This document shows positions 1 to 64,000 of a stretch of DNA of 64,000 bases, piece after piece. Positions within the stretch are counted from its first letter, which is position 1. Every line of letters starts with the position of its first letter. The position numbers and the translations under genes were made by a program. Source of the stretch: Phycisphaerales bacterium. Lineage in GTDB: Bacteria > Planctomycetota > Phycisphaerae > Phycisphaerales > UBA1924. The notes beneath the pieces were generated by a model that searched no databases, was not told where the DNA came from, and worked only from the letters and a program-made list of their open reading frames with translations. The DNA lies in assembly GCA_030149165.1 (NCBI GenBank), contig JASBRY010000008.1, forward strand, positions 372,001-436,000, written 5' to 3'.

Positions 1-192
1 GGCGTCCGGATCAACAGCGGAACGGACTCGGTAGTAGTTTTCGAGTCCGGCGCCATGGAGGACTTTGAAAACGGTCTTGCATCCGTTGCAGCAGAACTGG
101 TGTTCTGCGTCCGGCTCGTAGAGCCCTTCCGGGACGGGGAGGCCGCAGTGGTCGCAGTTGGTATGTTTGATGGTGTCGGATTCTGCGGTCAT
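1..192 (-). CDS. ccoI: Heavy-metal (Cu) translocating P-type ATPase, N-terminal part (CcoI/FixI-like), truncated by window edge
   Basis: Reverse-strand translation from ATG at 192: MTAESDTIKHTNCDHCGLPVPEGLYEPDAEHQFCCNGCKTVFKVLHGAGLENYYRVRSAVDPDA; CxxC and FCCxGC Cys motifs; last gene of the cco operon. Not in ORF track because incomplete. Confidence 0.8.
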   Translation of the reverse strand, partial: MTAESDTIKHTNCDHCGLPVPEGLYEPDAEHQFCCNGCKTVFKVLHGAGLENYYRVRSAVDPDA

Positions 193-195
193 CGA

Positions 196-1020
196 TTAAG
201 GATCATTGGGAGCATCCGCTGAAGATTCTGGTTCTTCTTCCATCGGGAGTCCAGCTTCGCAGAGCGGACAGGTCGCATCAGGATCGGTCGGGACCGCAGC
301 GGGGTTGTCTGCAATACCCAGCGTTTCGGGAGACATCTCCGGCGCTTGGAGTCGCCCCATCGCCGTGAACGCGCCGACGAGGACAACGGCGCACGCACTG
401 ATCGCGGGGATTTTCGCGTGGAGTGGTCCGGCGAGCATCTGGATTCCCGCGCCGAGGGTTGCCATGACCGGGAGAGTCCCGAGCCAGAACACAGCCATGG
501 TGAGTCCACCCCAGATTGGCGATCCTGTTCCCGCGGCGGTGAATGCGAAGGCATACAACCAGCCGCATGGGAGGAGGGTTGTCAGCAGTCCGATGGTGAG
601 GGCGCGTTTGAACGGGGTCAGGTTGAACGCGAGTCGCTGTCCCTTTTCAACAGCTCGTTGCATGAACTTGGGTGCTCGCGCATGCTTGATTCGTAAGCCT
701 TTGATGCGAGCGAGCGCGATGAGTCCGAACCCGATCATGAACACGCCTGCGAAGATCGCGGCGGCGCGTTGCACTCCAACGAATGAACCTCCGAAGTCCA
801 GTGCTTGTCCGATGGATCCCGCGATGACTCCGAGGAGTGTGTAGGTCGCGAGTCGTCCGCCGTGGTATGCGGATTGGAGTTTGAGTTTCTGGGATCTGGA
901 TTGTTGTCCGTCGGCGCCGAGGGCGAAGAGCATGAGTCCGCCGCACATTCCGGCGCAGTGGAGCGATCCGACGAGTGAGGCGGTGAGGACGGTCGCGATG
1001 AGGACGAAGATCGGATCCAT
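196..1020 (-). CDS. Sulfite exporter TauE/SafE-like membrane protein of cbb3 oxidase cluster
   Basis: Hydrophobic multi-TM; GSLHCAGMCGGL motif and position in cco operon. Confidence 0.8.
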   Translation of the reverse strand: MDPIFVLIATVLTASLVGSLHCAGMCGGLMLFALGADGQQSRSQKLKLQSAYHGGRLATYTLLGVIAGSIGQALDFGGSFVGVQRAAAIFAGVFMIGFGLIALARIKGLRIKHARAPKFMQRAVEKGQRLAFNLTPFKRALTIGLLTTLLPCGWLYAFAFTAAGTGSPIWGGLTMAVFWLGTLPVMATLGAGIQMLAGPLHAKIPAISACAVVLVGAFTAMGRLQAPEMSPETLGIADNPAAVPTDPDATCPLCEAGLPMEEEPESSADAPNDP

Positions 1021-1023
1021 GTG

Positions 1024-1554
1024 TTATCCCTCGAGCTCAAGCGATTTGATGACGAGGGCTTGTTCACCTGCGTGGCGGATCGAGATTCGGTATTCCCAGA
1101 GTCCGTTGGTGTGCATGCCTTGCAAACGGGATTGGTACTGTCCCGCGCCGCCATGCTGGAGGATGTTGGTGAAGGTGTCGCGTGCGTTGGACTGCGCGAA
1201 ACAGGTGATCTCAACGAGCGAATCTTCGATCGGATTGTTGTCCTGATCAAGGATCATGACGGATACGAGCCGAGATCCGACGGGATCGAGGACTGGAGAT
1301 GTGCTGACGCGGACATCCCATCCGAGACGATCCGCCGTGTTGAGCATTTCTTTTTCGCTGTCCCAATCAAGCGAGCGAGCGTAGTAGTCGGGTTCCACGG
1401 CGTGGGACCCCTTGCGAGCGCCCATCACTCCGGTGGTGATGATGAGGGTCGCGGAGAAGACGAACATGAGCACGATCGCGACGGGCCAATGGAGTCCCTT
1501 TTCAAAGAATGAACGATCGTCTTGTTTGTTGTTGTTGGTCTGGCTGTTATCCAT
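1024..1554 (-). CDS. ccoH: FixH/CcoH-like protein
   Basis: Single N-terminal TM, GARKGSHAVEPDYYARSLDWD motif, overlaps ccoG end. Confidence 0.8.
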   Translation of the reverse strand: MDNSQTNNNKQDDRSFFEKGLHWPVAIVLMFVFSATLIITTGVMGARKGSHAVEPDYYARSLDWDSEKEMLNTADRLGWDVRVSTSPVLDPVGSRLVSVMILDQDNNPIEDSLVEITCFAQSNARDTFTNILQHGGAGQYQSRLQGMHTNGLWEYRISIRHAGEQALVIKSLELEG

Positions 1555-2992
1555 CGGAGTTGCTCTCTTCCGGAGTGATTGTAGGTTCGCGGTATTTCGG
1601 GCCTTTCATCTCAAAGACCATGTCTTTGGAGAAGTCTTGGCCGTCGGAGATGGTGATGGTGATCTCGATCTGTCCTGATGTGAACACTTGTGGGTCTGCG
1701 ACGATCGGGAACTTCTGCGAGCCCTCTTTTCCTGGCTCCACGGTGAGGACGCCGTATCCATCTCCGACATGAACACCGGCGGGATCGGTGATCGTGAGTG
1801 TGTACTCGATGGGTTCCTCGGAACGGTTGGTGATGCGTGTGCGGAGCTGATTGGTGATCTCACCTGATGGGAGTGTGTAGAACGGAAGACCCGCTTCGCG
1901 TCCGATCCATACTTCTGAGGTGCCTTTGGTGCTCAGGACATACAAGAATCCTGCAAAGACGAGCAGGAGGATCGCGGGGTACACGATGATGCGTGGACGG
2001 ATGAGGTGACGGACATTGCCGCGCACAGCATTCTCGGATGAGTAGCGGATCAAGCCGCGTGGACGACCGATCTTGTCCATGATGGTGTTGCACGCGTCGA
2101 TGCACTGAGCGCATCCGATGCACTCGAGCTGTGGACCCATGCGGATATCGATCCCAGTCGGACAGGTCTGGACGCACATGGTACAGTCGATGCAGTCTCC
2201 GAGCACTGGGAGCGAGACATCGGACGAATCAGCGTCTTCTTGAGTCTTGCGTCGTTTCTTGCCTCGTGGTTCGCCTCGTCCTTTGTCGTAGGTGACAATG
2301 AGTGAGTCTTGGTCGGTGAGCGCCCCCTGCATGCGTGCGTATGGACAAACTACACAGCAGACCTGCTCGCGGAAGAACGCGAAGTCGAACATCATCAATC
2401 CGGTCGTCACGGCGACGATCAGGAACGCGACGGGGTGATTGAATGGTGATCCGAAGATCCAATCATTAACGGTCGAGGCGCCGACAAAGTACGACAGGAA
2501 GGTCTGCGCGAGGTGCAGCGAGATCAGGAAGTACACGATGTACATGAGCACACGGCGTAGTCCGATGTTCTTGGGTTTCTTGCGCCCCGGTCCTCCGATG
2601 AAGAGGCGCTCGATGGGACGGTAAAGGAACTCCATGTACACGGTTTGGGGGCACATCCATCCGCACCAGACGCGGCCAAAGAGCGCGGTGACGAGGAAGA
2701 TGGTGAAGAACACCATGATCATGAAGAGACCAAAGAGCAGCGTGTCTGTTGGGAGGAAGGTCTTTCCGAAGAAGGTGAACTCGCGTGCTCGGACATTGAG
2801 GAGCATCGCGGGCTTGCCGTTGATCGTGATGAATGGGAGGAGCGAGTAGGTCGCGATAAGGATGTACGCGACGGCGCGGCGCCAGTTGAGGAACTTGCCC
2901 GGCGAGAGTCTTGGACGGATCCATCGGCGTGATCCATCATCATTGAGTGTGGAAAGGACGCGCTCGTTGGGTTTCAGAAGTGACTCAGACAT
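1547..2992 (-). CDS. ccoG: Cytochrome c oxidase accessory protein CcoG (ferredoxin-type, RdxA/FixG)
   Basis: CGWMCPQTVYMEF, CCVVCPYARMQGALTD, CIDCTMCVQTCPTGIDIR, CIGCAQCIDACN. Confidence 0.93.
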   Translation of the reverse strand: MSESLLKPNERVLSTLNDDGSRRWIRPRLSPGKFLNWRRAVAYILIATYSLLPFITINGKPAMLLNVRAREFTFFGKTFLPTDTLLFGLFMIMVFFTIFLVTALFGRVWCGWMCPQTVYMEFLYRPIERLFIGGPGRKKPKNIGLRRVLMYIVYFLISLHLAQTFLSYFVGASTVNDWIFGSPFNHPVAFLIVAVTTGLMMFDFAFFREQVCCVVCPYARMQGALTDQDSLIVTYDKGRGEPRGKKRRKTQEDADSSDVSLPVLGDCIDCTMCVQTCPTGIDIRMGPQLECIGCAQCIDACNTIMDKIGRPRGLIRYSSENAVRGNVRHLIRPRIIVYPAILLLVFAGFLYVLSTKGTSEVWIGREAGLPFYTLPSGEITNQLRTRITNRSEEPIEYTLTITDPAGVHVGDGYGVLTVEPGKEGSQKFPIVADPQVFTSGQIEITITISDGQDFSKDMVFEMKGPKYREPTITPEESNSDG

Positions 2993-3078
2993 CGATGAGA
3001 CTCCCGCTCTCCTTTGCTGTCCTGCTGCAGTGGGAAACGATGTGATGGTGTTTCCACCATCGCATCGGGTGTGTGTGA

Positions 3079-3675
3079 TTATCCGCCTTGATCTGCGGAG
3101 ATTGGTTCTGGGAATGGAGGGATCTCTTCACCCTCGACGCCTCGTGGGCCGTCGAGCATCTGTCCACGGAGTGAAGCGACATATCCGACGACGAGCGCGA
3201 TCTCGTTCTCGTCGAGGAGGTTCACATTCGCGGGCATCGCGCCGTTTGCGGCACCATTGGTGATCACATCGATCATGCCTTCAAGATCCGTGAGGTTCTT
3301 GTAGTGGTTGTCGGTGAGGTTTGGTCCGATGAGACCTTCGCCGTTCTGTCCGTGACAGAGGGTGCAGGTGCCTGCGAAGACCGAAGCACCTTGCTCGAGC
3401 CAGTTCTCGTCACCCATGACCGTTCGGACCTTGGTGACCTGGTCATCGATGGTCATGAGCTGCGCGAACTGTTTCTCGATCGCGATCTGGCGTGTGTTCT
3501 CCAATCGCGTGATGCGATCGGGGATGAGCGGGGTCAGGTGCCAGACGACGACATAGATGACGGACCAGATAATGGTTCCCCAGAAGATGAGGTGCCACCA
3601 ACCTGGGGTGGGGTTGTCGTACTCCTGGATACCGTCGTAGTTGTGGTCGAGCAGTTCTGGATTCTTCTCAGCCAT
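3079..3675 (-). CDS. ccoP: cbb3-type cytochrome c oxidase subunit III (CcoP), short form with one heme c motif
   Basis: DGIQEYDNPTPGWWHLIFWGT N-terminus; one CTLCH; downstream of ccoNO and ccoQ. Confidence 0.88.
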   Translation of the reverse strand: MAEKNPELLDHNYDGIQEYDNPTPGWWHLIFWGTIIWSVIYVVVWHLTPLIPDRITRLENTRQIAIEKQFAQLMTIDDQVTKVRTVMGDENWLEQGASVFAGTCTLCHGQNGEGLIGPNLTDNHYKNLTDLEGMIDVITNGAANGAMPANVNLLDENEIALVVGYVASLRGQMLDGPRGVEGEEIPPFPEPISADQGG

Positions 3676-3889
3676 GGGATGCCCCCTTGCCTGCTGGGTT
3701 GTGCATGTTGTCGGTGGAACTCAGGTCGTAATCGTCTTGGAGCGGGATGTTCGCTTGACGATTGCTCTCGGTCTTCGGCGTGCGGAGCACGGACCACATG
3801 ATCAGCGCGAACGCGACGAGGAAGAGGATGAGCGAGATGATCGGATAAATATCCAGATTCATGTTGGAGACGATGTCCGTGAAACTCAT
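3668..3889 (-). CDS. ccoQ: Small single-TM CcoQ-like protein
   Basis: 73 aa, one TM, between ccoNO and ccoP with overlapping ends. Confidence 0.6.
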
Positions 3890-6195
3890 TGGTCACCTCC
3901 TGCTTGTGCTTGAGCGTCAGCTGGCGCTTCTTTGTAGAGGTCGGTTCCCAGACGCTGCAGGTACGCGATGAGTGCGATGACCTGCTTGTCCATGGTTTCA
4001 TCCATTGGTGGACCGCCTTGCTCTTCGAGTTCCGCAGCGATGGTTGCTGCTTGGAACTGTGCGTGCTCTTCGGCAGCGCCATCGAGCACCATGTCGCCGT
4101 AGGGCACGCCGAGCATCGCGTTGGCATCGACGCGTCCCTGGATTGCTGGGAAGTTGATTTCCTTGCTCAGCAGCCATGGGTAACGCGGCATGATGGAACC
4201 TGGTGAAGTATCAGCTGGGTTCTTGAAGTGCTCGTAGTGCCAGAGGTGACTCTTGCGTCCACCCTCGCGATGGAGGTCCGGACCGATTCGGCGGGAGCCC
4301 CACTGGAATGGACGGTCGTAGACGAACTCACCCGGCTTGGAGTAATCGCCGTAGCGTTTGGTTTCCCAGTAGAACGGACGGATCATCTGCGAGTGGCAGT
4401 TGTAGCACCCCTCGGAGATATAGATGTCGCGTCCGGCGAGTTCCAGTGGTGTGTAGGGCTGTACCGATGCGATAGACGGTACATTTGAAGAAACCAAGAA
4501 CATTGGGACCGCTTCAACGGCACCTCCAATCAGGACTGCGACGAGGACATACACCGTGAAGCGGATTGGTTTGCGTTCCCAGCGACGGTGCCAGTTGCCT
4601 TGGAGGAACTTGTCGCCGGCATGACCGAAACCTGCGTTTGCGGTCAAGCGTGACTTCGCTTCTGGATCACCCTCGTAGTTTGGTGAGAGTGGTGCTGCGT
4701 AGTGGACTGGTTCTTCGTACTTCTCTGGACGCGCTTTCCAGGTCATGAAGAAGTTGTAGAGCGCGATGATCGCACCTGACATGTAAAGTACACCACCGAT
4801 GACGCGGATCCAGTACATCGGGATCAGCTTGGTGACGGTTTCGATGAAGTCTGGGTATGCAAGGCGTCCGGTCTCGTCCCAAGCTCTCCACATCAAGCCT
4901 TGGGTGATGCCTGCGGTGTAGATGGAGAGGATGTAGAGGACCATACCGATGGTGCCGATCCAGAAGTGCATCGTTGCGAGTTTGGTGGAGTAAAGCTTGG
5001 TCTGGAAGAGACGAGGCATCATCCAGTAGAGCATCCCGAAGGTCATGAAGCCGTTCCATCCGAGCACGCCGGAGTGGACGTGTGCGATCGTCCAGTCGGT
5101 GTAGTGACTGAGCGAGTTCACGGCTTTGATGGAGAGGAGCGGTCCCTCGAAGGTGGACATGCCGTAGAAGGTCACGCCGACGACGAAGAACTTGAGGATT
5201 GGGTCTTTGGCAACGCGATCCCATGCGCCACGCAGGGTGAGCAGGCCGTTGATCATGCCGCCCCAGGAAGGCATCCAGAGCATGACGGAGAAGACCATGC
5301 CGAGGGTGGAGGCCCATTCAGGGAGTGCGGTGTAGTGCAGGTGGTGAGGGCCGGCCCAGATGTAGATGAAGACGAGCGACCAAAAGTGGATAATTGAGAG
5401 TTTGTAGGAGAAGACAGGGCGTTCCGCGGCTTTGGGCATGAAGTAGTACATGAGTCCGAGGAACGGCGTGGTGAGGAAGAACGCCACCGCGTTGTGGCCG
5501 TACCACCATTGCATGAGCGCGTCTTGCACACCTGCGTAGACGGGGTAGGACTTCATCAGGAATGCGGGACCTGCGAACTCGCCGGTCTTGATGAGGTGGA
5601 CGAATCCGGCGGGGAGCCAGATGTTGTTCCCGACATGGAGCATGGTGACGGTGACGATGGTCGCGATGTAGAACCAGAGCGCGACATAGATGTGACGCTC
5701 GCGGCGCTTGATCAGCGTGCCGATGAAGTTGCCACCAAAGAAGACGAGCCAAACGACTGCGATCGCGAGGTCGATTGGCCATTCGAGTTCAGCGTATTCC
5801 TTGCCTTGGGTGATGCCGAGGGGAAGGGTGAGAGCCGCAGACACAATAATGAGCTGCCAACCCCAGAAGTGGAGTCTGGAGAGCAGATCGGAGAACATGC
5901 GAGCTTTACACAGACGCTGCGTGGAGTAGTAGACGGCCGCGAAGATGCCGTTCCCAGCGAACGCGAAGATCGCGGCGTTGGTGTGCAGCGGACGCAGGCG
6001 TCCGAAGCTGAGATACTCGATACCGAATCCAGCGTCTGGGAATGCGAGTTGGATCGCGATGATGACACCGACGAGGAATCCCACGATTCCCCAGATGATG
6101 GTTGCCCATGCGAACATTCGTACGATCTTGTCGTCATAGACGAAGGATTCGAGTCCCTCGCGTGACGCTTCGTTTTGAGCCGCGTGTTCAGACAC
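3886..6195 (-). CDS. ccoNO: cbb3-type cytochrome c oxidase subunits I and II fused (CcoN-CcoO)
   Basis: CcoN core ([47 protein letters not shown]) followed in the same frame by CcoO ([59 protein letters not shown]). Confidence 0.95.
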
Positions 6196-6346
6196 TGTTG
6201 TTCTCCAGACTTCGTCCTGTGCGTGTGGTTGGGGTACCGAACTCCAACCAACTTCCAGTGTAATTTCCCGGATTCGTTTTTGGCTTTGTCGGGCGTCACG
6301 CGCTCAAAAAACCAAAAATGGATCCATACGAGATCCGTATCGTATA

Positions 6347-6363
6347 ACAGGAATCATTCCTGT
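6347..6363. promoter_or_regulatory. Perfect inverted repeat ACAGGAA-TCA-TTCCTGT upstream of cco operon; candidate operator
   Basis: 7-bp arms, 3-nt spacer, in the gap between ccoNO and the divergent gene at 6642. Confidence 0.35.
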
Positions 6364-6641
6364 GTCAACGATTGTGGCTTATTTTGATATATATATCCAG
6401 AATCGCAGAAAAATCGATGAACTATGAGGCAGAGGGATGATTGGGTTCCTGTTTGGCGTGAATTGATCGATTTGGAGACGATTTTGCACACGCGCTGTGT
6501 TCCTGCATCACGGTAATCCATGTGCTGCATAGGGCGTATTCTCGGAGCAGCTTGATCGGCTGTAGGACAGCTAAGTCCATCATTTACAGAACATTGGCAC
6601 TCTGGCACGGCGGAGGAGTTCTAGGAGTCGATCTGTTTTCA

Positions 6642-7334
6642 ATGAATAGTGCTGAGCAGTCATCGGGTTGTGGATTCGTTGAGCGTGAGGGCGGGTTTGG
6701 GGGCGATTCGCCTTTGAGCCTCTCACACTTGCGGATGCTCGGATCGAGTGTCCAGAGTGCTCGTCCTGTGCGCAAGGCATCGGGGTATGCTCGGATGTCG
6801 GGATGGATGACACTACTCGCTGGCGCGATGAGCGTGCTGTTCTCGATCGGATCGCTGCCTGGGATGATCTTGGGATTGGCGCTTGCGGGATTCGGGATGC
6901 GTGAGCTCGGACTGGCGCGCCGGATGGATCGGCTTGATGGCTCGGCTCCGGTCTGGCTCGCAATCAATCAGTTGATGTTGGGCGCCGTGCTCATTGCGTA
7001 CGCGGTGTACAAAGTCGCGACCTACGACAGCGCTGACTCCATGATCGCGGGATCGCTCGCGTCGGATCCGACGATCGCGTCTTCACCTGAACTCGCGGGA
7101 ACGATGGATCAACTCACGCAGATCGAGTACTTGCTGAGCATGGGCATCGCGGGCGTGCTTGTTGTGGTCGCGTTTGTCGTGCAAGGAGGGACGGCTTTGT
7201 ACTACATCACCAAACGCAAGCGCGTCAATGAACTACGCACACACTGTCCAGAATGGGTGCTGCGCGTGCACGAGGTGATGAGTGATCCGAAGTCTCTCGA
7301 CGCGTCGAGTGATCAGTGGTCCAAGGCCGCGTGA
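6642..7334 (+). CDS. Uncharacterised membrane protein (start chosen at MNSAEQSSG; longer ORF opens at 6522)
   Basis: Several hydrophobic segments; long ORF. Confidence 0.6.
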   Translation: MNSAEQSSGCGFVEREGGFGGDSPLSLSHLRMLGSSVQSARPVRKASGYARMSGWMTLLAGAMSVLFSIGSLPGMILGLALAGFGMRELGLARRMDRLDGSAPVWLAINQLMLGAVLIAYAVYKVATYDSADSMIAGSLASDPTIASSPELAGTMDQLTQIEYLLSMGIAGVLVVVAFVVQGGTALYYITKRKRVNELRTHCPEWVLRVHEVMSDPKSLDASSDQWSKAA

Positions 7335-7339
7335 GTTGA

Positions 7340-8212
7340 TTAGTCTTCCGAGTCGCCGTGGATTCTAACTGAGCCGTTGGTGGTGCGCACAGCAGAGATC
7401 ACTTCGCTATCTCCGAGTTGCATTTCCAGCGTGTGATTCGATGATTCGATCAATCGTGCATTGGGGAGATTGGATGTTTTGATGCGTCCGTTGGTGGTGC
7501 TGACACGCAGAATGCCCTCGTATGCATATCCCAGATCGAGTTCGACGCGTCCGTTGCTTGTCCGGATGCGGATCGGTCCGGAAGCGCCCTCAGTTGTGGA
7601 TACGAAGACATTGCCGTTAGAGGTGTCCCCTTCGACCAAGCCGTCTGCTTCTGAGACGAGGATGCGTCCGTTGGTGGTGATGAAGTTGATGTCGCCTTGC
7701 GAATCATCGACGCGGACAGAGCCGTTGGTGGTGCGGATGTTCATGTTTCCGCTGTGTTGATCGAGATGAACGGAGCCGTTGGTGGTTTCGACGAGTGCGT
7801 CGCCGCTGAGTCCCATGACGACGACGGAGCCATTGGAGGTTTTTGCGGATACGCCTTGTGCGTCTGGGAGGAAGACTTCGACTTTCGCGCCCTCGCCGTC
7901 GCGTCGTTTGCCTCCGGGCCATTCGACCCAAACCCTCAGCGAGTTGTCACCCATGCGATCCGCATGGACAGTTGCGAAGTCAAGTCGCTCGGCGTCGTAG
8001 CCGTAGAGTTCGACCTCGACGGCGACATTTTCACGATCTTCTTGGAGCGCACGGATCGATCCATTGGCTGTGACGATGTCCAGTGCGGAGTAGGGGCGAT
8101 GCTCGACCTTCATCACTCGATAGTCGTAGTGACGATTTCCCATCGATTCGCATCCACTAAGGAGCGAGACGGCGGTAAGTGCGAGTGCGGGAAGGGCGAT
8201 CAGACGATTCAT
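7340..8212 (-). CDS. DUF4097-like beta-strand repeat lipoprotein
   Basis: Lipobox LLSGC; recurring TTNGSV/TSNGxV repeats. Confidence 0.8.
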   Translation of the reverse strand: MNRLIALPALALTAVSLLSGCESMGNRHYDYRVMKVEHRPYSALDIVTANGSIRALQEDRENVAVEVELYGYDAERLDFATVHADRMGDNSLRVWVEWPGGKRRDGEGAKVEVFLPDAQGVSAKTSNGSVVVMGLSGDALVETTNGSVHLDQHSGNMNIRTTNGSVRVDDSQGDINFITTNGRILVSEADGLVEGDTSNGNVFVSTTEGASGPIRIRTSNGRVELDLGYAYEGILRVSTTNGRIKTSNLPNARLIESSNHTLEMQLGDSEVISAVRTTNGSVRIHGDSED

Positions 8213-8322
8213 GGTGGGCTCCTGTGCTCGGATTGCTCAACGATAGCGTACCGCATCGAGTGATACCGGCTGACATTCAATGGGATTCAGGAAGTGTGAA
8301 TTTCGCCAGACGCTCGCTCAGA

Positions 8323-8793
8323 TCAAACGATCGCGAGGATTTTGAAGCGTTTGACCCCTCTGGGAGCGTTGACGCGGATGGTCTCTCCGACGCGTGCTTT
8401 CATGAGCGCTTCACCCATCGGGGAGGTCGCGGTGACTTCAACGACATCGCCGTCCACTCCTCCTGAGGATTCTCCGACGAGTCTGTAGAGTTCGAAATCG
8501 TCCTCGTCTTCGTCCTCTTCGATGAGTTTGACGGTCGATCCTATGAAGACCACGCCTTCGGCTTGGTTGGATTCATCGACGACATGCGCCGACGCGAGTC
8601 GGGTTTCGAGGCGCTTGATTTCCGCTTCTTCCATCCCCTGCTGCTCTCGAGCGGCGTGGTATTCGGCGTTCTCTTTGAGATCTCCCAGTGCGCGCGCCTC
8701 GGCGATGCGTTCGGTGATCACGGAGCGATTCGCGGTCAGCGCGCTGAGGCGCTTCTTCAGGTTGTCGCGTTCTTCTGGGGTGATGACATCCAT
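8323..8793 (-). CDS. greA: Transcription elongation factor GreA
   Basis: ITERIAEARALGDLKENAEYHAAREQQGMEEAEIKRLE; C-terminal SPMGEALMKARVGETIRV. Confidence 0.95.
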   Translation of the reverse strand: MDVITPEERDNLKKRLSALTANRSVITERIAEARALGDLKENAEYHAAREQQGMEEAEIKRLETRLASAHVVDESNQAEGVVFIGSTVKLIEEDEDEDDFELYRLVGESSGGVDGDVVEVTATSPMGEALMKARVGETIRVNAPRGVKRFKILAIV

Positions 8794-8896
8794 GATTGAC
8801 TCCGTCCGGCGTTGTGCCGGTCATTGTATAGCGATCCGCTGTGTTTGATTCTCGTGGGATTGCACGCCGCGAGCCCCACTCGGCGCGGATAACAGT

Positions 8897-9733
8897 TTAG
8901 GGGTTCATCCTTCGATTGACCACCCAATGCGTGTTCTCTAGAGCCTTTCCAAAGGCTAATAGGGCGAATCCGACGCATCCGATCGCGGCGATAATGCGGA
9001 AATGGGCGTTGTAGACACTCGCGGCTTGTCCGGTCACGCTCCGATCCGCGGTGATCTCCAGGATCCCTGTGATCGGAGAGAGCATCCATCCGAGGTTCGC
9101 GTGTGCTGGTCCAATCGCAGCGCCTTTGAGGGAGAGCATCTCGATGAGTGGTCCGATGCTGATGATGAGCAAAGCCGAAAGCATCGCGAGAGCACGGGTG
9201 TATTGAGGTTTAGACGAACTCGCGATGAGGATTGATCCGATCGCGATGGTCCCTGCGATCAGCAGCGCCCACGCGGTTGTGTGGAGCACGAGCGCGAGGA
9301 CGACTTCTCCGGACCATCCGCCGAGAACGATTAATCTTTGCGGCCAGAGTACGGCTTGGAGTGGGATGAGCAGTACAACCATGTCTCGCAAAGATGCGGC
9401 AACAATGCTTGGGCGAGCGATACGCTGGGAGAATCGGATCATTGGCCAAAGCACGCTCATCCCGATGGTGACGATGATGAGCATCTGCTGCGCTGCGGGG
9501 CGTGAAACTGATGGGGAGACGCTGTATCCGCTCGCGAGACTTGTGAACATTAGTGCCGTGGTTGTGAGCAGGAAGATCATCCAGAGCAACGCAAAGACTC
9601 TGGGTTCACCTTTGCGATGGGACCAATCGATCAGATCTCCGGGCGGTTCTTTCCCGAACAGATCGCGCTCACGCTGAACTGGTTGAGGCGCGGGGAATGG
9701 GTATGGACCATGATCGAGGGGTTGATCACTCAC
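8897..9733 (-). CDS. Uncharacterised multi-pass membrane protein
   Basis: Hydrophobic 278-aa ORF, no recognised family. Confidence 0.55.
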   Translation of the reverse strand: MSDQPLDHGPYPFPAPQPVQRERDLFGKEPPGDLIDWSHRKGEPRVFALLWMIFLLTTTALMFTSLASGYSVSPSVSRPAAQQMLIIVTIGMSVLWPMIRFSQRIARPSIVAASLRDMVVLLIPLQAVLWPQRLIVLGGWSGEVVLALVLHTTAWALLIAGTIAIGSILIASSSKPQYTRALAMLSALLIISIGPLIEMLSLKGAAIGPAHANLGWMLSPITGILEITADRSVTGQAASVYNAHFRIIAAIGCVGFALLAFGKALENTHWVVNRRMNP

Positions 9734-9776
9734 AGGGAAGGGTACGCATAGGCGATTCGGAGAGTTCTCTGATCAA

Positions 9777-10637
9777 TCAGCCCTCATGGCGCTGCATCGT
9801 GATTTCAGGGCCTCGGATATCGAGGATCATCGCGCCGGCATCGATTCTTCCGGTGCTGTTGAGCAGCGAAATCAGGCGTTCGATCTTGACTGACGAAGGC
9901 ATCTCGGCGGGACGCGAGCGTCCTGGACCGCCTCCGAAGAGGACTCTCGCGTCATTGTCTGTAAGGAGTTGGAGGATGCCGTGCTCTCGTTTGGTTCCCA
10001 GATCGATCCCGACGACTTGGTTGTGGAGGTTGTGCTTCTGGAGTTCCACGAGCAGGTTGAGTGCATCGCGGATCTCCGGCTCGTCCCAGTTGTTCCCTGT
10101 GCCGGGATGCGGGAGCGCGGGGTTGTGGATCACGAACTGGTTTGATTCATCGTGCGGATAATCGAGCGGGAGGACATGCGATTGGAAGTCGATGAGGTAA
10201 TCGCGATCGCCGCTGCGAACCACGGCGGCAGGTATGCGCCATTCGGCTTCGATGATGATGGAGCCTTGGTCAGTCCAGCGTGCTTCGGGTGTGGTGTTGA
10301 CCCAACCAGTTGAAGCAAGGGCTTTGGACGCGTTGTGGAGCGGGTGCCAGCTCAGTGCTTTGGTCCCAGCAACAGATGCTTGCACGAGGCGCTCGATGCG
10401 ATCACGCTCTGAGATCGGCATCCAGATATGTCCAGATGAATCGGTCCCCCAGTTGATCTGGATGGTCGGATCGGTGTTGGTGATGTGCTGAGCGGCGCGC
10501 TCGTCCACGGCTTTGATGCCCATCCCGGCGCTCACGAAGACGCCGGCTGCGCCGAGGACGATCGCACTGGTGATCGCGATGCGTTTGTTGCGTGCGACTG
10601 CTTCGGGGTCCTTCTTCTTTTTCTTTTTCGCGGCCAT
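9777..10637 (-). CDS. Divergent FtsQ/DivIB-like protein
   Basis: Basic N-terminus (MAAKKKKKKD), one TM, POTRA/FtsQ-like pattern, and synteny murC-murB-ddl-this gene. Confidence 0.55.
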   Translation of the reverse strand: MAAKKKKKKDPEAVARNKRIAITSAIVLGAAGVFVSAGMGIKAVDERAAQHITNTDPTIQINWGTDSSGHIWMPISERDRIERLVQASVAGTKALSWHPLHNASKALASTGWVNTTPEARWTDQGSIIIEAEWRIPAAVVRSGDRDYLIDFQSHVLPLDYPHDESNQFVIHNPALPHPGTGNNWDEPEIRDALNLLVELQKHNLHNQVVGIDLGTKREHGILQLLTDNDARVLFGGGPGRSRPAEMPSSVKIERLISLLNSTGRIDAGAMILDIRGPEITMQRHEG

Positions 10638-10657
10638 GCGTGTCTCTCGTTGGTCGG

Positions 10658-11611
10658 TTACGAACTGGGAATCGGTTGGTGCGATCGGATCGCGGCGTTG
10701 ACGAGGTGCTCGCAGAGCTGAGGCATCGGGAGTCCGCTCGCGGCTGCGGCTTTGGGGAGCAGCGAGGACGCGGTGAATCCCGGCATGGTGTTGGCTTCGA
10801 GGAGCCAGGGATTCCCGGATGCGTCGAGCATGAAATCGACACGCGCCAGATGACGCACACCGATCCGTTTACACAATGACAACGACCACGATTGGAGGTC
10901 GCTGACGAGATCATCGGCTAGATCGGGGTTTACGGTGTAGATCGTGTCGTTGCGTTCGTATTTCGCTTGGTAGTCGTAGATCCCTGAAGCGGGCGCGATC
11001 TCGATCACTGGGAGTGCTTTGAGGTTGCCCGATCCATCGTCGATGACGGAGACCGTGAGTTCTCTCGCACTCGTGATCATCGGTTCGATCATCGAAACTT
11101 GTTGTTGATCCGATGCTTTAATCGCTCCGAGTGCGTTGATCCAGTCTTGATGGCTGTGACAGATGTAGAGACCGCACGATGAGCCATCGGCGACTGGCTT
11201 GATCACGAGTGGTGTGTCAATTGGTTGGACGGCTTCGTGCGGATCGCTGTATGAGGACGGATCGAGGATAGCGGCGGGTTTGGTTGGGATGTTGAGGTTC
11301 GCGGCGAGGAGTTTGGTCGCCATCTTGTCCATCGCGATGCGGGCGGCGATTGCTCTGCATCCAACGAATGGTCGTTTGGTGCGTTCTAGGCGCTGTTGGA
11401 GTTGGCCACCTTCTCCGAATCGGCCGTGGAGGACAGGGAAGATGACCTCGGCATTCCATTCGTTGATCTCATCGACGCTTGGTTCATCGACGATGAGCAA
11501 CTCCGCTTTGAGTCCCGCTTCCAGGCATCCTTGATGGACGCCTGTCGCGCTCTCGATCGAGACTTCACGCTCGGCGTCCAGGCCGCCTCCGAGTACGAGG
11601 ACGCTGGTCAT
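10658..11611 (-). CDS. ddl: D-alanine--D-alanine ligase
   Basis: VFPVLHGRFGEGGQLQ, LARVDFMLDASGNPWLLEANTMPGFTASSLLPKAA. Confidence 0.93.
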   Translation of the reverse strand: MTSVLVLGGGLDAEREVSIESATGVHQGCLEAGLKAELLIVDEPSVDEINEWNAEVIFPVLHGRFGEGGQLQQRLERTKRPFVGCRAIAARIAMDKMATKLLAANLNIPTKPAAILDPSSYSDPHEAVQPIDTPLVIKPVADGSSCGLYICHSHQDWINALGAIKASDQQQVSMIEPMITSARELTVSVIDDGSGNLKALPVIEIAPASGIYDYQAKYERNDTIYTVNPDLADDLVSDLQSWSLSLCKRIGVRHLARVDFMLDASGNPWLLEANTMPGFTASSLLPKAAAASGLPMPQLCEHLVNAAIRSHQPIPSS

Positions 11612-12534
11612 TGTGAGACCTCCTTATCGCGCGTCCATATCACAACCTCGTTGTCGAGCTCAACTCCGAAGTGGTCGCGGACCCGATCCTGGACTTGCTT
11701 CATCAGCGTGATGACATCGCGAGCGCGAGCATCGGGAGTGGTGGTGATGAAGTTCGCATGGAGATCGGAGACCAAGGCGCCGTTGTGCTGCATCCCTTTG
11801 CATCCGGCGCGGTCGATGAGCATCCCGGCACTCACGCGATCTCCGGCGTTCCCGATGGATTCGATTTCGGCGGTGAGTGTCGGGTTTTTGAACGCACATC
11901 CAGCGGACTTGGCGCTCATGGGTTGTGAATCCGTCTTGTACTTCATGCACTCAGCGAGCTCTTGCTTGAGAGCGTTGGTGTCTGCACTTTCCAAACAGAA
12001 CACAGCGGAACACACGAGCAGATGGTTCAATCCTGAATGGCGATAACTGAAGTCGATGTCGGACTTGCTCAGCTCATGCATGCGTCCCGCTCGGTCCATC
12101 GCGTGAACAGCGACGAGATGGTCTGAGATTGTTCCGAACCTTCCTCCGGCGTTCATGATGACCGCACCGCCGATGGTTGCTGGGAATCCGGCGAGTCCCT
12201 GGAGTCCGGACAATCCCGCATTGACCGTCTGTGTGATGAGTCTCGGGAGTGCGACTCCAGCGCCAGCACGAACGATCCCGGTTGATGGATCGATATCGAC
12301 AGTCTTGAATCCATCGGACTGCATCGAAACGACGAGGTGATCCATCCCACTGTCGTCGACGAGCAGGTTGGCGCCCTCACCGAGTATTTTGCACTCATCA
12401 TCGAGTTCAAGGCATTGCATCAACTGTTCGATGGAATCTGGACGCGCGAGACGATCAGCGCGCCCTCCGATGCGGAACCATGTCGAGATCGGCGCGTCGT
12501 GCTCGATCTGCAAGCTGTCGGTGCGCGTCGTCAT
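11608..12534 (-). CDS. murB: UDP-N-acetylenolpyruvoylglucosamine reductase MurB
   Basis: TWFRIGGRADRL, GEGANLLV, GLSGLQGLAGFPATIGGAVIMNAGGRFG; start MTTRTDS overlaps murC stop. Confidence 0.93.
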   Translation of the reverse strand: MTTRTDSLQIEHDAPISTWFRIGGRADRLARPDSIEQLMQCLELDDECKILGEGANLLVDDSGMDHLVVSMQSDGFKTVDIDPSTGIVRAGAGVALPRLITQTVNAGLSGLQGLAGFPATIGGAVIMNAGGRFGTISDHLVAVHAMDRAGRMHELSKSDIDFSYRHSGLNHLLVCSAVFCLESADTNALKQELAECMKYKTDSQPMSAKSAGCAFKNPTLTAEIESIGNAGDRVSAGMLIDRAGCKGMQHNGALVSDLHANFITTTPDARARDVITLMKQVQDRVRDHFGVELDNEVVIWTRDKEVSQ

Positions 12535-14072
12535 CGGTCGATTCCTGCATCGAGGAACCCTTGTCCGACTTGCCAGACCGGTCCGGCGCCCATGACCACC
12601 AGGAGGTCTCCCGGCCTGCACATATTCTCGAGCTGCTCGATGATCGCTTCGAATGGATACAAGTGCATCGCTTTGACATCACGAGCGCGGAGCCGATCGA
12701 CCAAGTCCGATGAGTTGACCTTGTGGCGTTCCGCTTCCGAGTCGCGCACAAAGTAGATGTGTGGCACAATGACCACATCCGCGTGCTCAAAGCTCGTCGC
12801 GAACTCATCGAGGAGGAAGCGTGTGCGCGAGTGTTGGTGTGGTTGAAAGACGCAGATGAGTCGTCCGTCGTGCTTCGAGGGGTCTTGATCCATGCGCAGG
12901 GCGCGGAGGGTTGCGTCGATTTCGGTTGGGTGATGCCCGTAGTCGTCGATGACCTTGACACCGTTCCGGCTACCAAGCAGTTGGAGTCTGCGATCAAGTC
13001 CGCTGAACGCATTGAAGGACTGCGCGAGCAGGTCGGGATCCCCTCCGACGGATCGTCCCAGTGCAAACGCGACGGCGGAGTTCATCGCGTTGTGCTCACC
13101 AGGCAGCGAGAGATTCCAGGAATGTGTTTGCCCATCGGGGGATTGGACAGTGGTGATGCCGTCCTGGTATCCGACAACCCAATCAGCGCCTGGATTGAAT
13201 CCGATGGTTTCGATGTCGCACTTGAGACCGGCGGTGACTTCTCGTCGGAACGCGCCGTCGTGTCCGATGATCAGCTTCCCGCCTTGCTCAGCATTGGGGA
13301 TGAGCTGTGCGAACTGTGCGAAGGATTCGACGACCGCGTCGAGCGAGCCGTAGATATCGAGGTGGTCCGCTTCGATGGAACTGATGGACGCGACGGTTGG
13401 TCGGAGGTTGTGGAATGAGCGATTGAACTCGCACGCTTCGGCGAGGAGGATCCCAGGCTTGCCCCCCCACTCATCGTGTGCGAACTCTGCCGGGATTACT
13501 CCGCTCCCTACTCGGCATCCAACTCGATTGGTGGGAGGATTGAGTGCGCCTTTTTCGAGCTGCTGGCAGGTTGCTCCGACGATGACCGATGGATCCAGTT
13601 TCGCGTCTGTCAGGGCGCATCCGAGCATCGCGGTGGTCGTGGATTTGCCGTGGGTTCCGGCGATCGCGACACCGGTGCGTCCGGTCATGCACGCGCCCAG
13701 TGCTTCTGGATATGAAAGGACAGACAGTCCACGATTGGTCGCTTCGATGACCATTGGATGTTCTGGTCGAACAGCGGCGGATGCGAGAACAACATCGATG
13801 TCTTCTGGGAGTGCATCAGCGGATTCGTCGAAGCTGACACTGATCTTGATGTCCTTAAGTGCTTCAGTGACCGGCGATGGGGTGGAATCACATCCTTGCA
13901 CATGCATTCCGGCGCCGCTGAGCATGCGAGCGAGCGCGGACATGCCGCACCCTCCGATCCCGATCATGTACGGCGAGGAACCTCCGATCGAGAATCCCGG
14001 CGTGGAGGATTGGTGTGATCGAGCGTGATCGCTGGAAGTGCCGGAGATTGGGGAGGAATCGCGGGTCATCAT
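12531..14072 (-). CDS. murC: UDP-N-acetylmuramate--L-alanine ligase MurC
   Basis: IGIGGCGMSALARML, GTHGKSTTTAML, DDYGHHPTEI, FQPHQHSRTRFL. Confidence 0.95.
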   Translation of the reverse strand: MMTRDSSPISGTSSDHARSHQSSTPGFSIGGSSPYMIGIGGCGMSALARMLSGAGMHVQGCDSTPSPVTEALKDIKISVSFDESADALPEDIDVVLASAAVRPEHPMVIEATNRGLSVLSYPEALGACMTGRTGVAIAGTHGKSTTTAMLGCALTDAKLDPSVIVGATCQQLEKGALNPPTNRVGCRVGSGVIPAEFAHDEWGGKPGILLAEACEFNRSFHNLRPTVASISSIEADHLDIYGSLDAVVESFAQFAQLIPNAEQGGKLIIGHDGAFRREVTAGLKCDIETIGFNPGADWVVGYQDGITTVQSPDGQTHSWNLSLPGEHNAMNSAVAFALGRSVGGDPDLLAQSFNAFSGLDRRLQLLGSRNGVKVIDDYGHHPTEIDATLRALRMDQDPSKHDGRLICVFQPHQHSRTRFLLDEFATSFEHADVVIVPHIYFVRDSEAERHKVNSSDLVDRLRARDVKAMHLYPFEAIIEQLENMCRPGDLLVVMGAGPVWQVGQGFLDAGIDR

Positions 14073-14136
14073 GGGACAATATATCGACCATCTGGACGAT
14101 ATGACATGACTGTGTGATGGTTTGAGGTGAATTGGA

Positions 14137-15384
14137 TTACGCCGGAGGGGTAAGAGCAGTTGGACCGAGCGTTTGAATGGTCAAAGTCCCGAGCTCGCGA
14201 CGCTGGAGGTAGTTGTTGAAGTCATCCAGATTGATTGAATCGATCTGATCGATGATCTGTGAGAGTGTGCGAGGGTTGTTGCGTTTGACAATGTCCGCGA
14301 CGAGTGCTTCGGATCGAGCGCCAGTGGATTCACCACTGAAGATGACTCGGCTCTTGAGTCCGATCTTGGCGCGATCGAACTCCTGCTGTGTGACATCCCC
14401 AGCCTTGAGTGCTTCGAGTTGTTCGTGAAGGACATCGAGCGATTCCTGAGCACGCTCTGGGGTGGTCCCGACATAGCTCGTGACGAGTCCATGTTCACGC
14501 TCGGCGCGATAGCTCGCGGATACGGAATAACACAGTCCTCGCTTCTCGCGGACTTCAGTGAAGAGCCGTCCAGACATCCCTCCGGACAACACGCTCACGG
14601 CGAGCTGCTCGTTCATTTCGTCATCGTGTCCTGCATGAGGCGCGTCGTTGACGATGATGACCTGGACTTGATTCGTGTCATCGGTTTCGTGCGCATACCC
14701 CCGCGTTGCGCCGGATGAGATCTTGGGTAATGGCGCCGATCCAGACCAGTTTCCGAAATGCTGCTCGATGTGCTTGACTGCTTGATCCGGATCGATGGAT
14801 CCCGCGATCCCGATGATGGCGCCTTTGGGTTTGTTGTGCTGATTCCACCAATCGCGCGTCGCGTCTGCGGTTAGGGATTTGAGGGAGGATTCGGTGCCGT
14901 AGGTGCTGCGGTTGTACGGATCGGGGAGGTGACGAGCACGCGCGGCGAGCACGGCCCGTTGCTGCGGATCATCAGCGAGCGAGGCCAGCGCGTGCTGCGC
15001 CATCACACGCGATGCCTCGAATGCAGCATCATTCATCGATGGGTTGAGCGCCATATCCGCAACGAGTGGGATCGCTTCATCGAAGCGTGCTCCCAGTGTG
15101 GTCATTGAGATTGCTGTCGATCGTGATCCTGCGGAGCTGTCGCGAACAGCTCCGGCGAGATCGAAATCGTCTGCTTGTTGTTGTGAAGTTCGTGATGTTG
15201 TGCCGCGCAGTAAAAGTTCGGCGCAGACACTCGCGATACCCAACTGGGAAATTTCTTGGTGGATAACTCCAGAAGGGATAACCAAACGCAAAGAAACCGA
15301 TTGCATCGATTCGATGGGTTGCACGGCGATGCGCAAGCCGTTGTCGAGTGTTGTTTGCATGATCTGGTCGTGTGTTGTTGTCAT
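14137..15384 (-). CDS. M16 family (insulinase-like) peptidase
   Basis: LDNGLRIAVQPIESMQSVSLRLVIPSG; VREKRGLCYSVSASY C-terminal signature; the HxxEH-type zinc site is not obvious. Confidence 0.85.
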   Translation of the reverse strand: MTTTHDQIMQTTLDNGLRIAVQPIESMQSVSLRLVIPSGVIHQEISQLGIASVCAELLLRGTTSRTSQQQADDFDLAGAVRDSSAGSRSTAISMTTLGARFDEAIPLVADMALNPSMNDAAFEASRVMAQHALASLADDPQQRAVLAARARHLPDPYNRSTYGTESSLKSLTADATRDWWNQHNKPKGAIIGIAGSIDPDQAVKHIEQHFGNWSGSAPLPKISSGATRGYAHETDDTNQVQVIIVNDAPHAGHDDEMNEQLAVSVLSGGMSGRLFTEVREKRGLCYSVSASYRAEREHGLVTSYVGTTPERAQESLDVLHEQLEALKAGDVTQQEFDRAKIGLKSRVIFSGESTGARSEALVADIVKRNNPRTLSQIIDQIDSINLDDFNNYLQRRELGTLTIQTLGPTALTPPA

Positions 15385-15938
15385 CGTGCACCTGTTCTGT
15401 GATTCAACGCGTTTGGTGTTTCAGCGGAGTGATTCTTCACTTCAAACGGTACAAATTCCCAATGAAGCACAAAATCAGGTGCCCGAACTTTCGCGAATTG
15501 CATTCAAATGCGCGTCGAACTGCGTCGATCTTGATGGGTTTCGTGTTTTTTTGCCAATCACAGTTTGTTTGATCATTTTGAACGATCTGAATCACGGTTT
15601 CCGATGCCAATGCGCTGATCGCGAACAAAGTTTTGCAGCACTGAACCGAACAAACTTCAGCGCGCGCATCATGTTGGAAATGTTGAACTTTGTGCTGACG
15701 GAGCGCGAAATGAATAACGCAGCAGCGCGAATGGTTTGACAAACTTGAAAAAAAGCGCAGTGTGCGCGACATTCTTGTATGATTTGTATGAGTGAAGTGT
15801 GTGTTGTTGGCGCTGTTCACTCAAGTCGTCGACCTTCTGGCTCCGATGAGTCTGGTAAGTGTCAATAACGGTATGTGGGCCCGATCTCGAACACTCGGCT
15901 CCACAACACAGCATTTGGGTTCGAAACGGAGAGCCGAC

Positions 15939-16385
15939 ATGGCTAAGAAAAAAGCAACTCGAAAAAAAACGACTCGCAAAAAAGCAACCCGTAAAAAGGT
16001 AGCGAAGAAAGCAACCCGCAAGAAAGCAACCAAGAAGAAAGCGACTCGCAAGAAGGCTGCTAAGAAGGCAACACGCAAGAAAGCAACCAAGAAGAAAGCA
16101 ACCCGTAAGAAGGCTGCGAAGAAGACCACTCGCAAGAAAGCGACCAAGAAGAAAGCTACTCGCAAGAAGACCGCGAAGAAGGCTACTAAGAAGAAGGCCA
16201 CTCGCAAGAAGGCCACTCGCAAGAAGGCCACCAAGAAGAAAGCTACACGCAAAAAAGCGACCAAGAAGAAGGCTACACGCAAGAAGGCAGCAAAGAAGGC
16301 CACTAAGAAAAAAGCTACACGCAAGAAAGCTGCAAAGAAGACCACCAAGCGTAAAGCGACACGCCGCAAGGCAACTCGCCGGTGA
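15939..16385 (+). CDS. Histone H1-like lysine-rich repeat protein
   Basis: MAKKKATRKKTTRKKATRKKVAKKATRKK... nearly all K/A/T/R; start at 15939 after a purine-rich RBS (ORF track start 15792 is probably too early). Confidence 0.85.
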   Translation: MAKKKATRKKTTRKKATRKKVAKKATRKKATKKKATRKKAAKKATRKKATKKKATRKKAAKKTTRKKATKKKATRKKTAKKATKKKATRKKATRKKATKKKATRKKATKKKATRKKAAKKATKKKATRKKAAKKTTKRKATRRKATRR

Positions 16386-16441
16386 TCCTCGTGGGGATTG
16401 ATCGCAAATGATCGATTCCGAGTAGAATTCCAATGCCGTTC

Positions 16442-16474
16442 ACGGAGCCGATCTCATGATCGGCTCCGTTTTTT
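16442..16474 (+). terminator. Intrinsic terminator of the histone-like gene
   Basis: ACGGAGCCGATC-TCAT-GATCGGCTCCGT stem-loop (12-bp perfect stem) followed by T-run. Confidence 0.9.
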
Positions 16475-16490
16475 ATGCCATACCCAGCGC

Positions 16491-16976
16491 TCAAGCCGCT
16501 GGTGGTCGGCTCAGGAAACGATTCATCATCTCTGAGTCCACTCCATCCATCGGATAGTGGATCGAGAGTCCCGTCTCAAGCGACTGGTGATCACAGATCA
16601 CAAACGAGCAGGGCTCCTCAACGCGCCATCCGACGAATCGGAGCGCTCGAGCGAGACACTCGATCGAGGTGGCGCAGACGATCCCGTCTTGATGGCGTTC
16701 GACTGGGATGAACCCGAACTGCCAGGCTTGTCGGCTGGTGATCACGGAACGGATGTCTTCATCGATCTCGATCGAGCATGGATTAATGCGAGGTGAGATC
16801 ATCGCGAACTGCACGGCCCACGCGTGCTCGATCACTCCTGGATCGATCCCGAACATCTCCTCGGCGAGTAATCCGAATGGTCTTGGGTTGGATTCTTGTT
16901 CTTTGACGACCTGATCGCATTGATCGGGGGTGAGGACGCCGTATTGAACGAGGAGATCGCCGAGCCGTAGTGCCAT
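16491..16976 (-). CDS. Type II secretion GspE N-terminal-domain-like protein
   Basis: MALRLGDLLVQYGVLTPDQCDQVVKEQ...PFGLLAEEMFGI resembles GspE/PilB N-terminal domain; no ATPase domain. Confidence 0.55.
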   Translation of the reverse strand: MALRLGDLLVQYGVLTPDQCDQVVKEQESNPRPFGLLAEEMFGIDPGVIEHAWAVQFAMISPRINPCSIEIDEDIRSVITSRQAWQFGFIPVERHQDGIVCATSIECLARALRFVGWRVEEPCSFVICDHQSLETGLSIHYPMDGVDSEMMNRFLSRPPAA

Positions 16977-17228
16977 GATTGGTGCTCCAGGGCGTCGTCG
17001 TTTGACCACGCCGGGTGTGACTGCGTTCCAGAACAGGAACGATGTGATGCCACAGGATCGACGCGTCAGTGACTCATATGGATCAATGCATGCTCATTTT
17101 GCGCGTTTGGGTCGTATTGGGCGTCGCTGCTGTACTGCCCGGAGTAAGCGAACATGCATCTCACAATCATTGCGGGATTGGTTTGCACACTTGGGATTTG
17201 TAATCCGCGCCAGCGCCGATAATTCCGT

Positions 17229-18578
17229 TCATTTTCCGACACAGAAGGTCGCGAAGACACGCCCGAGAACATCGTCAGGGGTGATCTCACCCGTGAGCTC
17301 ACCCAAAGCATTGAGTGCATCGCGTAATCCGGATGCGACGAGTTCCGGCGCATCGAGCGAGCGAGCATCAGGATCGACCCACTGGGTCGCGTGTCCGATC
17401 CCTCGTATCGCGTCAGCGATTGCTCGTCGATGACGCGGGACGAACGCGCCGACCCCCAAATCTTTGCGATTGGTGACGGCGTCCGCGATCGCTCGTTTGA
17501 GCACATCGACTCGATGTCCATCAAGAGCGCAGACGCTGATCGCGTTAGGTTGGATCTGCGTATCGATCACGAGGTCCGCTTTGGTTCGGACCCTGATGAT
17601 GGGTTTATCAAGCGATGCCAGATGTTCTCGATCCTCGAATCGTCCCGATGGATCGCACCAGATCAGAGCATCCGCGGATTTGAGATGCTCTCGCGATCGC
17701 TGCTGTGCGATCTCGTCGAGCGGATCCACGGCGGAGTCTCCGAGTCCTGCGAGATCCGTAAGTGTGATCGTCCCGGCTCCTGGGATATCACGCTCGAGTT
17801 CCATCGACTCGCCGATCGCATCGCGTGTCGTGCCTGCTCGATCGCTGACAACTGATCGGTGGACACCCAGCAACGCATTAAAGAGAGCGCTCTTCCCGGC
17901 GTTGGGTTGACCACACAGGACGACTTCCGGATTACTCGTGCGGAGCGCTGAACCGGTCTCGTTTCCGACTTCACTCTGCAGTTGGGCACTTAGCGAGTTG
18001 AGTCGGTTGAGCAGATCGCCTGGTGGGATCGGGACGACATCGTCCTGATCAGTGAAGTCCACTCCCGATTCGACGAGCGCGAGCAAGAGCGCGAGTTCCT
18101 CGGCCCATGCTTTGCATTGCTCGCCTTGGGATCCATCGAGCAGGTGATTGGCGGCGCTGAGTGCTTCGTCCCCCACGGCCGCGATCCGCAGCGCGACCCC
18201 CTCGGCTTGCGCAAGCGACAATCGGTTATTGAGATACGCACGCGCGCTGAACTCTCCCGGCTCAGCGCGGCGGATCGCTGGGGACTCGAAGATTTTGTCG
18301 AGCACACGCTCAAGCAGTGTTGGATTCCCGACCACGATGAGCTCAGCGACATCCTCTCCGGTGTAGCTCTTCGGACCATCGAACCAGATGAGCATGCAAG
18401 GAAGTGACTGGTGCTGATCGAGCGTGAATCGAGCACGATGGATACCTCGTGTTGGGTTCTCAAGCGTGGTCAGTGATTGGATGCATGCTCGTGCGTCGGA
18501 TCCGGAGATGCGGATGATCGCTCGTGTGCTCTGTCCCGCAGGGGATCCGATAGCCGCAATGGTCCCGCCGGTCGGCAT
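17229..18578 (-). CDS. mnmE: tRNA modification GTPase MnmE (TrmE)
   Basis: DTIAAIGSPAGQ-type start (GGTIAAIGSPAGQSTRAIIRISG), GQPNAGKSALFNALLG, DRAGTTRDAI, C-terminal FCVGK. Confidence 0.95.
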   Translation of the reverse strand: MPTGGTIAAIGSPAGQSTRAIIRISGSDARACIQSLTTLENPTRGIHRARFTLDQHQSLPCMLIWFDGPKSYTGEDVAELIVVGNPTLLERVLDKIFESPAIRRAEPGEFSARAYLNNRLSLAQAEGVALRIAAVGDEALSAANHLLDGSQGEQCKAWAEELALLLALVESGVDFTDQDDVVPIPPGDLLNRLNSLSAQLQSEVGNETGSALRTSNPEVVLCGQPNAGKSALFNALLGVHRSVVSDRAGTTRDAIGESMELERDIPGAGTITLTDLAGLGDSAVDPLDEIAQQRSREHLKSADALIWCDPSGRFEDREHLASLDKPIIRVRTKADLVIDTQIQPNAISVCALDGHRVDVLKRAIADAVTNRKDLGVGAFVPRHRRAIADAIRGIGHATQWVDPDARSLDAPELVASGLRDALNALGELTGEITPDDVLGRVFATFCVGK

Positions 18579-18581
18579 GGA

Positions 18582-20672
18582 TCACTTCTTCTCGCGGAAC
18601 TGACGCGATGCGGGGTTTGGAGGCTGCGGCCCCTTCTCCATCAGCTGACGGCGCGCCTCGGCGGCTTCGTTCATACGCTGGAGGAATCCTGGACCCTTCT
18701 TCGCTTTCTCGGCTTTGATGTTCTCGATCTCGAGCATGCCGTGCTTCTTCATGTGAGCGCGGATCCACTTGTTCTCGAGAATTCCCATCGTGGAGTTGGT
18801 GATGAAGTACAACGCGAGTCCTGAGGGAGCGGTGTACATCATGATCGGGAACATGACGACCATCATGACTTTCATCATCTTCTGCTGAGACTCTTGCTCA
18901 GGGGTCAGCGTTGCTTGCGTTGGTGGGGTCAGGTATTTCTGGTGGAGAAAGAAAACGACACCCAAGAGAAGCGGGAGGATATTGATCGACGAAACCGTAC
19001 CCCAGAGCGGGAAAGAGAAGTGCATCGACGATGGAAGGGGGATCGCGTTATCCGCAGCAGAGAGATCAGAGAGGAACATCCACGATCCGCCTGTGAGGTT
19101 CTGGAATACGCCGTAGAACGCGGGTTCGTGCTTGAGCTCGACCGCGAAGAAGAGCGTCGCGTACAGCGCAATCCAGACGGGGGACTGGAGGAGCATCGGG
19201 AGACATCCGAGCATCCCGAGCGGGGAGATGCCTTCTTCTCTCCAGAGCTTGGACATTTCCTGCTGCATCCGCTTCGGATCGTCTTTGTATTTTTCGCGGA
19301 GTGCTTTTTGCTTGGGAGCCATGGATTGCATCTGGACACCAAAGCGCTGCATGCGGATCTGTGACCAGCGCGTGATCGGATGGAGACATCCACGCACAAC
19401 GACCACGAGCAGAAGGATCGAGACTCCCCAGTCCTGCACGATCGAGTGGAAGATCCGAAGCACGGCGATGAGGATGTTGGTCAACCAATCAAAGGTACAT
19501 CCGGCACAGAATCCACCGATGTTGTAGACGACCATCTCTGGGAGATTGAGTGCCGCGAGGATGGGGTCTTCGTTGAAAACCGGCTTAGTGCGAGGTCCGG
19601 CGTAGACGCCGTTGATGATGGATTTGGTCGCGCCTGGAAGGAGCGTGAACTCAGGGCTCTTGGTCGAGAGCACCATGGTGGTGTCTGGGGCGCTTTCGTA
19701 GGTGTTGAGCACGAGCCGATCGATGGTTTCGATGGACTCACCGATCAGGCGATGATTTGGAGTGCTGCTCATCGGATCGAGCATCGGATGGAGCACGACG
19801 GAGAAGTAGCGATCGGAGAACGCGATCCAGCTGAGCCGGAGTCCCTTCTCGATGCTTTCTTCGCTCGGCCACACTGGGAGAGCGGTCTCGTAGTGCTTGG
19901 TGCCGTTGGCGTCTTTGACTTTGGAGCCGAGCAGTTTGGAGCGGTTGGAGAGCTTGTCGTCCACGCTGACCTGGACAGAGCTGCCTTGTTGTTCTGGTGA
20001 TTTGAGCGTCCCGAATCGCACGCGCCGGCGATCTCCCGCGTAGCCGTTTTTCGCTTTGGGCATGTCGATCATCGCGGTGTTGATGAATCGGAAGGTGTGC
20101 TGCTCACTGCTGAGGTTTTCGACGATTTGCTCGATCGTGAACGCATGACGAGCGTCGCGCATGACGAAGCGGCGCTCGATGCGTGCGATCGGGCTGCCTT
20201 GCGCATCGTCGATGAAGGCTTCGAACATACCGGTGGAAGTCTCGTTCCAGACACTCCCTGAGAGATCGACACTGACGCCGTCAATCTCAAGTCCGAGCAG
20301 TGCGAAGGGAATCGCAGAAACACCGGCGTTGTTCATGACGCGATGCTGGATCTGGATGTTCTCCTCGAACGCGACGGTCTCGAACTCATCAAGCAGCACG
20401 AGTCCCTCGATTCCGGCGCCGAGGGGGCTGAACTGGATCTCCAGTTCCTCGCGATCATCGATCAGTGGTGACCAATCCGTCGCGGCATCCACTGGACGCG
20501 CGGCATAGGACTCGGTCGGTTGCGAATCCGCTTGGGAGTCTTGGGCGGTTGCCGTCGATGCACCAAGTCCGATGAGCAGGGTCAGCGTGAAGGTCAGGAT
20601 GTGGTGGAGATGGTGGCGCAAGTGCGTGCTCGCTTTGGTCGATCTTGCCGAGGATTCGGCGGGGTATGTCAT
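18582..20672 (-). CDS. yidC: Membrane protein insertase YidC
   Basis: WGVSILLLVVVVRGCLHPITRWSQIRMQRFGVQMQSMAPKQKALREKYKDDPKRMQQEMSKLWREEGISPLGMLGCLPMLLQSPVWIALY. Confidence 0.95.
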   Translation of the reverse strand: MTYPAESSARSTKASTHLRHHLHHILTFTLTLLIGLGASTATAQDSQADSQPTESYAARPVDAATDWSPLIDDREELEIQFSPLGAGIEGLVLLDEFETVAFEENIQIQHRVMNNAGVSAIPFALLGLEIDGVSVDLSGSVWNETSTGMFEAFIDDAQGSPIARIERRFVMRDARHAFTIEQIVENLSSEQHTFRFINTAMIDMPKAKNGYAGDRRRVRFGTLKSPEQQGSSVQVSVDDKLSNRSKLLGSKVKDANGTKHYETALPVWPSEESIEKGLRLSWIAFSDRYFSVVLHPMLDPMSSTPNHRLIGESIETIDRLVLNTYESAPDTTMVLSTKSPEFTLLPGATKSIINGVYAGPRTKPVFNEDPILAALNLPEMVVYNIGGFCAGCTFDWLTNILIAVLRIFHSIVQDWGVSILLLVVVVRGCLHPITRWSQIRMQRFGVQMQSMAPKQKALREKYKDDPKRMQQEMSKLWREEGISPLGMLGCLPMLLQSPVWIALYATLFFAVELKHEPAFYGVFQNLTGGSWMFLSDLSAADNAIPLPSSMHFSFPLWGTVSSINILPLLLGVVFFLHQKYLTPPTQATLTPEQESQQKMMKVMMVVMFPIMMYTAPSGLALYFITNSTMGILENKWIRAHMKKHGMLEIENIKAEKAKKGPGFLQRMNEAAEARRQLMEKGPQPPNPASRQFREKK

Positions 20673-20687
20673 GAACAGCAGACGAGA

Positions 20688-21494
20688 TCAACGGCCTTCA
20701 AACAGGCGGTCTCCGAGCCAATCGTGGAGTTCGGGGATGGACTTGATCTTGTCTGCAGTGGATTTGATGTCGTACTCAACACGGACGAACTCGACTTGAC
20801 CAGGTGAGAGGATCGTGTAGCACGCTCTCGGATCATGGTCACGCGGTTGTCCGACGGATCCCACATTGACGACGGCTTTCTCGTCGTCGATAAACTTGAA
20901 CACCGGCTCGGAGCCGATCTCCGATGGTGGATAGAAATCGGGTTCGTTGGAGAACACGCCGGGCTGGTGGGTGTGTCCGACCAGCGCGATGTGCTCGACG
21001 CGATCGAAGATCGCTTCGAGTTTGTCCGGCGCGTCGCTCGCGTCTTCTGGGAAGATGTATTCGTTGATTGGTCGTCTCGGGGACGCGTGCACAGAGAGGA
21101 TCTTGGTCCCGTCACCCATCAGGTCTTCGACGGCGCGGACACGGAGGGATCCGAGGAACTCGAATCGACGCGTGCGTGCGTCTTCGTCAGGCTCAGCATC
21201 AAACTGCTCGCGTGTCCAGTACGCGGCGGACTCAGCAGGAGCATTGAAGTTGGTGGGTTCATAGACGACGGCGAAGTCATGGTTCCCCATCAGCGCCCAG
21301 TCGCAGTGTTCCTGGACGAGGTCGACACATTCGAGGGGGTCTGGGCCGTATCCGATGATGTCTCCGAGACAAACGACTTTGTCGATCTCGCGTGACTTGA
21401 TGTCTTCGAGGACCGCTTTGAGCGCGACGGCGTTGCCATGGATATCACTCAGAACAGCGGTTCGCACAGGATCGTCTCTTTCTTTCTCATCCAC
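20688..21494 (-). CDS. Calcineurin-like metallophosphoesterase
   Basis: AVLSDIHGNAVALKAVL, VCLGDIIGYGPDP, LMGNHDFAV, VGHTHQPG. Confidence 0.88.
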   Translation of the reverse strand: MDEKERDDPVRTAVLSDIHGNAVALKAVLEDIKSREIDKVVCLGDIIGYGPDPLECVDLVQEHCDWALMGNHDFAVVYEPTNFNAPAESAAYWTREQFDAEPDEDARTRRFEFLGSLRVRAVEDLMGDGTKILSVHASPRRPINEYIFPEDASDAPDKLEAIFDRVEHIALVGHTHQPGVFSNEPDFYPPSEIGSEPVFKFIDDEKAVVNVGSVGQPRDHDPRACYTILSPGQVEFVRVEYDIKSTADKIKSIPELHDWLGDRLFEGR

Positions 21495-21804
21495 TATATA
21501 GAGGATGCGTTTTGGACCCGGATCACGCGATCTGAGTAGCAGGCGTGAACTGTAGAAAGCTCGGTCGAAAAGAGCAACGGATCACGAGGCTGGAAGGTCG
21601 ATTCGATGCCCAAGGTCCCTATTTGGGGGTTCGTGGATTGGTTGGGATTGTTGGTCGTTTGTTTTTCAATCTGATTGGGAAGGGAATATCATGCTGTGAT
21701 CGTCGATTCCCGATAGATATGCGGGAATGGACCCGTTTTGTTGGGACTCTTTGGTCCGCCGGACCGTCCTGAATAAACGCTTGACCCCTGTCAGGGAACG
21801 ACTT

Positions 21805-22407
21805 ATGGCCTCAGCATCAGTAAGTTATCAACGGACGCGTGAGATGTCGATCGATGAGCTCTTGCTCGAAAATCGGATCGTGTTCCTCATCGGAGAGATT
21901 AATCATGCCTCGGCATCGCGTGTGATGATGCAGATGCTGTATCTGGAGAATCAGCGCCGGAATCAGGAGATCAACTTCTACATCAACTCGCCGGGCGGGG
22001 TCGTGGACGACACACTCGCGCTCTACGACACGATGCGATTCCTGAGCTCTCCAATCGCGACCTACTGCATTGGTCGCGCGTATTCCGGCGGCTCAGTTCT
22101 GCTGACTGCAGGAACGAAGGGGCGTCGATTCATCCTCCCTCACGCAAAGGTGATGATCCACCAGCCATACGGCGGGATCACTGGTCAAGCGGAAGACATC
22201 CGACTCCAGGCCGAACAGATTATCAAGAGTAAACAAACGCTGATCGACATTCTCGCGAAGCACACCGGTCAGGATCCGGCTCGCATCCGCGAGGATTCGG
22301 AACGCGATCGATACTTCGATGCGCAGGAAGCGAAGGACTACGGCTTGGTCGACGAGGTGCTCGTTGAACCGCCGAAGGATCTGCACAACATCACTGCTGG
22401 AAACTGA
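21805..22407 (+). CDS. clpP: ATP-dependent Clp protease proteolytic subunit, copy 1
   Basis: [48 protein letters not shown]. Confidence 0.93.
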
Positions 22408-22450
22408 TCACGGATTTTTAACCACCCCCACCACCACAAGGTGCATGCAT

Positions 22451-23065
22451 ATGTCAAACCCAAGTGCCCATCTGGTTCCCATCGTTATCGAGCAAACCGG
22501 TCGCGGTGAACGCTCGTACGACATTTTCTCTCGTCTGCTCAAGGACCGCATTGTCTTTGTGACCGGCGGGATCATGGATGATATGGCGAACCTCATCGTT
22601 GCTCAGATGCTGTTTCTCGCGAACGAGGATCCGACTGCGGATATCCATGTTTATGTCAACTCTCCCGGCGGATCGGTCACGGCTGGTCTTGGGATCGTGG
22701 ACACGATGAACTACATCAAGCCCGATGTGTGTACCTACATCATCGGACAAGCGGCGTCGATGGGATCGGTGATCGCATCATCTGGTACGAAAGGCAAACG
22801 CTACTGTCTCAAGAACGCACGCAACCTCATGCACCAACCACTGCTGTCAGGTGTGATGGAAGGTCAAGCGACGGATCTGGAGATCGAAGCGAAAGAGATG
22901 CTCCGCTTGCGTGATCGCTTGTACGCGATCTACGCGCACGCGACTGGTCAAGATCAAGAGAAGGTTCATCGCGATTGTGACCGGAACCTCTGGCTCGATG
23001 ATCAAGAAATGCTTGAATACGGCTTGATCGACGAGGTGCTCGAATCGATGCCGACCGCAGGCTGA
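22451..23065 (+). CDS. clpP: ATP-dependent Clp protease proteolytic subunit, copy 2
   Basis: [48 protein letters not shown]. Confidence 0.93.
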
Positions 23066-23090
23066 TCCCAGATCAATACACTCGACAAAG

Positions 23091-23112
23091 CCCGCTGCGA
23101 AGCGGGTTTTTT
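23091..23112 (+). terminator. Intrinsic terminator after clpP pair
   Basis: CCCGCT-GCGA-AGCGGG followed by TTTTTT. Confidence 0.85.
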
Positions 23113-23182
23113 CGTGTATTGCAAGAACTGTAAGACTTCTGGTATACTGCGAGTACGCACACTCAACGAAAGGTGGACTCTC

Positions 23183-23767
23183 ATGGTTGGTCTTGCAGAA
23201 CTGTGGATGCCGGTATTGATCTCGGCTGTTGCGGTCTTTATTGCCAGTTCGATTATTTGGATGGCGCTTCCGATCCATAAACCAGATATCAAGTTCCTTG
23301 ATAACGAGGAAGACTTCGATAATGCGATCCGTCCGATGAACATCAAGCCTGGTCTGTACATGTTCCCGGGATGTCATGGCAAGGATCTCAAGTCTGAAGA
23401 GTTCCAGGCGCGTTGGAAAGCTGGTCCTTGGGGCATGATCACGATTGGTGCGGGGCCTCCCAACTTTGGGATGAATCTGCTCAAGTGCTTCTTGTCCTAC
23501 CTCGCGATTACCGCGATCGTCGGATATCTCACTGGAGTCGGTCTTGCGCCGGGTGCCGAGTACATGGATGTGTTCCGTGTCGCGGGGACTGCTGCGATTC
23601 TCGGATTCTGCATGGGATCGTTTGCCGGTGATTTCTTCCTCGGCAAGCCGACACGATTCATCATCACGAGCTTCATTGATGGAGTGATCTTCGCGTTGAT
23701 TACTGCAGGGATCTTCGCCGCGATGTGGCCCGAGGGTGTGACCGCTTCAATCCCGGCTTTGCCGTAA
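23183..23767 (+). CDS. Uncharacterised membrane protein
   Basis: MVGLAELWMPVLISAVAVFIASSIIWMALPIHKPDIKF..., multiple TM segments. Confidence 0.65.
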   Translation: MVGLAELWMPVLISAVAVFIASSIIWMALPIHKPDIKFLDNEEDFDNAIRPMNIKPGLYMFPGCHGKDLKSEEFQARWKAGPWGMITIGAGPPNFGMNLLKCFLSYLAITAIVGYLTGVGLAPGAEYMDVFRVAGTAAILGFCMGSFAGDFFLGKPTRFIITSFIDGVIFALITAGIFAAMWPEGVTASIPALP

Positions 23768-23787
23768 CGGTTCGTCTCAAATGAGAT

Positions 23788-24768
23788 TCATGACATCTGC
23801 ACGAGCACGGCGATGTGCTCCGGCTCGATCGCAGCGCGCATGCCCGTCATGACCTCATCGAAGCTTACGCGCTTGGTGATGAGTCCTGAGAGATCGATTG
23901 ATCCGGATTGCAACGCATTGATCCCATCGCTAAGTGTGCCGCAGCGGGATCCTGAGATTCGGAGTTCGCGCTCGATAAGCAATGCGAGGTCTTCTGGCGC
24001 CATGTGCGCGTCGGTGATCGCCGGGATCGGATTGTTTTGCAGGATGACCGCTCCGCGTGGTCGTGCCATCGCAAGAGCTGAGGGGATTGAGTTTGGTTCG
24101 GAGAGCGTATCGATTACGATATCCTGGTCCGCTCGTCGACCAACCTGGGTGAGATCACGATGCTTGATCCCCCACTTGGCGCACAACTCCAGTCGATCGG
24201 GGCGTGTGGTGAGCAAACGGACTGATGCGTTTTGCGAACTCATGATCTGCGCGATGAGTAATGCGGAGAGATCGCCACCCAGCACGGTGACAAAGGTCTT
24301 CCCAACGACGCGCTCGATGCGTGACACATGGATCGCCGCGGCGAGCTGAGACGCAAACACCGCACGCTCGTCCTCGATTCCTTCTGGGACAACGATGAGG
24401 TTGCGCTGTGGGATCTGGAATCGTTCACTCAAGCATCCCGGCATGTTCCGGAGGCCGAGGATGGATCTTTCAGGATCGTGCTGACCGATCCCTCGCAGCG
24501 CGAAGGGTGACTGCGGATCGGTGATGTTGACATCCGCAACGACACGCTTACCGATCAGTTCATTGTCGTCTGCATCGAGGACAACTCCAACGAACTGATG
24601 TCCCAATATCGTGTCGTGGCGGTGATTACGGATCGCGTCGATGTCTGATTCGGTGATGAGCACGAGCGATGGTGCGACCACGGCCCATCCAGGTTGGCGG
24701 GTCGGCTCGGGCGCGTCGATGGTCATGACGGGCTGATCAGACTGGATATGGAACGCACGCACGACCAA
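23788..24768 (-). CDS. Zinc-type alcohol dehydrogenase/MDR-like oxidoreductase
   Basis: GHQFVGVVLDADDNELIGKRV; VTVLGGDLSALLIAQI Rossmann segment; MDR domain layout. Confidence 0.75.
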   Translation of the reverse strand: MVVRAFHIQSDQPVMTIDAPEPTRQPGWAVVAPSLVLITESDIDAIRNHRHDTILGHQFVGVVLDADDNELIGKRVVADVNITDPQSPFALRGIGQHDPERSILGLRNMPGCLSERFQIPQRNLIVVPEGIEDERAVFASQLAAAIHVSRIERVVGKTFVTVLGGDLSALLIAQIMSSQNASVRLLTTRPDRLELCAKWGIKHRDLTQVGRRADQDIVIDTLSEPNSIPSALAMARPRGAVILQNNPIPAITDAHMAPEDLALLIERELRISGSRCGTLSDGINALQSGSIDLSGLITKRVSFDEVMTGMRAAIEPEHIAVLVQMS

Positions 24769-24863
24769 AGTATCGGAAATATGGGCGATTCCGGCCAGCA
24801 GACTTGCGTGGGATCCTGATTCTCGGACCCAGATCGATGTTCTGGGTGGATCAGGGGATTGAT

Positions 24864-25667
24864 CTATTCCTCGATGGGATTGAGACCGACAGGGGTCGAG
24901 GATTCCTCGTTTGGTGGAGGTGGCACGAACGGGAGGTACTCGACAATCCGCTTCTTGCGATTAAAGACTGGATAGGTGTAGAGCTGTCCTGCAGCGAAGA
25001 GGTCATCAGTATTGTTGTACCAGCGGAGCCAAGCGGCGTGGTCGACTCCGAAGTCTTGACCCGTCATCACATTGAGCGAGTGCTGGACGCGGTTGTTGAC
25101 GACCAAGCGGGAATCACGGAGCGCCGCGATGAGCGACTGGACTACGAATGGTTCTCGATATTGACCCAACGCATCTGCAGCGGCAGCGCGTGCGTCGGCT
25201 TCGGGTTCTTTTTCTTCGTCGATGGTCTCGATCAGCGCGGGGATCGCATCATCGGTGTGGACACGCTGGAGCGCACGAGCCGCGGCGATGCGGACTTTAC
25301 TGTCTTCGTCATCGAGCGCGTTGATGAGGTAGGGCGCGTGGATCGGATCGCCGTGGCGTCCCAGTGCGCGGATACAGGTGGCGCGGACTCCGGGATCGGG
25401 ATCATCAGTGCCGTCGATATAGAGTTCGAGGTAGATGGGGTCACCACCGAATGGTGCGGCGGCGAGCATGGTTGTGCCGCGGTATCGGTTCTCCGCGTTG
25501 TACTCGTCGGTCGCGAGGATCGCAGCCGTGGTCGGGGAGGTCTGCGGATTGATGATGTCCAGCAGACTGTCCGCTCCGCGAGGTGCGTTTCCAAGTGAGC
25601 CGCACGCGCTGAGCAGTGCTGGGATGGTCGCAAGTGCGACGAGTGGGATTGAACGCGTGGTGTTCAT
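24864..25667 (-). CDS. HEAT-repeat lipoprotein
   Basis: Lipobox LLSAC; HEAT units (DPGVRATCIRALGRHGD, DSKVRIAAARALQRVH, DARAAAADALGQY). Confidence 0.8.
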   Translation of the reverse strand: MNTTRSIPLVALATIPALLSACGSLGNAPRGADSLLDIINPQTSPTTAAILATDEYNAENRYRGTTMLAAAPFGGDPIYLELYIDGTDDPDPGVRATCIRALGRHGDPIHAPYLINALDDEDSKVRIAAARALQRVHTDDAIPALIETIDEEKEPEADARAAAADALGQYREPFVVQSLIAALRDSRLVVNNRVQHSLNVMTGQDFGVDHAAWLRWYNNTDDLFAAGQLYTYPVFNRKKRIVEYLPFVPPPPNEESSTPVGLNPIEE

Positions 25668-25699
25668 CTGGGAAGTATATCGGCAAATTGTTCCAGAAC

Positions 25700-26479
25700 T
25701 CAGCGGAATGAAGCGGTATCGGAATCTGCGGACTGAATGGCAATGGGAGGACCAAGGATTTCTCGAGCGACGATGGACTGCCGCAGATTCTGTTTGATGA
25801 ATGACTTTGACGCTTTCTTCCGGTTCTTGGAGCTGCTGAGGATGGATCCAGATTCGATCGCGGTGTTGTTGTCCAGTGTCTTCCCGAGATTGATATCAGC
25901 GGATTCGATTGCTTGCTCGGATCGCTTTTCCATCGCGCTTGCGGATGGGATCACTGAAGGACGGCGACGGTGGTTGACTTGTGGTTGTTGAGGGGTTGGT
26001 GTGGCTTGACTCGCTTGAGATCGCTGAGAAGCCGTAGACGTGAACTGCTGCTGTTTGCTTGACTGCGAAGCCGCTTTGGTTCGGACAGGGGATTGCGGAG
26101 TTGCTGATTGCTGAGGTGACGATTGCTGAGATGTTGGTTGACTTGTCCCGGCGCTTCGGCGTTGACGGATTTTCTTGAGCTGCTCAACGCGCTGCTGACG
26201 GAGTTTCTCGATCCGCTGACGGCGCAGGTCCTGTTTCTGATCCCAGGTCGTGGATGAAGTTCCGGCGATATCAACATCCGCATCCTGCGTGGACTCGACC
26301 TGGTGTCCGGTCCGGAGCGAGTCGCGTTGCGCGTCGCGGAGCTTCTGGAGTTCGCGTTTCTGAGCCTGCTTTTCTTGAGCGGCTTTCATCGCACGACCAA
26401 GCGCGGAGAATCCGCCGATGATCATGATGATGAAGATCGGATTCGTCAGGATATTCTGGAGGATCGACTGGAAGTTCAT
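25700..26479 (-). CDS. Uncharacterised Q/S-rich protein with N-terminal TM
   Basis: N-terminal hydrophobic helix then low-complexity Q-rich region; overlaps the ABC gene stop. Confidence 0.55.
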   Translation of the reverse strand: MNFQSILQNILTNPIFIIMIIGGFSALGRAMKAAQEKQAQKRELQKLRDAQRDSLRTGHQVESTQDADVDIAGTSSTTWDQKQDLRRQRIEKLRQQRVEQLKKIRQRRSAGTSQPTSQQSSPQQSATPQSPVRTKAASQSSKQQQFTSTASQRSQASQATPTPQQPQVNHRRRPSVIPSASAMEKRSEQAIESADINLGKTLDNNTAIESGSILSSSKNRKKASKSFIKQNLRQSIVAREILGPPIAIQSADSDTASFR

Positions 26480-27267
26480 GCGTGCTCTATTGTATCGGAT
26501 GCTCGGCGTGGTGTTGCGGGGAACAGGACATTGTGTCCATCGATTTGAGACTGGATAAACGGTGTTTGGTACACCGATTCGATGGTTGTTGGATTCAGGA
26601 CCTCCGATGCGTCGCCTTGCGAGTGGACATGTCCTTCCTGATCGAGCAGGATGACACGATCTGCAAATCGGGAAGCGAGCGTCAGATCGTGTGCGACCAG
26701 CGCGATTCCGATACCAGTCGAAGCGATCTCACGCAGCGCGACGAGTGATTCGAGCTGATGACGCGGATCCATAGCGCTGGTGGGCTCGTCGGCGATGAGG
26801 TAGGAATCGGTCGTCCGATCGAGCTGCGCGAATGCACGCGCGATCGAGACACGCTGCTGCTGACCAACAGAGAGCGTGCCCATTGGTTCATCGGCGATGG
26901 AAATCAATCCGAAGCGTTCTAATGCGTGCTCAACCGCTGCTGGTTTTTTGGGGAGGGCCAGTCTCCCGAACGAGACCACTAAACGCGCATCGAAGTCGAA
27001 TGCGAGTGAAGAACGCTGCGCGATGTACGCAAGTTTGCTCGCTCGCTCTTGGGCGCTGAGTTCTTGAACATAGCGCCCATCGATGGTGATTGATCCTGAA
27101 TCGGGCTTTTGCACACCCGCGAGGAGTCGAGCGAGCGTGGACTTGCCGGCGCCGTTGGGACCGAGGATCGCGGTGATGGCGCCCGGCTCGATCGACGCGG
27201 TGATCGACGAAAGCACCACCGGACCTTTGGAGTAGCTGAACGACAGGTTGGTCGCGGTGAGCGCCAT
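26476..27267 (-). CDS. ABC transporter ATP-binding protein (FecE/BtuD-like)
   Basis: Walker A GPNGAGKSTLAR, signature LSVGQQQRVSIARA, Walker B LIADEPTSAMD. Confidence 0.88.
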   Translation of the reverse strand: MALTATNLSFSYSKGPVVLSSITASIEPGAITAILGPNGAGKSTLARLLAGVQKPDSGSITIDGRYVQELSAQERASKLAYIAQRSSLAFDFDARLVVSFGRLALPKKPAAVEHALERFGLISIADEPMGTLSVGQQQRVSIARAFAQLDRTTDSYLIADEPTSAMDPRHQLESLVALREIASTGIGIALVAHDLTLASRFADRVILLDQEGHVHSQGDASEVLNPTTIESVYQTPFIQSQIDGHNVLFPATPRRASDTIEHA

Positions 27268-27346
27268 GGCGTGATGATATGGTCAAAGTGCTGGTTTGAT
27301 GGGAGAATGTGCCCGCACGAGCGAGAGTCGGTCGATAGAGTGGCTC

Positions 27347-29875
27347 ATGGCAGAACGCTTCCGCGATCGCTTGATCGCTCACATTTCGCACGAATCGTAC
27401 CAACCCGCTCAGATCCCGATCCTCGCGAGAGATCTCAACATTGAGGATGTGGAGGAGTTTGGGGTCGCTGTGCGCGAACTCGCGGCTGAGGACATCGTCG
27501 CGATCGACGACGCCGGGAAGGTCCATCTCCCGTTCCGTGAGGATGAAGGAGAGATGATCGGCGAGTTCCGCTCCACACGCAGCGGAGTTGGATTCGTCTC
27601 ACCCTCACGCACGACACACGGCGGGGATGTGTTCATTCCTCCTCACGCGACAATGGGCGCGCTCGATCGTGACACGGTCAAAATCTGGTACGAGCGCGAC
27701 AAGCGGAGAGAACGCAAGCTCGGCACACTTGAGCGTCAATACTCTGGAGAGGTCGTCGACATCATCGCACGCAAGCGATCGGCCTTCTCTGGAGAGATTG
27801 ACAAACGCGATGGTCGTTGGTTGGTGTATCCGGATGGACGAGAGCTGACCGATCCCATCATCATCCGCGATGCGGAATCAAAGAATGTGAAGCCGGGTGA
27901 TAAGGTGGTCGTGGAGATCATTGACTATCCGGAGGGGGACTACCTCGCGGAGGGTGTGATCACCAAGGTGCTCGGAGCCGCGGGTGATCCCGATGTGGAG
28001 ACGCAAGCGGTCATCGCGGCGTACTCGCTCCCGAGCAATGAGTTCCCTGAGGAATGCGTCCAGCAAGCACGCGAAGCGACGCAGCGATTCGATGAAGAGA
28101 TGTCGCAATACGAATCTCAGGGGATCGATGCACTGCATATGCGCCGTGATCTGACAGAGGACCTGATCTGCACGATCGATCCGCCGGACGCGAAGGACTA
28201 CGACGACGCGATCTCGATCAAGCGTCTGGACGATGGCGGATGGGAACTGGGGATTCACATTGCGGATGTGTCGCACTACATCGATCCGGGGACAGCGCTG
28301 GATCTGGAAGCGGCGGAGCGCGGGAACTCGGTGTATCTCCCACGGCTGGTGATCCCGATGCTCCCTGAGGTCTTGAGTAACGGGATCTGCTCGCTGCAAG
28401 AGGGTGTGCTGCGCTATGCAAAGACCTGCATTATCCAGTACGACAAGATGGGCAATGTCCGATCGCGTGGAGTGTGTCAGTCGCTGATCAAGTCACGCAA
28501 GCGGATGACCTATCTCGAAGCGCAGGCGCTGATTGATGGCGATCTGGAAGAAGCGAAGAAGAACGCGAAGACGGATACCCCCCACACACAAGACATCATT
28601 GATGTGTGCAAGGACATGGATACGCTCGCGCGACTGATCCGCGCTCGCAGACACAAAGCCGGGATGATCCATCTGGATCTTCCTGAAGTTGAGCTGGTCT
28701 TTGATGAGAACGGCAAGGTCATCGATGCGCACAAGGAAGACGACGCGTTCACGCACACGATCATCGAGATGTTTATGGTCGAAGCGAACGAGGCGCTCGC
28801 GACGCTCTTCGAAGCGATGCGGGTGCCTGTGCTTCGTCGAACCCACCCCGAACCGACTCCAGGGGATGTGGAAGAGTTGAAGAAGACCGCGATGGTCGCG
28901 GGATATCGGATCCCGAAGAACCCGACGCGTGAGGAACTCCAAACACTACTCGACGCGACGGCTGGGACTGGTGCTGCTCGTGCGGTGCACACGGCGGTCT
29001 TGCGGACAATGACCAAGGCGGTGTATTCGCCGGCGCTGATAGGGCACTACGCGCTCGCGAGCCATGCGTACGCGCACTTCACATCACCGATCCGTCGCTA
29101 TCCGGACCTGACGCTCCATCGCGCTCTGTTCGCGTATCTCAAACGCACGGACAACGGGGTCAACTATCCCAAGTCGGACTCCGCGAAGATCGCGCTTGGG
29201 AAAGAACTCAAAGAGGACAACCTGTGTCCTGATGAGCAGACGCTCAAAACGATCGGGAACAATTGTTCTAATACTGAGGTCAATGCCGCGGACGCGGAAC
29301 GCGCGCTGCGTCAGTTCCTTGTGCTGCAACTCATGGCGGAGCACATCGGTGAGGAGTTTGATGCGTTCGTGACCGGCGTGACCCCCAAGGGTGTGTATGT
29401 CCAGATCGAGAAGTACCTCGCGGATGGGATGATTCAGAAACAGGACCTTCCTGGAGACACGACGCGCGGGAATCGTCCGCCGACTTGGAAGATCGATGAT
29501 CGGACCGGCGCGATCGTGGACATCCATTCGGGCCGGAGTTTCTCGATCGGTGACAAGGTGACTGTGATCGTGAGTCAGGTGGATCTGGCGATGCGCCGGA
29601 TGGATCTGTTGGTTGCCAATGCCGATCGACGAGCGGTTGGAAAGGCGAAGGGCAAGGGTTTAGGGCAGGGTCTCAAGATCGGCGGCGATGACTTCGGCGG
29701 GCTCGGCGAAACCCAGGGCGCCGGATTCAAGACTCCGGGTTCACAGCGTCGAAGTAGGAAGTCCAAATCGCGCGATCGCGGGAAGACGGACTATCGAAGA
29801 GATGCCGCAGGTAAAGCGGGACCAGGCGGCAAGAAAAAAGGCAAGGGTAAAGGCAAAGGGAAGGGCAAGCGATGA
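27347..29875 (+). CDS. rnr: Ribonuclease R
   Basis: DPPDAKDYDDAISIKRLDDGGWELGIHIADVSHYIDPG; YAHFTSPIRRYPDLTLHRAL; S1-like domain; basic K/G tail. Confidence 0.95.
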   Translation: MAERFRDRLIAHISHESYQPAQIPILARDLNIEDVEEFGVAVRELAAEDIVAIDDAGKVHLPFREDEGEMIGEFRSTRSGVGFVSPSRTTHGGDVFIPPHATMGALDRDTVKIWYERDKRRERKLGTLERQYSGEVVDIIARKRSAFSGEIDKRDGRWLVYPDGRELTDPIIIRDAESKNVKPGDKVVVEIIDYPEGDYLAEGVITKVLGAAGDPDVETQAVIAAYSLPSNEFPEECVQQAREATQRFDEEMSQYESQGIDALHMRRDLTEDLICTIDPPDAKDYDDAISIKRLDDGGWELGIHIADVSHYIDPGTALDLEAAERGNSVYLPRLVIPMLPEVLSNGICSLQEGVLRYAKTCIIQYDKMGNVRSRGVCQSLIKSRKRMTYLEAQALIDGDLEEAKKNAKTDTPHTQDIIDVCKDMDTLARLIRARRHKAGMIHLDLPEVELVFDENGKVIDAHKEDDAFTHTIIEMFMVEANEALATLFEAMRVPVLRRTHPEPTPGDVEELKKTAMVAGYRIPKNPTREELQTLLDATAGTGAARAVHTAVLRTMTKAVYSPALIGHYALASHAYAHFTSPIRRYPDLTLHRALFAYLKRTDNGVNYPKSDSAKIALGKELKEDNLCPDEQTLKTIGNNCSNTEVNAADAERALRQFLVLQLMAEHIGEEFDAFVTGVTPKGVYVQIEKYLADGMIQKQDLPGDTTRGNRPPTWKIDDRTGAIVDIHSGRSFSIGDKVTVIVSQVDLAMRRMDLLVANADRRAVGKAKGKGLGQGLKIGGDDFGGLGETQGAGFKTPGSQRRSRKSKSRDRGKTDYRRDAAGKAGPGGKKKGKGKGKGKGKR

Positions 29876-30582
29876 GATCACGAGCACACACACTGGTTTC
29901 CTTGGCGCTGGGCGCCGCGTTCTGTCTGCCTCTCGCTTCGTGCGGGCAATGGTGGAAGTCTGACAAACGCGAATCCAAAAAACCAGCGTACAAGCATGCG
30001 GCGTACAAGATCCGGAGTGAATCGCTCGGGCTGATGCGATTCGAGCAGTACCTGACCGGTTCATTTTCATCGTTTGCGCAATCCCAGCGTGATCCCGAGT
30101 TCTATGAGATCGTGCTCAACATGGTACCGATCTGGGAGGATCGAGATGATGGACCTTGGTTGTATGTCGAGCAAGCGGTCGCGAGCACGATGGATCAGCC
30201 GTATCGACAGCGTGTGTACCACCTCGAGCAGGTGGGTGAGCACGAGTTCATGTCTTCGGTCTACAGCTTCGAGAATCCGGAACAGTTTGCTGGCGCGTAT
30301 CGCGATGAACAGCCGTTGAGTGAGTTGAGTCCCGAGGACCTGACCATCCGTCAGGGGTGCGCGATCATCGTCAGTTGGGATGAAGAACAGCGTGTGTTCG
30401 TTGGATCGACCGACGGCAGCGACTGTCAGTCGGATCTCCGAGGCGCGAGTTACGCGACGAGCGAGGTGCTGCTCCGCAAGGATCGTTTGGTGACTTGGGA
30501 TCGTGGATACGACGAATCGGGTGAACAGGTTTGGGGCGCGGTCAAGGGTGGATATATCTTCGATCGCGTAACGATGCCTTGA
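29872..30582 (+). CDS. CpcT/CpeT-like lipoprotein
   Basis: LTGSFSSFAQSQRDPEFYEIVLNMVPIWEDRDDGPWLYVEQA...PYRQRVYHL; lipobox LASCG. Confidence 0.75.
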   Translation: MRSRAHTLVSLALGAAFCLPLASCGQWWKSDKRESKKPAYKHAAYKIRSESLGLMRFEQYLTGSFSSFAQSQRDPEFYEIVLNMVPIWEDRDDGPWLYVEQAVASTMDQPYRQRVYHLEQVGEHEFMSSVYSFENPEQFAGAYRDEQPLSELSPEDLTIRQGCAIIVSWDEEQRVFVGSTDGSDCQSDLRGASYATSEVLLRKDRLVTWDRGYDESGEQVWGAVKGGYIFDRVTMP

Positions 30583-31655
30583 CTGAATCGGGACACAATG
30601 GATCCGATGCATCGGTGCTGATTGTCGGCGCTGGGATCAGTGGTCTGAGCTGCGCCAAGCATCTGCACGATCGCGGCATTCCGGTGTGTGTCATTGATCA
30701 GGGGTATCGGATCGGGGGACGCTGCTCGACGAGGAGAACCTACGAGGGTGAAGTGATCGCTGATCACGGCGCTCCGAGCTTTGAAGCGAAGGATCCGGAA
30801 TTCGAGGATGCGGTCAGTGAATGGATCGCGTCGGGAATCTGCACTCAGTGGGATGTTGATCGATACCAATGGACTGATGACTCTCTCAAGCAAGAAAATG
30901 AACCAAGCAGACTGTACATCGGTACACCGACTATGGATGCCATCGCGTTCCATCTCGCGTCGGGGATTGCAGTCCAGAGCGGGACTCGGGTTCTCGGGCT
31001 ACGCAAGAAGACTGATGGTAACTGGTGTGTTGAGACTGAGTCGCGCGATGGGGGACGATCAGAAGCTTCATGCACTCATGTTGTGATCGCGACGCATCCG
31101 CGCGAAGCGGTTCGGCTCATTGGGGATCATTCGTCATTTCTCACAAGCACGCTTGAGCATGTCCAGACCGCATGTGTTTGGGTGTTGATGATGCGGATCA
31201 AGGATCCGCTCGAAGGACTCCCAGTGTTGGTCGAGGTGAGCGAGGGCGGCGATGGGATCATTGCAAAAATCATCCGTGATGATCATAAACCCAGCCGAGC
31301 GCGAGACACTGATTCATCGACGCTGGTGATTCATGCGTGCAGCGACTGGTCTGCAGCGAATCGTGATCTGGATCATGACGAAGCTCAGCGGGTATTGACT
31401 GAACAAACGGGATTGTTGCTACCCGAGATGCTTGGGTATGAGATCAAGGATCTTCGTATTGATGATGTTCAGGTGCATCGGTGGGGTTCGGCACACCCTG
31501 TAGAAGGCTTGCCTCAATTATGCGAAACGGATGACGACGCGCGCATCATGCTCTGCGGCGATGCGTTCGGATGGAAAGAACTCGCACTCGGCGTGCAGAG
31601 CGCTTGGCTCAGCGGACGCGCGGCGGCGGCTGTGCTCGCTGATGGACTTGGTTAA
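30579..31655 (+). CDS. FAD/NAD(P)-binding amine oxidase (renalase-like); likely TTG start overlapping previous stop
   Basis: VLIVGAGISGLSCAKHLHDRGIPVCVIDQGYRIGGRCSTRR; in-frame TTG at 30579 overlaps TGA of CpcT-like gene (ORF track ATG 30531 is inside that gene). Confidence 0.8.
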   Translation: MTESGHNGSDASVLIVGAGISGLSCAKHLHDRGIPVCVIDQGYRIGGRCSTRRTYEGEVIADHGAPSFEAKDPEFEDAVSEWIASGICTQWDVDRYQWTDDSLKQENEPSRLYIGTPTMDAIAFHLASGIAVQSGTRVLGLRKKTDGNWCVETESRDGGRSEASCTHVVIATHPREAVRLIGDHSSFLTSTLEHVQTACVWVLMMRIKDPLEGLPVLVEVSEGGDGIIAKIIRDDHKPSRARDTDSSTLVIHACSDWSAANRDLDHDEAQRVLTEQTGLLLPEMLGYEIKDLRIDDVQVHRWGSAHPVEGLPQLCETDDDARIMLCGDAFGWKELALGVQSAWLSGRAAAAVLADGLG

Positions 31656-32560
31656 TGATCCCATCCCATGCGTGAGGCATCGTGATGATGGCCGTGCGGA
31701 TCGAAGATGATCGCGCCTGGAGCTTCATTTGGTTCGCATGCTCTACAGCGTCCGATTGGTCCCTGCAATGGAGGATCCATTGAGGGGATCTGAGTCTCAG
31801 GAGCGATGCACATCAGCAGTTCGTAATCCTCACCCTCACTCACGGCTTGTTTCCAATCAGAGCAAAGGTGACTGATCGGGAGCTTGGAGGCATCGATCTC
31901 GATGATGAGTCCAGACGCTTGCGCGATCCGGTGCGCGTCGCGTCCCAGTCCATCGGAAATATCCATCATCGCGTGGACACCTTCTGCTGCGGCCCACTGT
32001 CCGGCTGAGAGTCTCGGCTCGAAGAGCAGATGCCAACCTGATTCAAAGCTCCCCCCCACTTGTCCTGTGAGGTACAGCTCATCACCTGCTTGAGCACCAG
32101 AGCGGAGGATTGGCGATGCGTTCTCCAGCATCGTCCCTCCCACAGTGACGGTCAGTGTGAGCGGATGGTCGGACTGGGAATGGGAAGCGATATCCCCTCC
32201 GATGAGCGGACAGTTCCAGTGGGTTGCCCACTTGTGCATCGCGTCGAAGAGCTCGTTGGCCTGCTTGCAGTCTTTAGGGAGCACCCCTGTCCCGAGCGAC
32301 CACGATGGGACGCCTCCCATCGCGGCGATGTCGGACACTGATCGTGCGATCGCCTTGCGCGCGATGAGGTTGAGATCGGTGCCGGACTCGAAGTGTCGAC
32401 CCTCGACGAGTTGGTCGACGGTGATGAGGGTCGTGTCTCCCGATGGGGTTTGATAGACTGCACAATCGTCTCCGGGTCCGACGACGAGCCTGTTACCACC
32501 TCCGATGTTGAGATCAGCGGATCTTTGGTAGATGTGGTTGTGGAGAGTGGATTCGTCCAT
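31652..32560 (-). CDS. thiL: Thiamine-monophosphate kinase
   Basis: VGPGDDCAVYQ, ISDIAAMGGVPSWSL, GGDIASH, MMDISDGLGRDAHRIAQASG. Confidence 0.9.
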   Translation of the reverse strand: MDESTLHNHIYQRSADLNIGGGNRLVVGPGDDCAVYQTPSGDTTLITVDQLVEGRHFESGTDLNLIARKAIARSVSDIAAMGGVPSWSLGTGVLPKDCKQANELFDAMHKWATHWNCPLIGGDIASHSQSDHPLTLTVTVGGTMLENASPILRSGAQAGDELYLTGQVGGSFESGWHLLFEPRLSAGQWAAAEGVHAMMDISDGLGRDAHRIAQASGLIIEIDASKLPISHLCSDWKQAVSEGEDYELLMCIAPETQIPSMDPPLQGPIGRCRACEPNEAPGAIIFDPHGHHHDASRMGWDH

Positions 32561-32564
32561 GGGA

Positions 32565-33428
32565 TTAGAGCCCGTCAATGCCGAACTTGGTTCCTGCTGG
32601 GAATCGGAGTCCGAAGCGTTGGTCCAGAATTTCGAGGAGTTGGCCTGTGCTTTGGATGTCGATCTCTTCGATGGGTTTGCCGTGTAAGCGGTGGACATAC
32701 TTTCGTGTTGCGAGCGTGTGTCGAGAGCCGTCGTCTGAAGCGATCGCGACCATGATCTTGTCGCGGAAGGTCGATTGGGGGCTGGCGCTGGTCCACCAGT
32801 TCCCGACTTCGCGATCGATTTGCAACATCTGCTCGCCGGTAAACTCGTAGACGCTTCTCCATTCTTCGTCGATGAGGATCTGGTGGAACCAATGGTCAAA
32901 GCCGTCGGGAGATGGGTCGTCGTCTTTGATGATCCGGCGCGTGTCGTGTGGTGTTTGCTGTGGACTTGAGGTATCCATCCGCAGCGGCTGTGTAGGTGTG
33001 AAGCCACCAACACCAACATCAACGAGCCATGGAGTTCCGTCGAGCATGACTCTGCTGAACAGGTGCGTGCGTGCGGGCATGATGCCGGGGGGGGCGGAGA
33101 AGATCACGCGCCCTGAGAGTCCGATCGCTTCGTATCCCAGCGATTGGAGGACGCTCAGAAACAGACTGTTGTGCTCGAAACAGTATCCCCCACGATTGCG
33201 AGTGATGAGTTTGTGCTCGATGCCTTGAGTGTTCAGATCGATGCGATCTCCCAGCAGCACATCGAGGTTCTCGAAGGGGATCGCACTCGCGTGGCAGAGC
33301 TGTAGGTGCTTGAGTGTCTCGAGCGTGGGCTTGAGGTCGGATGAGCCGTTGAAATTGATGCGATTGAGATACGCGTCAAGATCGATCTGGTGATCTGTCT
33401 GGTGCTCATCAGGTTTGTTGTCAGACAT
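32565..33428 (-). CDS. nat: Arylamine N-acetyltransferase
   Basis: IPFENLDVLLGDRIDL, RGGYCFEHNSLFLSVLQSLGY, ARTHLFSRV, PWLVDVGVGG. Confidence 0.93.
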   Translation of the reverse strand: MSDNKPDEHQTDHQIDLDAYLNRINFNGSSDLKPTLETLKHLQLCHASAIPFENLDVLLGDRIDLNTQGIEHKLITRNRGGYCFEHNSLFLSVLQSLGYEAIGLSGRVIFSAPPGIMPARTHLFSRVMLDGTPWLVDVGVGGFTPTQPLRMDTSSPQQTPHDTRRIIKDDDPSPDGFDHWFHQILIDEEWRSVYEFTGEQMLQIDREVGNWWTSASPQSTFRDKIMVAIASDDGSRHTLATRKYVHRLHGKPIEEIDIQSTGQLLEILDQRFGLRFPAGTKFGIDGL

Positions 33429-34332
33429 TGGCGGCGGAATCTTCCAGGACTCGGTTCGCGTAATCGTTCATCGCGTCGCGGAGCTGCTCAAAGCTGTCGA
33501 GGACATAGACGATGTCTTGGAAATGATCGATCTCGAATGGGGTATTGATCACACGATCCATATCAAATGGTCGGCGTTCGATCTGTCCGTTGTCTCGACC
33601 TCCGGTTCCTTCCGGAGCGTTGAGCGCGTACTCAGACTCGGCGTGTGAGGAGATGGTTCCTGAGCCGTAGACCTTGAGCTTGCCGCCTTCGGAGATGAGT
33701 CCGAACTCGACAGTGAACCAGAAGAGTCGTGCGAGCGATTCTTCGTGTTCAGGTCCGGCGAGGAGCGCGGCTTTGCCGTAGGTCTGGAGGAAGTCCGCGA
33801 AGACTGGGTCCGCGTGGAGCGGGACATGCCCGAACACATCGTGGAAGATGTCCGGCTCTGGGAGGTAGTCCATCTTGTCTTCTGGACGGATGACGATGGT
33901 CGATGGGAACTCTCTTCGCGATAAGCAGCTGAAGAATGCTTTGGCAGGGAGGTAACCCGGCACGCCTCGCGAGCACCATCCCGTCAGTTCACGGAGGTAC
34001 TCGTTGATGCCGGTGATCTTGCGTCCCGGCTCGTAGGGGTCATCAACAGTTCCCCAGAGCAGCGGCACTCGATCGGGAACGAGATTGATCGCCCGGAGTC
34101 CAGTGAGGTAGGTATCCGATGCTTGCTGTTCGAGCACATCCCAGCGCTTGTTCCAGAGGGTCTTCCAAACACGATGGTTCTCCTCGGAGTAGCGGTCGTA
34201 GTGCTGTGTGACATAGAAGGATTCGGTGTCGATCTGCTCGGCGGGGAGTCCGGCGGAATCGTCCGCGGCTTTCTGGGCTCGCGCAAACTCGTCGCCGTCG
34301 ATGATGTTGTTGTAGCTGATGTCAGATCGCAT
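33421..34332 (-). CDS. phhA: Phenylalanine 4-monooxygenase (aromatic amino acid hydroxylase)
   Basis: PDIFHDVFGHVPLHADPVFADFLQTYGK; FWFTVEFGLISEGG. Confidence 0.93.
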   Translation of the reverse strand: MRSDISYNNIIDGDEFARAQKAADDSAGLPAEQIDTESFYVTQHYDRYSEENHRVWKTLWNKRWDVLEQQASDTYLTGLRAINLVPDRVPLLWGTVDDPYEPGRKITGINEYLRELTGWCSRGVPGYLPAKAFFSCLSRREFPSTIVIRPEDKMDYLPEPDIFHDVFGHVPLHADPVFADFLQTYGKAALLAGPEHEESLARLFWFTVEFGLISEGGKLKVYGSGTISSHAESEYALNAPEGTGGRDNGQIERRPFDMDRVINTPFEIDHFQDIVYVLDSFEQLRDAMNDYANRVLEDSAANV

Positions 34333-34509
34333 GTTTGACTCCTTCCATAGATACGCATCCCCCACCCCACTGGTGCACTATTTTACGACCCTTTGGTCCG
34401 AAGAACACGCCGAAGTGGGGTGAAGTTGCGGGATTCCTGCTCCTCAGGAGGATTCTGGGTCGATGAATTGGTGACGACGAGGGAATTGCGGGGTATACTC
34501 GTGACCCGA

Positions 34510-34583
34510 GGGCCTGTAGCTCAGTTGGCTAGAGCGCACCGCTGATAACGGTGAGGTCGACAGTTCGAGTCTGTCCAGGCCCA
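34510..34583 (+). tRNA. tRNA-Ile (GAT)
   Basis: GGGCCTG...CAGGCCC acceptor, D-arm GTAGCTCAGTTGGCTAGAGC, anticodon loop CTGATAA, T-arm GACAGTTCGAGTCTGTC. Confidence 0.95.
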
Positions 34584-35860
34584 TTCAAGTCATTCCGCAA
34601 GGAATGGCAACGAGATGAAGGGACCGGCATAAACGCTGGTCCCTTATCTATTTGTGACTGGTTTTGTTGCTCGTTGCCGTTTGTCGCCGCTTGCTGCTGC
34701 GACGCGTTTTGCGACAAAAGTGCGCCGCATATTGCGCCGCTTTGTGTGATCGGATTCGTTACCGCTTTGGTGAAATCTTCATCGCGCACCATGTGGTAGT
34801 GCGACTCTCCTACGGCTTGCGTGTGCCCCATCCACGAGGTGCAGACCGCTGCGGGATACTCCGCCGCCAGTTCAGTCGCTCGGCTCGCTCGCATCGAGTT
34901 GAAGAGTCTCGGCCAGGGTTCAAGACCTGCTCGCTCGATGATCCGGAGCAGTTGGGTGCGTAGGTTCGCCTTTGGATCTCTGTAACCCGATACGACAAAC
35001 TCAGCCCCGCTCTCAGCGAGTTCAAAGGCATTGAGCAAGACCGCATGGAGTTCAGGGAAGAGCGGGATGATCCGCTCTGACTTCCCAAGGTGCCGCTCTG
35101 TCTTTGGTGATCGTACACGGAGTTTCAGCCCCGCCCAGTCCACATCAGCCCAGCGGACCAGCAAGACCTCTGAGGGGCAACGGAGGCCGCCCAAACGAGC
35201 GAGCGCGATGATGCATCGCCAGTCCGCGTTTGGTGCGGCATCAATAAGCCTGTGGGTCGATTCCGGATCGAGGTAGAATAGCCGTTCACGGTTTGTCTGC
35301 GACCCTGCGACCACACCATCGAACGGGTTGCGTACCAGCATCTCCCATCGCACGGCTTTGCGCATGAACATCTTGGCGACCGAGATCTCTTTCGAGACCT
35401 TTGCCGGCGCATAGCCCTTGGTTTCGAGCCAGGTGCGGTATGCGTCTGCATCGCGAGATGAGATGTCATCAATCGGCCGGCCCTCACCGAAGCACTCGTA
35501 GAGGATCCGCCTGGATTGCTTGTAGCGGGTCATCGTGGAGTCCTTGACACTCATGGACTCGAAACACGCATTGAGCAGATCCCCGAGTGTGTGCTGCGTG
35601 TGGTGCAGCCGGGGCTCGACGAGTTGGGCTTTGAGTAATCGATCGTGGATCTCATCGGGGAGCGATGCGACCCAGTCTGCTGTCTGGGCATCTATAGCGG
35701 TTCCAGTGCGATCAGCTGTGATCAATGACTCAACCCTGATCTTGAATGCCTCGGCTGCTTTGACGCTCACCTTCCCCAACCTGATCGTGTGTCGTTTCTT
35801 GTTGGCATCAATGAACAGGATGCGTTTGGTTCCGTTTTTGTCGCGTGATATAGATGCCAT
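34529..35860 (-). CDS. Tyrosine recombinase/phage-type integrase; C-terminus reads antisense into tRNA-Ile
   Basis: Catalytic patches ALARLGGLRCPSEVLLVRWADVDW, RASRATELAAEYP, MGHTQAVGESHYHMV; terminal PGQTRTVDLTVISGAL is encoded by the antisense strand of the tRNA. Confidence 0.92.
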   Translation of the reverse strand: MASISRDKNGTKRILFIDANKKRHTIRLGKVSVKAAEAFKIRVESLITADRTGTAIDAQTADWVASLPDEIHDRLLKAQLVEPRLHHTQHTLGDLLNACFESMSVKDSTMTRYKQSRRILYECFGEGRPIDDISSRDADAYRTWLETKGYAPAKVSKEISVAKMFMRKAVRWEMLVRNPFDGVVAGSQTNRERLFYLDPESTHRLIDAAPNADWRCIIALARLGGLRCPSEVLLVRWADVDWAGLKLRVRSPKTERHLGKSERIIPLFPELHAVLLNAFELAESGAEFVVSGYRDPKANLRTQLLRIIERAGLEPWPRLFNSMRASRATELAAEYPAAVCTSWMGHTQAVGESHYHMVRDEDFTKAVTNPITQSGAICGALLSQNASQQQAATNGNEQQNQSQIDKGPAFMPVPSSRCHSLRNDLNGPGQTRTVDLTVISGAL

Positions 35861-35942
35861 TGATACCTCCTGCCGAAATTCTACCACACTCAAATTTCAA
35901 GTGGAACCAGAAACTTGAGAAACCGAAAAGTATCCACTGATC

Positions 35943-36143
35943 CTATTTACGCACTTGCTGACGCTGGACAAACTCTTCGAGATCACTCACCCTGATCAAC
36001 ACGGCACGGTTGATCTTCGAGTGAGGGATCTCACCGCTCTTGAGTAGAGTGAAAAGGGTCCTCGACGAAATCCCCAACGCTTCAGCGGCTTCATTGATCC
36101 GTAGCGTGATTCGTGATTGTTCAGTTGTTTTTTTCGAACTCAT
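35943..36143 (-). CDS. AlpA/excisionase-like helix-turn-helix protein
   Basis: ITLRINEAAEALGISSRTLFTLLKSGEIPHSKINRAVLIRVSDLEEFVQRQQ. Confidence 0.85.
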   Translation of the reverse strand: MSSKKTTEQSRITLRINEAAEALGISSRTLFTLLKSGEIPHSKINRAVLIRVSDLEEFVQRQQVRK

Positions 36144-36309
36144 ACATCCACCCTTCAAAAGACAAAAGCTGCTTGAGAACATCAAAGTTGTGTTCCTGTT
36201 CCTACATTACCACTCAATCGAGATAGTCGCAGCAACCCACACAAAATGGAACAAACTGCGATCTGAACCAAACCTTCAGTGGCGCTTCCGATCCAATGAC
36301 GCTATAATG

Positions 36310-36710
36310 AATTGGGGAAGGGGTGTATGAACTGCCGAGATCCAGTGGGGTGCTGCAATCACATGCAGCAATCGGCAATAAGCAGAAACAGCCGAACCTG
36401 ATCTCGGTGCTTGTCATTGAGGTGATATTTCATGAGTCGCAACTCCCCGATTACGAGCGCGTGCGCAGGGAGATACCAATCGGAGCGGGGTGGCGTCGAC
36501 GCACTTACCCGCGTGTCCGAATCGAACCATCGATTTACAGACCGAACTATCGGTTTCTGGGGGGGCTAGGTTGACGGCAGGGTGAAAACCGCTGATGCCG
36601 GGGGAAATACAGCGGGCGGAAAGCGACGGCTGGCTCCGGGTGGGCAGATTCGCTTCAAACGCATCGATCCGTAAGGGGTCGGTGCGCTCAGGCTTCACCA
36701 GGTGAACAGT
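36310..36710 (+). ncRNA. Candidate structured non-coding RNA or structured DNA segment (class unknown; boundaries and strand approximate)
   Basis: Coding-poor GC-rich interval with several small hairpins (36520-36535, 36541-36554, GGT-GAAA-ACC at 36581-36590, 36660-36686 with a GTAA loop) and a possible pseudoknot CGGCA(36575)/TGCCG(36596) interleaved with CCGCTG(36589)/CAGCGG(36610). Confidence 0.35.
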
Positions 36711-36823
36711 TCTACCACATTCCGAAATGAACATTCAATTCAAACAACATTGAATCCGACTTCTATCGATGAATGGGAGATAGGAGAAGGTCCAAAATCG
36801 GCGGTGAGTTTTTTTCGGGATTT

Positions 36824-36851
36824 TTGCCACATCTCCACCACATCGTATATT
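36824..36851 (+). promoter_or_regulatory. Putative sigma70-type promoter for the restriction-modification gene
   Basis: TTGCCA - 16 nt - TATATT, about 50 nt before the start at 36899. Confidence 0.4.
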
Positions 36852-36898
36852 CCATGACAAGTGGACAAACTCGCTCCAATACACGATGATCTAGTTAC

Positions 36899-39800
36899 AT
36901 GGACACCCCCACCTTCATCGCCAAATGGTCAAAGGCCAAGCTCTCTGAACGAGCCGCGTCGCAGGAACACTTTATTGATCTCTGTCGATTACTCGGGGTC
37001 CAGACTCCCGCTGAGGTTGATCCTGTAGGAGACACCTTCACCTTCGAGAAAGGCGTGAAGGTCGCCGGCCCCGCATCCTCTGGATCGAAGGGGGCGCATG
37101 GATGGGCTGATGTCTGGTACAAGGGACGCTTCGCGTGGGAGTACAAACGCAAGGACAAATACCGGAATCTTGAAGAGGCGTACCGCCAGCTCCAGCAATA
37201 CCGCGAGGACCTCGACAATCCGCCGTTGATGATTGTCAGCGATATTGCGAACTACGAGATCCATACCAACTTCACTGGATACAAACCCGAGGTCCATTCG
37301 TTCACCCTCGAAGAACTCTCAGACCCCGGCAAGCTCTCGTTGCTCAAGCGGGTGTTCACGGATCCGAAGTCATTCAAGCCGTCGATCACTGTTGCCGCGA
37401 TCACTGAGGAGGTCGCGTCCAAGATCGGGACGATCGCGCAAGCGTTGCGGGATCGTGGGCATGAGCCGCATGATGCGGCACATTTCTTGATGAAGGTGAT
37501 GTTCTGCCTCTTTGCCGAGGATGTTGAGTTGCTTCCAAAGGGACTCTTCCAGCGAGTGCTCACCAAATCCAAAGACGATCCCGTTCGTCTCCAGAAACAG
37601 ATGGATGCCCTCTTCGATGCGATGCGATCGGGCGGGGACTTTGGGGTTGATGAAATCAGCTACTTCAATGGTGGTCTCTTCGATGATGCCCATTCCATTG
37701 AACTCACCACGGACGAAATCGAGATCCTCATCGACGCGGCTGTCCAAGACTGGTCGGTGATCGAACCCTCCATTCTCGGCACGCTCTTTGAACGCTCCCT
37801 TGACCCCTCCAAGCGTTCGCAGATCGGGGCGCACTACACCAGCCGGGAAGACATCATGCTGGTCATTGAGCCGGTGATCGTGCGGCCGCTCCGCAAGCAG
37901 TGGGAAGAGACCAAAGAGCAGATCGAGACGCAGCTCCAGCGCCGGCGCAAATCGACGACCAAAGCGACCAAAGCGAAAGCGGATGCCGAGATTGCCAACC
38001 TGCTTGATGGGTTCCAAGAGAAGCTCTCGTCTGTCCGCGTCCTTGATCCCGCGTGTGGCTCAGGGAACTTCCTCTATGTTGCGATCCAGCAGCTCCTCTT
38101 CCTCGAAAAGGAAGTCGTCCTCTACGCATCGCGCGAGGAACTCGGGTTTGGTGGTTTGCTGCCGCGCGTCCGACCGACGCAACTGCTTGGGATCGAGATC
38201 AATCCCTACGCCTCGGAACTCGCACAGGTGGCGATCTGGATCGGATACCTCCAATGGATGCGAGACAACGGCTTCAACGCACCGAAGGACCCCATCCTCG
38301 AACCCATCGACACGATCGAGAACAGAGACGCGATCCTCGCTTGGGCGGATGAAGACGGCAAGAAGATCCCGGTGTGGCGCGAAGGGGCGAAGTGCTTGGG
38401 GCAAGCGAAATGGCCGAAGGCGGATTTCATTGTGGGGAATCCGCCGTTTTTGGGATCGAAAGTGTTCAGACAGAATGGTTTGCCAGACCCGTATGTAGAA
38501 CAGATGTACGCAAACTTTCAGCTTCCGAATACCGTTGACCTTTGCTGCTACTGGTTTGATATTGCAGCCAGATATATTGCCAAGAAAACTGACCGCCGGA
38601 TTGGGTTGCTTGCCACACAAGCTATAAGAGGCGGCGACAACAGAACAGTACTCACCAATCTTTGTCGATTGGGACAGATTTTTGATACTTGGCCAGATAA
38701 GCCATGGGTATTAGACGGCGCAGCTGTACGGGTATCGATAGTTTGTGTGTGCAGCGAATCGATAGGCGAAGCGTCATTCGTCAATGGGAATCCAGCACTA
38801 GCGATCACACCAGAGCTAGTTGTTGGAGTGAGTTTAGGTGATACTCTGAAACTCGATGAAAATCGGGATATATGCTGGATGGGTGTTACCAAAGGTGGCT
38901 CCTTCGATGTGGCACTATCCGAAGCGCGCGAACTACTCTCTGCCCCTACCGCAAATGGACGGAAACCATCGGATGTTTTCTACCCATGGTACAACGGGTT
39001 GGACATGACACGAAGGCCTCGTTCAATGTGGCTTGTTTCATTTATGGAGTCCATGTCACAGGCTGACGCAGCGGGATTCGATGCGCTTTTCCGGATAGTT
39101 GAAGAACGAGTAAAGCCCAAGAGACTTACGAATCGCCGCGCGCTATACGCCGAACGCTGGTGGATTCATGCCGAGGCGCGCTCTGGTCTTCAAACGATAC
39201 TGAGGAAACAAGGGCGATATCTTGCTACACCTCGTGTTACTAAGCACCGACTCTTTGCATGGCTGAATGGCAAAATCCTACCAGACTGTCAAGTATTCGC
39301 ATTTGCTCGTTCCGACGACTACTTCTTCGGCACCCTCCACAGCAGCATCCACGAACTCTGGGCACTGCGGCAAGGCACGCAACTCGAAGACCGTCCACGC
39401 TACACCCCCACCACTTGCTTCGAGACCTTCCCGCTTCCCTGGTCGCCGGGGGATGAGCCGCGCGAGGGTGATACGCAGCGTCCGCTCCATGATGCGATCG
39501 GGGATGCTGCGGCGACGCTCAACGAGCAGCGCGAGCGTTGGCTGAATCCTCCGGAGTGGGTGAAGCCGATCGCGGACAAGATCGATGCGGAGGATGACTT
39601 TGCTGATGTGCTCGCGGTCAGCGGCGAGGAAGCTCGGCGTTTGATCCGTCAGAGCGCGATTGATGCCGCGTGCGCCAAGGACAAGAACCTCAAGAAGCGC
39701 ACACTGACCAACCTCTACAACGAGCGACCGACCTGGCTCCGGCTCGCGCACAAAGCGCTCGATGAAGCCGTGATCGCGGCGTACGCTGCCGTCGATCCTG

Positions 39801-39955
39801 AGGGTGACTGGGACACGGCTTGGGCGGAGGTGTTCGAGGAGACCGGAGCGGGGCAGCCTTTACCTGAGGGTCATGCACTGATCGAGCAGCGGCAAGAAGT
39901 GGAGCAGTTGATTTTGGGGAATCTGCTGCGGATGAATCAGGAACGGTCGCGCTGA
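36899..39955 (+). CDS. MmeI-like type IIL restriction-modification enzyme (fused nuclease-methyltransferase-TRD)
   Basis: N-terminal nuclease-like GWADVWYKGRFAWEYKRK, MTase motif I LDPACGSGNFLYVAIQQL, motif IV VGNPPFLGS; single 1018-aa polypeptide. Confidence 0.88.
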   Translation: MDTPTFIAKWSKAKLSERAASQEHFIDLCRLLGVQTPAEVDPVGDTFTFEKGVKVAGPASSGSKGAHGWADVWYKGRFAWEYKRKDKYRNLEEAYRQLQQYREDLDNPPLMIVSDIANYEIHTNFTGYKPEVHSFTLEELSDPGKLSLLKRVFTDPKSFKPSITVAAITEEVASKIGTIAQALRDRGHEPHDAAHFLMKVMFCLFAEDVELLPKGLFQRVLTKSKDDPVRLQKQMDALFDAMRSGGDFGVDEISYFNGGLFDDAHSIELTTDEIEILIDAAVQDWSVIEPSILGTLFERSLDPSKRSQIGAHYTSREDIMLVIEPVIVRPLRKQWEETKEQIETQLQRRRKSTTKATKAKADAEIANLLDGFQEKLSSVRVLDPACGSGNFLYVAIQQLLFLEKEVVLYASREELGFGGLLPRVRPTQLLGIEINPYASELAQVAIWIGYLQWMRDNGFNAPKDPILEPIDTIENRDAILAWADEDGKKIPVWREGAKCLGQAKWPKADFIVGNPPFLGSKVFRQNGLPDPYVEQMYANFQLPNTVDLCCYWFDIAARYIAKKTDRRIGLLATQAIRGGDNRTVLTNLCRLGQIFDTWPDKPWVLDGAAVRVSIVCVCSESIGEASFVNGNPALAITPELVVGVSLGDTLKLDENRDICWMGVTKGGSFDVALSEARELLSAPTANGRKPSDVFYPWYNGLDMTRRPRSMWLVSFMESMSQADAAGFDALFRIVEERVKPKRLTNRRALYAERWWIHAEARSGLQTILRKQGRYLATPRVTKHRLFAWLNGKILPDCQVFAFARSDDYFFGTLHSSIHELWALRQGTQLEDRPRYTPTTCFETFPLPWSPGDEPREGDTQRPLHDAIGDAAATLNEQRERWLNPPEWVKPIADKIDAEDDFADVLAVSGEEARRLIRQSAIDAACAKDKNLKKRTLTNLYNERPTWLRLAHKALDEAVIAAYAAVDPEGDWDTAWAEVFEETGAGQPLPEGHALIEQRQEVEQLILGNLLRMNQERSR

Positions 39956-39961
39956 TTCTGG

Positions 39962-41221
39962 TTATTGTTCTGAGTTGCTGAGCACGATTCTTCGGCTCAG
40001 GGTTGTTGAGATTGGCGGGTAGGTCATTTCGAATCGGGAGCCGTGGAACTCATCGAACGCGTATCCGGTTCGTTTCGATACGAACTCGATCAATCGCTGA
40101 TACCAAGGCAGGTGGGCGGTTGCCGCACCGTTGATACCGCTCGGGAGATTGTATCCTCTTTCTGCAATCGACATGGACTGTTCGTCGAAGTTGTCTACTC
40201 GATTGTCGTGGGGATAGGTGAGCCGATCGAGAAGATGGGTGACGACACCCCCGCTGTGCTGAATTGAATCATGGACGAAGTAATCGAACACCACGCGTTC
40301 AACAGGTGTTTGAAGCATGACCATGAATCCTGCAGTGCCGTCGTCTTCGGAGTATCTTGCGTAGATATCTCTCAGGTAACTCCCGAAGACACAGGTCGTC
40401 ATCCCTCGGTTTCCGACTGGACCAGCGGCAAGGTCGAACACTTTGTAGTCACCTTGCGAGCGAACTTCGATCTTTGGATCGCTCGGCTCACAGAACTCAC
40501 GCATGAGCTGGAGATCGCCCTCTTCGTATCCGGTCGGATCGAGTGGGTCTTTTTTAATCGGTTGGATCTTGCCTTCGGAGTCGTGAACCGCTTCGTAGCT
40601 CATAGGCCACGGGCGTGAGCTGAACTGCCTGAATCCTACATACCCAGTCACATGTGCTGCATCGAGCTTCTCTGGATTGGTCCTTGATGGACACAGAAAC
40701 ACTGAGACAAAGCGAGTTTGAGCTTGGACACCCCAAACGGAACATGCACCATCAAAGAGCATCCGCCTTGATCGTTCTCGATCTTGTGATGCGACATTGT
40801 CGCCGGCGTTCGCGAGCAACATCGCGAGTGTCTTCCGGCCTCCTGAGCACGAAGCGACGCTCTGCTCGAAAGTGTTCGTCGCTTCATGTGCTTTTGAAAT
40901 CAGTGATGGATGGACCCCTCGCTCTTCACAAACACTAATGAATCGCTCCATGCTCTGCTTGCCTGGAACATCGTGCGCGACATCTGTGCCATCGATCGAT
41001 CGTGCAACACGCGAGAGTTTCCATGCGAGTCCACGATTCAATCCGAGTTCGCGTGCCAGCTCTCTCGTCTTTGTTGGGTCCACCCCAGCGGCACCGAACA
41101 ATTCCAGAACGGATGATCTCAATACTTGGAATGACGACATCACATCGCGGATCGATGCCGTCTGATCCGCTGGTAATGAGGTTCGAAGTTTCGGGATGTG
41201 AACTACTGGGGGCTCTGTCAT
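39962..41221 (-). CDS. Uncharacterised protein with N-terminal HTH-like region (start chosen at MTEPPVVHIP)
   Basis: 419-aa ORF; ELARELGLNRGLAWKLSRVAR looks like a helix-turn-helix; C-terminal domain unrecognised. Confidence 0.7.
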   Translation of the reverse strand: MTEPPVVHIPKLRTSLPADQTASIRDVMSSFQVLRSSVLELFGAAGVDPTKTRELARELGLNRGLAWKLSRVARSIDGTDVAHDVPGKQSMERFISVCEERGVHPSLISKAHEATNTFEQSVASCSGGRKTLAMLLANAGDNVASQDRERSRRMLFDGACSVWGVQAQTRFVSVFLCPSRTNPEKLDAAHVTGYVGFRQFSSRPWPMSYEAVHDSEGKIQPIKKDPLDPTGYEEGDLQLMREFCEPSDPKIEVRSQGDYKVFDLAAGPVGNRGMTTCVFGSYLRDIYARYSEDDGTAGFMVMLQTPVERVVFDYFVHDSIQHSGGVVTHLLDRLTYPHDNRVDNFDEQSMSIAERGYNLPSGINGAATAHLPWYQRLIEFVSKRTGYAFDEFHGSRFEMTYPPISTTLSRRIVLSNSEQ

Positions 41222-41250
41222 TCTGTGATTAGGGTATGCGATCCATGTGT

Positions 41251-41301
41251 TTGACACAAGTAAAAATGACACGAAAAATGTCAAAATTGACATTGACACG
41301 A
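41251..41301. repeat. Cluster of TGACACRA direct repeats plus TGTCAA-AA-TTGACA palindrome (candidate operator)
   Basis: TTGACACAAG (41251), ATGACACGAA (41266), TTGACACGAA (41293); palindrome 41279-41292. Confidence 0.5.
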
Positions 41302-41381
41302 AGTCTGCATAACACTAGATTGAATGAAATCGCCCGACGCTGGGCAATATCACTCACACTTAACTAGAGAGAGGATTTGCG

Positions 41382-42008
41382 ATGAAAACCACAACTGCAC
41401 TCACCGGAACAATTGCACTCGCTGCAGGGACATCACTGGGTTCGATCACAGTGAGCCAAGGCGCAAGCGGAACGACTTACAGCACCGAACTGAACTTCGA
41501 CGAGATGGGCGGTCCAACTGGTCCGGGTATCGCAACTGATGCATGGGCATCGCTTGGCCTGGCTTCTATGGCAGCCGGGGACGGCAATAACTTCGTGGGT
41601 GACAACGCGTCCTTATTTGGCCCATGGATCGGCACAGGCAACTCGTTCTTTGGCAACTTCGGGATCTTCATGAACTTCGATACGGATCTGACAAACTTCA
41701 GTGCTCAGGTCTGGGATCCCTCAGGACCCCCATCACTGTTCGGCGGTGGCCTGGGAATCTTCGCCTTCAACGACGGTACTGAAGTTGCCAATGTCATTGT
41801 TGAACCATCATGGGGCGGAGTCGGTGATGAATGGATTGACATCAGTGCCGATGGCGGCATGGTGTTTGATGAAATCCGCCTCGTGGGTTTCGGCTTTGAC
41901 CCCACGACCTTTGCAGACAACATGTCATGGAACGCAGTGCCTGCTCCAAGTGGCGCGGCCATCTTTGGACTCACTGGATTGGTCGCCGCTCGTCGCCGGC
42001 GTGCATAA
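41382..42008 (+). CDS. Secreted protein with PEP-CTERM-like sorting tail
   Basis: Signal peptide MKTTTALTGTIALAAGTSLGS; C-term VPAPSGAAIFGLTGLVAARRRRA. Confidence 0.8.
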   Translation: MKTTTALTGTIALAAGTSLGSITVSQGASGTTYSTELNFDEMGGPTGPGIATDAWASLGLASMAAGDGNNFVGDNASLFGPWIGTGNSFFGNFGIFMNFDTDLTNFSAQVWDPSGPPSLFGGGLGIFAFNDGTEVANVIVEPSWGGVGDEWIDISADGGMVFDEIRLVGFGFDPTTFADNMSWNAVPAPSGAAIFGLTGLVAARRRRA

Positions 42009-42014
42009 AGCTTT

Positions 42015-42046
42015 CTTTCAATGCTAAGAGAGGCCGTCATTGAAAG
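42015..42046 (+). other. Intercistronic stem-loop
   Basis: CTTTCAATG - 14 nt - CATTGAAAG, 9-bp perfect stem, no strong T-run. Confidence 0.5.
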
Positions 42047-42093
42047 ATGACGCGTCTCAATTTCTCTCACGATTGAATCTCAAAGGACCACAC

Positions 42094-43362
42094 ATGAACA
42101 CCAAATCAATCATCGCGACACTGCTCATTGCTGGATCGACGGCAACTGCCCAAGACATCCGATTCGAGATACTCCCAGGCATCTATCCGCTCGATATGTC
42201 AGTCGATGGATCTGTCATTGTGGGAAATGATGTCAACTTCGAAACTGTCCGATGGACACGAGAATCGGGAGTTGTGAACTTAGGTCGAGGGACCTTTGGT
42301 CCCCTTGGTGTTGGCGCAGGAACTCCTGACTGTTCTGACGATGGGTCAGTGGTCAGCGCCACCATCCTCAATGCTGCTGGGACATTTGCAACACAAGGCA
42401 GATGGACCGAGACAGGTGGTTGGGAAGATCTGCTTCAGCCACTCCCAGCTGACGGCGGAGTCATTGACCAATCATTTGGTTCCGCCTGGGGGATATCAGG
42501 AAATGGTGACCATGTCGTCGGACTCTATTGGAGACCCGGGAATGGTGGACCTAGCGGTGATGGACTCGCGCATGCTTCGATGAGTGGTCTTGGGCCGACT
42601 GTCGTAGACCTTGGCTCATCGATGAAAGACAGTCGTGCAAACCACGCGAACTTTGATGGCTCTGTTGTTGTTGGCTGGGACACTTCGAACTCATTCGGGT
42701 ATTGGAGCCCAACCGTGTGGGAGAACGGCAATCTGACACACCTCAATACGAATCTGGGATGGGCGATGGCGAACTATGTCACCCCTTCTGGGAACATCAT
42801 TGGCGGTGATACTTTCAACGAGATCTTCAAATACTCTGAAGCCACTGTTTGGCATCGAAACGGCACCGCATGGGATGAAACCATCCTCGGAGTGCTTCCT
42901 GGGACTATTGGCCCAAGGGGTTCGTCAACCGTGCGGGCAATGACCCCTGATGGATCAACCATTGTTGGATTTAATGTCTTCAATCCTACTTCGCCGGCGA
43001 CTGGATTCATCTGGACCGCTGAGACCGGAATGGTCGACATCAAAGATTATCTCGTAGACCAAGGAGTCGAGGTCCCATCAGATATGATCATCCTCGATCT
43101 AACAGCAATCTCTGAGGACGGAACCATCATGGCTGGAATTGGAGTGAGTGCTCTCGACGGCTTAACACCGATTGGATTCCGGATTTCTCCCGCATGTCCC
43201 GCAGATATGAACAGTGATTTCGCTCTGAACTTCCTCGATGTTTCAGCATTCCTAGGCGCGTTTGCTGATGGCGAATCAACTGCGGACTTCAATAATGACG
43301 GCAACTTCAACTTCCTCGATGTCAGTGAGTTCCTATCTCAGTTCGCAGCAGGATGTCCATGA
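42094..43362 (+). CDS. Secreted HAF/beta-propeller-like repeat protein with C-terminal dockerin-like module
   Basis: Signal peptide; repeated SVIVGND/GSVVVGWD/STIVGFN units; CPADMNSDFALNFLDVSAFLGAF...DFNNDGNFNFLDVSEFLSQFAAGCP. Confidence 0.75.
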   Translation: MNTKSIIATLLIAGSTATAQDIRFEILPGIYPLDMSVDGSVIVGNDVNFETVRWTRESGVVNLGRGTFGPLGVGAGTPDCSDDGSVVSATILNAAGTFATQGRWTETGGWEDLLQPLPADGGVIDQSFGSAWGISGNGDHVVGLYWRPGNGGPSGDGLAHASMSGLGPTVVDLGSSMKDSRANHANFDGSVVVGWDTSNSFGYWSPTVWENGNLTHLNTNLGWAMANYVTPSGNIIGGDTFNEIFKYSEATVWHRNGTAWDETILGVLPGTIGPRGSSTVRAMTPDGSTIVGFNVFNPTSPATGFIWTAETGMVDIKDYLVDQGVEVPSDMIILDLTAISEDGTIMAGIGVSALDGLTPIGFRISPACPADMNSDFALNFLDVSAFLGAFADGESTADFNNDGNFNFLDVSEFLSQFAAGCP

Positions 43363-43552
43363 GTTGATGCCGATCAATCATTCAAATCTTTGAGTATCAT
43401 CTCATTGATTTGGTCACGAACATTCTGACCTAGGAAGCACCAAACACGATTGAGAATAAGGATCTGTTTTCTCTCGATCGATACATCTCTATCTGGTGCG
43501 CCGCTTTTGCGACACGAACATCGGTTTTCTGCAGTTCTGAACCATTTACTTG

Positions 43553-43567
43553 GACAGTTCAAGTCTG
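43553..43567 (+). repeat. Degenerate copy of tRNA-Ile T-arm; candidate attR of the tRNA-Ile island
   Basis: GACAGTTCAAGTCTG versus GACAGTTCGAGTCTG at 34559-34573 (14/15), same orientation. Confidence 0.35.
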
Positions 43568-43677
43568 ATAGAGACCAATAAAGCAGAAAATGATCATTTC
43601 ACAAGAACAATCATCCCGACCGCGTCGATCAAGGATGAAGGAGCAACTCGAGTTGTTTAGTGAGGTATACTCCATTG

Positions 43678-44049
43678 ATGCGAACATTCATCACCAGTCT
43701 GCTGATTGCTGCGATGCTTGTCACGCCGTTGCGTGCATGGACATCCCAGATGCAGTGCGGCTGTGACATTCCAAGCATCACTTCCAGCATTGAATCATCG
43801 TCAGATACCTGTTGTCCAGTGACCCCTCAACAGGACCAAGACGAGTCTGAACGCCAACCATCACCTTGTGACGATCAGGATTGCCCTCCTGATTGCTGTG
43901 ATTTGACGATCGGGAGTGCTTTCGTGCTGCCGATCATGTCGAGTTTTGTGGCGAGTTCAATCGAGTTGCGAAGCAATCTTGTGCCGCCGCAAACCGATCG
44001 CGCGTCACCTCACCTCCAGCGGCTCAAGCGTCCTCCACGATCAGTGTGA
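43678..44049 (+). CDS. Small secreted Cys-rich protein
   Basis: Signal-peptide-like N-terminus; CGCD, CC, DDQDCPPDCCD motifs. Confidence 0.6.
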   Translation: MRTFITSLLIAAMLVTPLRAWTSQMQCGCDIPSITSSIESSSDTCCPVTPQQDQDESERQPSPCDDQDCPPDCCDLTIGSAFVLPIMSSFVASSIELRSNLVPPQTDRASPHLQRLKRPPRSV

Positions 44050-44109
44050 TCTGTCCGTGTGCGCCTATGCGCACTCCCATTGACACATCACAACTGAATC
44101 GGAGTTGAC

Positions 44110-45666
44110 ATGACTTCCCAACCAGACCTCGGCAGGTCGCGGGCGTTTCCCCGTCGACCTCGCCTCCCTGTAATCATCCCGCTTGGGGTGGGCGCTTGCA
44201 TGCTCACGCTCATCGCGTGGAGTGCGTGGCCATTGCTGCGCCCCGCTCGCATGATCAAGATCGAGCAGGCGATCCTCGCTACATCCAGCAATCCCACTGA
44301 GCAGAGCATCGAATCCATCAGTGAAACTGAAGCGCCAAAGAGCACACGAATGGTTCAAGCCGCAGGTTGGCTCGAAGCACAACCCTACTTTGTCGCGGCC
44401 ACTGCGCTCGCTGATGGAGTCATCGAGGAGATGCTGGTCCTCGAAGGCGATCGCGTCGAAGCGGGACAGCCATTAGCACGCATGGTCCATGATGACGCAA
44501 AGCTCCAACTCGCAAGAGCACAGGCAAACCACGACTCATCGCTCGCTGCACTGAGTCTCGCGCAAGCGAAGCTCGCCGCTGCTCAGCAGAACTGGGAGGA
44601 GCCCTACGAGTTGGAACGCGCCGTCGCGAGCACGCAAGCGCACCTTGATGGATTGAACGCACAACTGACGCAGCTCCCCTCGCTGATCCGCACCGAACAG
44701 GCAATACTCATCAAAGCCGAGGAAGAGCACAAGCGGATAGAGACCGCGTATCGAAACAATGCGACATCCGAGATCGAGTACATAACGGCACGAGAGGAAC
44801 GAAACGCGCAAGCCGCGCGTCTGGAAGCGACACAAGCACAGGAGAGCATCCTCGTCGCTTCGATCTCACAAGCAGAAGCGGACCTCAGTGCGAAACTGCG
44901 AGCACTTGAACTCCGAATCGATGATCGAGAGCGGCTTGAAACGACAAGAGCCCAAGAGAATCTTGCTCGGAGCGAGGTCGCGTTTCGAGCTGCGATTCTT
45001 GACGAAGCACAACTCGAACTGGATCGGATGACGATCCACGCTCCGATCAGCGGCTATGTCCAGCGACGACTCAAAGCTCCAGGAGACAAGGTCCTCAGAG
45101 CGATGGACGACCCCTACTCCGCGCATATCGCGCATATCTACGACCCATCGAAACTCCAAGTCCGCGTCGATGTCCCGCTTGCCGATGCGTCTCAGGTGTT
45201 CGTTGGTCAGCGATGCGAGATCGTCGTCGAGGTGTTGCCAGACCGTACCTTCGAGGGTGAGGTGCTGATCGTGATGCACGAAGCGGACCTCCAGAAGAAC
45301 ACGCTCCAGATCAAGGTCCGAGTGATCGATCCCGATCCGGTACTGCGTCCTGAGATGCTTACACGCGTGAAGTTCTTGCCGGATCAATCTACGCCGAAGT
45401 TGCAAACCACTGATCGACAGAATGTCAAAGTCCCTGCGAGCGTGCTCGACACAAGCAGCGACGAAGATCGAGTTTGGATCGTCACAGAGCGCCACAACGG
45501 ACGAGGCGTGCTGCGATCGGTTCAAGTCTCCATCGAATCTCAAGAAGACGGCTGGGTCACGCTGGACGCCGACATCCCGCCGGGCGCTCTCATCGCTACA
45601 GATCCTGCATCATGCGCTCAAGGTGAACGCGTGCGATTTGTTTCAACTTCAGGAGGTGCGTCATGA
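44110..45666 (+). CDS. HlyD/MacA-like periplasmic adaptor (membrane fusion protein)
   Basis: N-terminal TM, biotinyl-lipoyl-like segment (GVIEEMLVLEGDRVEAGQPLARM), long coiled coil, RMTIHAPISGYVQRR. Confidence 0.88.
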   Translation: MTSQPDLGRSRAFPRRPRLPVIIPLGVGACMLTLIAWSAWPLLRPARMIKIEQAILATSSNPTEQSIESISETEAPKSTRMVQAAGWLEAQPYFVAATALADGVIEEMLVLEGDRVEAGQPLARMVHDDAKLQLARAQANHDSSLAALSLAQAKLAAAQQNWEEPYELERAVASTQAHLDGLNAQLTQLPSLIRTEQAILIKAEEEHKRIETAYRNNATSEIEYITAREERNAQAARLEATQAQESILVASISQAEADLSAKLRALELRIDDRERLETTRAQENLARSEVAFRAAILDEAQLELDRMTIHAPISGYVQRRLKAPGDKVLRAMDDPYSAHIAHIYDPSKLQVRVDVPLADASQVFVGQRCEIVVEVLPDRTFEGEVLIVMHEADLQKNTLQIKVRVIDPDPVLRPEMLTRVKFLPDQSTPKLQTTDRQNVKVPASVLDTSSDEDRVWIVTERHNGRGVLRSVQVSIESQEDGWVTLDADIPPGALIATDPASCAQGERVRFVSTSGGAS

Positions 45667-46361
45667 GTCTGATTGTCTGCGAACGCTTAACTCGCGAATA
45701 CCGCAAAGGCGAGAATGTCATCCGCCCGCTCGATGAGCTGACGCTTGAGGTCCCGAAGGGCGACTTCCTCGCTTTGATGGGTCCGAGCGGGAGCGGGAAG
45801 ACCACGCTGCTGAATCTCATCGCCGGGATCGATTCGCCGACCAGCGGATCGCTCACCATCGACGGCACCGACATCAGCACACTCTCGCGGAATCGTCTCG
45901 CCGCATGGCGATCGAGTCATGTGGGGTATGTCTTCCAGCTCTACAACCTCGTCCCCGTGCTCACAGCATACGAGAATGTCGAGCTCCCGTTGCTGCTCCA
46001 CAACCTGAGCCGCAGCGATCGTCACGATCGGGTCATGACGGCGCTGGAGCGCGTCGGGATCGCGGATCGCAGCGACCACTTCCCGCGCCAGATGTCTGGA
46101 GGACAAGAGCAGCGAGTCGCGATCGCGCGTGCGATTGTGACCGATCCAGCGATCATTGTCGCCGACGAACCGACTGGGGATCTCGATAAATCGTCGGCGC
46201 ATTCGGTGATGCAGCTGCTGCAGTCACTCAACCGTGAGCTCGACAAGACCGTCATCATGGTCACCCACGACCCCAAAACCACGGACTACGCAAAACGGAC
46301 CCTGCACCTCGACAAGGGTCAGCTCGTGGAGCAGAACATGGGAGCGGAGGTGCTCGCATGA
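45663..46361 (+). CDS. ABC transporter ATP-binding protein (MacB/LolD-type)
   Basis: [46 protein letters not shown]. Confidence 0.93.
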
Positions 46362-47509
46362 AAGCACTCCAGTGCATCCCCTATGTCCTCAAACAGATCA
46401 CACGCAATCGCGTGCGTTCCTTGCTGACCATCGTGGGGATCGCGATCTCGATGTTCCTGTTCACTTCCGTACAAGCGATGAATCAGGGGGTGACCATCGC
46501 GACGAGCGAGACCGCAAATGACACGACACTCGTTGTCTATCGCGAGGATCGGTTCTGTCCCGCGACCAGTCAACTCCCGCAGGATTATCAGGGGCGCATC
46601 GAAAGGATCGACGGTGTCCGAAGTGTCACGCCGATGAAGATCGTGGTCTCGAACTGCCGAACCAGTCTCGATGTCATCACTTTCCGAGGAGTACCCAAGG
46701 ACGAGTTCATCAGCGGTCCCGGCGCGAAGTTTGAGGTCATCGATGGATCATTCGATGAGTGGCGCTCGCGCACCGACGCAGCGATCCTGGGAGAAACGCT
46801 CGCTCAGCGCCGCGGACTCAAGCCGGGGATGCGTTTCGATGCCGCGGGGATCACGGCGTATGTTGCTGCGGTGGTCCGCTCACCCGACCCGCAGGATCAG
46901 AATGTCGCATACACAGCGCTGGAGTTTGTCCAGCTCGCGGGAAGGGATCAGCTGGGGATCGTGACTCAGTTTAATGTGAAGGTCGAGGAGTCCTCCATGC
47001 TCGATCGCGTCGCGGAGGACATCGACGAGATGTTCCGGACCGCTCAAGAACCAACGGCGACATTCAGCGAGAAAGCATTCATCGGCCGCGTCGCGGACGA
47101 CATCATCGAGCTCGTCGGCTTCGCTCGCTGGCTCGGGATCGGATGCTTGGCAGCGGTCCTCGCGCTGGTCGCGAACTCCATTGTTCTTGGCGTGCAGAGC
47201 CGAGTGTCAGAGCATGCGGTTCTGCAGACGCTCGGATTCTCCGCGAGGCTTGTCGCGCTGCTGATCATCGTCGAAGGCGTGTTGCTTTCGCTCATCGGAG
47301 GGGCGCTCGGCGCTCTCGCGGCATTGATCGTCGCAAGCGTCGGTAGCTTCGCACTCTCTGTTGAAGGCACAAGCATCCCCATCGTCGCTGGTCCCGCACT
47401 GCTCCTGACAGGCATCCTCATCTGCGGCATCATCGGAACACTCGCGGGACTCTTGCCTGCGTGGCAAGCTTCTCGGAAGGAGATCGCGGCATGCTTCCGA
47501 GCCGCGTGA
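46358..47509 (+). CDS. ABC transporter permease (MacB/FtsX-type)
   Basis: NRVRSLLTIVGIAISMFLFTSVQ N-term TM; C-terminal FtsX-like TM block. Confidence 0.88.
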   Translation: MKALQCIPYVLKQITRNRVRSLLTIVGIAISMFLFTSVQAMNQGVTIATSETANDTTLVVYREDRFCPATSQLPQDYQGRIERIDGVRSVTPMKIVVSNCRTSLDVITFRGVPKDEFISGPGAKFEVIDGSFDEWRSRTDAAILGETLAQRRGLKPGMRFDAAGITAYVAAVVRSPDPQDQNVAYTALEFVQLAGRDQLGIVTQFNVKVEESSMLDRVAEDIDEMFRTAQEPTATFSEKAFIGRVADDIIELVGFARWLGIGCLAAVLALVANSIVLGVQSRVSEHAVLQTLGFSARLVALLIIVEGVLLSLIGGALGALAALIVASVGSFALSVEGTSIPIVAGPALLLTGILICGIIGTLAGLLPAWQASRKEIAACFRAA

Positions 47510-47516
47510 GCACACC

Positions 47517-48689
47517 ATGAGACAGCTCCCATTCCAGTACGCGCTTCGCAATCTTGGACGCTCTCGCGTACGCCTCATCGCGTCGCTCCTTGGCTCGACG
47601 CTGGTCGTGCTGCTCGTGCTCGCCTCAGGCGGTTTCGTTCGCGGCATGCAGCGCACGCTCACGCAAGACCAATCGATGAATCAGAACATCATGATCCTGG
47701 GAACAGGAAGCGAGGAAGGGGTCGAGCGATCTCAGATCGACGCGTCTGTCGCCGGGATCGCTGGAGCGAGTATCTCAGGGATCAAGGAACGCGCCGGCGT
47801 GCTCTTTGTCTCACCAGAGATCCACGCGGCGCTGCCTGTCCAACTTTCCGGTGAATCCGAGCAGGACTTCCCCGCCGTGATGCGAGGCGTGCGCGATGTA
47901 GCGTTGCTGGTCCATCCGGAGGTCGAGATCATCGAAGGACGACCACCTCGTCAGGGACACGAGGAGTTGATGGTGGGATCCCTCGCCGCGACCCGGCTGG
48001 GGATTCCGGACGAACGCTTGCACATCGGACAGACTATCCACTTCGATGATCGCGACTGGACCATCGTGGGACGATTCAGCGCCCCAAACACAGTCATGAA
48101 CGCGGAGATCTGGATCCCGCTGACTGATCTGCAGATCGCGACCAATCGCGAGTCCTCGCTCTCGTGCGTGATCGTCTCGCTCGACAGCGGGACATTCGCC
48201 GACGCTGATCTCTTTGCAAAGAGCCGGCTGGATCTTGAGATCACGGCGATCCGAGAGAATGCTTATTACGCTTCGATCGCGGCGTTCTACGCGCCGATTC
48301 GAGTGATGATCATCGTCACCGCGTCTCTGATCGCGACAGGAGGGATCCTCGGAGGACTCAACACCATGTACGCCGCGTTCGCGGCTCGCGTGCGAGAGGT
48401 TGGCATGCTCCAGGCATTGGGGTATACGCGTTCCGCGATTGTGATGAGTCTCACAGAGGAGTCTGTATTCTCCGCCGCGTGCGGTGCCCTGCTGGGGTCG
48501 ATCATCGGGCTCATGCTGCTCGATGGACTCGCCGTTCGATTCTCGATGGGTGCGTTCGCGTTATCGATCGATCCGCCCGTGCTGCTTACTGGATTGCTTG
48601 GAGGGCTCGTCGTCGGATTCATCGGCGCGATCCCCCCTGCCGTCCGTTGTCTTCGCCTCCCGATCACCGAGGCACTCAAATCACATTAA
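47517..48689 (+). CDS. ABC transporter permease (MacB/FtsX-type)
   Basis: FQYALRNLGRSRVRLIASLLGSTLVVLLVLA; REVGMLQALGYTRSAIVMSLTEE. Confidence 0.88.
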   Translation: MRQLPFQYALRNLGRSRVRLIASLLGSTLVVLLVLASGGFVRGMQRTLTQDQSMNQNIMILGTGSEEGVERSQIDASVAGIAGASISGIKERAGVLFVSPEIHAALPVQLSGESEQDFPAVMRGVRDVALLVHPEVEIIEGRPPRQGHEELMVGSLAATRLGIPDERLHIGQTIHFDDRDWTIVGRFSAPNTVMNAEIWIPLTDLQIATNRESSLSCVIVSLDSGTFADADLFAKSRLDLEITAIRENAYYASIAAFYAPIRVMIIVTASLIATGGILGGLNTMYAAFAARVREVGMLQALGYTRSAIVMSLTEESVFSAACGALLGSIIGLMLLDGLAVRFSMGAFALSIDPPVLLTGLLGGLVVGFIGAIPPAVRCLRLPITEALKSH

Positions 48690-48713
48690 CCCAAAGCATA
48701 CAAGGAGTATGTC

Positions 48714-49235
48714 ATGCTGAAATCATCCACCATTGCACTCATCGCATCAACACTCATGGTCTTGAGTGGATGCCAAGACACATCGAACTCGTCACAAACA
48801 CAAGCCCCGTCATCAACTCAAGCGACAACACCCACTTGGGTGCTCACCAGTGCCCCTGCTGGAGATGTTTCTGTGACTGAAGCCAAAGCATCAGCAAGCG
48901 AGGGAGATCAGATCGTCATCCGCGGACGGATCGGTGGACGCCGCTCCCCTATCAGCAGTGAGAGCCCCATTTTCACCATTGTGGATCTCGAACTAGAGTA
49001 CTGTGGTCAGTTCAGCGCGGACGGCTGTCGAACCCCTTGGGATTACTGCTGCGAGACTCCTGAAACACTGACCATGAACTCCGCGACTGTGCAAGTCCAA
49101 GGGAGCGAGGTCGATCTCACGGCTGCTGGACTCGAACCACTGGACGAGGTGGTGCTGATCGGTGTTGTTGGGCCACGCCCTGACCAGCAAGTTCTGACGA
49201 TCCGGGCTACCGGCCTCTATTCCGTCGGCGGGTAA
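48714..49235 (+). CDS. Lipoprotein with Cys-rich motif, unknown function
   Basis: Lipobox VLSGC; EYCGQFSADGCRTPWDYCCE. Confidence 0.7.
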   Translation: MLKSSTIALIASTLMVLSGCQDTSNSSQTQAPSSTQATTPTWVLTSAPAGDVSVTEAKASASEGDQIVIRGRIGGRRSPISSESPIFTIVDLELEYCGQFSADGCRTPWDYCCETPETLTMNSATVQVQGSEVDLTAAGLEPLDEVVLIGVVGPRPDQQVLTIRATGLYSVGG

Positions 49236-49270
49236 ACTCGTTGGTCTGGAGTGAACAGAGCGTGCTGCTT

Positions 49271-49292
49271 GATATGTCTGGATTCACATATC
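49271..49292. other. Inverted repeat GATATGT - 8 nt - ACATATC
   Basis: 7-bp perfect arms in the intergenic gap 49236-49501. Confidence 0.35.
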
Positions 49293-49501
49293 AGAATCTG
49301 TACCGTTCATCATGTCCAGCATGTGACACGAGGGCAGGCACAGAAATCTATGTATCAACTCGTGCATAGGTGCCAGAGATTTATACCTTTCATAATCCGC
49401 CCTCCCTCGATCAACATCCTGTGAACCAACCCTCTGTAGTTCGATCAGATCATTTGTATAAGTGATGAACTGCTTTTGTTGTGAGCGTGATACTATTCCC
49501 T

Positions 49502-50113
49502 ATGCGCTCATACACCATATCTATAAGCACAATCCTGCTGCTGATTTCACTCGCTATCACTGCGTGCAAAGAAAGCAGCGTCAAAGAACAACGCATCGAG
49601 AAAGGCATTGAGCAGTTCGAATATACCGAGCCGCCGGCTACACCCGAAACGGATCCGATGATCTCAAATCAATCCGAAATAACAAGCACCGATCATCCAT
49701 GGCAACCCCCTCAAAGCTGGACTAAAGATGACACACCACGATCGATGAGACTCGCGACCTACATAATCCCATCGGAAGCCGGGGATCAGGAGGTCGCAGT
49801 CACACGATTCCCTGGACAGGTCGGAGGCGTGCTCGCGAACATCAATCGATGGCGTGGACAGATGGGACTGCAACCGATCGCGGAGCCGGAACTCGCGGAT
49901 CACATCGATCGGTTCATGCTCAAAATACTGGATGACTCCTTCGATGGATACCAAACCCGCATCGAATCGGAGCAGGGCGTGATGATCGCCGTAGGCATAT
50001 TCCAAGAGTCGATCAACCAGACCTGGTTCGTACGATCAACACTCCCAGATCCCGAGATCGCGGATCAACTCCAAGACCAGATCATCGAGTTCGCACGCTC
50101 AATCGCACAGTAA
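49502..50113 (+). CDS. Putative lipoprotein upstream of ccsBA
   Basis: ISLAITACKES lipobox-like; short ORF immediately before ccsBA. Confidence 0.6.
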   Translation: MRSYTISISTILLLISLAITACKESSVKEQRIEKGIEQFEYTEPPATPETDPMISNQSEITSTDHPWQPPQSWTKDDTPRSMRLATYIIPSEAGDQEVAVTRFPGQVGGVLANINRWRGQMGLQPIAEPELADHIDRFMLKILDDSFDGYQTRIESEQGVMIAVGIFQESINQTWFVRSTLPDPEIADQLQDQIIEFARSIAQ

Positions 50114-50126
50114 GGCAGGTCGATAC

Positions 50127-53018
50127 ATGCTCAAGCGATTGCTTTCAACGCTCGCATCTCTCAAGCTCACCGTTCTACTCCTCTCGCTCGCGATGATCCT
50201 GATTTTCGTCGGCACACTCGCACAGACATACCTAGGGGTCTGGCAAGCGGTCGATACATACTTCCGCTCGTGGATCGCGATGATTGACTTCGGAATCTTG
50301 CTGAGCGGGGATCCAGGAAAGCTCCGCTTCCCGTTTCCCGGCGGACTCACCATCTCCGCGCTCATGATCCTCAACCTGCTCGCGGCACACATCATCCGAT
50401 TCAAAGCATCGCGCAAACGCATCGGGATCCTTGTGCTCCACGCGGGACTCATCGTGCTGCTGCTCGGAGAGTTTGTAACAGGGTTCTTCGCTGACGAGGG
50501 GATGATGTCGATCGACGAGGGACAGCGATCTTCATTCCTCGAAGACATCCGTGAGGTGGAGATTGCGGTCGTCGATCCAAGTCACGACGAGCACGATCGG
50601 GTCATCTCTGTCCCGATGAGCATGATCGTGCGTGCGGCACGAACCGACCAAATCATCAGCGATGATCGGCTCCCCTTTGCGATCCAAGTCCAGCAGTGGA
50701 TGCCCAACGCGCAGCTGTTCCGAGCAGATCCCAGCAACTCACAGAATCCAGCGACCGATGGGATCGGACTCGAAGCACGCGCCGAGGAAATCCAACAGGT
50801 GTCCGGCATCGAAGCGAACAAGTCTGACGCTCCCGCGGTGTACGTGACCCTGATGGACAACGACAATCCAATCGGGACGTGGATGCTCTCGTCCATGCTC
50901 ACCGATCTGCAAAGGGTGGAACACGGCAACAATATCTATGGATTAGCTCTGCGTTACAAGCGGACCTACCTCCCCTACGAGATACATCTCAACGATTTCA
51001 GCCACGACATTTTCACGGGCACTTCGATCGCGAAGAACTTCTCGAGTGATGTGCGGATCATCGATCCAACGAATGGCACTGATCGTGAGGTGCGGATCTG
51101 GATGAATAACCCGCTCAGATACGCCGGACGCACGTTTTATCAAGCGTCGTATAAACAAGACGGCAGCGGGACGGTGCTGCAGGTCGTCCGGAATCCGGGC
51201 TGGCTCATGCCCTACCTCGCGTGCATCCTCGTCAGCGTCGGGATGACCTATCACTTCCTGCAGACCATGATCGGATTCATGCGCCGACGATTGCGGGATG
51301 GCCCGATCCTGATGGGTGCTTCACCAGCTCCCAAAGGAACGATCGATGTCGCTTTGCCGCTTGTGGTGTTCGGGATCGGAATGATGGTCGCGCTGAGTTC
51401 TACGCTCAGACCACAGCCCCTGAGTGATCTTGATACGCAGCGGTTCGCTGAGCTTCCAGTCTCCTCAGGAGGACGCATCAAACCAATCGATACCGCGGCA
51501 CGATCCATGATGATGGTCGCTGGAGGCAAGCAAACGACAACATCAGACGAGGGACGAATCTCCGCGGTCCGATTCATGATTGACCTGATCGCGAATCCCG
51601 ATCAGATCAGAGGTCTCCCGCTCGTGCGGATCGATCATCCCGATGTGCTCGCGATGATCGACAAAGACCCTTCGCAGAGCGGTAGACACCCACTGGATGC
51701 GATCGAGCCGCATTGGTCAGCGATCACACAACAAGCAAGTCAGGCGCACGGCATTGATCCCAAGGAACGCGATGGATTCCAACGCGCGATCATCCAGCTC
51801 CATGATCGTGTCAATCGTGTGCTTTCGTACGCACAAATGCATCAGCCGTTTGCCATCCCCCCACTGTCTGCTGATGGTCAATGGCAACCATTCCACGACG
51901 CATTTCTTGATGATCAAGGATCAGACACACCTCACCCAAGCGTGGCACACCTCACTGCAATCATGAACGCCGCGAATATTGGTGATTCAGAGGGGTTTTC
52001 AGCTTCGGCGGATTCATACTACATGCTGCTTGAACAATCGATGCCTGAGGTGATGCGAAAGATGCGTCTGGAGGTCTGGTTCAATCGTGCATCATTGTTT
52101 ACGACGACGACCGCGGTGTACATCCTCGCGTTCCTCTGCGTGTGTTTCTCATTTGTAGCACGCGCCGGATCGCACAACGCGAAGCTTGCGGAACGACTGC
52201 GATCCAGCTCATGGATGCTCCTGCTTGTCGCGGTGCTCGTGCATACGCTCGCGATCGGGTTACGGATCTATCTGCAGGATCGACCTCCGGTGACCAATCT
52301 CTACTCATCTGCGATCTTTGTGGGTTGGGCATCAGCGCTCGCGGGGTTGGTAATCGAGCGTTTCTTCCGGCTAGGGATCGCTGTCTTGGGGGCTACCGCG
52401 ATCGGGACCTCGACGCTCATCATCGCGCACAACCTCGGGAACGACGGTGACACGATGCAGATGATGCAAGCCGTGCTCGACAGCAACTTCTGGCTCGCGA
52501 CGCATGTCATCACAATCACGCTCGGATACTCCGCGACCTTCCTCGCTGGCTCGATCGCGATGATCTATCTCATTGCTCAGATCTGCACCAAAGCCGTGAC
52601 CCCTGAACGAGAACGCTCGATGATCCGCATGGTCTACGGCGTCGTCTGTTTCGCGATGCTGCTGAGTTTCGTAGGGACAGTGCTCGGAGGGATCTGGGCC
52701 GACCAATCTTGGGGACGATTCTGGGGATGGGATCCGAAGGAGAATGGTGCCGCTCTGGTGGTACTCATCAACGCGATTATCCTACATGCTCGCTGGGGAG
52801 GCTTGGTCCGAGCTCGAGGGATTGCCGTGCTCGCCGTAGCAGGAAACATAGTCACCGCATGGAGTTGGTTCGGGACCAACATGCTGGGAGTCGGCCTCCA
52901 CTCCTATGGCTTCATGGACTCCGCATTGATTTGGCTAGCTCTCTTTGTCGTCGCGCAAATCATGCTGATGCTTACTGCATTCATTCCAAAAAAACTGAAA
53001 CGAACCACTACCTCCTGA
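50127..53018 (+). CDS. Fused cytochrome c biogenesis protein CcsBA (ResB-CcsA)
   Basis: ResB-like N-term LKRLLSTLASLKLTVLLLSLAMILIFVGTLAQ; CcsA WWD-type motif WADQSWGRFWGWDPKENGAALVVLINAIILHARWGG. Confidence 0.93.
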   Translation: MLKRLLSTLASLKLTVLLLSLAMILIFVGTLAQTYLGVWQAVDTYFRSWIAMIDFGILLSGDPGKLRFPFPGGLTISALMILNLLAAHIIRFKASRKRIGILVLHAGLIVLLLGEFVTGFFADEGMMSIDEGQRSSFLEDIREVEIAVVDPSHDEHDRVISVPMSMIVRAARTDQIISDDRLPFAIQVQQWMPNAQLFRADPSNSQNPATDGIGLEARAEEIQQVSGIEANKSDAPAVYVTLMDNDNPIGTWMLSSMLTDLQRVEHGNNIYGLALRYKRTYLPYEIHLNDFSHDIFTGTSIAKNFSSDVRIIDPTNGTDREVRIWMNNPLRYAGRTFYQASYKQDGSGTVLQVVRNPGWLMPYLACILVSVGMTYHFLQTMIGFMRRRLRDGPILMGASPAPKGTIDVALPLVVFGIGMMVALSSTLRPQPLSDLDTQRFAELPVSSGGRIKPIDTAARSMMMVAGGKQTTTSDEGRISAVRFMIDLIANPDQIRGLPLVRIDHPDVLAMIDKDPSQSGRHPLDAIEPHWSAITQQASQAHGIDPKERDGFQRAIIQLHDRVNRVLSYAQMHQPFAIPPLSADGQWQPFHDAFLDDQGSDTPHPSVAHLTAIMNAANIGDSEGFSASADSYYMLLEQSMPEVMRKMRLEVWFNRASLFTTTTAVYILAFLCVCFSFVARAGSHNAKLAERLRSSSWMLLLVAVLVHTLAIGLRIYLQDRPPVTNLYSSAIFVGWASALAGLVIERFFRLGIAVLGATAIGTSTLIIAHNLGNDGDTMQMMQAVLDSNFWLATHVITITLGYSATFLAGSIAMIYLIAQICTKAVTPERERSMIRMVYGVVCFAMLLSFVGTVLGGIWADQSWGRFWGWDPKENGAALVVLINAIILHARWGGLVRARGIAVLAVAGNIVTAWSWFGTNMLGVGLHSYGFMDSALIWLALFVVAQIMLMLTAFIPKKLKRTTTS

Positions 53019-53079
53019 TTTGTATATACGGATACGATTGTCTAATATCTCACAACACACCAACTGATCGTGAGACGCA

Positions 53080-53592
53080 ATGAGCAACACGACTGGCAAA
53101 ACAGGCACACAACGGAGGAGTCTGGTTATCCCTGCCCTGCTGTGTGCCGCTTCGTTGGGTGTATTGGGCGGTCTTGGAGCATTCACTTTCGGATACGGCG
53201 AAGGCACGGCGTATCTCAAGAATGACCCTGCTTCCTGTGCCAACTGCCATGTCATGCAGTCCCACTATGATACTTGGACCAAATCCAGTCACCACGATAT
53301 AGCTACATGCAACGACTGCCACCTCCCGCACGACTTCGGTGGAAAATGGCTGACCAAAGCCGACAACGGCTTCTTTCACTCCCTGGCATTCACCACAGGC
53401 GAGTTCCACGAACCTATCCAGATCAAAGAACGCAACAGACGCGTCACACAGCAGGCGTGTCTGTACTGCCATGACGACTTTGTGGACCACATGCTGCCTT
53501 CGGAGCCTAATGGTGAGATGCAATACTGCGTTCATTGTCATGGTAATGTGGGACACGCCGGACGAGAATCCGGATTTGCTGATCGAGACTGA
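53080..53592 (+). CDS. nrfH: Cytochrome c nitrite reductase small subunit NrfH (tetraheme)
   Basis: N-term TM; four CxxCH: CANCHVMQSHYDTW, CNDCH, CLYCH, CVHCH. Confidence 0.92.
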   Translation: MSNTTGKTGTQRRSLVIPALLCAASLGVLGGLGAFTFGYGEGTAYLKNDPASCANCHVMQSHYDTWTKSSHHDIATCNDCHLPHDFGGKWLTKADNGFFHSLAFTTGEFHEPIQIKERNRRVTQQACLYCHDDFVDHMLPSEPNGEMQYCVHCHGNVGHAGRESGFADRD

Positions 53593-53625
53593 ATGATGCA
53601 TTCATCCTTATGAGAGGACACACGC

Positions 53626-55326
53626 ATGAAAAACAACGCCAAGACAACCGATCTGCGTAACCGCATCCGAAACTCGAGGAACGGGCGTGTGATCCTGCTT
53701 GCTCTTGTGTTCATTGTCGCCGTGATTGCAACACTCGTGGTGACATGGGTGCTTGTGACGATGTTCGGACACAAGCAGGCCGCTAGGACACCATTCATCC
53801 GTGTGACTGAAGTTGATGAAATGACTACTGATCCAGAACCCTGGGGTCAGAACTGGCCGCACCAGTTTGATGGATGGAAAGCGACCTCGGGCGACAAGTT
53901 CTACGGTGGTTCGAGCGCACTCCCACACAGTAAGCTCGATTCACAACCCTGGCTTAAGCGGCTCTACGCCGGATACGCATTCAGCATCGATTACCGCGAA
54001 GCACGCGGGCACGCATACATGCTCTATGACCAAGGCGTGACCGAGCGTGTGACCAAGAAGTCACAAGCAGGCGCGTGTATACACTGCCATGCTGCAAATA
54101 CTGTGATGTATCGTCGAGTCGGTTTGGAAGCGATGGGACAGGAAGTGACCGAAGAATCGCTTGCATCGGATTTCAATATGCCCGCAGTGATCCGTGGGTT
54201 TCAGGAAGTCAGCACCAAGCCGTACGACGAGGTTCTCGCGCTTCTCTTACAGTCACCCGATGGTACTCCGGGTGAAAACGAACCTGCTGTTCCGCAGGCA
54301 CCTATCGGAGGCTTTACCACTGAGTTCAAAGGACAACCTGTGCCAGACGATCATCCAGCACTTGCTGGAGGTGAAGCTCATCCAGTCTCGTGTGTAGATT
54401 GTCATGATCCGAAGACTATGGACATCCGCGTAACACGACCTGGTTTCGTGCTTGGTATGGCCGCGCTCGCTGAGAGCGATGAGCCAACACCTCATATTCC
54501 GAGTGTGGAACGCTGGAGACGTGGCGATCAGAAAGTGCCTTACGATCCGAACAAGGATGGTTCCCGACAAGAAATGCGTTCGTTCGTCTGTGGTCAGTGC
54601 CATGTCGAGTACTACTGTGCGACCAAAGACACGCTCGAGTTCCCTTGGGGCAAGGGGCTCAAAATGGAACAGCTGGAAGCACACTGGGAAGAAAAAACAT
54701 TCCCAGACGGCTCAGCGTTCTACGACTACAAGCACGGCGAGACCGGCGCGGACATCTTCAAGGTCCAGCACCCTGAGTTCGAGCTCTGGAGTCAGGGTAT
54801 CCACGCACGCAGCGGCGTGAGCTGTGCGGACTGTCACATGCCTTACCAGCGCGAAGGCGCGATGAAGCTTTCGAGCCACAATGTGCAGAGCCCGCTCGCC
54901 AATATCAACAACGCGTGTCAACAGTGTCACAACGATGACGAGGCGACGCTCCGCGAGAAGGTCGAGACCATCCAGGGACGCACCCTCGCTCATATGGATC
55001 GCGCGGCGGTTGCGATGACCGATATGCTCGACGCGATCCTTGAAGCGAAAGCTGCGGGAGCATCGGAAGAATCTCTCAAGCCGATCTACGACCTGCAGCG
55101 CAAAGCGATGTGGAGATTGGATTACATCAGCAGCGAGAACTCACGCGGATTCCACGCGGACCAGGAAGCAGTACGCATCCTCGGAGAGTCGATCGACTAC
55201 AGCCGGCAAGCACAAGCGCTCGCGGTCCGTTTGCGAGCTCCGGAAGCACCGAGCACGGATGATCTGCCGATCGAGCCGGTTCAGGGTGTAACACTCCCAG
55301 CTGATCAGCGTCCTTCAGAGAACTAA
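53626..55326 (+). CDS. nrfA: Ammonia-forming cytochrome c nitrite reductase NrfA (pentaheme, CxxCH at heme 1)
   Basis: Heme motifs CIHCH, CVDCH, CGQCH(VEYYC), CADCH, CQQCH; follows nrfH. Confidence 0.92.
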   Translation: MKNNAKTTDLRNRIRNSRNGRVILLALVFIVAVIATLVVTWVLVTMFGHKQAARTPFIRVTEVDEMTTDPEPWGQNWPHQFDGWKATSGDKFYGGSSALPHSKLDSQPWLKRLYAGYAFSIDYREARGHAYMLYDQGVTERVTKKSQAGACIHCHAANTVMYRRVGLEAMGQEVTEESLASDFNMPAVIRGFQEVSTKPYDEVLALLLQSPDGTPGENEPAVPQAPIGGFTTEFKGQPVPDDHPALAGGEAHPVSCVDCHDPKTMDIRVTRPGFVLGMAALAESDEPTPHIPSVERWRRGDQKVPYDPNKDGSRQEMRSFVCGQCHVEYYCATKDTLEFPWGKGLKMEQLEAHWEEKTFPDGSAFYDYKHGETGADIFKVQHPEFELWSQGIHARSGVSCADCHMPYQREGAMKLSSHNVQSPLANINNACQQCHNDDEATLREKVETIQGRTLAHMDRAAVAMTDMLDAILEAKAAGASEESLKPIYDLQRKAMWRLDYISSENSRGFHADQEAVRILGESIDYSRQAQALAVRLRAPEAPSTDDLPIEPVQGVTLPADQRPSEN

Positions 55327-55336
55327 CCTTATTAAT

Positions 55337-55362
55337 GAGGTTCCGCGGAAACGCGGATCCTC
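55337..55362 (+). other. GAAA-tetraloop intercistronic hairpin
   Basis: GAGG-T-TCCGCG-GAAA-CGCGGA-T-CCTC between nrfA and the porin-like gene; no T-run. Confidence 0.6.
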
Positions 55363-55398
55363 GTGTTCACTTGCATACTAATTAACAAGGAAACCGAT

Positions 55399-56742
55399 AT
55401 GAAACGGTCACACGCTATATGTGTTTCGTTGTTGGTGTCACTCGCAAACTGTGCACTCGCAGATCCCGATCCGAAGACCACGACTGACGCTAAGACCGAT
55501 GCTCAGGCCAAAGCTGAGACGAAGGAACACTTCCCGCTCGGATGGTTATCCGATCCGGAGGAACCGGCTGAGGATCTCTTTGATGCGCTTGTATCGGGAA
55601 AGATTCATCTGGACAATCGATTGAGGATGGAACTCGCGGACACCACTGGGCGCCGAACTTCTTCGGCGTTCACCAATCGATTGCGTTTGGGATATGAATC
55701 CAAGCCGATCGAGGGATTCAGCGGGTTCATCGAGATGGAGAATGTCTCCACATTTGATAGCGACGGCTACTTTGTCCCCGCAACCGGAGACGGCGATCCC
55801 ACCCGCACTGTCGTCGCGGACCCGATCGGGACAGAGATCAACCAGGCGCACATTCGATACAATCCACAAAGTTTTGAAGGGTCTGATCTCTCGCTTGATC
55901 TGAAAGCGGGGCGCCAGCGGATCATTCTCGATGATTCACGATTTGTAGGCAATGTCGGCTGGAGACAGTTCGAGCAGACCTACGACGCGGTCAGTATTCG
56001 CTCGAATCTTGGAGTCAAGGACCTCAGTGTGTTCTACGCGTATGTGTGGGGTGTGCAACGCATCTTTGGTCCTGATGGATTGAATCCAGAATCGGACACT
56101 CACATTATCAACGTATCCTACCAGTTTGCTCCTGAGTTCAAAGCGACCGGATTCGCGTATCTGCTGGACTTCAAATCGGATCTTCCCGCAAACTCAAGCG
56201 ACACCTACGGCGTCCGCTTGTCGGGCAAACTCGCTGACGATGCTGAAGACTCTGAAGATATGTTCGTCGAGTATGAGCTGACCTACGCCAATCAGACTGA
56301 TTCGGGACGCAACGCGACCAACTATCATGCGGATTTCTATGCCGCGCAGCTCAAAATCACTCAACCGGGCTTTGGGCACTTTGTCGTTGGTTACCAGTTC
56401 CTCGGAAGCGACAACGGCATCTTTGCATTCCGTTTCCCGCTCGGCACCAACCACAAGTTCCAGGGATTCGCGGACAACTTCCTCACGACACCCGCATTTG
56501 GTCTACAGGATCTGTATGTGGGGCTGGGACTCGACCTCCCTTGGAAGATCAAGGGGAGCGTGACCTACCACCAGTTCTGGTCTGATCAAGGCAGCAATGA
56601 TCTCGGTGATGAGATCGATGTCGTTGCGTCGAAGAAACTCTCGGCCAACTGGTCTGTGCTCGCAAAGTATGCCTATTTCAATGGCGATCGCACTCAGCCT
56701 GACACCGAACGTTTCTGGTTGATGACCACATTCCAGTTCTGA
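55399..56742 (+). CDS. Outer-membrane porin-like protein (alginate-export/OprD-type beta-barrel suspected)
   Basis: Signal peptide; amphipathic beta-barrel pattern; C-terminal aromatic FQF; LKAGRQRIILDDSRFVGNVGWRQFEQTYDAV. Confidence 0.75.
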   Translation: MKRSHAICVSLLVSLANCALADPDPKTTTDAKTDAQAKAETKEHFPLGWLSDPEEPAEDLFDALVSGKIHLDNRLRMELADTTGRRTSSAFTNRLRLGYESKPIEGFSGFIEMENVSTFDSDGYFVPATGDGDPTRTVVADPIGTEINQAHIRYNPQSFEGSDLSLDLKAGRQRIILDDSRFVGNVGWRQFEQTYDAVSIRSNLGVKDLSVFYAYVWGVQRIFGPDGLNPESDTHIINVSYQFAPEFKATGFAYLLDFKSDLPANSSDTYGVRLSGKLADDAEDSEDMFVEYELTYANQTDSGRNATNYHADFYAAQLKITQPGFGHFVVGYQFLGSDNGIFAFRFPLGTNHKFQGFADNFLTTPAFGLQDLYVGLGLDLPWKIKGSVTYHQFWSDQGSNDLGDEIDVVASKKLSANWSVLAKYAYFNGDRTQPDTERFWLMTTFQF

Positions 56743-56824
56743 TGCAGTTATACGGATATATCAGATCTAGAGGACTGATTAAACACATGTTAAAAGAATC
56801 GGGTAGGATTCGTTAAGATCCGCT

Positions 56825-57310
56825 TTAGCCCCCACCATTCGATGTATTCGGAACACCCAAGTTGACTTGTGCTAAAGAGCCGGTGTTTGGATCGCAGAGC
56901 GGATGGATATGGTCTTGATTGTCAATTAGGTCTGCTATAGATGTCGTAGCAAAGGTTGATTCTACAGAAGCTGTTTGCTGATCGATCAATCGATGGAGAG
57001 AGCAGAGTTGTGTGTGTCCGGCTATTCCAAGCGGGCATCGCTCGATTCTACTCGGTCCTGAATCGCATGCTTTCAGGACCTCTAGCACGCTGATTGCAGA
57101 CGAAAGTTTGGCAAGCTTGAATCCTCCACCCATGCCGCGTTGTGCAATGAGAATATTCTGCTTGGTCAGCGTCCGTAATATTTTCTGTAGATAGGCCTGC
57201 GGGACCTTGGTCGCTGCAGCAATATCACTCGCAGAATCAGGCTGCAGACCATCGCGACGAGCGAGGTGGACTACCGCCCGTAGTGCATATTCGCCAGCTT
57301 GGTTAATCAT
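56825..57310 (-). CDS. Rrf2-family transcriptional regulator (NsrR/IscR-like, Fe-S-type Cys)
   Basis: INQAGEYALRAVVHLA, VPQAYLQKILRTLTKQNILIAQRGMGGGFKLAK; Cys in ACDSGPSRIERCPLGIAGHTQLCSLH. Confidence 0.88.
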   Translation of the reverse strand: MINQAGEYALRAVVHLARRDGLQPDSASDIAAATKVPQAYLQKILRTLTKQNILIAQRGMGGGFKLAKLSSAISVLEVLKACDSGPSRIERCPLGIAGHTQLCSLHRLIDQQTASVESTFATTSIADLIDNQDHIHPLCDPNTGSLAQVNLGVPNTSNGGG

Positions 57311-57496
57311 AAGACATCCGCCACACGGAATAATGGGTACATTTATCCACAATACACGCACTGATTCAGTAAATCAAGTTCGTATTCCTAATGGTGCTAG
57401 TATTTTAGACCCCCACGATCTCCAGAATTAAGGCTTTTGGGGTTTCTCAGCGCCTCTTTAGTTCTGCAAAAAAATGCTTCAAGATCATTAATAGAT

Positions 57497-57516
57497 AGTG
57501 GACTCTATTATCCACT
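57497..57516. promoter_or_regulatory. Inverted repeat AGTGGA-CTCTATTA-TCCACT upstream of nos operon; candidate Rrf2 operator
   Basis: 6-bp perfect arms, 8-nt spacer; TTATCCAC core also occurs at about 57345 near the Rrf2 gene. Confidence 0.35.
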
Positions 57517-57566
57517 TGTGTATACTCAATCATCCGAACTCTCAACTCTTTGATTGGAGAACAACG

Positions 57567-58421
57567 ATGGAATCCAAATCAGCGAAGCAAAACATCACTC
57601 AATACCAGAGTGCAAAAACCGCCTGCAATCCAGATCCAAACAAGTGGCCGGCATTGATGTTCGGAGCAGTTGTTCTCTTAACTCCTGTCATTGTTCTTGG
57701 TGCCGTGATCGCTGCGACCCCCAAACCTGAACCTTATTCTGTGCAAGCACCTTCGATTTCTGGAAATGGACAAATGCCAGTCCGTCTGGTTTCAGGTGAA
57801 ACCATTTACAAGAACACATGCATGCTCTGCCATGGCGCTGATGCGCAGGGTTCACCACACCTTGGCAAACCACTCCGGAACAGCGATTACATCCAAAGCA
57901 GTTCAGACCAAGAGCTGATCGATGTCGTCACCAATGGCCGGTTCCCTGATCATCCGCTTAATACCACAGGTGTGCTCATGCCTGCACGCGGCGCTCAGAA
58001 CATCAGCGACGAAGAAATCGTCAAAGTTGTTGGGTTCCTTCGCGAGATCCAAGATCCAAACATGCCCACGGTTTCGATGGATGACTGGGTAGTTGAGCAA
58101 ACAGCGAGCAGGCCCGCTGCTGACCCCGCTCTACTTGATCATCCAGGCCGAGAGTTGTTCCTCGCTTCGTGCTCAGCTTGCCATGGAAGCAATGCTGACG
58201 GGATCGAAGGACTCGGAAAATCATTCATTGATAGTGAGTTCATCAAATCGAGTTCTGACAAGGAACTCATGACCATGATCAAAATGGGCCGGCCGGTCTG
58301 GGACCCAGCAAATACAACTGGTTTGGACATGCCCTCAAAGGGGGGTAATCCAGCGATCACTGACAAAGAACTCACCGACATCATCGGGTACATCCGCTCT
58401 GTCTCTACGAAAGACAATTAA
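57567..58421 (+). CDS. Diheme cytochrome c (two cytochrome c domains), nos-cluster associated
   Basis: N-term TM anchor; CMLCHGADAQGSPHLGKPL and CSACHGSNADGIEGLGKSF. Confidence 0.88.
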   Translation: MESKSAKQNITQYQSAKTACNPDPNKWPALMFGAVVLLTPVIVLGAVIAATPKPEPYSVQAPSISGNGQMPVRLVSGETIYKNTCMLCHGADAQGSPHLGKPLRNSDYIQSSSDQELIDVVTNGRFPDHPLNTTGVLMPARGAQNISDEEIVKVVGFLREIQDPNMPTVSMDDWVVEQTASRPAADPALLDHPGRELFLASCSACHGSNADGIEGLGKSFIDSEFIKSSSDKELMTMIKMGRPVWDPANTTGLDMPSKGGNPAITDKELTDIIGYIRSVSTKDN

Positions 58422-58501
58422 CGATGCATCACATTTCACGTTTGATAAGAGCAGTATGACACAGACAGGCTCATCGAGCTCCATGCAGGAAAGGAATAAC
58501 C

Positions 58502-60490
58502 ATGAGACTCAAGGCATTGCAATCAAAGTTTCTACTGACGGCTGCGTTTATCGCGATTGGAACAGGAAATACGAATGCACAATCAATCAATGAGGTCCAG
58601 AAAATCGCAAACGAACGAGGGCTCAGCACCGCTGATCTCCTCGCGGCTGCAAAGACATACACCCCCACTGGGATGAAAGATGAGTATGTCATCTTCTCCT
58701 CTGGGGGCCACTCCGGACAGGTCTTCGTCATCGGCGTGCCTTCCATGCGAATCCTCCGCACGATCGGTGTGTTTACTCCTGAGTCTTGGCAAGGTTGGGG
58801 CTACGGCGTAGGAAACGAAATCCTCGATGAAGGAAATGTTAGCGGAAGAGAGAACCGCTGGGGAGACACGCACCATCCGGCGCTCTCTGAAACCAACGGC
58901 GATTACGACGGCGAATGGCTCTTCATCAACGATAAATCCAATGCTCGCATCGCGGTTATTGACCTCCGTGACTTTGAAACGAAGCAAATCATCAAGAACC
59001 CCCTATTCATCAACGACCACGGCGGTGCGTTCGTTCCACCGAACACTGAATACATCTTTGAGACCGCTCAGTACAATGTTCCATGGGGTGCTGATCACGC
59101 ACCAATGTCAGACTACAAGGACAACTTCCGCGGCGCAGTCACTATGTGGAAGTTTGATCGTAAAAAGGGACGCATAGACAAAGCAAAATCATTTGCTATC
59201 GAACTCCCACCATACTGGCAGGATATTGCAGACGCCGGCAAACTCGCGAGCGATGGGTACTTCTTCCTTAACTCCATCAACACCGAGCTCGCAACCGGTG
59301 GCTTCGGTGTCGAGGGTGAAAAGAACCCACCATTTGAAGCGGGCGTGAGCATGAACGCGACCGACTACCTCCACATCATCGACTGGAAGAAAGCGGAGAA
59401 GGTCTTTGAAGCGGGCAAGTACACAATGATCAAAGACTTCCCGGTGATCTCACTCAAAGACGCGGTCTCAGAGGGTCTTTTGCATCTCACCCCAGAGCCA
59501 CGCTCACCGCACGGTGTTGATGTTTCGCCGAAAGGTGACTTCGTGGTCGTGTCTGGAAAACTCGACCCACACACCACGATTTACTCGGTTGAGAAAATCA
59601 AAAAGGCTATCGCTAACAAAACCTTCTCGGGTCAAGACGAGTACGGCGTCCCTGTTCTCGACTTTGACAGTGTGATGGAAGCGCAGGTCGAAGTTGGCCT
59701 GGGACCACTACATACCCAGTTTGGCCCTGACGGATACGCGTACACCTCGCTGTTCCTTGATTCAGCGGTCGCACGCTGGACACTCGGTGGCGACTATGGA
59801 AAGCTCAATCCAGAACCTGATTGGACACTTGTCCAAAAAACTCCGGTTCACTACAACATTGGTCACCTCGGTGCTGCTGAGGGCGACACGGTTGATCCTG
59901 ATGGCAAGTACCTCGTTGCATACAACAAGTGGTCAGTTGATCGCTTTGTGCAAACTGGTCCGCTGATGCCTCAGAACTTCCAACTTCTGGATATCTCTGA
60001 GCAAGGGACCGAGATGCCAGTGATTTATGACATGCCGATGGGGATCGGCGAGCCCCATTATGCACAGATCATCAAAGCGGACAAGCTCAAATCTTGGTCG
60101 GTTTATCCAGAGATTGGATGGGACCCAACGATCCAAGCCGTGAATCCATGGGCACCGCGTCCTAAATCTGAACGCATTGAGCGGAAGGGCGAGCATGAGG
60201 TCGAAATCTTTATGACCTCGGTACGGAGCCACTTCACTCCAGAGCATGTGACTGTGAAGCAGGGCGACAAAGTCACTTGGCACATCACCAACACCGAGCG
60301 TGCGATCGATGCAACTCACGGCTTCTCGATCCCGGTGTACAACATCACACTGAGTCTGGAGGCAGGCGAGTACGCCAAGTTTGAGTTCGTCGCTGACACT
60401 CCGGGTACATTCCCGTTCTACTGCACGGAGTTTTGCTCGGCGCTCCACCTAGAAATGATGGGCTATCTGATGGTTGAGCCCGCAGAATAA
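58502..60490 (+). CDS. nosZ: Nitrous-oxide reductase NosZ, clade II-like (Sec-type signal peptide)
   Basis: Signal peptide without twin Arg; CuA motif FYCTEFCSALHLEMMGYLMV; DHxx/HxPHGVDVSPKGDFVVVSGKLDPH segments. Confidence 0.95.
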   Translation: MRLKALQSKFLLTAAFIAIGTGNTNAQSINEVQKIANERGLSTADLLAAAKTYTPTGMKDEYVIFSSGGHSGQVFVIGVPSMRILRTIGVFTPESWQGWGYGVGNEILDEGNVSGRENRWGDTHHPALSETNGDYDGEWLFINDKSNARIAVIDLRDFETKQIIKNPLFINDHGGAFVPPNTEYIFETAQYNVPWGADHAPMSDYKDNFRGAVTMWKFDRKKGRIDKAKSFAIELPPYWQDIADAGKLASDGYFFLNSINTELATGGFGVEGEKNPPFEAGVSMNATDYLHIIDWKKAEKVFEAGKYTMIKDFPVISLKDAVSEGLLHLTPEPRSPHGVDVSPKGDFVVVSGKLDPHTTIYSVEKIKKAIANKTFSGQDEYGVPVLDFDSVMEAQVEVGLGPLHTQFGPDGYAYTSLFLDSAVARWTLGGDYGKLNPEPDWTLVQKTPVHYNIGHLGAAEGDTVDPDGKYLVAYNKWSVDRFVQTGPLMPQNFQLLDISEQGTEMPVIYDMPMGIGEPHYAQIIKADKLKSWSVYPEIGWDPTIQAVNPWAPRPKSERIERKGEHEVEIFMTSVRSHFTPEHVTVKQGDKVTWHITNTERAIDATHGFSIPVYNITLSLEAGEYAKFEFVADTPGTFPFYCTEFCSALHLEMMGYLMVEPAE

Positions 60491-60591
60491 GTGATTTGTT
60501 CTCTCAAAACCTACCGAGATGCCGGCTAACGCCGTCACCTCGGAATCCACCTCAGCAATATGAGGCACAAAACACCGTAAATGGAGATATC

Positions 60592-61257
60592 ATGGCTTCA
60601 TTCATCGATCACATCATCGGCCCACGCATCGAGCAATCGGATCGTCAATCACACGCGATTCGGTACGGAACTCCCGGTTTCCTGTTGCTCTTGGCACGGA
60701 TCCTGCTGCTTGTCTCGCTCTTTGTACCGTATTGGCACATGGAACTGGTCGCGCCTCAGTATCCTGAGAACCTGCATCTGGTTGCGTATGTCAACCACCT
60801 GACAGGGGATGTTGCTGAGATCGATAGTCTCAACCACTACATCGGTATGCGACCACTCGGTGAAGCGGCTCAGATCGAGCGAACCATCGGCGTGTATGTG
60901 ATGATCCTCTTTGTGCTGATGATCGAACTGGCCAGCTGGATCCACAGCCGATGGGCGGTAGTCCTCGTGCTTCCAGTCGTGCTCTTCCCTGTCGTGTTCT
61001 TGGTGGATCTCCACTTATGGATGAGCCACTTCGGCATGAACTTGGACCCTGATGCACCACTCTCGAACTCGGTCGAACCGTTTGTCCCACCCGTGCTGGG
61101 TACAGGTATGGTTGGTCAGTTCAAAACCATCGCGACCCCGGGGTTGGGATTGATCTTGTCGTCGATCTCTTCGGTTTTGATCCTGGTCGGCTTGTTCTTT
61201 CACCGGAGAGCGTACCTGCCCCATTTCAAAGCTATGAAAGCTGAGAAGGCTGGATAA
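60592..61257 (+). CDS. Nos-cluster multi-pass membrane protein (NosB-like)
   Basis: Several TM segments; between nosZ and nosD as in clade-II nos clusters. Confidence 0.7.
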   Translation: MASFIDHIIGPRIEQSDRQSHAIRYGTPGFLLLLARILLLVSLFVPYWHMELVAPQYPENLHLVAYVNHLTGDVAEIDSLNHYIGMRPLGEAAQIERTIGVYVMILFVLMIELASWIHSRWAVVLVLPVVLFPVVFLVDLHLWMSHFGMNLDPDAPLSNSVEPFVPPVLGTGMVGQFKTIATPGLGLILSSISSVLILVGLFFHRRAYLPHFKAMKAEKAG

Positions 61258-61260
61258 CCA

Positions 61261-62682
61261 ATGCTCAAGTCACGCACCCTCATATTGTTGATTTCGATAG
61301 GCGTGATTGGATTGGCCACCCCGTTCAGCATCGCCTCTGACCAACCTCAATCGGTTGATGTCATCGCGGAGCTTATTGATCAAGCGGATGATGGCGCAAC
61401 CGTCACCGTTCCTGAAGGGATCTACCAAGGAAATCTGATCGTGAGCAAACCGATCACCTTACTCGCCAATGGCCAAGTGATAATCGATGCACTTGGCAGC
61501 GGGACTGTGATTGAACTCCGTACTGAAGGAATCACATTGCGTGGATTCACGGTCCGAGGATCTGGATCAACAGTCGATCACGAACCCGCAGGTGTGCGAG
61601 CGTTTGATGGGCCAGTGATTATTGAAGATAATCGATTCGAGGATGTATATTTCGGGATCGATCTGCGTCAATCACCCGAGACAATCATCCGGAACAACTT
61701 CATCATTGGCAAAGAGCTCGAACTCGGCAGACGCGGCGATGGGATCCGTTTGTGGTGGAGCCATGGGTGTGTGATCCAAGACAACACCGCGATCGACCTC
61801 CGTGACATGGTCTTCTGGTACTCCGAGGACCTGATCATCGAGCGGAACAAGGTTTCGCAGAGCCGATATGGGTTGCACTTTATGTACAGCCACAACACGG
61901 TGATGAGCGAGAATGAACTTACCGACAACTCCGTCGGGATCTACTTGATGTATTCCAACAACATCACGCTCAAGCACAACCGAGTGGTCAACAACCGGGG
62001 CTCCTCGGGCTATGGCATCGGACTCAAAGATTGTGACGATATCATCATCCAAGACAACGCGCTCTTGGCAAACCGTGTTGGGGTCTACATCGACAACAGC
62101 CCATCATCAGTGGATGCGGTTGGACTCATCACACGCAACAGGCTTTCGTTCAATGAGATTGGTCTGCTCGCGACCCCGATCACCCATGACAATGTGATTA
62201 CCGAGAACGCATTTATCGAGAACGAAGAGCAGGTCACCGTTCACGGCGGAGGCCAGCTCACCCTCAACTCCTTTGAGAAAGACGGACGCGGAAACTTCTG
62301 GTCCGACTATGCAGGCTTCGACCTTGAAAACGACGGGATCGGTGATCTTCCGCACGCACCACGCTCGTTGTTCCGCAACTTGCTTGCGCGGGAACCCAAC
62401 CTACGGATCTTTGTGCATAGCCCTGCACAACAAGCGATTGAACTCACGGCTCGTGCATTCCCCGATCTGAGCCCACAACCGATGTTTACCGATCCTCATC
62501 CGCTGAGCTCGGTACCAGCGCTCCAGCTCATGTCGAGTTCAGACTCAACGAATCCCTGGCCGATGGCTGCTCTTTCAGGGGGATTGCTCTTGGCAAGTCT
62601 CTCAGTGGGATGGTTCATCATTTACACACCAGGTAGATCACAAACCCAAAGACTTCATCATCTGAGGAGTGTTGACGCATGA
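61261..62682 (+). CDS. nosD: Nitrous oxide reductase maturation protein NosD
   Basis: Right-handed beta-helix repeats (GDGIRLWWSHGCVIQDN, GLHFMYSHNTVMSENELTDNSVGIYLMYSNNITLKHNRV). Confidence 0.92.
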   Translation: MLKSRTLILLISIGVIGLATPFSIASDQPQSVDVIAELIDQADDGATVTVPEGIYQGNLIVSKPITLLANGQVIIDALGSGTVIELRTEGITLRGFTVRGSGSTVDHEPAGVRAFDGPVIIEDNRFEDVYFGIDLRQSPETIIRNNFIIGKELELGRRGDGIRLWWSHGCVIQDNTAIDLRDMVFWYSEDLIIERNKVSQSRYGLHFMYSHNTVMSENELTDNSVGIYLMYSNNITLKHNRVVNNRGSSGYGIGLKDCDDIIIQDNALLANRVGVYIDNSPSSVDAVGLITRNRLSFNEIGLLATPITHDNVITENAFIENEEQVTVHGGGQLTLNSFEKDGRGNFWSDYAGFDLENDGIGDLPHAPRSLFRNLLAREPNLRIFVHSPAQQAIELTARAFPDLSPQPMFTDPHPLSSVPALQLMSSSDSTNPWPMAALSGGLLLASLSVGWFIIYTPGRSQTQRLHHLRSVDA

Positions 62683-63620
62683 TCAACGCGAAGCAAGTCA
62701 CCAAAAAGTTCGGATCAACACGCGCGGTCGATGGGGTCAGCTTCGAGCTCGGAGCATCCGAGTCGCTCGCTCTCTGGGGAAGCAACGGCGCTGGCAAAAC
62801 CACCCTGATCCGTTGCCTTCTGGGAATCTTCCCGTTCTCGGGACAAGCAAATATAGGGGAGCATGATGTACAACGACACGGCAAACTCGCGCGTGCCATG
62901 GTCGGGTATGTACCTCAGGAGCTCGCGTTTCACGACGATGCACGCCTAGAACGATCGATTCAGTTCTTTGCCAAGTTGCGTGGAATGAGAGTCTCTGATG
63001 CGTCCCGTGTGCTCGACATGGTTGATCTGAGTGGGCACGAGTCCAAACGGGTCCGTGATCTATCCGGCGGCATGAAACAACGGCTCGCACTCGCAATCGC
63101 GCTCATCGCCGACCCCCCCATCATCGTCCTCGATGAGCCGACCTCAAACCTCGATGCGTCAGGACGACAGGAAGTCGTCGAGACCCTCCACAGGCTCCGA
63201 GAGACCGGGAAGACTCTGCTCTTTGCGTCTCATCGTCCGGATGAGGTCCACACACTGGCAAGCCGGGTGCTAGTACTTGAGAAGGGCAAGCTCATCAAAG
63301 ATGTCACTCCAGCACAGCTCTGGCCAACACATCATTCACTCCAAACCATTCGCTTGCACACGACTTCAGAGAATGACGATCATGCAGCGAATGTGCTGCG
63401 AGAAGCGGGCCATACAGTGAATCTCAACGGTCACGGCTTGTGCGTCTCGGTGCCAAATAACCGAAAAGGCGAACCTATGACGCTGCTCGCCCAAGCCTCG
63501 ATCGGTGTCCGCGACTTCGAGATACTCGAGAATATCCAGCCGAGCGAAAGCAATGAACCTAATGCCCATCCCGATGTTGCATTGAATGCTCATAAACAGT
63601 CTAGCGGAAAACAGTCATGA
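62679..63620 (+). CDS. nosF: NosF-like ABC transporter ATP-binding protein
   Basis: GSNGAGKTTLIRCLLGIFPF, LSGGMKQRLALAIALI, IIVLDEPTSNLD; after nosD. Confidence 0.92.
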   Translation: MINAKQVTKKFGSTRAVDGVSFELGASESLALWGSNGAGKTTLIRCLLGIFPFSGQANIGEHDVQRHGKLARAMVGYVPQELAFHDDARLERSIQFFAKLRGMRVSDASRVLDMVDLSGHESKRVRDLSGGMKQRLALAIALIADPPIIVLDEPTSNLDASGRQEVVETLHRLRETGKTLLFASHRPDEVHTLASRVLVLEKGKLIKDVTPAQLWPTHHSLQTIRLHTTSENDDHAANVLREAGHTVNLNGHGLCVSVPNNRKGEPMTLLAQASIGVRDFEILENIQPSESNEPNAHPDVALNAHKQSSGKQS

Positions 63621-64000
63621 CCACAATCTCCAACGATCAATACTGCGGGCTCGACCACCGATCAAACTTTAGTCCAGGTCATACATCCAAGGGCTATTGC
63701 ACCCTCTTGTTCGCTCGAAGAGAGTTTCTTGATGCGCTCTCGAGTCGATGGTTCTTGCTGTACACCATCGCGTTCTCTATGCTATCGATTTCGGTATCGT
63801 ACATGTCGCTCGCGGGATCAGGTTCGCAAGGATTTGCGGGGTTCGGACGCACAACTGCGGGACTCCTGAATCTAATCATGCTGGTGGTCCCATTGATGGC
63901 ACTCATCGCAGGCGCTGGATCGATCGCGGGAGAACGCGAACGCGGAACCCTTCTGTATCTACTCGCTCAGCCCATCACGCGCACAGAGCTACTATTTGGC
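63617..64000 (+). CDS. nosY: NosY-like ABC transporter permease, truncated by window edge
   Basis: Translation from ATG 63617: MTTISNDQYCGLDHRSNFSPGHTSKGYCTLLFARREFLDALSSRWFLLYTIAFSMLSISVSYMSLAGSG...GERERGTLLYLLAQPITRTELLFG; ATGA overlap with nosF; not in ORF track. Confidence 0.88.
   Translation, partial: MTTISNDQYCGLDHRSNFSPGHTSKGYCTLLFARREFLDALSSRWFLLYTIAFSMLSISVSYMSLAGSGSQGFAGFGRTTAGLLNLIMLVVPLMALIAGAGSIAGERERGTLLYLLAQPITRTELLFG

Follow-up and report, generated by a model that had tools for sequence, protein, structure and literature searches.

Locus and boundaries of the segment

In the window (the whole 64,000-nt stretch analyzed here), about 0.4 kb lies between the AlpA-like gene of a tRNA-Ile island and a type IIL restriction-modification (RM) gene, and the question is what this segment encodes. 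The gene order is tRNA-Ile, integrase and alpA (minus), then the segment and the MmeI-like gene (plus):

34510 to 34583, plus strand: tRNA-Ile (GAT), presumed integration site of the island
34529 to 35893, minus strand: tyrosine integrase (Pfam PF00589), its 3' end overlapping the tRNA gene
35943 to 36143, minus strand: AlpA/excisionase-like HTH_17 gene (Pfam HTH_17, 1e-13; PHROG 66 and 1840, excisionase)
36303 to 36308, plus strand: TATAAT, candidate -10 box read from the sequence, a perfect match
36316 to 36723, plus strand: proposed structured non-coding RNA of ~0.41 kb (end-pairing minimum-energy fold, z -2.63; relative in UBA1926)
36899 to 39955, plus strand: MmeI-like (type IIL) RM gene (Pfam MmeI domains), downstream of the RNA

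The integrase reading frame terminates within the tRNA-Ile gene (34529-34583), on the opposite strand. No second exact copy of 12 nt or more of the tRNA was found in the window that would mark where the island stops on its right side.

The segment is present in a single copy in its genome and has a GC content of 57%, with flanks at 45% and 41%. An earlier sequence-only reading had proposed a non-coding RNA here; within the limits that it drew, folding gave z-scores of -1.71 on the plus strand and -2.16 on the minus strand. With bounds of 36316-36724, z was -2.63 and the minimum-energy (MFE) fold paired both ends. The proposal is partly supported, and its boundaries are now sharper. Random 409-nt pieces of the window folded at a mean of -141.5 kcal/mol and a lowest value of -168.5 kcal/mol, against -159.9 kcal/mol for the segment. 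Folding energy alone is weak evidence, and both the stability and the strand difference are ordinary for this GC-rich genome; it is the relative found in Phycisphaerales bacterium UBA1926 (below) that raises the segment above chance.

The TATAAT at 36303-36308 is the sole plus-strand copy in the 755-bp gap between alpA and the RM gene. The motif occurred somewhere in 16% of shuffled gaps, and in the 27 nt before the RNA in ~1% of the shuffles. From its position, transcription is predicted to start at ~36314-36317, and this box would serve as the RNA's own promoter. No good -35 box was seen for this candidate, and no clear intrinsic terminator downstream of the RNA. The 3' end of the RNA (36713-36719) carries the sequence TACCAC(A), as do the regions upstream of the integrase (35882-35888) and of alpA (36208-36213). 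On the minus strand, these sites read TGTGGTAGAAT, which resembles an extended -10 box; a minus-strand promoter at the 3' end of the RNA would yield an antisense transcript.

Predicted fold of the RNA

The predicted fold, all on the plus strand, is made up of the following elements:

36316 to 36334: closing stem P1, 5' strand (core GAACUG, 36329-36334)
36335 to 36407: P2, CCGAGAUC/GAUCUCGG closing a three-way junction that holds the hairpins UGCUGC/GCAGCA and UCGGC/GCCGA
36442 to 36474: P3, hairpin CUCCC/GGGAG, absent from the relative and overlapping the sister-island motif at 36452-36474
36477 to 36573: helix Po, CAAUC (36477-36481) with GGUUG (36569-36573), compared with UCACCACG/CGUGGUGA of the relative
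36485 to 36512: hairpin A, GCGGG/CCCGC, with the apical motif GGCGUCGACGCACU (36492-36505) common to the relative
36520 to 36554: two similar hairpins, AATCGA/TCGATT and ACCGA/TCGGT, with one hairpin instead in the relative
36575 to 36615: pseudoknot core, comprising Pa CGGCA/UGCCG, hairpin GGU-GAAA-ACC, Pb CGCUG/CAGCG and a linker with AAAUA
36621 to 36655: Pc AAGCGA/UCGCUU with inner Pe CUG-CUC/GGGCAG, in the window fold
36660 to 36686: Pd, 11-bp hairpin with a GUAA tetraloop and G-U pairs, AGGGGUCGGU being common to the relative
36707 to 36723: closing stem P1, 3' strand (core CAGUUC, 36707-36712; counterpart in the relative CAGUUUGAA)

In the MFE fold, the 5' end, GGAAGGGG...GAACUG, pairs with the 3' end, CAGUUC...UUCC, up to 36723; taken alone, this closing duplex is modest (p ~0.02). 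Po, which encloses hairpin A and the two small hairpins, is the least certain helix of the window RNA. The GAAA and GUAA tetraloops and the G-U pairs would favour the plus strand.

Each hairpin named by the sequence-only reading was found: AATCGA/TCGATT at 36520-36535, ACCGA/TCGGT at 36541-36554, GGT-GAAA-ACC at 36581-36590 and CGCATCGATCC/GGGGTCGGTGCG at 36660-36686. A further one, TTCACC-A-GGTGAA (36694-36706), is present in its letters and is better read as TTCAC-CAG-GTGAA, because a 1-nt loop is impossible; the predicted fold also draws it in this way. The "many compact hairpins" that it had emphasized are thus all there, but they are not significant by themselves. The interleaved pairs from which an H-type pseudoknot had been proposed, CGGCA (36575-36579) with TGCCG (36596-36600) and CCGCTG (36589-36594) with CAGCGG (36610-36615), are also in place.

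A relative with compensatory changes

A one-sequence covariance model was built from 36514-36688 and run on 163 genomes of the family. The best match outside the window (25.5 bits, E 1.8e-4 per genome) lay in genome G212, on contig DDFO01000027.1 of UBA1926; taken alone, this match has an E of ~0.03 after correction for the 163 genomes. Over an aligned core of 66 nt, the two sequences are 77% identical.

All 10 pairs of the pseudoknot (Pa and Pb) are kept in the relative. Pa is fully paired, with one compensatory change from C-G to G-C, and Pb is paired in 5 of 5 positions, with one compensatory change from U-A to G-C. Sliding the partners by 1-3 columns lowered the pairing from 100% to 20-45%. 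Pb is independent evidence, because it lies outside the structure of the model and its two changes cost sequence score. As the RNA family has only two members, the covariation rests on two double changes, and a control in which the 3' letters were shuffled (131/500) has almost no power with two sequences. With both of its helices showing compensatory changes, a real H-type pseudoknot is supported, and the absence of covariation by which the sequence-only reading could have fallen was not observed. A fold kept by compensatory changes in a relative is the mark of a structured RNA, here in two sequences only.

Several features beyond the search model agree between the two RNAs. The anchor GGCGNCGACGCACU is 13/14 identical and collinear in the relative. 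The relative's closing stem, CAACUG/CAGUU(U)G (locus L080, ~1764), was significant against shuffles (p 0.0009), and its core AACUG/CAGUU is common to both RNAs and appears in the unconstrained folds of both; in the relative, this stem depends on the ends chosen, being in the MFE fold with a longer 5' end and not with a slightly shorter one. The unconstrained MFE fold of the relative also has, after P1, a three-way junction (closing helix GUGAU-GUC/GACAUCAC) and, as an equivalent of Pc/Pe, a hairpin UGAU/AUCA with CCCG/CGGG. Immediately ahead of its pseudoknot, the relative has a helix of 8 bp (shuffle p 0.005), to which CAAUC/GGUUG corresponds in the window. As a whole, the relative's RNA folds at z -3.57 (0/100 shuffles).

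Could a GC-rich intergenic stretch with ordinary hairpins have met its UBA1926 match by coincidence? The energy statistics are weak, there is one relative, and its family-wide E is ~0.03. However, the agreement of features outside the search model (the Pb change, P1, the hairpin A anchor, the three-way junction and the integrase/excisionase context), together with the finding that 0 of the 20 other pattern matches over 85,000 species have both helices, makes coincidence very improbable.

The alignment also bears on the reading that the segment holds a small protein-coding gene missed by annotation, or the remains of a gene, in the form of the minus-strand open reading frame (ORF) at 36414-36734 or the plus-strand one at 36323-36574. 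The minus ORF runs for 106 codons without a stop, but it has no Pfam or PHROG match and no protein-level conservation in the relative, where all three antisense frames contain stops. The 66-nt aligned core has gaps of 1, 1 and 2 nt. By codon usage, the two ORFs scored -0.08 and 0.00 per codon, whereas the integrase and RM genes scored 0.12-0.17; the test is weak for short ORFs, as the real short AlpA gene itself reaches only 0.02. The sequence evidence thus appears largely to refute a protein gene, which we regard as the least credible of the readings, and the sequence-only reading was right to see no coding gene here.

Genomic context and proposed mode of action

In UBA1926, the elements follow one another on one strand in the order tRNA-Gly, tyrosine integrase, a 210-aa HTH protein, an HTH_17/excisionase-like gene, the RNA and a 100-aa ORF that begins ~82 nt after the RNA. 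At a tRNA gene, both loci thus carry an integrase together with an HTH gene of the excisionase type; the orientation of the RNA to alpA and the downstream gene differ.

These differences weigh on the possibility that the segment is a long 5' leader controlling the downstream plus-strand gene, here the MmeI-like RM gene. The RM gene is on the same strand as the RNA, which ends 176 nt upstream of it, the small ORF of UBA1926 likewise follows its RNA on the same strand, and sister islands carry a true leader pseudoknot before another gene. However, the downstream genes of the two elements are unrelated, and the ends of the RNA can pair together, as those of independent RNAs do. Moreover, conservation of the RM promoter region (36840-36899) extends to five same-genus sister islands whose integrase and RM gene are of the window's kind and which lack the RNA. 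Because the downstream genes and orientations differ, and because islands without the RNA keep the RM promoter region, a cis leader is unlikely and an RNA acting in trans is favoured. For the same reason of differing gene neighbourhoods, a cis-regulatory role, one form of the regulatory RNA that the sequence-only reading had considered, is disfavoured.

Another reading is that the segment acts as DNA: its hairpins would belong to a site of recombination, transfer or replication, or it would hold binding sites for the integrase or AlpA. It adjoins int and alpA, it contains the palindromic TTCACCAGGTGAA, its 23-bp motif at 36452-36474 resembles one upstream of the sister-island RM gene, and TACCACA occurs both upstream of int and at the RNA's 3' end. 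Against this, the conserved single-stranded loops GGGUGAAA and AAAUA, the GNRA-type tetraloops, the G-U pairs and the compensatory pseudoknot pairs are all features of RNA. The shared 23-bp motif sits in a part that is absent from the relative, and no relaxase or replication gene was seen adjoining the segment. We consider a DNA site decidedly improbable. The suggestion of a regulatory or defence RNA or an origin holds as far as an RNA-type element is concerned, but nothing points to defence or to a replication or transfer origin.

Taken with the conserved pseudoknot, this context argues that the segment is probably the gene of a free-standing structured non-coding RNA of ~0.41 kb on the plus strand, with its own promoter, carried by small tRNA-integrated elements with a tyrosine integrase and an AlpA/excisionase-type HTH gene. 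Pairing of the 5' and 3' ends in P1 would close the RNA body, which would hold the three-way junction, a hairpin-bearing domain and the H-type pseudoknot core with its GAAA-capped hairpin. Such an RNA may act in trans and serve the element rather than a neighbouring gene: it would control the genes that the element carries, or the element's mobility, probably together with a protein. Regulation or support of these genes or of mobility is the most likely role, though a weakly supported one. More tentatively, and with considerable doubt, the RNA might represent a new class of mobile-element RNA, working as a ribonucleoprotein or ribozyme on which the tRNA-integrated elements of Phycisphaerales would depend for their life cycle (excision, copy control or exclusion).

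Searches for known families and further members

The sequence-only reading could not match the segment to RNase P, tmRNA, 6S, SRP or intron signatures, and the Rfam cmscan likewise gave no match. Across the 4227 families of Rfam 15 (including riboswitches, GOLLD, ROOL and STAXI), the scan of the window matched only tRNA at the gathering threshold; at E values up to 10, the segment and the UBA1926 relative gave junk only. Group I introns and ribozymes are marked by a conserved catalytic core and by self-cleavage; for the core, no intron family matched, and no host gene is interrupted. Because CUGAUG is changed to CGGAUG in the relative, a hammerhead-like reading (CUGAUG...GAAA) was set aside.

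No similar sequence was found by a DNA search of 150 relatives, plasmids and phages. The other family matches of the model reach 20.8 bits at most; the core is not shared by them, and they appear to be chance matches. No third member emerged when models were run on 392 phylum genomes (where matches in G445, G303 and G089 were rejected for want of the pseudoknot) or on 60 integrase regions, nor from pattern scans of the family and of 397 genomes of the class. A pattern scan of ~85,000 species genomes gave no further member, with 20 of 21 genome-contig matches failing Pa or Pb, and plasmid, phage and viral scans gave no other convincing one; the viral-contig matches were coding or lacked Pa. A structure descriptor run over all collected loci returned the two members and two pattern-selected matches, L128 and L130, which were rejected as they fail Pa. 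The reach of these searches is bounded by the fixed letters that the patterns need and by the few candidates that whole-genome model searches score.

Comparison with RNAs of mobile elements

The int-alpA RNA motif of Rfam is a structured RNA tied to the integrase and AlpA genes of integrative elements, and it sits between these two genes. The RNA described here is also associated with an int and AlpA/excisionase element, but it lies beyond alpA (int, alpA, RNA) and outside the int-alpA pair, is ~0.4 kb long with a closing stem, occurs in Planctomycetota and has no covariance-model match. The c4 antisense RNA of P4-like elements is element-encoded and trans-acting, as we infer for the present RNA, but c4 is much smaller and gave no match.

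In STAXI, which is found close to integrases and other genes for DNA handling, one pseudoknot occurs as two or three tandem copies (Genome Biol 2010, PMC2864571). The likeness is a pseudoknot-based motif near an integrase; however, a single Pa/Pb pseudoknot is found here, within a larger closed fold, with no repeat family and no model match. GOLLD and ROOL are large structured RNAs of phages and prophages, often near tRNA genes, ROOL being ~0.66 kb and GOLLD often >0.8 kb (Nature 2025, PMC12286853). They share with the present RNA a place in mobile elements near tRNA genes, but the latter measures 0.35-0.41 kb, belongs to small integrase elements and has no cmscan match. RNAs of the GOLLD/ROOL type are further marked by homo-oligomeric complexes made of RNA alone.

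The RNA is best regarded as a new family of a known kind, the structured RNAs that mobile elements carry. The functions of GOLLD, ROOL, int-alpA and STAXI are mostly unknown, and an undescribed family with a defined fold is added to them, with predicted ends and a candidate promoter and small enough to test. It also indicates that RNAs of this kind can be very rare, as two members were found, both within a single family, and the scan of ~85,000 species genomes gave no more.

Other features of the island and its sisters

In four sister islands, a sequence ~100 bp upstream of the RM gene, TACGCGCGCGTGCGCGAGGGGAT, is similar to the 23-bp motif at 36452-36474, TACGAGCGCGTGCGCAGGGAGAT, which is perhaps a DNA-binding site within the segment. 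The anticodon arm of tRNA-Ile, ACCGCTGATAACGG (34538-34551), matches ACCGCTGATGCCGG of the pseudoknot (36588-36601) at 12 of 14 positions, probably by chance, since the relative does not keep the match. Among same-genus relatives of the integrase (L003-L010), a large gene, possibly primase/helicase-like, often lies directly upstream and is absent from the window's island.

Four sister islands (L062 at 6037, plus; L063 at 7457, L066 at 6907 and L072 at 7078, all minus) carry a conserved leader before a small gene that faces alpA. This leader has no Rfam match and is not present in the window's genome. It consists of a ~14-bp stem whose loop, TTCACCTTCC, can pair with the downstream Shine-Dalgarno sequence, GGAAGGTGAA, to form a pseudoknot, and it looks like a translational control element. 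The stem varies between islands, and its changes are mostly compensated.
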